DNA of 34,595 bases from Dissophora ornata. Lineage: Eukaryota; Mortierellomycota; Mortierellomycetes; Mortierellales; Mortierellaceae. Location: NCBI GenBank assembly GCA_025201705.1, contig MU616871.1:1022-35616 (forward strand), in the 5' to 3' direction. Under the pieces are notes generated by a model, which ran no database searches, had not been told where the DNA came from, and was given only the letters and a program-made list of their open reading frames with translations. Positions 1 through 34,595 of this stretch are shown in pieces; the stretch's first letter is position 1, and every line of letters starts with the position of its first letter. Made by a program: the position numbers and the translations under genes.

Positions 1-228
1 TTTTTTTCAGTCGCGAGCTCGAAGTGTGTTAGCACGGAGAGCCATCCTCCGCATGGATTGGGACATTTTGTCGGTGGGAATGGTGGCAGGGGACAAAGAA
101 GCCAGAAGCATAAACTTCACAATTGAATAGGCGGTCACTCATTTTGTGATGCTTCAGCACTTGTGTGTTTCGTTGAGTGTTACATTCTGGTATCACTCAT
201 TAAGCTTTCACGTTGATAACCAAATGTA

Positions 229-3200
229 TTACGACTGTGCTTTCTGAAACTTCTCTGTCGTGTTCTCCTTACTAATCTGTAAGAAATACTGATTGAGTGA
301 ACCAGCACGATTAATTCTCTCTTTGATTTTTAGTATTCCCGCCTCTTTTCTCAGATCCAACGTCGGTCCTTGCGCTTCCGAAATAGCCTTCAGTACCGAC
401 TCAATGATCAGTCGATTGAAGGCATAATGCTTTCGAACCGCAGCGTGTGCATTCTTGCGCCACTTGTAGTACTTGTTCATCTGCAAAATCGAAGGCTCTC
501 CGTCAACCCCATGAAACCATTCTTGCCAAACTAGATCAATGACGCGCGGACGGCGCTTCATGGTGTATGTAGAAGTGGCGGGCTTATCCCGCGGCCCTGC
601 CAGTTGATCCGCCAAAGCCTCCAGGTCATCCATTGCTCGTCGAGAATTTACTGGTAAGGCTTCTATTGAGGGTAGCTGAGACTGTAGTTGCAGCGGAGAT
701 GGAGAAGGTGGATGTGAGGAAGGTAGAGGCGAAGAAGGCAGAGGCGAAGAAGGTAGAGGCGAAGAAGGTAGAGGCGAAGAAGGCAGAGGCGAAGAAGGTA
801 GAGGCGAAGAAGGTGGAGGCGAAGAAGGTGGAGATGGAGAAGGCGATCGATTTTCCCATTGTCGCGAATGGGATAGCGATGGATTCATTCGTTGATCTGG
901 CTGCAATGATCGTGGCTGATGTGATGGTGGAAGAAGAGAAGACGGCATGTCTGGCACGTATGGCAATGGTGATGTCGGTTGTATTTGCGTCGTTGCAATC
1001 TCTGTTGTAGCCACGAGCTCAACTGCAGTGGTCAAGAGCCGCATTTGGATCTGGTGAAATGCACTCATGTTGCCTAATATATTGTTGTTTATCGAAATCA
1101 AGCTGTTGAGCATAGCAACGAGGTCGCCCCTCATATGATCCACTTGCCGTCCTATTGATGCCGACCAAACTCCAATGTCACGCTGCATGTTGGCTGACGA
1201 GGGCATTGTTTTTAGCAAGTCTGACACAGCCGTCATTTTCTCAGAAATATCCCGAAGATCGTACTGAATGGCTGGAGCGTTAGCAGGGAGACTGTCCGTG
1301 ATAGGTGGTTTTAAAGTGGCCATCTTTTCGCGCAAAGCAGCCCGGAACTGAATGAACAAAGGCGACCTGAAGACTGGTTGAAGGAAAATCCGATGGAGGT
1401 AATATTGACATTGTGGGTCGCTGTTGATTTCCATAAGGGCGGCAGCGTCCTGCAAGATGACCTTGCGCAGATGAGCGAGTATGATAAAGAATTTGATCTT
1501 TTGGGATTCATGCTGTGGGTACTTTGCTGTAGACCTCTGATCTAATCCACGGTCATTATGTTCATCCTTTTCCGTCATGATATTCTCCATCCAAGTCTCC
1601 CAGTCTTTGTCCAGATATGCATCGTTAAGGACGGGGAAGACGAGCTTTTGGAGGTCGACAGGTGGAATGACCGTATTCCTGGCAATCCAAAACCGCTCCT
1701 GATGATGTATAAAGCCGGCCAACTTGAGTGGGACACGCTCTGGAATCTCACTCAAGTAATGCGTGGCGACCCTTTGATTTAGCCAGTTCCCATGCTGTGC
1801 AATCTCCTCGATCGTTGCCCCGGCTGACTGAGTTTGCTGCGCTCCAGCTCGACGACCAACATAAGTGACCTTGGACGATAGGACGTTGGCAGCTTGCATC
1901 TCCGACTTTTGAGCAGTGTAATGCGTGGAGGAGGACATCTGCTGGGTCTGGCTACGTGCAAATACGAGGTAGTGGGTTGCCCAGTCCGGCTTGCTAAAAT
2001 CGGGGCATGTGCGTGGGTCCTGTAGCATTACGAAGCATGTTAACTTAAAACTCCTTACAGCGACAATTTTCCTCCGCAGGAAACATCTTACCATGAACAG
2101 CTCAAACAAATAAAATGCCAAAGAACCCACTGGGCAGATCTCCACGTCCTTGTTTCACACAACCACACCATAAAGCAGCTTCCCGTCTGTATTCGTCTTG
2201 CCTTACAGCATCGTAAGGACAATACCCGGGGTGAACTGTCCTGTGGCATCACTAAATTCGAATGCGTGGAAATTCAGGTCCTGCAGCAAAGCCATCCGCA
2301 TGTTTTCCCCTCGACACATCATGTGGTGGGTCCATGATAAGCTCGGCCGGTCACGGAGCCCGTTCAATTTCCTGAGGTTCTTTTGATCAAGCTGCACATA
2401 GTTGCGTGCCCAGAATGACTTCATCGTGCGCTTGAAACCCTGAGTATTATCCTCTTCAGTGGTCCTGAGACCATGGGACCTCGCTGCCGCCGTGAGACCG
2501 CCTATTAATAGGGAGAAGGAGTTAAGTTTAATAGTAGAACCAAGCTCACGACTGCAGCGCCATGCAGTCCGAGATCAAGCTATTTATCATCTTACCGATC
2601 CTCCGCTCGTATGCCTCCTTGAATGGTCTTGCTATTTTGCGTGGGGACGTCTCTGCTCCTGGCCACACTCCATTTGGTGCCGAAGTTGCCTGCTCATTCC
2701 ACAGATCAACGACAGCCTTGATATAGAAGTCAATCGTCTCAGGCATGTAGTAGTCCCCAAACGCATCAGTCCGGGCTTTCTTTCTGCGCAAAGGTTGAAA
2801 ATCAGGGTTCAAAGGGTCTGGTTCTCCTAACGTAACGTGCAGCGTGTGAATTCGTCACAGCCTCATCTCTGTAGTGATGGCGTGCACACCAAGCCTAAGT
2901 CAGTGTGTCAGAATGAGAACATATCAGACGCCGTGCAATGGAGCAGAAACCAGTCATAGCGTCATTACAACGAAGTGTATCCCAGAACAACACTTACACT
3001 CCAGTGATTTCGGTACTTGTCATATGATTTCAACGTGGTGCGATGTAGGTTGGCGCGGCCTACTTGCTGGGCAGTGAATACAGCATCCGCTTCCTCTCTG
3101 TTATTAATCCTAGCCCACTCCAGATCCGACCGAGACACTGCTAGCGGAGGCGCTCCATTACCGATGCCCAGGCGGGCGGTCAGATTTGTCGCCTCATCGT

Positions 3201-3489
3201 TGCTGTCTACTTGCGGTTGCAGCTCCTTTGATTGTTTCCCTTTTCTTTTGCGCGACGTCGATCCCGATGTGGGCCCGATTTGCGAGGGTGAAATGGACAG
3301 CATTTGGTGTTGATCCTGCGTCTGATGCTCCACTTGCACCTTGGACGACGTTTGTATGGCACCATCATCGTCCTTATCTCCCTGCTCATGGTGTGTGAGG
3401 TATCTCCATCCATTCTCGCTGGTATAAAGCGCGATCTGCTCGTCTGTTTCCTCCGCTTCGTCGTCCACGTCGTCCTGGCTCCCGTGCAA
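229..3489 (-). mobile_element. Degenerate Crypton-like (tyrosine recombinase) DNA transposon
   Basis: The minus strand carries the parts of a fungal Crypton in order: an N-terminal acidic region, the SAM-like module with a W-x-x-W-C motif (near 2885-3005), the segment with YMPETIDFYIKAVVDLW (near 2700-2760), the catalytic tyrosine-recombinase core (about 1740-2330), and a C-terminal Gcr1-like DNA-binding domain (about 250-570). Cryptons are known to move by tyrosine recombinase without terminal inverted repeats or a transposase of the DDE type, so element ends cannot be read from one copy; the span given is the coding remnant only. I saw no flanking inverted repeats. Two stops, a frame slip and a catalytic substitution show that this copy is dead. 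The family call rests on motif recognition; the precise Crypton subgroup is not resolved. Confidence 0.78.
229..3489 (-). pseudogene. Crypton tyrosine recombinase with Gcr1_C domain, broken
   Basis: Reading down the minus strand: first exon from 3489 to 2998, a GT-AG intron 2997-2895, an exon from 2894, a +1 frame slip between about 2840 and 2812, an exon to 2596, an intron 2595-2502, and then one frame from 2501 to 229. That frame is interrupted by TAA at 2205-2203 and TGA at 2157-2155. Both could come from CAA and CGA by single C-to-T changes. A 72-nt stopless GT-AG intron (2091-2020) probably lies inside the last exon; removing it joins LFELFM to DPRTCPDF, as in intact Cryptons. Catalytic features: Arg in MCRGEN at 2313-2311, the H-x-x-R box read as TYVGR with Arg at 1854-1852 but Tyr in place of His at 1863-1861, and the nucleophile Tyr in THYLSEIP at 1758-1756. 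The C-terminal VIDLVWQEWFHGVDGEPSI matches the Gcr1_C domain. Not expected to give an active protein. Confidence 0.75.
716..838. repeat. 15-bp minisatellite inside the Crypton coding remnant
   Basis: About eight head-to-tail copies of a 15-bp unit (plus strand gaagaaggtagaggc, with ggt/ggc and taga/tgga variants). On the minus strand it encodes a Ser-Ser-Pro-Leu-Pro pentapeptide array between the recombinase core and the Gcr1-like domain. Because 15 is a multiple of three, copy-number change would keep the reading frame. It is probably a flexible linker. Confidence 0.9.
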
Positions 3490-3810
3490 AGCAGGAGCAA
3501 CACTGCCGTCGTATACTCGATTGGAACAAAGACTCTGCGTTTCAACTGCATGAAAGAGGAAGCATCAATAAGACAATCATAACAGAAATGTGACATGGAA
3601 CGAGGTACTCGGTACTTCAATTGTAGAGCATGAGTCATCCATCACCTTCGACCGTGGGGATAGCTTGAGGAATAGCCGGTCGAGACTGACTGCTCTCGCC
3701 GACCTTGTCAAGAAGATGTGCAGTGTAAGGATACGAATACGACATACGGTGTCGCGGCTTTATGGCTTAGTTAACGAGGTGCTGGTGGCTCATTAGGCTG
3801 TTGCCAAGGG

Positions 3811-3843
3811 GGCAGAGGGGCAGAGGGGCAGAGAGGCAGAGGG
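3811..3843. repeat. Short GGGGCAGA tandem repeat
   Basis: Four imperfect copies of an 8-bp ggggcaga unit lie just upstream of the Crypton remnant, in a stretch (3490-4108) where I see no convincing gene. No link to transposition could be shown. Confidence 0.7.
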
Positions 3844-4108
3844 TAGATGAGTGAGAGGTTGCGAAGGCTCATGGTGACATGGAGGGAGAGGAATGCACCT
3901 CATGATCACCGTTGCGGGAAAAAAATACATCGTTACATTTTCATCCAACGGTCCAGTGCCTTCAGACACTCAAACCTTCTGCCCTGATGAATATTTCTGG
4001 TTGTGCGCCTTCGTGCGCATTTATTGGTACAGGATTATACTAAGGTACAGAGTATATGTGCTGATGGGGTATGGGTTGAGAGATTGTGCTCCTGGCCATA
4101 TAACGCGT

Positions 4109-4282
4109 TTAGCGGAGGAAAGGACCAGCGGAGGTATTAGGCATTGCCTTCTTGTGGAACATCTCGAGTGCTTGGTCCTGCTTCATCTCGACGACCTGTA
4201 CGAGGCGCTGCTCGTTTATCGAAGATCGGGGAGTGGTGGTGACTGAAGCGGACTGGTTCTTGGATGACCTGAAAAGGGACAT
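4109..4282 (-). CDS. Small protein, paralogue of the divergent gene at 4890
   Basis: A 57-residue intronless reading frame on the minus strand, start ATG at 4282-4280 (context aacATGt, A at -3), stop TAA at 4111-4109. It was found by comparison, being too short for usual ORF cut-offs. The protein begins MSLFRSSKNQSAS and ends HKKAMPNTSAGPFLR. It shares with the gene at 4890 the blocks KNQSAS, TPRSS, EQR, DQAL-x-M, HKKAMPN and SAGPF-x-R in the same order, with a variable Ala/Thr-rich middle. No signal peptide, membrane segment or cysteine is present. It is basic, with a short amphipathic helix likely around the DQALEMFHKKA segment. The upstream 100 nt on this strand is rich in CAAC/ACAA, like the leader of its partner. 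Function unknown; I do not recognise a named family. Confidence 0.82.
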   Translation of the reverse strand: MSLFRSSKNQSASVTTTPRSSINEQRLVQVVEMKQDQALEMFHKKAMPNTSAGPFLR

Positions 4283-4720
4283 GTTTGTAGTGAATGGGGT
4301 GATGGTTTGACTGAGTGAGTGCTGTCTTGTTGGTTGGATGCTCGGAAGCGTTTGTTAGTTTGTAGCTGAAGTTGTTGAAACTGTTGAGTAATCAACCATC
4401 CATGCCGTGAAGTGTGATGCCATGCATTGCGAAGCTTTGCCGAGCACCACACACACACAAACGAAAAGCATTCTCGGCATTGCTTGGCTGCACACTTGGA
4501 CCATATTTGTGCACGACTGATCATCATCTATCGACGGTCGAAAATAATTCGCGCATTGATGTGTTAAAAATTTAAAAAAATTCAGGCGCCGCTGAATTTT
4601 CCCAAGAAAGTGCCGTGCGCGGTTTACTGTGCGCTTCTTGGAACTCCTCCACGATGTTGATCTTCTGTGCAGAATGGTCCATGCTTCACAGGATTAGTCA
4701 AAGGGAACGGTCCCACGCCA

Positions 4721-4732
4721 AGAATATATTCT
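4721..4732. promoter_or_regulatory. Perfect 12-bp palindrome upstream of TATA box
   Basis: AGAATATATTCT is its own reverse complement and lies 17 bp upstream of the TATA box of the small gene at 4890. Two looser TTC/GAA inverted arrangements lie further up (near 4600 and 4639). The spacing between half-sites is 3-4 bp, not the 2 bp of a canonical heat-shock element, so only a general dimeric-factor site is suggested. Confidence 0.35.
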
Positions 4733-4749
4733 AAATAGCCGAGAAGTGA

Positions 4750-4757
4750 TATAAAAG
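4750..4757 (+). promoter_or_regulatory. TATA box of small gene at 4890
   Basis: TATAAAAG, a consensus TATA element 133 bp before the start codon. It is followed by a leader of about 100 nt rich in CAAC and CAAG steps (4780-4860), a form common in strongly expressed fungal genes. This suggests the small gene is actively and perhaps inducibly transcribed. Confidence 0.65.
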
Positions 4758-4889
4758 AGCGCATTTCTGCTCGTCTTCAACTACTCAACCAACAACCAAA
4801 CAACAAAGCAACAAAGCACCAAGCTACCAAGCAACCAAGCAATTACTTCCATCCAAGCCCACAAGCACTCACTCATACATTCATTAACC

Positions 4890-5069
4890 ATGGCCTTCTT
4901 CAAGTCTCCCAAAAACCAATCTGCCTCTGCCGCTGCCTCTCCAGCTGCTACTCCTCGATCGTCGATGCATGAGCAACGCCCAGCAAACACGATGACGCTA
5001 GACCAGGCCCTCCTGATGCTCCACAAGAAGGCGATGCCTAATGCCTCTGCCGGTCCTTTCATCCGCTAA
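4890..5069 (+). CDS. Small protein, paralogue of the divergent gene at 4282
   Basis: A 59-residue intronless frame, ATG at 4890 in a near-ideal context (ACCATGG), TAA at 5067-5069, with an AATAAA signal at 5144-5149. The protein starts MAFFKSPKNQSASAAASP and ends HKKAMPNASAGPFIR. It aligns along its whole length with the minus-strand product at 4109-4282: roughly half of the positions are identical, with the ends best conserved. The genes face away from each other with 607 bp between start codons. A TATA box, leader, Kozak context and poly(A) signal all agree with a real gene. The middle is Ala/Ser/Pro-rich and probably disordered; the C-terminal third could form one helix. No known domain is recognised and no function is claimed. 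Confidence 0.85.
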   Translation: MAFFKSPKNQSASAAASPAATPRSSMHEQRPANTMTLDQALLMLHKKAMPNASAGPFIR

Positions 5070-6016
5070 ACGGACATCCTCTACATCTCCACCGGCATTC
5101 ATCACTCAAATGTACACTATTGCATCACTATCTAGCATTATATAATAAACATAAACAACTAAGTCGCATAAACGCGAGTAATGGAATAATAAGCAACAAG
5201 GAGAGATGACTTGTGAGATCGATAATGAGTCGATCTCACAACACTGTCAGTTGTTTCAATGGGCCCATATCAGGAACCCTAAACACGAGCAAACTGTGCA
5301 TTTGCACAGCATTACAATTCGCGAAAAGATTGACATAGGTATTGCCAACAACCACTCCACGCCTTACCTCGTTGTCTTTTTATGTGTGTACGCATTGCAG
5401 CGGACATTGACCTTCCTATTTTGGTGGAAAACCAGATGCGCTGGTGCCTGCCAGCATTGAGCATGCCTTTGGAGATGGAGGAGCAAGAGCGGGTCTGCAC
5501 GTATTACCGTTGGATTTATAACAAATGGGCAATGCTGATTGACGCCTGTCGTTTGCACTTGAACGAGGATGATTATCCCTCTGTTCCTTCTATTGTCATT
5601 TTTTTATCTCCGCGCCGCATTGGTCCTCAGCTCGCCGCCTTGTGTTTGGAAGCCCCCGTGCCTTCAGGAGTCAAGTGCCGCTTGCATTATATCGAGCCCA
5701 CTCACGTCGAACGCGTTTTTTGCAGTGACAGGGTATGACCAAAGGCTCCAATCAGGAGACGCGATCATGCAGTTCACTGGTAATCTACGCCATTATCTTC
5801 CCCCGATGAAAAGTCTTGTCGACGATATGTGTTTGTTACATGTGGATCAACCTGCAATGACCCTCTCTCCGCAAACAATAGGGCTGCACGCCAAAGTTGT
5901 TAATTAGTACGATGATGCTCTTGTTGTTCTTCCCTTCGCCTTGGGGATGCAGGCGAGGATGAAAATGCATGGATCCTTTTGGGTGAACACGGGTTGAATT
6001 GTTTACAATGATGAAA
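5070..6016. other. Region without a supported gene
   Basis: After the poly(A) signal of the small gene this stretch has only short overlapping frames on both strands. The longest (5382-5738 plus, 118 codons) has no recognisable motif, no clear start context and competing frames of similar length. It could be a decayed gene or plain intergenic DNA. Confidence 0.4.
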
Positions 6017-6292
6017 TTAGAGTTGAAGGCAATGGTTGGTGTACCCAGTGCCGGCGTTCACTGCGCTCATGCATGTGCGTTCTTCGTCTCCTGCATGTTT
6101 TGCCTTGGTCGTACTCTCGTCGGCCAACAGATCCGTGATTGCTGCATAAGCAATGCCGAGCAAAACCCCCTTTGATGCCCACAGTACCCCAGTCTCAATG
6201 ACATCTTCCATCCTGGGCGCTTTCGCAATCTCATCTACTTCTGCATTCAGAACACGTTGTTCCCATTTCAGCAAAAAGTCGTCATCCCTCAT
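6017..6292 (-). CDS. Hypothetical 91-residue protein
   Basis: Single-exon frame on the minus strand, ATG at 6292-6290 with A at -3 (cacaATGa), stop TAA at 6019-6017. The N-terminal half is charged and helical in character (KWEQRVLNAEVDEIAKAP). It is followed by a moderately hydrophobic segment (about residues 34-58, VLWASKGVLLGIAYAAI) that could be a peripheral membrane helix, then a polar tail. The other strand of the same stretch has only a shorter frame. I recognise no family. It stands alone, in reverse orientation to the following BTB gene, whose start lies 441 bp away. It could also be a fragment of a larger decayed gene. Confidence 0.42.
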   Translation of the reverse strand: MRDDDFLLKWEQRVLNAEVDEIAKAPRMEDVIETGVLWASKGVLLGIAYAAITDLLADESTTKAKHAGDEERTCMSAVNAGTGYTNHCLQL

Positions 6293-6732
6293 TGTGATTG
6301 TGAATTCCTGGCGTTCTGATCAAGGTTCAAAGGGTCAAAACAGCCACGAGGCGTTCCCTAATTCTAGCCTTTGACGATTTTAGCCCCCCAAAATATCGTG
6401 GCACGCGAAACCGATGCTCGAGGCATTTTCCTCCTCGTCTTTCTTTCTTTCTTTTTACTCATAACCACATTTGGCATCATCAACACCGATTTTACGGCCT
6501 CACGTCCCACGTCGCCGATGCATACTGCATAAAGATAACCTGTACCAGAGGAAGCATTGCCCCTCGTCCCGTCCTGGACAATATTAACAGAAACACGCTC
6601 AGCCTTCCAGTCATAACCGTTTAGGTCCAGTATTCAACATTCTCCATCCTCGCATCGCCGCGGTTGTCATCCATCTAGTCTACATTACAGTGACCAAAAG
6701 CCCTTTTCAGCAAGCATCGCGTCTGCCCCACC

Positions 6733-8828
6733 ATGCTGTCCTCCTCAACAACAATAAAATCAGCAGAGCAACAGTCTTTCTTTCCCCATGCATCATCTCG
6801 GCAGACACGCCCCCCTCACACTGAACAACCCTTGACGCAAGCAACCACTTCGCCGTTGGCGTCATCATCATCATCATCAAAAACAGAATCTTCTCTGATC
6901 ACTCCTCCTTTGAATACACATTCATTTGATTCCCCTGCCCATTTTAACGAGCTCGCAACTACTGTCACGACGCCAAAGACAGAATTCGCTATGTCTAATC
7001 AGCTGTCGGGACAACAGCAGCATCGCCGGCATCAACAGCACCAGCTTCGACAACAACATGAGATCGACGACCTTGATCTTGACATTGACATTGACATTGA
7101 CAATGACAATGATAACGCTGTTAGCATTGATGACGATGCTGCAAGCACCGGTTCCATCGGTCCCCCGCCCGTCACTTACATGGCCAACATGATCGCGAAT
7201 CATCTGATGCCGCAAGGCGCGAGTATGTTTGGGAGACGCGAGGACGCCAGCTGCATTCTAAGAGTGGGTCAAACCCGGTTCTACGTCCATGTGCAGATGC
7301 TTGCAGTAAGTGAAACCGCATTTTCTCCTCAGGCATTTGTTATCTTTCTACATCTCTTTTTCTTTTGAATGTCAAATGCCTCCACTTTCTCTTCAGTTGA
7401 TGATAAAGTCAGACCATTTTATCGGCGCATTTAATGTGCTCGTCCACCATTGGTCCTTTCAACCAAGATAAATATCCTTCAAACAAAGCATGATCTGAAG
7501 AGAGATGAACGAGAAAGGATCAAAAAGAGAGAGAGGAAGGGAGCGCGTGTTTGTTTGGCGCTTATTACGAATACAGTTTGCTGATCTCTCGGTCTTTTGT
7601 TTCCTGCCTTCCAAAGATGACAGCTGCATAGGCGAAGAGGGATAGAGGGTGTATTGTATGCAGGAGCGATTTGCTCGATTGCGTTTAGTTCTTTGTTTTG
7701 TTTTGTTTTGTTTTTGCGTTTACCATTCCTGCGGTTACATGGCCTGCACACAAACACACACACACACACACACACACGCACATATATATATATATACATA
7801 CAAAAAGGCACTCAGCATGTATCCTTCCTGCAATGAACATGCTTTGGCCAACATCGATGCCCCTCGTTCCTCTTTCTCACCCATTTATGGATGTTACTTT
7901 TAATTTATAAAAGAAACGCGAAAATCCATTTCGAATACTCGTTCCTTGTGACTAAAAAGGACGATTCTTATTTTATGCTTTATATTCTTTGTTTGCATCG
8001 CGTCGACGCCCATGTCTTGTTTGATACTATAGTCACGATCTCCGACTTTCCGTCGCATCTTTGATGACATGATCCGGAACGAAGCGTGGGGCGCATCCTC
8101 CGATACCGCCTCATCGAGTGAAAGCATGGCCGTCTATGAAGACGGCCAATACGATTCAGATGATGAGAGCATGCAGGAGAGACAGAGCTTCGAGTCGAAT
8201 CCAGCAGAGCAAGGTGATATGAGGAGCCACGCTAGTCATGAATCCCAAACAACAGTGCAGCAGTCATCGGACGATTTACTGTCGTCAATGGTGACTGAGA
8301 ATCTGCAGCTGAGATCCAGCGAACATGACTCGAACAATCTGAGCATTGATGTGCGTCGATCTTTACAGTCCCGTGATGAGCATGGCTCTGGACAGGATAG
8401 TGGAGATGACTTGGATGACATTGACGACTCTTTGCCAGAGTTAACCGTGGCATTGGAGGATCCTGACGGAGACCACTTCAAAGAGCTGCTGTATTGGGTA
8501 AGCGTCTATCCTCCGATCGAACCCCCCCACTCTCTCCGACTTCGCTATTTCTTGCTAACTAACCGTTGTATAATCTGGGTCCAAACACACACACAAAAAG
8601 CTATATACAGGCGATTCCGAGCGGTGGCTTCAGTCGTTCACGCCTGAGAACTACCAGTTTATTCTTAGGAACATCGTCCACCTCAGCATTATCACACGAC
8701 AGGTTTTCAACATTTGTCTGTCGTACGAGACCACAACAAGTCCAGACCAAGGTCTTCGAGGCATGGCCATGGCAACGCTTCGCGTTCTTCCCGATGACGA
8801 TTATAGCACACAAATCACAAACCTGTAG
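6733..8828 (+). CDS. BTB/POZ domain protein with acidic insert
   Basis: Three exons: 6733-7305, 8033-8497 and 8601-8828; introns 7306-8032 (GTAAGT...TAG) and 8498-8600 (GTAAGC...AAG); 421 residues. Residues 1-150 are low-complexity: Ser/Thr, then His/Gln, then Asp-Ile/Asp-Asn repeats from GACATT steps. The BTB fold begins at DASCILRVGQTRFYVHVQML (about 171-190), runs across the first splice into ASRSPTFRRIFDDMIRNEAW, is interrupted by about 120 acidic/Ser-rich residues, and resumes with LPELTVALEDPDGDHFKELL and YWLYTGDSERW. The final part (PENYQFILRNIVHLSIITRQ) resembles the helical extension after a BTB core. BTB proteins form dimers and often recruit Cullin-3 or regulate transcription; which applies here cannot be told. 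No zinc finger, kelch or BACK repeat follows. Confidence 0.82.
7306..8032 (+). other. 727-nt intron with CA and TA microsatellites
   Basis: The first intron of the BTB gene is several times longer than any other intron in the window. It starts GTAAGTG and ends ACTATAG, and joining across it restores the BTB sequence MLA-SRSPTF exactly. It carries a (CA)n then (TA)n tract at about 7750-7798 and TTTTG repeats near 7692-7715. No ORF or RNA gene is recognised inside. Confidence 0.75.
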
Positions 8829-9318
8829 GTTGCACATGCCACAAGGAAAAAAAAAAAAAAAAGATGTAGTGCAGTGATGAATAAAATTTTCGGGGGGGGG
8901 ACAAACAGCTTTTTAAAGTTTCCTTTCGTCGAGATGGATAAAGGTCGCGATGTGCTTGTAGGGGGGACAAGGGAAAGAGGAGCAAACAAAGTGCTTGCAT
9001 GCATAAAGGGAAAAAAAACGCGCTCCTTCCTAAAACAGGCCATGAAAGAGCGAATGAAATGTGAGCTGTGCACTCAAATGGTCGATGAACGTTTCCAAAG
9101 AACGAAAGGATAAACAACCGCCGCCGCCGGGTGTTTCCTTCCTAGCCTTACAAACACCAGCAATTGTTTCCGTTTGCCCACAGCTCGGGCGGTGCTCATG
9201 ATTCTTATATTTCTGGAATATCTGGGTAGAAAGCGGTCTAGATCTTTTTTTTTTTTTTTTTTTTTTTTTTCAATCCAATACGCACATTTGTTTTTTTTTT
9301 TCGTGGATTTACATTTTT
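8829..9318. other. Convergent intergenic region with homopolymer tracts
   Basis: This separates the stop of the BTB gene (plus) from the stop of the endopolyphosphatase gene (minus). It holds an A-tract near 8847-8862, a G-run near 8893-8900, a CCG triplet run near 9119-9128 and a long T-tract near 9245-9270. Nothing coding is supported. Confidence 0.6.
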
Positions 9319-11250
9319 TTAAGGGAGGTTGTTTTCGGCTCCAGTCTGAACCACCATCCTTTTCAAATACTCCTTCTTCAGAAGTGCATCCTTATTGATC
9401 CGTTTAGCAAGACTGAGGTACTCTGAAACCCCCAGGTTCTGAAGGCCATAGTCTTCTCGGGTCCGATACTCAACCTCAAACTCTGGTGGCGTGGGTCCTT
9501 CGTTCGCAAGTGTGAGGTTGGCCCAGTACTGAGTGAAACCCAAGGGGAATCCAAAAGTCGTAGCGGGTACTGCGCGAGGATAAGATGGCTTCTTGTTTCT
9601 CTTCTCGATGGAGTTCACAAGATCGTAGTCGTTGTTCAACTGCGCGACAAAGTATTCCTCGAGCTCCTGCTCATTCATTTCCTCCATCACATCATCCTCG
9701 TCGTCCTCCTCCACGAACTCTGTTGATTGGTCGGCGGTGGGTTCAGCCCTGTTCTCCGCACTCTGATATTCAAACACGCGCAGGGTTGGTTGATAGGTTG
9801 GCACGACTGAAGGGGATACCTGGACGATCGCATAGGTTGACAGCTTGGCCTTCTTTGGGATGTCATCGTACTGCTTCCACAAAGTCGTGAGGTAAGAATT
9901 CAAGCCTAGCATATGGAATGGATCGTGGTCTTCCTCATCCATGACGCTCAACGCCTGATCCTCCTCCTCGCTGTCGTCCATTGTCTCATATCTGTCCTTG
10001 CCCTTCTTGTTCTCCGAGATCAAGAAGAAATGATCAATGTTGGCATGTCCGTACAAATGCCCCACAATCACATCCTGATACTCAAGCGCGATCTTTGTAT
10101 ATCTGGCATGGCAAGAACGCGAATACGACTTCTTCTCTGGTGGGACGTGTCCTGTGAGATACGCCACCATTTTACGCCGCCTCAATGATTTCAGCTCGGT
10201 TTCGAGCCATTCCATTTGCTCCGTACCGGGCTCGTCCAAGTCCTTACAACCGTCCACGACCATGTTATGGACATAAAAGTATAGTGTGTTCAGACCAAAG
10301 ACGGCGATCTTCCCAGGAACGACCTCGGAGAGGTAGTATCCTCCACGACGAAAGCTTTCCACTTGGTTTTCGGGAATCCATTGGGACCAGATATCAGCAT
10401 AGTGCTCCAGGATGGCGTTCGGTCCCGGGTACATGATGTTGTGGGGGTAAACGTCGTTGTTTCCGATGGTGGGGACGATGGGAAGTACTTTGCCATCGGG
10501 GCCTGGGGGGAACGCTTGAAGAACCCTCTTTGCCATGGCGTTGTTCATCTCGTTGATCTGACCCTGCGTACGTGGGTGGGTATTGTCTGAGTCATGTCTG
10601 TGACAATTGCGATGAAGACAAAACAAGGGCCTGTTGGATTAACAACACTAAGCATTCCAACCATGCTACGACTGCTTACTGCAAGGCTGATAGCAAATTC
10701 CGTACCTTGCATTGTCTCCGGTCCAGACCACAAAGTCGATTGATCCGACCAGATTGTTATCAATCCAGTCGAAAGTAGCATTCGCAAGTGCGAATGGACT
10801 ATCACAGATCGTGTTGGGAGCACCATAATATCCTGCAATGCCGGAATCGTTGACGCCATCATCATCCTCACCCATCAGTCCCGGGCGGAGAATTCTCATG
10901 TCCTCAACTGTTAGGACCTGTTCTGTCTGTCCTCCGCTGTTCTTTTCCGGTTGCATAGGCAAGTTGAAGCGGCCCTTCCTGAGATTGTGGTTGTTCGCTG
11001 TGGTGGAACTGTCATTTTGGAGAATGGTATGACAAGAAGTAGAGACTGCAGCTCCCTCGATATAGTGTTCGTCCGGATGAATATCGGTCATTTGGAGAAA
11101 TCGGCCAGTGAGGCCGGAGACTGGCTCAGCAGCGGCAGCGAGGCAGCAGGCCAGGGCCGAGCAGAGAAGAAGGATCACTGGGCGCCGCCTCAATTGGCCT
11201 CGGCCATAGGCAGGGGTGGTTGAGATACGCGCTCCGGTTTGAGTTTGCAT
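9319..11250 (-). CDS. PPN1: Endopolyphosphatase (Ppn1-like, vacuolar)
   Basis: Two exons, 11250-10706 and 10597-9319, with a 108-nt GT-AG intron (10705-10598); 607 residues. Ppn1 cleaves long inorganic polyphosphate chains inside the vacuole and reaches it as a type II membrane protein. A short basic N-terminus is followed by one hydrophobic anchor (about residues 25-41, VILLLCSALACCLAAAA). The calcineurin-like metallophosphatase motifs are complete: MTDIHPD (54-60), WTGDNARHDSDN across the splice (about 176-187), GNNDVYPHN (about 227), TGHVPP and GHLYGHANIDHFF. The length is typical of the fungal family. An acidic tail with EEDDEDD runs before the C-terminal region. The sequence resembles acid sphingomyelinase-type phosphatases, but GNNDVYPHN and the anchor favour Ppn1. 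It is divergent from LYC1 across about 800 bp. Confidence 0.92.
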
Positions 11251-12051
11251 GGTTTCAGATGCTTATGAGTCTTACTCCGGACGAGAATAAGCGGGACGTG
11301 CCTCTTTTGGAATTAGGAGGAATGAGAGAGATGAGGAGAGAAGGATGGAGGGATGGGAGGGATGAAGAAGAAGAAGGAAGAAGGAGTGAGGAGGGTAAGG
11401 GAACAGGCGGTGAGGATAGGAGGAATTCAAAAAAGAATAAGAAAAAAAAAATATTGAGCAGTTTTTCAAAGTCATGGCAATCAACAATATTCTTTCCCGT
11501 CGTCTATTCTTGGCAGTGCTTCGTCGAATGTACATTACATTACATTACATTACTTTTTTTCTTCTTCTGAATGTCAAGTTTAATCCCCTTGTCAAATGTG
11601 CTGACTATGGCCGATAGATACTTTCTTCTCACCTCGAGAAGAGGTGTTCCGGCAGCAAATGTCTACACCGCAATGCGACGATAAATCGCGGCCTCCGTTC
11701 GGCAACACCACGGAACGACCGTGTCCCTGAGACACACTCGCCAAGAGGTGTCTCTCCCGTCCCACGGCTGGTGGTTGGTTGGTGGTCACGTCGTGTGCCT
11801 GAAAAATAAAACGTAATTTTTTTTGGCCCTGGGCAGAGCGTCGCGAGAGCCGAAGGCCATGTGCGAAAAACTGAAAACAGGGTTATCAGCTGTGTGTGTG
11901 CAACGCAGACTCGCACGAACAGACTGACAAACGCGCCGGCGCTACCTTTACTCCATTGAGCTCCATTGAGCTCCATTGAGTCCATGAACCCTTGCCGTAA
12001 CCTCACTTGCCATGCACTCCATAAAAGAACGTTTCCTCTCTCTTTATCGGG
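11251..12051. other. Divergent promoter region with short tandem repeats
   Basis: Lies between the starts of the endopolyphosphatase (minus) and LYC1-like (plus) genes. It includes a purine-rich GGAGGRA stretch (11318-11440), a TTACA pentamer run at 11531-11553, and a 10-bp CTCCATTGAG unit repeated three times plus a partial copy at 11951-11984. A CCATAAAAGA element near 12021 may serve as the TATA box of the LYC1 gene. No gene is supported. Confidence 0.55.
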
Positions 12052-13266
12052 ATGATCCCGACTTTGACATCCATTCCTAAACCCATGCTGGCCGACCCGA
12101 TCCCAGTCCCTGTGATGGACCTCGAACTCGTCAGGGCCATGGATCCAGACGTGATCCGACGTGTCTGGCTCAACAGCAGGACTCACTTTGGCCCGGACAT
12201 GACTGAGGAACTATGGTTGGAGAGGGCTGCGCTTCGGACCAGTCTGGACCTTGGCCCCGGTGTCGAGCACAAGATCTGGATACTTGTCCCTAAGGGAAGA
12301 GGCAACGACCCATCAGCCATCCTCTCTGCCGTCCATAGTTACGATCGAGCGGGACTGATGTCTGAAAAATGCAGCGAGGTTAGAGACGTCGCAGACCAAC
12401 AGTCTATCAACGGGTCAGGACAGACGGATGTGCAATTGAAAGATATCCGAATTGCTTATGTTTTGCTGGTGTTCACGCCAACTGAACACAGGAGGCGGGG
12501 TTACGCCAAGACGATGCTCGGTATGCTCAAGGATCAGCTCGAGCGCCAGACAGACCCTCCATTGGAACTGTCATTTCTGTATTCCAGCGTTGGGGCTAAT
12601 TTCTACGAGTCTTCAGGTTGGCCTGCGATCAGGTCGCGCGAACTAGTCATTGAAGTGCCAGGGCATGTCTTTCCCGAGTTACCATCAGGCAGTGTCAACA
12701 ACATATACGAAATTGAAGACATCACAGAAGTTAATATACAGGAAATTATGGATAAAGACGTCGAGTTGCTTCGATCGGACATGGAACAGCGCGCGCTTGC
12801 TGCCGCTCCTCAGAACCTGCGGTTCGCAGCCATTATTCCTGAAGCAAGGATCTTCCGTGGGCAACTTGCAATAGCTCAGTTCACAAACAGCAAGGTCGTC
12901 AAGGCTGATAGGCTTATCACGAGAATGGGCTTGCGACTACTCAACGCTGATACGCCGGACAATAATGGCGAGCACGCATTTATCATTTGGACATATCTCG
13001 TCCCGCACAAACTGCTGCTTATTCTCAGGACTCGATACCAAACAGTGTACCAGCTGCAGCGTCTTCTTACAGAGGCTCTCAAGGACGCGCGTGAGTGGGA
13101 CCTGGCCAAGGTAGAGATGTGGGATCTCAAGGACGAAGATGCCATAATGGCGTCTGGGATCCCCAACAGAGATAGGGCCGTGGGATGGTCCTGCTTGGGC
13201 CAGCTTCGACCCAGAGCCGCGCCTGTTGAACTGTTGCTCAATGAGGCGTTCATCTGGGGTCTATGA
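12052..13266 (+). CDS. LYC1: LYC1-like lysine N-acetyltransferase (GNAT)
   Basis: Intronless, 404 residues, TGA at 13264-13266, AATAAA at 13442-13447. Characterised Yarrowia Lyc1 acetylates free lysine as the first step of its breakdown; many fungal members are less well studied. The central GNAT motif A is seen as IAYVLLVFTPTEHRRRGYA (about residues 134-152), with the RRRGYA loop that binds acetyl-CoA pyrophosphate. It is followed by the family marker FLYSSVGANFYESSGW (about 175-190). The C-terminal half (VKADRLITRMG to HAFIIWTYLV) matches the extended substrate-side region of LYC1 proteins. Later in-frame ATGs at codons 12 and 22 could also be starts. It lies 277 bp ahead of the Rmd5 gene on the same strand. 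Confidence 0.88.
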   Translation: MIPTLTSIPKPMLADPIPVPVMDLELVRAMDPDVIRRVWLNSRTHFGPDMTEELWLERAALRTSLDLGPGVEHKIWILVPKGRGNDPSAILSAVHSYDRAGLMSEKCSEVRDVADQQSINGSGQTDVQLKDIRIAYVLLVFTPTEHRRRGYAKTMLGMLKDQLERQTDPPLELSFLYSSVGANFYESSGWPAIRSRELVIEVPGHVFPELPSGSVNNIYEIEDITEVNIQEIMDKDVELLRSDMEQRALAAAPQNLRFAAIIPEARIFRGQLAIAQFTNSKVVKADRLITRMGLRLLNADTPDNNGEHAFIIWTYLVPHKLLLILRTRYQTVYQLQRLLTEALKDAREWDLAKVEMWDLKDEDAIMASGIPNRDRAVGWSCLGQLRPRAAPVELLLNEAFIWGL

Positions 13267-13543
13267 AGTAAATGACAGAAAATGATTGGCCGGAGGAGCG
13301 AGGCGGTCACATAGTCGTGTCACGGGGTTCATGCGAGCATGGCCCATGCTGCTGTGTGTGGCCTTTCTGGAAGCATTCGCAAACTAGTTTATCCACACCC
13401 AACCTTGCATTCCACCTTGCAGTTGCCTCGTATACCTCTCCAATAAAAAAAGAATAAGACAGGCCACGGCATTGACTGTGCAACAGAAGCGTTTCCCATT
13501 GATTCATCTCCTTGCAATTTCACACCGTCAGCAGTTGTTCGCA

Positions 13544-15547
13544 ATGGACCAGTACATCAAGGACTATGACAAGATCCTCAAGAAGCAACGGGTTCTGGAA
13601 ACAAACGATCCCTTGGACCGCCTGATCGCTGTTGTTAACAAGGCCAAGGAAGATATCAGGGCGGGTACTACTGAAAGAGCATCAGCAAGCATCATAACTT
13701 TTCTTTGAAAATGTAGCCTCTGCACGGGGCTACGTCGTTTTCTCACACGAAGCAACACATTTTTTTTCACCATCCAACGGAATATAGACCCCTCATCTGT
13801 CAACACGTCCCTCACATCCCTTGGCAAGTCGTTCAAGGCAGTGTCCAATACCGTCTCTGAAGAGCAGAAAGAGCTGCAAAGTCTGCTGACAAAGTACTCC
13901 AAGACGATTGACAAGGTATTATACCAACATTTTGGACATAAATCAGAACCCCCTTACTTCTCAGCATTGGCTTGTAACACCCTTCTTGGAATTTTGCGGA
14001 TAGAAATTCACGGTAGACATGATGGCGGCCATCAACCCACATGCGTTCGATAATAAGGAGCAGGTTCTGAGGAAGACGATTGCCCTTCATTACATCCGAC
14101 AGGGCAACTTCGAGGTCGGAGACGCGTTCGCCAAGGCAAGTCACCTCTCTCTCTCTCTCTCTCTCTCTGCATTTGCATTGTTTGTGCGACGTTCATGCGC
14201 TTTTATTGAGATGTTACTGACACGAATTGCTGTCTGTGTGTCGTACATACTACATCTCTACATCTTGTAGGAGGCTGGACTGACGATACCAGACTTGATT
14301 CGCCATGAGTTTGTGGAGATGTTCGATATCGTTGCAGCGCTGAAGGAGAACAACCTGGGGCCCGCATTGGAGTAAGTGCCAGAGTTTATAGAAGCTAATG
14401 ATCTTCAAGCCCTCCCCTAAACTCATCACAATATTTTACATTGTTAGATGGGCAACACGACATAGGAGCGAGCTGGAGAAGCGATCAAGTACATTGGAGT
14501 TCAAGCTGCACCGCCAGAGATACCTGCAGCTACTTGAGGCTAGACAGAAAGAGGATGCCGTTTCCTACGCGAAGGAGAACTTTGAATACTTCAAAACTCG
14601 CCATACAAAAGGTAGATTTTGATCAAAAGCATCCCCCCCCCCCATCATTTTATTGTGCAATCACCCGCGTCAGGAAGACATAGTGTGGTGTCAGTAATGC
14701 AGTAATGATTAATATGGCTCCCTTATTTACTCCATGCGTACTGTCAATAGAAATCCAGCGACTTATGTGCAGCATTCTTTTCCTGGATCGCTTCCAGACG
14801 TCGCCATATGCAGATTTGGTGGCGCCCAACTCCAACGACGATATTCAGCATATGTTTACACGCGATTTCTGCAGTCTGATCGGTCTTTCTCAAGAGAGTC
14901 CACTCTATGTCAGGTAAGAAGCAGCACTAGGTTCCCGCCGTTCGTTGACTGTATTTTGCTAATGTTATTGCGACCTGTGACTGAATTTCGCTGATTTATT
15001 AACTGCTTATTCGCAGTTTGACGGTTGGAACCCAGGCGATGCCAACGATGATCAAGATGGCGGCGATCATGAAGGCCAAGAAGACAGAGTGGAGTCAACA
15101 GAGCGAGCTGCCGGTATGTACTATCTCTTTGTTTTACGAGTCGATTATAGCACGCCGCACACACACGCACAAAATGTTTTTGTTGTTCACAGACTTACCT
15201 TTTGCTTTATTGAAACGCTTTTATTCTGTTGGTAGGTCGAGATCAATTTGACAGACGACACAAGGTTCCACTCGATCTTCGCATGCCCAGTTTCGAAGGA
15301 ACAGGCGACGGAGGAGAATCCGCCCATGATGATGGTCTGTGGACACGTCATCTGCAAGGAGAGTTTGCACAAACTGTGTCGCGGGAACAACGAGTAGGTT
15401 TCATGCTTAAAAACGAAATAACATCGGTTGCTCCTTTGGAATCCACTCCTCACGCGCTGCCATCTTTTATTCAATAGTCATCGATTCAAGTGCCCATACT
15501 GCCCATCAGAGTCGACGGCCGCGCAAGCTAAGAATGTGTACTTCTAA
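13544..15547 (+). CDS. RMD5: GID/CTLH E3 ubiquitin ligase subunit Rmd5 (Gid2)
   Basis: Nine exons: 13544-13664, 13788-13915, 14004-14135, 14271-14371, 14448-14611, 14751-14913, 15017-15113, 15236-15393, 15478-15547; 377 residues with every junction in frame. Rmd5/Gid2 (RMND5A in animals) is a RING-bearing catalytic subunit of the GID/CTLH ligase, which in yeast degrades gluconeogenic enzymes. A coiled N-terminal part ([19 protein letters not shown]) is followed by a LisH segment ([19 protein letters not shown]), a CTLH region ([20 protein letters not shown]), the CRA-type helices ([15 protein letters not shown]) and a degenerate C-terminal RING (about 319-366) with [16 protein letters not shown] and FKCPYCPSE. 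The RING form is the Gid2 type rather than a canonical C3HC4. Poly(A) signal AATAAA at 15630-15635. The third intron uses a GC donor. Confidence 0.94.
14136..14270 (+). other. GC-AG intron with CT microsatellite
   Basis: Exon 3 of the Rmd5 gene ends GCCAAG and the intron begins GCAAGT, the standard GC-donor form; the acceptor is CTTGTAG. Joining gives AFAK-EAGL in the LisH/CTLH junction. No nearby GT donor keeps the frame. A (CT)n tract at about 14147-14168 lies inside. Confidence 0.8.
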
Positions 15548-15723
15548 ACAGAAGCCTCCCACACTGCCGTTCATGAAACACGGCGCTATGCATGGTCTCT
15601 GTATAAAGCCAAAAAGAGGCCTCTTTGTAAATAAAACGAAAACTATCGGATAGTACGCTTCTTTTTTTTATCGTATCACGAAATGCTGTGAGGGGATTCA
15701 TTCTATCATCTAGAGTCCTTGAC

Positions 15724-18700
15724 TTAAGCCTGGTCGGATCTTCGTTCGTTTCCCAGAATCGTATTGATCCTCACTATCCCAGCCGTGTGTCTTCCTGGAC
15801 CCGACGCAGGTCCCGATCCCGGCGTTGATCCAAATGCTGATCCGGATACAGACCCTGATCCTGACACCGGACCTGATGCTAGTCCAGATCCGTAGTTCGA
15901 GCCTGTAGCGGAGACATGGCTTGTTGGTGGATGAGGGATAGGAGTCCGATGATGACTAACAGAACTCCGAATACTGGCTCCACTGTTCGCCCTCGAGAGC
16001 GCTGGAGGCCGAGATGACTGTCCTGACCTGGACCTGTCCTTCTCCTTTTCCTTCTCTCTGTCTCTGTCTTTATCTTTCTCTCTCTCCTTCTGACGCTGCC
16101 TCTCCAGATCGCGATCTTGCTGCTGCAGCTCCTCAAGTCTTCGTACTAGCGAATCTGAAACCAGATGGCTCGACGATGTTGAGGCAGGAGAAATCCGGTA
16201 CAGGCCATGTTCACTGCCGCTGCCGCCACTGCCGCTGCCCATCAAGGAGGATGTCGCAGCAGCAAGGACGGAAGATATGTCATTGTTGTCCTCGATGCTA
16301 CGGTAGGTCGAGGCCCTAGATCGAATTGACATCTTGTCATCGTCATGAGCACTAACGCGGTCAATGCCTCTGGACGAAGAGTGGGCTGATGCTCCTGAGT
16401 GAGGGTGAGGCGGGAGAGCGTATTGATGGTAATGCGATGGAGCGAAATACTGATGTTGCTGTGCCGACGCTGTTGAAGCTGAGGGCGAGGCCAGTGGGAA
16501 AGAAAGCACGCTAAATCCCTTGTAGCTATTGGTGGACGGGTTCGACAGAATGGCATTGGTGACAGTGACGTTGCTTGTCAAGGGTGATGACGGTCCTGAT
16601 CCAAAGTCTGAAACCGCTGTTGATGAGGTCGTTGAGGACGCCTTGCCGCTACGCCCTCGGCCGAACCCTTCACCTCCTTCATGCATACCATCTCTTGTTT
16701 CCACTCCTCCGCCTATGGCACTATTTGGACACGCGCTGGACGAGAATGAGACTTGGGTTGAAGTCGAGTGTCCGGGGTCCTTCGAGCCATTGCTACCGGT
16801 CACGCTTCCCGAGGATCCTTGCTGCTCCAGCTGATGCCTCTGATGGTGCTGATTGCTCCTTGGCAGTGGTGCTGGTAGCAGTTTAACGTCTCCACTTTTC
16901 ACGGCTGCTGCCCGCTCCTCACCGCCAGATTGGCCGGATCGTTGACCGATCGATTTACCAGTCGCAGTATCAGACCCTGATCCAGTTCCATGCGATGCTC
17001 CATCCTGCGATCCTAGCGTAGCTGATCTTTGCGGTGGCCGACGAACGCCAGATCTGAGGACGTCTGATCGCTCTTTACTCTCTGCCAATCCCGCGTTGTC
17101 AGGATTACCGTGATCATCCCTCGCAGCATTGGCAACATCATCGTCCGATTCGTCATACTCTTTAATTGAGGTTTCTTCCTCCAGGAGGGGATCCGACATT
17201 GAGAATGGAACGGACGGCTGATTCGGGAACGATGATGCCAAGAGTGTGATATCGGGCACGACCATCCCCCCAATATCCGACCCTGTGCTCAGCACAGACT
17301 CAGCCCTCGAGCGACGTCCATCCTGGACACTACTGTGACCCGCACTGTTCGGTCCAGAACCTATCCCACTTGATACCGCAATCTCTCGCGTCTGTAAATG
17401 GCCCAAGCCGGTGTCCAAGAGTCCATGTCCTGATCGCTGTCGAGCGTGGCCACGAAAAGACGATAAAGAAGACGGTCCATAGTAGTCTTGATCTGATTGC
17501 CGCGAGGTTTTCCCAATGGCTCCAGCGGTGCTAGTGGCCGCTGTGGCACCACTGGGCGCTGATCGAGTTGTTGGAGACAATAGACCCCTAGAAAACATGT
17601 ACGCCGTGCCGTCGAGGCTAGCACTAGGCTCGGCCGTACTGCCCTGTTGACTGCCATAAAATCTTCCAGGCGAAGGAATTGGCGAGATAGTTGAGGGGGT
17701 GTACACACCATGAGCGCCTTCCTCTCCTTCGTTCCCTGCATTGCCACGAGCGCCATTGTAGAAATCCTCGGCGGCAAGCTCAGCTTCGAAGTCCTGGTTT
17801 TGCTGAAAGTCATACTCGCCAGCACTCTTGCGAGAAGGGCGGTCGAACTCTGCCAAGTTGTCCCCGTCTGTCTCTCCAGTCCCATCTTCTGAGAGCGCCT
17901 CATCATCACCATCCTCGGTATCATCTCGGTGTTGCTGAAGTGAAAGCCGCGACCTCGCGCCCGACTTGCGACCCATGACTCCCAAGGGCCTGTTCCGAGA
18001 AACACCCGCAGGACGATTGGCTCGCAGAGCCTTGCCGATCCTGGTCTCCAGACCTTTACCCTTTGTCAATGGGTGACCTTGGGTGATGGTGCTTTGGCTA
18101 CTACTACTATTGCTGCCACTACTTCCGCTGCTCGTTGATGAAGATCGCGATATTCGCCCGCCGTTGCTCACCTCCATGATACTGAAACGTTTCAAAGCTG
18201 TTGAAGGCCCTGTCGCAGTTTGCGACGAGCCACTCTTTAAATCCTTGGACATCAGGCTTGATGAGGCCGACGGTGAAGTGGGTGACTTGAGTGGAGGGGT
18301 GGTCTTGCCTTCGTAGTGCGATAGAACATCCTTGATTAACAAAGAAGATCTTCGTGTTTCGCGAGAGGCCTTTCGAGGCTTCGGAGAGGGAAGTAAGATG
18401 GGTGACACTGGTGATAATGATGAGAGTTGGTCGTCATTGTCGTCATCACCACCTTGGTTAGCCATGCCTTGTCGAGCTAGAGCATATTGGCTGGTTGTGA
18501 TACCATGTCCTCTGAACTGTCCACGCTGTGCAGCTTTGCCTCTGCTATGAGAGCGTGTCATCTTTGGCCCTGAATCGAGATCCAATCCTGCCGCGATATC
18601 GACAGTAAGAACATGGGGAGGTCTCCGCAATCGCGGGTCCATATATGCCAGCGACTCTTTTGCAGTCACTGCTGCTGTCCCAGCTAGCGCTACTGCTGAT

Positions 18701-21700
18701 TCAGCGACGTCTTTTAACTCCGCCCCTTGCTGCGCCCGTTCTTTATTAGCCTCCGCTTCCAGGAATGCCGCTCGCTTGGCGCGTTCAATATCTGCAAGTC
18801 GCTTCAGCTGCTGGAATTCATCCTCGTACCGGTCCACGTTGTAGAGCGAGTCGTGAATAAAGTTTTTCATGTCGCGCTCAAGCCATTCAGAGGTAGGTAA
18901 GCGATAGTCCGGGACGTTGGTGCTCGAAGCGTTCTCCCGATTTGGCTGTGCCGCTTCAGCGAATCCTGGACTGTCTTCTGGTCTTTCGTGATCCTTGTCA
19001 GCAGCATTCTCCAAGCAGATCTTTTGACTCGCACGCACCTTATGCAACCACATAAATTGGGTATTAGATCTTTCGCCTTGACAAATAATAGTGGCGAGTA
19101 GCACGTTAGTCTTGACTTACCAAGGCTGCATCTGCCTTCACCACGTCCTGGAATTGGACAGAAGGTTCTGTTTGTATGTACAAATTGTAATAGACGTAAA
19201 TATTGTCCTCAAAGTCCACATAAAACAGACAGGGCTCGTTTCGACCTGGCGTAATTGCAAATTGTCCTAAAATGTTTCCATTAAGATGGTCGGTGAGATG
19301 CTAGCTGCAAACTACCGCTTCCTTACATTTGGCCGCTTCGGAAATTACTCCTTACCTGCCCCAAATGCGCAAACACGCGCATCAAAGTCGTATTTAGCGG
19401 TGTTAAAGTCTTGGTCGATAAAAAACGTGATTCCGCTCCATGAACAGCCAACAAACATGTCGTCCTTTTGAAACCTCGATCCATATGGCTCTGAGACCAG
19501 CATCGAGGACGCGAGCTCCCTTGCGCTCCTCCGTCCATTGGGTCTAGAATAGCGGGAGTCTTCTTCTCCGTCGCTGCAGTCGCCATGACCCAGGGTCAGG
19601 GTCTCTGCGAAAGTGTCTCCGGCGTTGCTATCGATATCGTCGACATCGTCATCGTCGCACGTATTGTTTTCATCCGCGCGACGATTACTACTCCTTCCAT
19701 ATACCGATTCTGCCCTCCGCGAGTCCTGGGTTTGTTGCTCCATGTAGTTATTTCCGAAATTGAGTTTTGAAAATCCAAAAATCTTGTGGGTTGAATCGAG
19801 GTCGTGGACTTTGACAGTGTTGTTCTCCAAATCGCGCAATGCAAATGCACCTGAAGGACCAAAGAGACGAGAATAGGTCAGGAAAACATGCTCGAGGCTG
19901 TAAGAAGCGATCATCGTGAGTTTACTCTTTACTCCATACCATCCATAGACATCAGTCCGATGATGTCCTTCTTTTCGCCATTCACATAATGTGTGCCGCA
20001 GATGATATCTGTTGCAACATCACCAGTTCCAACGCTCCTTGTAGGTGTGTCAGGCCCAGCAACGTTCACGGCGGCTTTGGGGTTCCTTTGGACCTGAGTA
20101 ACAGGCTCCGACATGTTTCCTGTATGATCCACCATGATAAACTTCAGCCCGGGCTGAGCGACAAGAAGGATCGGCATTCCAGTATGTATGTCCTTGGTCA
20201 CAGCGAGACAGTGGATCTACAGCGAAATATATATGACGTGTAAGCGCGCGGTGTCTGCAATAATATATGCAGCTCAAGTCCATAGAGAGGCGTAGTTGTT
20301 ACCTGACCGTCCAAAGCCCATCTCTTTTTCTCTACAAGGAGCAAGCTGACACCACCGTTGTCTTGTGCATCAGAATTGCCCTGTGCCGCTCCAGCGCCAG
20401 TCATGGCGCCGGTTGACCCAACATGGTACTGTCTACCCATGGATGCCAAAGACGGGCAATGGATTACGTTTTCTTTCCTGTCATCTAATGGCGACAAGAG
20501 TCCACTACTGTCTAATGTTGATACGCTGTCGGTCCTACTGAGTAACTTCACCAGATTAAGCGGCTGATTGCTGGGGTGACTAGCGGTTGTGGGTGATGTT
20601 GCCTCGTTGGCTTGAAGCGAATACGAATGGAGGATGCGGTCGGTTCTTGCTAGAACAATTTCATTCAATCCATCACCATCAATATCCGCAATGTACGCCC
20701 GGTTGATGTTGACTGGCACAGGGAGAGTTAAGTTTGGCCTATCCAGGACCCTTCGGCCATTGATATCGCGCACCCGAGGTTTTCCAGACGCGCCATGACG
20801 AGTACTGCCAGCATGATTCTTTTTCAAAGCATGATCCCTAGCAGATGGTCCTGGCGCGCCTGAAGTTGATGACACATGTTGCGGTCTCAAAAGTGGCGTT
20901 CCCGTCGGCGAGTTGGCAGCGCTGTTTACTCCCGTGGACCTTGCACGGTGAGTAGATGCTGCTCCAGAGCCGTGCAACGTGTTTGTGACTGGTGGTGTTC
21001 CGATTAGGTTGGCCAACACGGCTGTCGTTCTAGCTACAGATCCTGGCCCCATAAATGCTTCTGATCCCCGTCTTGCGCCATTGGTCCCTCCGTGAATACT
21101 TCCGGGATGCGAATGAGTTGGTGTGTTATTTGGAGTATTTGTTTGATGATGGAATCCAGAGACTGAGGATGATGCAGATCCATGAGGTGTGTTTTGTGCA
21201 GGTGGCGGCAGAGGTGGAGTTCCATGGTGCGGATGACTTGTTGCATGGTGGCCATGTTGCGAATGATGTATATCCGGCACAGGTCTGAGGTTTGGTGTAG
21301 CTGGAAGGTTTGGGTGCGTAGGATTGGTATTATGCCCATGATGACTGCTGCCCGGTGCTTGATAGGAACTCTGTAAAGGCGTCGATGAGTATATACTGTG
21401 AGCTTGGCCAGGACGAACTCCCGGTGTCGTGGGCACTGAAGGCATGGTCGTGCCAGATGGAAAGATATATCCGCTCTCATCCTCCAATCCTGTCACGTCG
21501 AATATATGACACAGGCCCTCTGCGCTCATGACGACGATCGAGTTTTTACCCCAGTTCCTGATATCGCCAATTGCCACTGCCGTAATCTAATAAAGAGTTT
21601 ACACGAGGACAACAATGGAACCAGGGCGTTTAGTCATCGTGAAGCAACGAAAATAACATATGACTTCCTGGCGTACAGAGAAGGACTAACGAACCGTGCC

Positions 21701-22031
21701 GAGTCCCTTGCAAGTCATCCATGGCAGACCCTCTGGATGGTTTCCCTTGAAAATAAAGAGCTCTCCGACCAGGTTACCAATGACAAACGCGTTGTCCTAG
21801 CGCGTCGGTAAAGCAGAATGTGAAATTGAATATCTGAGTAACTGTAGTTGATGGGATGGAAGACTTGGCAGAAAGGCCTACGCAAAGAACTCATAGTGAC
21901 AGACAGCACGGCGAGCTTGACGTTACCCCTCTGCCATCAACGTCGCCAATGGCAAATGCAGTCGGCGAGATGTTGCCGCTGACATGCCATTTCAGCTTTT
22001 GTACGAGCGACACATTCCGAGCGGTTGGCAT
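15724..22031 (-). CDS. ITFG2-like KICSTOR subunit with long disordered C-terminus
   Basis: Seven exons: 22031-21927, 21796-21695, 21586-20303, 20216-19940, 19850-19356, 19266-19121 and 19038-15724; 1,907 residues. Animal ITFG2 is a beta-propeller member of KICSTOR, which recruits GATOR1 to lysosomes and restrains TORC1 when amino acids are low. The N-terminal 800 residues keep ITFG2 landmarks in order: FAIGDVDG and IGNLVGELFIFKG, AIGDIRNWGKNSIVVMSAEG and LCHIFD, AYIADIDGDGLNEIVLARTD (an FG-GAP-type calcium loop), WALDGQ-IHCLAV, LLVAQPGLKF, VGCSWSGITFFIDQDF and GRNEPCLFYVDFEDNIYVYY. A His/Pro/Gly-rich insert of about 250 residues sits between blades in exon 3. The remaining ~1,100 residues are Ser/Gly-rich with an EKDKDRDREKEKEKDRSRS helix near the end. 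Start ATG at 22031-22029 (acaATGc). The least certain junction is the last (AAL-VRASQK). Confidence 0.85.
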
Positions 22032-23182
22032 TGTTTGTTGAGTATATAAGGTGTAATTGGGCTCCTCTTTTTTTTGATGAGAGGGCGGTTGGTTTGGATG
22101 CAAGGGCACAGATCCGTGCCGACGTGGAGGGTTGCGATCACGAGCTGAAAGGGCGGGGAGAGAAGTGAATGGCGGAAGAAAAACAAGTGGAGCGATCAAA
22201 AAACCGTTGAGCGCAACAACCCGTGCTTGCAAGTCAAATTTTATGCCCTGTGTGGTGCTGTCGTGTGGTGCACCCCAGAATTGGGGCCCATGTTCGCCAC
22301 CTATCATTGTGGGGGGGGAAGTTGACGATCTTGTTGCGCCGAAAGGCTATCAGTTGCTGTCATCTGCGCGTATCCTGACCGTCATCGACAATCCAATCCA
22401 ACCCTTCTACGACTTCAAAGGAACCACTCTTTTTTCATTTTTAGTAACAAATAAGCCCACCAACGACAACTACGAGAACCAAGGATATCTTCTTGCATCA
22501 TGCGGGCCTGGCGCCGGGTCGGCCACCCGGTTTTGGGCCCCAAAAAACACCCTGCCAAACTTCCTCACTGTACAGAAATTGCGGGAATAAGGGAGTTCAC
22601 GAAAGCCGCGGGATTAAAGTTTTCTGCCATTGCGAGCACATGTGGTCTGCAGCGCCGCAAAGCACAAAGAAATCAAGCTCTGGAGGACGGGGATCGAATC
22701 CGGGGCTGAGCAACAATGAAAAAAAAAAAAAAAAAAAGAAAAAAAAAGAATGCAGCAAATGTGACCCACATACACAAACACCCCCGCAGACGAACATCTT
22801 GGAGCACTGAAATTCAAACCCAGTCTCTGCGATCCTGTTCTAACCTAAAGCTGCGAAGAGCACCAGTACATCTGGAAGCCATTGAATCGCTAACAGGCAG
22901 TCGGTCAATGACGCCAGTTCGATAGTAGACCCTGGCAAATCTCTCTTATTTTTATTTTTTTCCTTCTGGAAGGTGGTCTGAGCTCGCTTGATGAGTGATA
23001 GTCGCTCCTCGTAAGACATTTTTCATGCACAGAAAAAACGATCCCTCTCTTATTTCTTGTTTCTCTTCTGTCTCCTCCACCTCTACTCCTTCTTCCGAAC
23101 TGTTCGCGACTACGCTTCTCCTTCACCAATTTTTTCTATTCAAAAGCACCTATCTACTTACCTCACCCCTCAAACCTCCACC
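22032..23182. other. Long divergent intergenic region, partly unexplained
   Basis: This separates the starts of the ITFG2-like (minus) and four-TM (plus) genes. The block at 22132-22590 is open on the plus strand for 152 codons but has no recognised motif. A tRNA B-box-like GGATCGAATCC at 22692-22702 is followed by an A-rich tail at about 22719-22749, which is SINE-like, but no A box or cloverleaf was found. A pyrimidine-rich leader (23040-23120) precedes the four-TM gene. Confidence 0.45.
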
Positions 23183-24172
23183 ATGCAAGGCACAAGTAGC
23201 GCCCGGAACAGACAGTACCTAATCATCGTCTGTCTAGGCATCAACTTCATCCTCTCTATCTGCATCATTGGCCTCGTCGGTGTCCACGGCATGGTCACCT
23301 TTGAAAACCTCACCACCGGCTGTCTACTCTTCATGACCCGAGAGGGCGACGTGCTCACCTATAACAATGCATATTGTATCTTCCCGATTGTCGGTAGCGC
23401 CGTGATGGCCTTAGCGACCCTTTTGCTCTTGATCTTTTTGGGCCTCGTGATCGTCAAAAACGATGAGTTCAGCCCGAGGCCGATGTCCATCTTCTTCATA
23501 GTCTTTTCGGGATTGTTGGCGCTTTTGGCGTTCGCGATCTGTGCAGAGATTGGCATTGGGCTGAACAAAGGGTGCAACCTGCTCGGGGATCAGAGCTATC
23601 GATGCCGCAGGACAAGTAATTTTAATGGTACGCACAATCTATGGAATTGGCGGGAAGGGCGATAATAATAGGCCACGCGCGTCATGTTTTTCTCACACGC
23701 TAATGCATAATCACCCTCGGTCTCTCTCTGTGAAATAGCCCTATGGGGAGCCGAGATTTGCGCTGGTCTGATTGGAGGCTTTTTTGTTATCGCCACGGTG
23801 TTGGAGGTGTTCCAGCTAAAGGCTCACACCCGCGCTCGCTTCTCGTCCACTGTCGCCCCTCAACGTGCCGGCGCCGACCTCAACACGACGTCTGCCGTCG
23901 CGACGCCCTATCAGACTCCTGCGACGCCTTACCAGGCTCCTGCGACAGCACCCCCTATCCAAAAGACAGAGTACGCTGATCCAGAGATGACCCAAAATGC
24001 CACGGGTTACGCTGAACCACCAAGCCAGTATTATCAACCACCACAGCCACCACCACAACCACAGCAGAACACCTACTATGCGCCTCCGCCTCCTCCAACA
24101 GCGACATACACATCACCGACTTTGCATCCCACTGATCCCAATGGAGTTGTTTCCTACGGTTACCAGATGTAG
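23183..24172 (+). CDS. Four-TM membrane protein with Pro/Tyr-rich tail
   Basis: Two exons, 23183-23627 and 23739-24172, intron 23628-23738 (GTACGC...AATAG); 292 residues. The ATG is in a good context (CCACCATGC); an upstream in-frame ATG at 23057 lacks support. Four hydrophobic segments are clear: about residues 12-35, 66-91, 101-126 and 152-175. A cysteine-containing loop lies between TM1 and TM2, and another (KGCNLLGDQSYRCRR) between TM3 and TM4. The cytosolic tail (about 185-292) repeats PYQTPATPYQAP, is rich in Pro and Tyr and ends in SYGYQM. The topology recalls MARVEL/tetraspan proteins, but no diagnostic signature is seen, so the family is left open. AATAAA at 24219-24224. It is convergent with the receptor gene, 163 bp away. 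Confidence 0.85.
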
Positions 24173-24274
24173 ATCAAAAGTCTTTGTAAATATTAACGTA
24201 ATACCGATCTACCTAAGAAATAAAAGCCATTTTGCATCCAACAGAGGAGAGAGGAAAGCGGCATGATTACTTTC

Positions 24275-24280
24275 TTTATT
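24275..24280 (-). terminator. Poly(A) signal of the receptor gene
   Basis: AATAAA on the minus strand (tttatt on plus), 55 bp past the stop codon of the attractin-like gene. It lies within 60 bp of the plus-strand poly(A) signal of the four-TM gene, so the two transcripts probably overlap at their 3' ends. Confidence 0.5.
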
Positions 24281-24335
24281 GTACAAGGGTTGTGATGTGC
24301 TTCTTCACGCACCGTCATCGTCATCGCCATCGTCA

Positions 24336-27300
24336 TCACCGCGTCTTGGCCGGTGGCGGAGGCTTTATCGCCTGCTCTTTGAGCCGATCCATCCGCCTCA
24401 TCTGCCTCTCAAACTTCTGTCGATCCAGGACCTGCTTGGCCTTGTAGGTCCACCAGCGCACAGGATCGGGTACAAACACCGTTCCGATCGCCATCGGCGG
24501 TAGTCTAGTTTCCGTATTGTACAGGGTATCGTCATTATGTTGTTGTTGCTCCCCTCCGCCTCCTCTCTCTCCGCTCGTCATATTTGATCGCCATAAATCC
24601 CCTTGTTGGCGGACTCTTCTCGATCCAGCATCGCCAGGAAAGACAATCAAGTAGTTCATCGCCAGCAGTGGGCCAGGCTCATATTCCAGTCGCCCCCTCA
24701 TCTTGATCGGTTTTCGCTTCAGAGTTGTGGGCACTTGCTGACCCCGCACTTCCGGCGGACATTGTTGTTCAAGCTGCTGCTGTTGGTGGCATGGCTGCTC
24801 GTTGTGATGACTGTTGGCATTCGACGCCACGAGCTGCCTCAGTTCTATTCCAGCCTCCAGATCCGCCTCTGAGTCGTCACGTCCAAACCATTCACGACGC
24901 CCTTGTGAGGACAGTTTTTCGTTGACGGACTTTGACCTCGCCATCTTGCTGTTTGAATCCTTGAAAAGAACCTCGGCATTGGTACGTAACGTCATTCGGG
25001 ATGCGACTTTGTGTACCTCCCTCAGAGATCCCTGTGAACGTGTCGCCCTGATCTGCCGTGGCTGTAGTCGTTGTGAGGCAGACGACGATGTCGTGGGATG
25101 GTTTCTGGAGGATGGCAAAGTGCCATTGTTTGATCGCAGAGTATTGCGACTCGGAGAATGCATTGTTGGCCTTTTACTTCCTTGGGCTCCTGCGATTCCC
25201 GCGCCTGGACTGATGGATCCTGGGCTATTCAAAGACTCGCTCGACGCTTGCCGCCGCTGCTGCTGCTGTCGGGCGAGAAATTTTTGGTACCGCCTTAGAT
25301 TAGGCAATGTCCTAGGGACGAGTCCTGTGTGGAAGGGTAAGGGCTCCACGGAGAGCGGCTGAACCTTGATCGGATTTCGTCTGCGTTGTGAAACTGCATT
25401 CGTTACTTCGAGTTCCCGCTGACGCATTTCTAGTTGATCCTGCCGAATCTGCAAGAGATCTGTGTGGGCGGATAATGCGCCGAGGTCCGTCATTTCTTGC
25501 TCGCTGTCGTAACACCTACTGCTAGCGCGACTCGCCCCTTCGTCTTCCTCCTGCAATCCCTGGCTGGTCAATGCTTCCCGCTCCTCTACATTGCTGTTGG
25601 TTGATTTTTGGCTCCGTTTAAATGACGTAGCTTGACCAAGGCTCTTTAATGACCACCCACGTTGCAGGCTACTGCTTTGCCTTGGAGATTGTGTGGAAGG
25701 TGGTTCTGTGCTGGTGTCCGTCTTTGATTCGCGCTTATTGCCCTCCGGGCAGTTGGACAACATCTTGCTCTGTTTTGGTGTCGCGACATCCTCTGCCACT
25801 GCTTCCACGTCTTCCATCAAATTAGAATTCAAATCTCGTCTAAGATCCGGGGTCGATGCCGACATGCGGCGGAAATCACCTATGGAAAGAGAGCTGTGTA
25901 GTACCGAGCTGCCTGGCTCTAGCTCTGTCTCTTCAGCTGGTGGGAAAAGTAGCGGTACAGACCCGATGTCTCGGATATAGTCAGACCGAACCCGAGACCG
26001 CCTCTTCTCTGGTTGCTGCCTGTCCTCTCGATCCACGACCTGTGGCACTGACTCTGACCGTGATCGAGGTATGTGCTTCTTGTCCGTGCCTCCAGCACTT
26101 CCAAAGGAGTCATCGCCTCGAATTTCCCGATGTTTAAACGTGCCTCCCGAGATGACAGAGATATGGCGGTTCAAATCCTGCACTCCTACAACGATCCTGT
26201 AAAGTGGTTTTTTTATCAACATAGTTCCATCCATCTGGACCATAGCCATGCCTCCATTGAGTCCACCGCCATTCCTGCTCCGCTCCTCTTCCTCGTCTTC
26301 CAACAACTGCATCTCAGCTGCACGGTGCGAGGCGTCGCGATCCTCAATGAGCTGTCGAATCTTGCGCACCAAAAAGATCAAGAGGACCACGGCAAAGATA
26401 AATCCAAGCATGAAAAATCCAAGTGTTGCCATGTTGAACTGCGTCCCTGTCGGCTTGTCCACGGTTGTAGGATGATGTAAGAGCGTGACAGTAACAGTGA
26501 ACGAAAGAGCTGATGGGTTCCGATTCGTCAGCGAAAACACATAATATCCTGAGAACCGTCTGGGATCGACTGCTGGAAAGTAAACGTACGACCCATTCTG
26601 CCGCACAGCTGAAGACGACAGACTGGCATCTAGCCCTGCATATTTGGTCCATCTATTCATAAGCTCACTGGTATTTAGCGTTCCTGTAGCAGTGACGATA
26701 GGGCCATCCCCTAGAGTCACATTATCAGGTGTGGCAGGGACATCTGCTGGAATCGGAGAGGTTGTCTCGGAATACCCGTCCCAGCTGTCATCCGACAGCC
26801 CATGATCTGCCCGCCAGTACATGTTCATGAACCCGTCCCAGACATTCAGCGACTTGAAATCCAGTGCCGACGTCGGAACTGTCCTGATCTCGAACTGAAT
26901 GTCCAAATCCTGTGCATCGACGTATATCTTGAAGGGCATCTCCTGTCCTGCCTGAATTGTGCCCGAGAATGGATTATCAAGATCAAGGGCATTCCGTGTA
27001 GGGCATCCGTCTGAGGTCAACAAAACTTGAGATTTCAAGTCTGGTCTTTGACGGACCAAGTCCTGAACAGTTCCTGTTTTGGGGATATCCGCTGACGCAC
27101 CCAAAAGATAATCCGTGTTTTTAGCCTTATCTGTATCGAACAAACATAGCCCATTAACGAAGGAGCAGTAGTTGGGATTGCAGTTCTGGCAATCGTCATA
27201 CAGACTACACCATCGCAAAGCTATCACAGCAGCAAGGTTACAAATACTCGCGTTAGCTTCACATGATCAAAAAGAACCAGCGCATGGACTCATTAAGCGC

Positions 27301-30005
27301 CAGCAATCCGCACCTCGACAGTTATTGACGGCTGAAGGAGTTGTGGCCGTAATATTCATCGTCACATTCAGCATATCGGCACGATCCGTGCCATCGAACC
27401 CGCCAAAAATGTAAGCCGTCCAAGCCGTTTTGCTCCCTCCCGCAGCGCCTGGGGGCCTCATGATCATTGTATGGTTGACTCTGCCTTTCATAGCCGCATC
27501 AAGGTCGGGTGTATCATACGTCGTCCATTTCTGGCAAGCTAAGAATTTGGTATCAGTGGACGAAACAGGGTCAGCGCAATTGCTTATTTTTTGCAGCCTT
27601 CAACAGTAAACGCCACTATCAAACCAAAGCTTACATAAATCATATAGGACAAACCTCCCCGAATAGCAGGCTTGTTCCTTCTCATCCACGCCTGGGCCAT
27701 ATGGCCGCATGCCTCCAAACATCACCACGGAATCGTCGCCCATAAGCCCTGCGGGAGCCCAGACAGCTGTCACTGAATCATACATGACTGGTGCTAGATA
27801 CTGAACGGAGCTGTTTCCTTGCGTAACAATGTCGTCTCCTGTGTCTTCGGCTGATGTGTTAAAGGTCGGAGATGGATTCGACTGCGTTCCATTCCAATAA
27901 GCAACAGGCGTCGCAGTAAGGGGGTCGATCCTGGGAGCAAGAGCATACCACAGATCCTGAGAAATGCGATACTGATATGTGAGAACGTTACGTGTCGTTT
28001 GATTGACCATGCCTCCAAAGTAGTAAATCGAGTCAGTGTCCTGATGATACACGGCCGTTGCTCCAGACAGTCCGACCGAATTTTGATGATCCGAACTTTT
28101 CCACATCGCAAGATCTAAAGACAGGGCCGTAGATGATTTAAGATATCGCGCGCTGTGTCAGCGTCCGTAATGGTCGTTATTGAAAAGCTCTTCCTCTTGA
28201 ATGACTTACTTATGTCGTAGACATTTAGGTCGCGAGTCGTCACGCCTGAGGCATCCAACCCACCGAAGACGTACAGCTTTGTCGAGTTGCTATTTGTCAC
28301 AACTACGCATGCTGACCCTGTGCGCCCGGCAGGAAGTTTCTCGGGGTTGATTGCCTGTTGCTGAGTCCAGACTTTTCCATCGAATTTCCAGAGATCCGCG
28401 AGACCGCCAATGACAGATATACCTCCATAGACATATAAATTGGTGTTATACATGAACGCAAAGTGGCCGTAACGCGGGTCAGGGCTTTTTGTGTTGAGTA
28501 TGATCTTGGCCCATTTGTTCGTGGCTGGTGCATAGCAATAAAAGAGTGTTAGCGGAAAGCTACTGGATCCTACTTAAGGCATATGAGCAGCCACTTACCA
28601 AAGGTGTAAGTAAGTAGATCCCACATGAACGTATTCTGCAAACTGGTGCCGCCCATGATGTAGACTATATCATCGTTTGGGTCATATGCCATGGCATGCT
28701 GAGAACGTGGTGTAAAGTCTTTGAATCCCGCGGTATCTACGGGGCCAATTTGAGTAATTGACTACGGTCAGATTGCCTGTCCCGATGTCGTGTCTATCCC
28801 GTCAAACAATATTCGTAGCTCTACTGCCGCTCAGTGGACAACACCAACTATTTTACCTGATTCGCATACGGCCCCGCTGTATCGGTTGTAGCAGTTGCAC
28901 ACATTGGTGCTACTGCATGTCCCTCGGGCTGTCGGGACACATATCGAGCATGGAGCTATTAGATCATTAGATCATTTAATCATTTGATCAGCATACCGTT
29001 AGAACAACGAACTGAAGACTCCGATACCACTTGGCAAACGCAGTGGGGGCGAAAATTGCCAGAGAGGCATTTACCAACAGACGACCAGGATGCACTAAAG
29101 CCAGCCGATCCAGGAGACTGCGCTTGGGACGAGAATACGGCGGTGAGCTGGGGTCCTGTCGAGTATATGATTGGAGTACTGCTGACCCATGCGTTGCCAC
29201 ATATTGTTGCCAGTACTGGGGCCGTTGCATCTGACCCATCGTAGAGCGTCAGGTAGTCCATACTGGGCAAAAGAAAAGGTCAGCAGCCAGAATAACGTTT
29301 TTCGCTGTGACCTGGTAATAAAGTTCTGAGCAAAGCTAAAAAAAATAAAAAAATGACCGTGCTACAGCCCATCCATGAAAATCAATGCACTCACCCGCAA
29401 ACCAGCTGAATCGGCGATGTGAAGTTGACTGCGATCACGTATGGCGTCGGACGGCTGTTGCTGCCGCTCCCGTCCGAGCCAGTCCCGTTGGAGACGGCCT
29501 GAATAGTCCAGGTACAGGAGCGCGTCTGTGACGGATAGACGCCATCGGGTGAGTTGCTCGCAAAGGTGCCGCTCCAGGCTGGGCCCAGGGACTGTGGGAT
29601 GTTAGAGTTGCAAAGCACTGAGGCGACATTGGTCTGATAAGGTACTGCCTTGCTGTTGCTGCTAGTGGACTGCTGTCGGCTGGCAGGTTCTGTCGTTGGG
29701 TCTTTGTCTTCAGAGTTTCCAATCACGTCTGAGACTAGGTCCCTGCGGAGAAAGGGCGCGTACCGACGATCAATTGGTTGAATAGAGCGACTCGTGTCTC
29801 TGCGTTGGAAAGAAGAATAGTGTTCCTGAGTAGGTTCATGGGAGCCCCCCATAATGTCGATCACCGGTGCTGTTGCAGAATGAGTAAGTGTGGGCGCAGC
29901 ATTCACACCAGGAGGAGGATGCAGAACGGCAAGAAGAAGGAAGGCGTTGAACAAGACTAAGCAAGTCCTGGCTTTGACCCAGCAGGGGCGCCATTGTCGG
30001 GCCAT
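24336..30005 (-). CDS. Attractin/MEGF8-like CUB-EGF-kelch-PSI transmembrane protein
   Basis: Eight exons: 30005-29395, 29262-28997, 28955-28857, 28736-28599, 28524-28210, 28114-27635, 27538-27314, 27220-24336; 1,672 residues. Signal peptide at residues 1-38 (CLVLFNAFLLLAVLH core). Then a CUB domain (about 132-270, with VLCNS, CTWTIQA, MDYLTLYDGSDA, FSASW), an EGF-like Cys-rich module (about 275-325, TCSSTNVCNCYNRYSGAVC), kelch repeats (about 330-705, with YIMGG, LYVYGG, LYVFGG, IYYFGG, VMFGG, AYIFGG), a PSI module (CSLYDDCQNCNPNYCSFVNG), an extracellular sandwich region, one TM helix (about 976-997) and a ~675-residue cytosolic tail. The tail is Ser/Arg/Gln-rich and ends in a conserved-looking basic helix. 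In animals, attractin and MEGF8 act in cell-surface signalling and receptor turnover; a fungal role is unknown. The first codon is the ATG at 30005; upstream frame has no better ATG. Confidence 0.88.
28956..28996 (-). other. 41-nt minimal intron
   Basis: GTATGC...CTAATAG between the two halves of the EGF-like module; removal joins VRCSNG-APCSICV in frame and adds the expected cysteines. It contains the repeated octamer ATGATCTA. It is the shortest intron in the window. Confidence 0.72.
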
Positions 30006-30812
30006 AGTCGCCACACCCCTTCGCCTGCCAAAGCGACGCTGAGCGGGAATGGAATAGAAGAATGAGCTCGAACAGGAGAGAAGAGCGCTGCTCAGTCACG
30101 GCGATCTCTCTTTCTGCGCCGAGTTGGATATTTAGAAGAGATGGCGTAGGCTAGCGGAAAGGAGAGGGGGAGAGGGAGGGGGAGGGAGAGGAAGAATGAT
30201 TCAGCAATTGATTTGAATGAAAACGAGTGGAAATGGGATGGAAAGGTGCTTCCTTTGCTCGATAAAAATAGACGGGGAAACAAGCAGGAGGAGATGGCTT
30301 TCAGTCCGTGTCGGCGTTGACTAGTGAGACAACGAACGGTCCTATCCTCACTGCAACAACGGACAGACGGACTCAGGGCGCGCAGCTTCACCGTGCAGGG
30401 GGAGGGATTGATTGCATCCCTCAGGAACACCGTAGCGTACGTCTTCACTTGCACCCTTCAGCACTGACGAGCATGTCGCGTGCCTGTCGCTCAAGACCTG
30501 ATCGTGTGTCTGCATCGACCGGCAGGGTGTCCCAATCATTGTTCCCCTCCACGGTCGCAACTAGAGAAGCCGTTTTTTCGTTTCTTGGCAACAACTCTCG
30601 ATTCTGATTTCGCAATCCCTCCTCGACAGCCCCCTTTTCTATGCACCCTGGATCTCACATCACTCTGGCGACTTGAACAAAAAAAGGTTTATTAACGTGT
30701 GCAACAGGTATGAATAAAAGTACAACTTGCGTTACAAGTGGGTGGAAATAAAAGAAATGCAGGGAATACGGGTAAATGGTTGGGCAGTGTACTCTCCCTT
30801 GAGTCCATCTGT
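30006..30812. other. Intergenic region between receptor and Dam1 genes
   Basis: Upstream region of the receptor gene and 3' region of Dam1. It holds a GGGAGAGG purine run at about 30163-30192 and a minus-strand AATAAA at 30693-30688 placed 120 bp after the Dam1 stop. Short frames on both strands show no motif. Confidence 0.5.
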
Positions 30813-32155
30813 TTATCGGCTGGGATACCGTTCCGGATTCAACGAGAACAAAACCCCTTTTTGGTTGGTCCTGACTACTTCCTTCGCATGGATCAGCACG
30901 CCCAGATACTCGTTGCATCGGTGCCGTGCCACTCCTGCTACTGGGACCAGATCCGGCAGAGCCTGACCCTCAATATGCTCTGAAAGCGACCGCATGATGG
31001 CTTCAATGGATCCCCGATGTGGCTATAGATGGCAGTAAACAAATTAGTTCACTCGACTCATTAAAAGGAGTTCATGTAGAGCAACTGCAGAAGAATCTCT
31101 ACCTCATCGCGATATCGAAGTGGCAATCGTTCTGCCATGCGTTTCATGACCATCTTGCCAACAAGTTTCCGTACTGATCCACCGGGACCGACTCTTGATG
31201 CACTTGCAGCCGATGTATTGGATCTTGCTGGGATTCTGGAGGCTGCAACTCCATTTGCCTTTGCGTTCGTGTTTGTGCCAGGTCGTCTCTGCCGACTTCC
31301 ATCCTGACCACTGTTACTATTGACGATGATGTTGTTGCTGTTGTTGTTGCTGTGATTAGTATGTAGATTCGGCAGCGAAGCTTTGATACGTTCTGCCTCA
31401 AGTCTCTCTGCTTCAACCCGTAGCCGCTCCCGCTCCCGCTCCTGCTCCATAATCTGCTGGCGCCGAATACGCTCCAACTCCTCATGTTGCTGTTGAAGCA
31501 TGATAGCCTCTGCTTCTCGTTGTTCCATTCTTTCGAAAGAACGCTTCGTGGGTGCCTAGGTTACATGAAGGAAGGGAAGTCTTTTAGAAATCGTAGGATT
31601 TGGTCCATCCGTCGCTTTTAGCCTTGCTTTGCTCCCTTTCACTGATGCACTGATGCACTACTCCTTGACACTTCTTGCTCCTGCTCGTACCTCTGTCCAT
31701 TCCACGTTTTCGGCATTCATCTTGAGGCCATAGAGGAATGCCCCGAAGGACTCGTTAAAATGTGCTAACCCTGCATGAATGTCGGCTACAGCAGCCATCT
31801 TTTCGACAAGCTGATCCACTACAAAAGAGAGTTGGTCGATGGGGTCGTCTAGCTCCTTGACAATTGACTGGAACGGTGCCAATGAGGCCTGTTGCTGCTG
31901 TTGTTGTTGTTGCCGTTGTTGTTGCTGCTGTTGCTGCTGATCCGAATGTGGAGGCGCCTCTGTCGAGGCATTCTGCGAATGCTGATGTTGTGAGCGCCGA
32001 AGAGGGTCTGTGTCCTGATCGTGCTGTACTGAGCTGAAGAGTACATGGCCCGCATCTGTTGGTACAGTGGACGCGCCACCAGTCCCGACTGACCGCTTCA
32101 GAAGCAAGCCGGGCCCTATCCTTGACTTGCGGCGGTGTGGGGTGTCAATGGGCAT
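30813..32155 (-). CDS. DAM1: DASH/Dam1 kinetochore complex subunit Dam1
   Basis: Three exons: 32155-31691, 31555-31103 and 31022-30813; introns 31690-31556 and 31102-31023; 375 residues. Dam1 is the microtubule-binding subunit of the DASH ring that couples kinetochores to spindle microtubules. The family signature is at about 95-160: DPIDQLSFVVDQLVEKM, then AHFNESFGAFLYGLKMNAEN and, across the splice, VEWTEAPTKRSFE. A poly-Gln tract (73-89) precedes it and a charged coiled coil (about 165-215, Glu/Arg-rich) follows. The last exon adds a compact C-terminal domain: LPLRYRDE-PHRGSIEAIM, RHRCNEYLGVLIHAKEVV, NQKGVLFSLN. Without the second splice the frame would stop after LLYMNSF at 31061, losing this domain. 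This domain is absent from my picture of budding-yeast Dam1. Confidence 0.9.
31886..31942. repeat. Poly-glutamine (CAG/CAA) tract in Dam1
   Basis: Trinucleotide run of TGC/TGT units on the plus strand encoding two eight-Gln blocks split by one Arg. Mixed CAA/CAG codons argue against recent slippage expansion. Confidence 0.85.
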
Positions 32156-32510
32156 TGCCCGCCGAGTATATCTGGGGCGAGTGGTTTACGGGGCTGGCGT
32201 TGTGACAAAGAAGTGGAAGAAGGAAGAGGTCACCGAGAATGAGGGGAGGAAAGAGCGTTGATGTTGAAGAGCTGTCTCGCGTTTTAATTCAAAGGGGGAA
32301 AAAAATCAAAGCCACATCGAAATGGGATCGCCCGTCGCAAGACGCGTCGCGTCGCAGATGCTTCCATTGAGCCGAAACACTCGAGACAAAAAAAGTCTGC
32401 AATAATGACAGCTGAACATTCTCTAGTGTTTGTTCGTTGTAAATGTGAATTGAAATATGCTACTCTGCCATGTTATCAGAGACGGCACAAGCACACACAT
32501 CGTCAAGTGC
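32156..32510. other. Intergenic region upstream of Dam1
   Basis: Tail-to-head spacer between the HSPA12-like stop and the Dam1 start, both on the minus strand. An ACGCGTCGCGTCGC stretch near 32340-32354 could hold an MluI-type cell-cycle box (ACGCGT), which in yeasts drives G1/S genes. This is suggestive only, as it lies about 185 bp upstream of the Dam1 start. Confidence 0.35.
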
Positions 32511-34525
32511 CTAAAAAGTATCGACCGCGTCGAACTGCAGAATAGTGCTGTATATCTTATCGCCAACCTCCGCCTCTGCCTTGATCTCGTTCAGTCCAAA
32601 GTTCATGATGACCTTCACCTTGACCTATATCGAGGATCATCAAATTCGCATTAATCTCATGTCCCGTCATCTTTGCACGTAGTAACTGTTTAGAAACCTT
32701 CGTATTTTCTTACCATCGATCCTAGCCGAGAAAGCGGCGAATGTGGGCATGGAATAGGGATGTCAGCGAGTTTGGAGACACCCATGTCTGTGGTATATCG
32801 TGGTGGGTCTCCATCCGCATCAGCCGCGTACAGCGCAATATTATAGTCCTCTGGCGCCTCTGAGTACTTTGTGAACGAGAATTCCCGCGTCATGCATTCA
32901 TCGACATTGATCTTTTGGCCCTTCTTGACGAAAGGCGTGAAGCGATCGATACACCAAACGCCATTGACTTCGAACTTGCGCTTAGCCAGAGGATCCCTAC
33001 CCTTCTCAAAAGGTTGATCCGAAGAGATGCCGTAACAGCGTCGAGCAATACGTGCAGTTACTACTCGAGGATTTAGCCCAACACAGACGGCCCCACGAAC
33101 AACAGCCAACTCTGGACGCGGTGGGATGGATATCAAGCCGACTTGGCCACTGAACTGTGCTCTGACGCGGGTGTAGAGGTAGTTGGAAGAGCCGAATCCA
33201 CCGACCAAAAAGATGGCGGAGCAGTTCTTGGCCTGTGTGAGTTGCTCCTGAATGAGCGAGAGCACATCCTTAACTACAGGCTCAAAGACTTCTTCCTTTA
33301 GCTCAGCTGCGGTGAGGACCAAATAACCGTCGTCAATCCCGATCGCCTCTGGATCCTCGAGATCTTCGAAGCACTTATTCGCCGGTAGCTGCAGGAACTG
33401 GTCCTCGATTCCATCAAACTGAGGTTTGATGACATCTGCGAACGTGTCAACTAGATTGGGGATGATGGTTGCCGGAAAATTGGCAGCGTGGTGACCGAAT
33501 TTTTGTTCCAGGAGCCGGCGCATATTGCGATCCAAGAATACAGACCCACACGAAGCACCATGGCCCTTGGTGACCTCCGAGAGCCGCCGTCCTGCGCTCG
33601 TCACTGAGATCTCAAAGACGATCAAGTCTACAGTTCCTCCGCCAGCGTCGCAAATCATGAAGCGGTCTCCATTACCGAGATCAAACTGGTCACACTTGCG
33701 CTCGCAATACAGTGCAGCAGCCTCAGGTTCAGAGATGAGCATGAGTCTGTCGGGATGGTCTGTTTCCTTGATCATCCCGGACTTGATAGCGGCTTGTCGC
33801 ATCACGTTCTTGGCCCTGTCGGACCACATGGCAGGGACTGTGAGGCAGTACCGAAAGTGGTCCCGCTGAAAGTTCTTTGCGAACCCACGCATAATCTCGC
33901 CTTCGACGTACTCGTGGAAAGCTCCCAGGTAGTCCGAGATGGCGTCAAGGACGGAGATGTTTACCTCGAGAGGCTCGTTATGCATGTTCTCGTCGAGATG
34001 GAGTTTGTACTGGTAAAGGAGCGTGTGGTGTCGAGCCGAGGGTTTGAGCGTCTCAAGCTTGGCTTTCCACCCCCAGGCGACCAGTTTGTGCTCAGGGTCG
34101 TCTTTTCTGTACAGATTCAAGGTTGGAGTCTTTGGATACTGGATACTCTGCCTGGGCCTGAGCGGAGCAATTGACGCGCGTTCAAAACAGGAGTGTTTAG
34201 TGTGATTCTCAGGGGGACGAGAAGGACGAGAAGGAGCACACCTCGGAAGGTCGGGTCCTTACCAGGACGTGATGTCGATCACCTCTTTGTCATCCTGGGC
34301 ATAAGCATAGGCACATCCTCTATCAGGTGTTTGCAGGGCTTAGGTTAAAATACAAGCGCCGTGTGGATAGCAACGGTGCGGCATTTCACTAAAGTAGCTG
34401 TCGAGGAAGAAGACAACGTCCGCGTTGACCATAAAAGTGCTGCCTGCATACGAGTATGTAGTGCCAAAGTCAATGGCCATGACAATAGGGTAGTCCTTTG
34501 GGTTAAAGACCTGCTGTTGCATCAT
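32511..34525 (-). CDS. Hsp70 family protein, HSPA12 type
   Basis: Four exons: 34525-34452, 34319-34263, 34157-32714 and 32624-32511; introns 34451-34320, 34262-34158 and 32713-32625; 562 residues. HSPA12 proteins have a divergent Hsp70 ATPase domain and a reduced or altered substrate domain. Splicing the first intron at GTATGC restores the phosphate-1 loop AIDFGTTYSGCAYA (about 17-30). Phosphate-2 is FMICDAGGGTVDLIVFEI, and the adenosine motif is FLVGGFGSSNYLYTRV. LMLISEPEAAALYC is also diagnostic. The last exon supplies the closing beta segment VKVKVIMNFGLNEIKAEAEV; without it the protein would end prematurely after the VRKYEGF read-through. Function is probably chaperone-like or signalling. 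HSPA12-type genes tend to be numerous in early-diverging fungi, from general knowledge. Confidence 0.92.
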
Positions 34526-34595
34526 GAAGGAGTGAGAGGTGAATGAGAAGTGTGTTGGAAGGAATGAAGGGGAATGAGTAGACGAACAGGAAAAA

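Follow-up and report, generated by a model that had tools for sequence, protein, structure and literature searches.

Two head-to-head genes in Dissophora ornata, encoding proteins of 57 and 59 residues, belong to a multicopy family of paired, selected small genes. The partners share conserved promoter blocks, and family members lie close to both PacC-like zinc-finger genes of the genome. We analyzed the pair, genes A and B, in a stretch of 34,595 nucleotides (the window), for which a preliminary description made from the letters of the DNA was available. Our preferred reading, to which we give slightly less than an even chance, is that a PacC-responsive bidirectional promoter would drive a small, probably phosphorylated, disordered stress protein, the dose of which would be set by copy number.

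A multicopy family of divergent small genes

Genes A and B are both intact, with an ATG-to-ATG gap of 607 bp. The preliminary description had placed them exactly (57 aa on the minus and 59 aa on the plus strand), and the blocks KNQSAS, TPRSS, EQR, DQAL, HKKAMPN and SAGPF-x-R occur in both proteins in the order given there. Judged by sequence, A and B are clear paralogues of each other. Chance had been called unlikely, and the plus-strand protein indeed matched not only itself and its partner (E 7.7e-13) but 26 more places in the genome (E up to 0.0025). The start contexts are good, i.e., A stands at position -3 of both ATGs, and the poly(A) signal reported earlier is found as AATAAA 3' of both genes. 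About 2 kb left of the pair, an open frame at window 229-2154 (minus strand) contains NDC10_II and GCR1_C domains; presumably this is a relative of Crypton-like recombinases.

Table 1. Features of the A/B pair and of the region between the two genes (window coordinates).
Feature	Position	Strand	Remarks	Basis
AATAAA downstream of A	4020..4025	-		position scan
Gene A	4109..4282	-	57 aa, short subfamily, possibly decaying copy	ORF and 10 paralogous A copies
Shared intergenic region (candidate bidirectional promoter)	4283..4889	.	607 bp	ten-pair alignment, median pairwise identity 0.79
Central block TTCTCGGCATTGCTTGGCTGC	4471..4491	.	GCCAAG at 4483-4488 (-) inside	alignment
Window variant of TTTCAGGCACCGC block	4581..4593	.		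block also in two deep paralogue pairs on C285
CCAAGAA, Rim101-like site	4602..4608	+		motif count
CCAAGAA, Rim101-like site	4635..4641	-		motif count
GCCAAGAA, PacC/Rim101-like site	4717..4724	+	just 5' of B TATA box	in 9/10 pairs
TATAAAAG, B core promoter (TATA)	4750..4757	+		conserved in alignment
CAAC-rich, nearly unstructured predicted 5' leader of B	4778..4889	+	112 nt	MFE -3.5 kcal/mol
Gene B	4890..5069	+	59 aa, long subfamily	ORF and 10 paralogous B copies
AATAAA downstream of B	5144..5149	+		position scan

Only one pair had been seen before. We searched the genome (31.4 Mb, 968 contigs) with DNA and protein queries and found ten head-to-head A/B pairs with ATG-to-ATG gaps of 607-731 bp: one on C310, the contig of which the window is a part, two on C524, three on C386 and four on C314, at the end of which there are further truncated family matches. 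Diverged members are located on C285 (an ORF and two additional divergent pairs), on C386 (at 9132, 11878 and, weakly, 18318), on C468 (one) and on C698 (two). The family hence amounts to about 31 members on seven contigs, i.e., the ten pairs and about 11 others, counts that are lower bounds. The total includes two weak members, C285:5081 (best E 0.005) and C386:18318 (E 0.028), and leaves out C386:11047 (E 0.002), the frame of which is unlike that of a member.

None of the 20 paired ORFs is interrupted between ATG and stop. Pooled pN/pS was 0.27 for A and 0.32 for B (ten copies each), and median dN/dS (Nei-Gojobori) was 0.21 within the A set and 0.28 within the B set, with 45 comparisons per set, one per set lacking a synonymous change and one value above 1. 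Between A and B, the medians were 0.19 for dN and 0.80 for dS. As all ORFs are open and dN/dS is low, we conclude that both frames are proteins and are kept. A dN/dS near 1 had been named as an outcome that would speak against the family; the medians found indicate purifying selection.

The A copy of the window differs from the others. Nine pairs carry GTATTTATACA, a TATA box pointing at A, which in the window falls within a 75-97 base gap of the alignment; no TATA-like site was found on A's strand anywhere between the window genes. The consensus TATA box described earlier therefore exists for the plus gene (TATAAAAG), and is absent for the minus gene in the window copy. The central CCATTCTTGGCA block, exact in eight of the ten pairs, is missing there as well. 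Private changes in window A were 8 nonsynonymous and 2 synonymous, compared with 13 and 14, respectively, summed over the other nine A copies, which is suggestive of relaxed selection (Fisher P 0.14). Pairwise pN/pS of 0.23-0.44 between window A and the other A copies speaks against decay. On these sequence comparisons, it is likely, not proven, that the window A copy is decaying or losing function.

The A copy at C386:14550 (L010) and those at C314:7048 and C314:10811 (L011, L012) differ by only 3-6 bases. Over the ten pairs, A and B distances were uncorrelated (Mantel r -0.02, P 0.53), and promoter distances gave r 0.40 (P 0.012) with those of A and r 0.27 (P 0.056) with those of B. We had considered the pair as a fixed unit and rejected this: as A and B distances are uncorrelated, the pairs are not simply fixed evolving units. 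Together with the near-identical A copies across contigs, this may mean that the arrays recently exchanged sequence or converted one another. Family loci at C285 ~3500-3900 (L043) and C698 ~3000-3350 (L046) are flanked by similar frames with a AGGEYGTGRRLPV segment, perhaps a duplicated neighbourhood. At C853:8606-8724 (L013 ~1607-1725), an unrelated 113 aa ORF is preceded by 120 bp that match the B core promoter with its CAAC leader at 83% identity; this could be a promoter capture or a fragment insertion.

Family proteins are mostly 57-67 aa long. F4, K8, T21, P22, R23 and S25 are invariant in 48 of 48 chosen members (13 of our own and 35 hand-chosen of 120 listed public ones, a set that leans towards conserved members), and both window proteins align with these. 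The family core, F4, K8 and TPRxS followed by a (M/L)TxxxA helix segment, is found in both window proteins; C386:18318, a weak own member outside the 48, lacks TPRxS. Conservation of both protein ends, as described earlier, applies to the pair subfamily and does not extend across the 48 members, where the final, C-terminal Arg is kept in only 22. AlphaFold2 predicted one helix (residues 37-47) with low confidence elsewhere (mean pLDDT 63.9, pTM 0.26), which fits, and does not prove, a mostly disordered protein. TPRxS comes after further S/T-P positions and looks like a phosphorylation site. Small fungal stress and conidiation proteins of the Con-6 and Hsp9/Hsp12 types are likewise short, hydrophilic and of little structure; unlike these, neither window protein matched any Pfam family up to E 10. 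NCBIfam had no match at E 1 for either window protein. Over the 48 chosen members, Pfam matches were weak and spread over 13 families (best E 0.0015), and a PDB profile search gave one chance-level match (E 0.43).

Among public proteins, a single-sequence search found 7 relatives and a profile of 21 sequences found 257 (E up to 1); a search with the most divergent own member yielded no further homologues. The best 120 of the 257 include 106 with organism names, all of them from Mortierellomycota (13 genera), and 14 without a name. Dissophora is placed in the Mortierellaceae, Mortierellomycota; the other genera we take to belong to this phylum. From the best 120 of the 257 matches, the family is apparently phylum-restricted, and neighbouring locus tags in several other genomes suggest that it clusters there too. 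A lack of homologues had also been named as counting against the family; those found in Mortierellomycota, together with the purifying selection, establish the proposed small-protein family as real. It is undescribed within the literature searched (titles and abstract openings), where neither locus tags nor a description of the family led to a paper.

Proteins of Mortierellomycota annotated as 'hypothetical protein' (EDD21DRAFT_444136, MVEG_05143, BG011_007313) belong to the same family by sequence. Their names give no domain or function, and several models have two copies or other 3' ends. That the frames are too short for gene callers is hence right for some members, which were missed, and wrong for the many homologues annotated as 'hypothetical protein', some of them fused or with other 3' ends. 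Four public D. ornata proteins, P0001, P0004, P0006 and P0007, are identical to other copies in this genome through most of their sequence; P0025 and P0071 are two further family proteins of this species. In the models P0001, P0006 and P0007, other sequence takes the place of the C-terminus read from DNA, probably by false splicing. Eleven public models, P0008-P0018 (105-127 aa), have two family copies in one protein and are either true fusions or gene-model artefacts.

The shared region and its PacC/Rim101-type sites

A bidirectional promoter had been implied for the pair, and the divergent arrangement around a shared region is borne out by conservation of this region over the ten pairs (median identity 0.79). 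As conserved blocks we took runs of at least nine columns, each kept in at least nine of the ten copies. These were the TATA boxes, leader blocks, TTCTCGGCA, TGCTTGGCTGC, CCATTCTTGGCA and GCAGAATGG; the last four lie outside the core promoters, and two of them contain GCCAAG on the reverse strand. TTCTCGGCA is exact in all ten pairs and TGCTTGGCTGC in nine. For ATATAAAAG, every column is kept in at least nine of the ten copies and the whole string is exact in seven. The B leader blocks are kept in at least nine copies. Both 112-nt leaders are predicted to be almost unstructured (MFE -3.5 and -3.1 kcal/mol; z-scores -1.1 and 0.5 compared with shuffles). In the two C285 pairs, GCCAAGAATAGA before the TATA box, a central TGCCAAGAATGG and TTTCAGGCACCGC recur. 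A further conserved block, starting CTGTGCAGAATGG (window 4665-4691 and other pairs), is located upstream of the B TATA box; by eye, it has inverted ends CTGTG...CACAG in four of the ten copies. Divergent histone gene pairs are likewise multicopy and arranged head to head around a shared promoter; unlike these, the family is not one of histones, and its partners are paralogous to each other.

According to PMC2824755, GCCAAG and CCAAGAA are Rim101/PacC sites; for Aspergillus PacC, PMC3618310 gives GCCARG. We had first spotted CCAAG sites by eye in the alignment and then counted eight patterns against shuffles. GCCAAG occurs 2, 3, 3, 3, 2, 4, 3, 3, 3 and 3 times in the ten pair promoters (shuffle means 0.31-0.49) and four times in each of the two C285 pairs (0.85 and 0.79), with P <=0.01 in eight of the ten pairs and in both C285 pairs. 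For CCAAGAA, counts were 3, 3, 3, 2, 2, 3, 3, 4, 5 and 4 in the ten pairs and 2 and 2 in the C285 pairs; a GCCAAGAA site scores as both GCCAAG and CCAAGAA. The window promoter has two GCCAAG (P 0.057; GCCARG P 0.11) and three CCAAGAA (0 of 300 shuffles). With GCCARG, counts were the same and P weaker, i.e., 0.007-0.16 in the ten pairs and 0.03-0.04 in C285. CCAAT was not enriched. AGGGG stood out in a single pair promoter, with four sites (0 of 300 shuffles), and in front of the C698 member, with five (P 0.003).

We used 594 overlapping 700-bp windows from the rest of the window as controls. At least three GCCAAG were present in 4 of these and in 8 of the 10 pair promoters, and at least two GCCAAG with two CCAAGAA in 11 of 594 and in 10 of 10, respectively, the ten promoters not being independent of each other. 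Over the entire genome, GCCAAGAA with TATAWAA 15-45 bp behind it was found at 13 distinct places (15 matches, two of them overlaps), nine of which are family promoters; a control pattern for this layout occurred twice. Upstream of four single members, we counted 1, 1, 2 and 0 GCCAAG, the first three not significant and the zero in 700 bp upstream of C386:9132. Moreover, only 4 of 2080 hexamers are found upstream of all six lineages (background: the window and 1,000 bases of C285), and GCCAAG is not one of them, which counts against the PacC reading.

Regulation by heat shock was also considered. A perfect three-unit heat-shock element is present in three of the ten promoters, but neither the window copy nor either C285 pair has one, and this candidate was dropped.

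PacC-like zinc-finger genes near the arrays

After the motif had been seen, we searched the genome with a PacC-type zinc-finger stretch. The two best matches were C285:17577-17789 (56%, E 3e-22) and C386:7920-8129 (54%, E 5e-21), and the next by E-value was at 29% (E 2e-8). Both contigs with strong matches carry family members. On C386, member P0121 lies ~0.95 kb upstream of the start of the PacC-like gene on the same strand, and by eye no gene was recognised between them. On C285, the nearest member found is ~5.6 kb away. Zones reaching 6 kb from any member cover 0.39% of the genome, and the probability of such linkage by chance is 1.5e-5 if the two loci are independent and 0.004 if they are duplicates of one. 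Each PacC-like gene has GCCAAG in its upstream 700 bp, one of them three copies and the other two.

Over 87 residues at the gene start, the two PacC-like proteins share 74% identity, with near-identical fingers 1 and 2. In both genes, the open frame ends at the third finger, which resumes in another frame with the pattern FKR(P/R)QDLKKH. Zap1_zf1 was the only Pfam model above cut-off for both. It matches 17 places in the genome, four of them above cut-off (two in one frame on C683) and 14 outside the two PacC-like genes. Since Zap1_zf1 is this unspecific here, the putative name PacC goes back to the zinc-finger query. A PalH search of the genome gave no match, as did its control query, and a search of titles and abstract openings found no paper on PacC/Rim101 control in Mortierella.

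A candidate pH-responsive unit and its rivals

The preliminary description had left the function of the pair as unknown. The sites in the promoter and the place in the genome, which both suggest control by PacC/Rim101, allow this to be narrowed. We propose that the pair is one unit of the multicopy family, from which A and B would be transcribed outward from one regulatory region, as a rule with a TATA box of its own on either side. A PacC/Rim101-type zinc-finger factor would read the central GCCAAG/CCAAGAA elements, and as one such factor would read shared sites, ambient pH, or a stress linked to it, would affect A and B jointly. The CAAC-rich, unstructured leaders should load ribosomes easily. 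The product, with a basic N-terminal segment, TPRxS as a putative phosphorylation site, one short helix and otherwise mostly predicted disorder, may act as a small dose-dependent pH/stress-response protein, with copy number setting the dose. Window A, with its TATA box and one central site gone, would probably be losing function. The proposal draws its strongest support from the selection on the frames, from the near-private site layout and from the linkage, which was found after the regulator had been predicted. As in PacC/Rim101 targets of Ascomycota and Basidiomycota, GCCAAG/CCAAGAA lie upstream of the family genes, and it is by these sites that the family resembles targets elsewhere. We know of no related PacC/Rim101 target protein.

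A real and selected family could have CCAAG blocks that bind a regulator other than PacC, one of growth phase, development or heat, the linkage being a relic of one ancestral duplication or the linked factors not being PacC. We regard this as a serious possibility, with roughly one chance in three. It would account for the few GCCAAG at single members and the absence of this hexamer from those common to all six lineages, and the second shared block, TTTCAGGCACCGC, fits no factor known to us. Should C285 and C386 have arisen by duplication of one locus, the linkage counts once, i.e., ~0.004 and not 1.5e-5. Perfect three-unit heat-shock elements (P 0.01 each in the three promoters) would suit heat as the signal, but they are imperfect in the other seven copies and in C285. 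Against another regulator stand the GCCAAG-bearing blocks, which rank with the best conserved upstream blocks of the ten pairs and are seen again in C285, and the GCCAAGAA-TATA layout, nearly private to the family.

The small proteins might also be feedback partners of the PacC pathway and not downstream stress proteins, which we consider improbable. The member ~0.95 kb upstream of a PacC-like gene and the GCCAAG upstream of both PacC-like genes agree with feedback, but by eye we recognised none of the interaction motifs known to us for PacC or its processing factors, and the high copy number suits abundance better than fine regulation. Very improbable is that the pairs are passengers of tandem duplication and gene conversion, i.e., a decaying or near-neutral repeat without present function. 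The many copies, the near identity of some from different contigs and the state of window A (no TATA box, 8 nonsynonymous against 2 synonymous private changes) might suggest this; against it, all 20 ORFs are intact with pooled pN/pS of ~0.3, residues are invariant over the 48 chosen members and promoter blocks are conserved.

Orphan small-protein families as a kind are common. Unusual here are the divergent pairing of paralogues, its amplification and the linkage to PacC-like genes. A wider reading of the PacC-responsive unit, which we consider rather unlikely, is that Mortierellomycota possess a module for pH response that other fungi are not known to have. In it, PacC genes would lie inside clusters of their own amplified targets, where dozens of short disordered proteins with divergent PacC promoters would form a dose-tunable pH-stress effector or a PacC feedback. 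An anonymous pair of tiny ORFs has become part of a selected multicopy family that is widespread and has a candidate regulator open to test; the small genes of the family are partly missed or misbuilt by annotation. The family would provide reporter genes for PacC in Mortierellomycota, and it would exemplify linkage between a regulator and an array of its likely targets.
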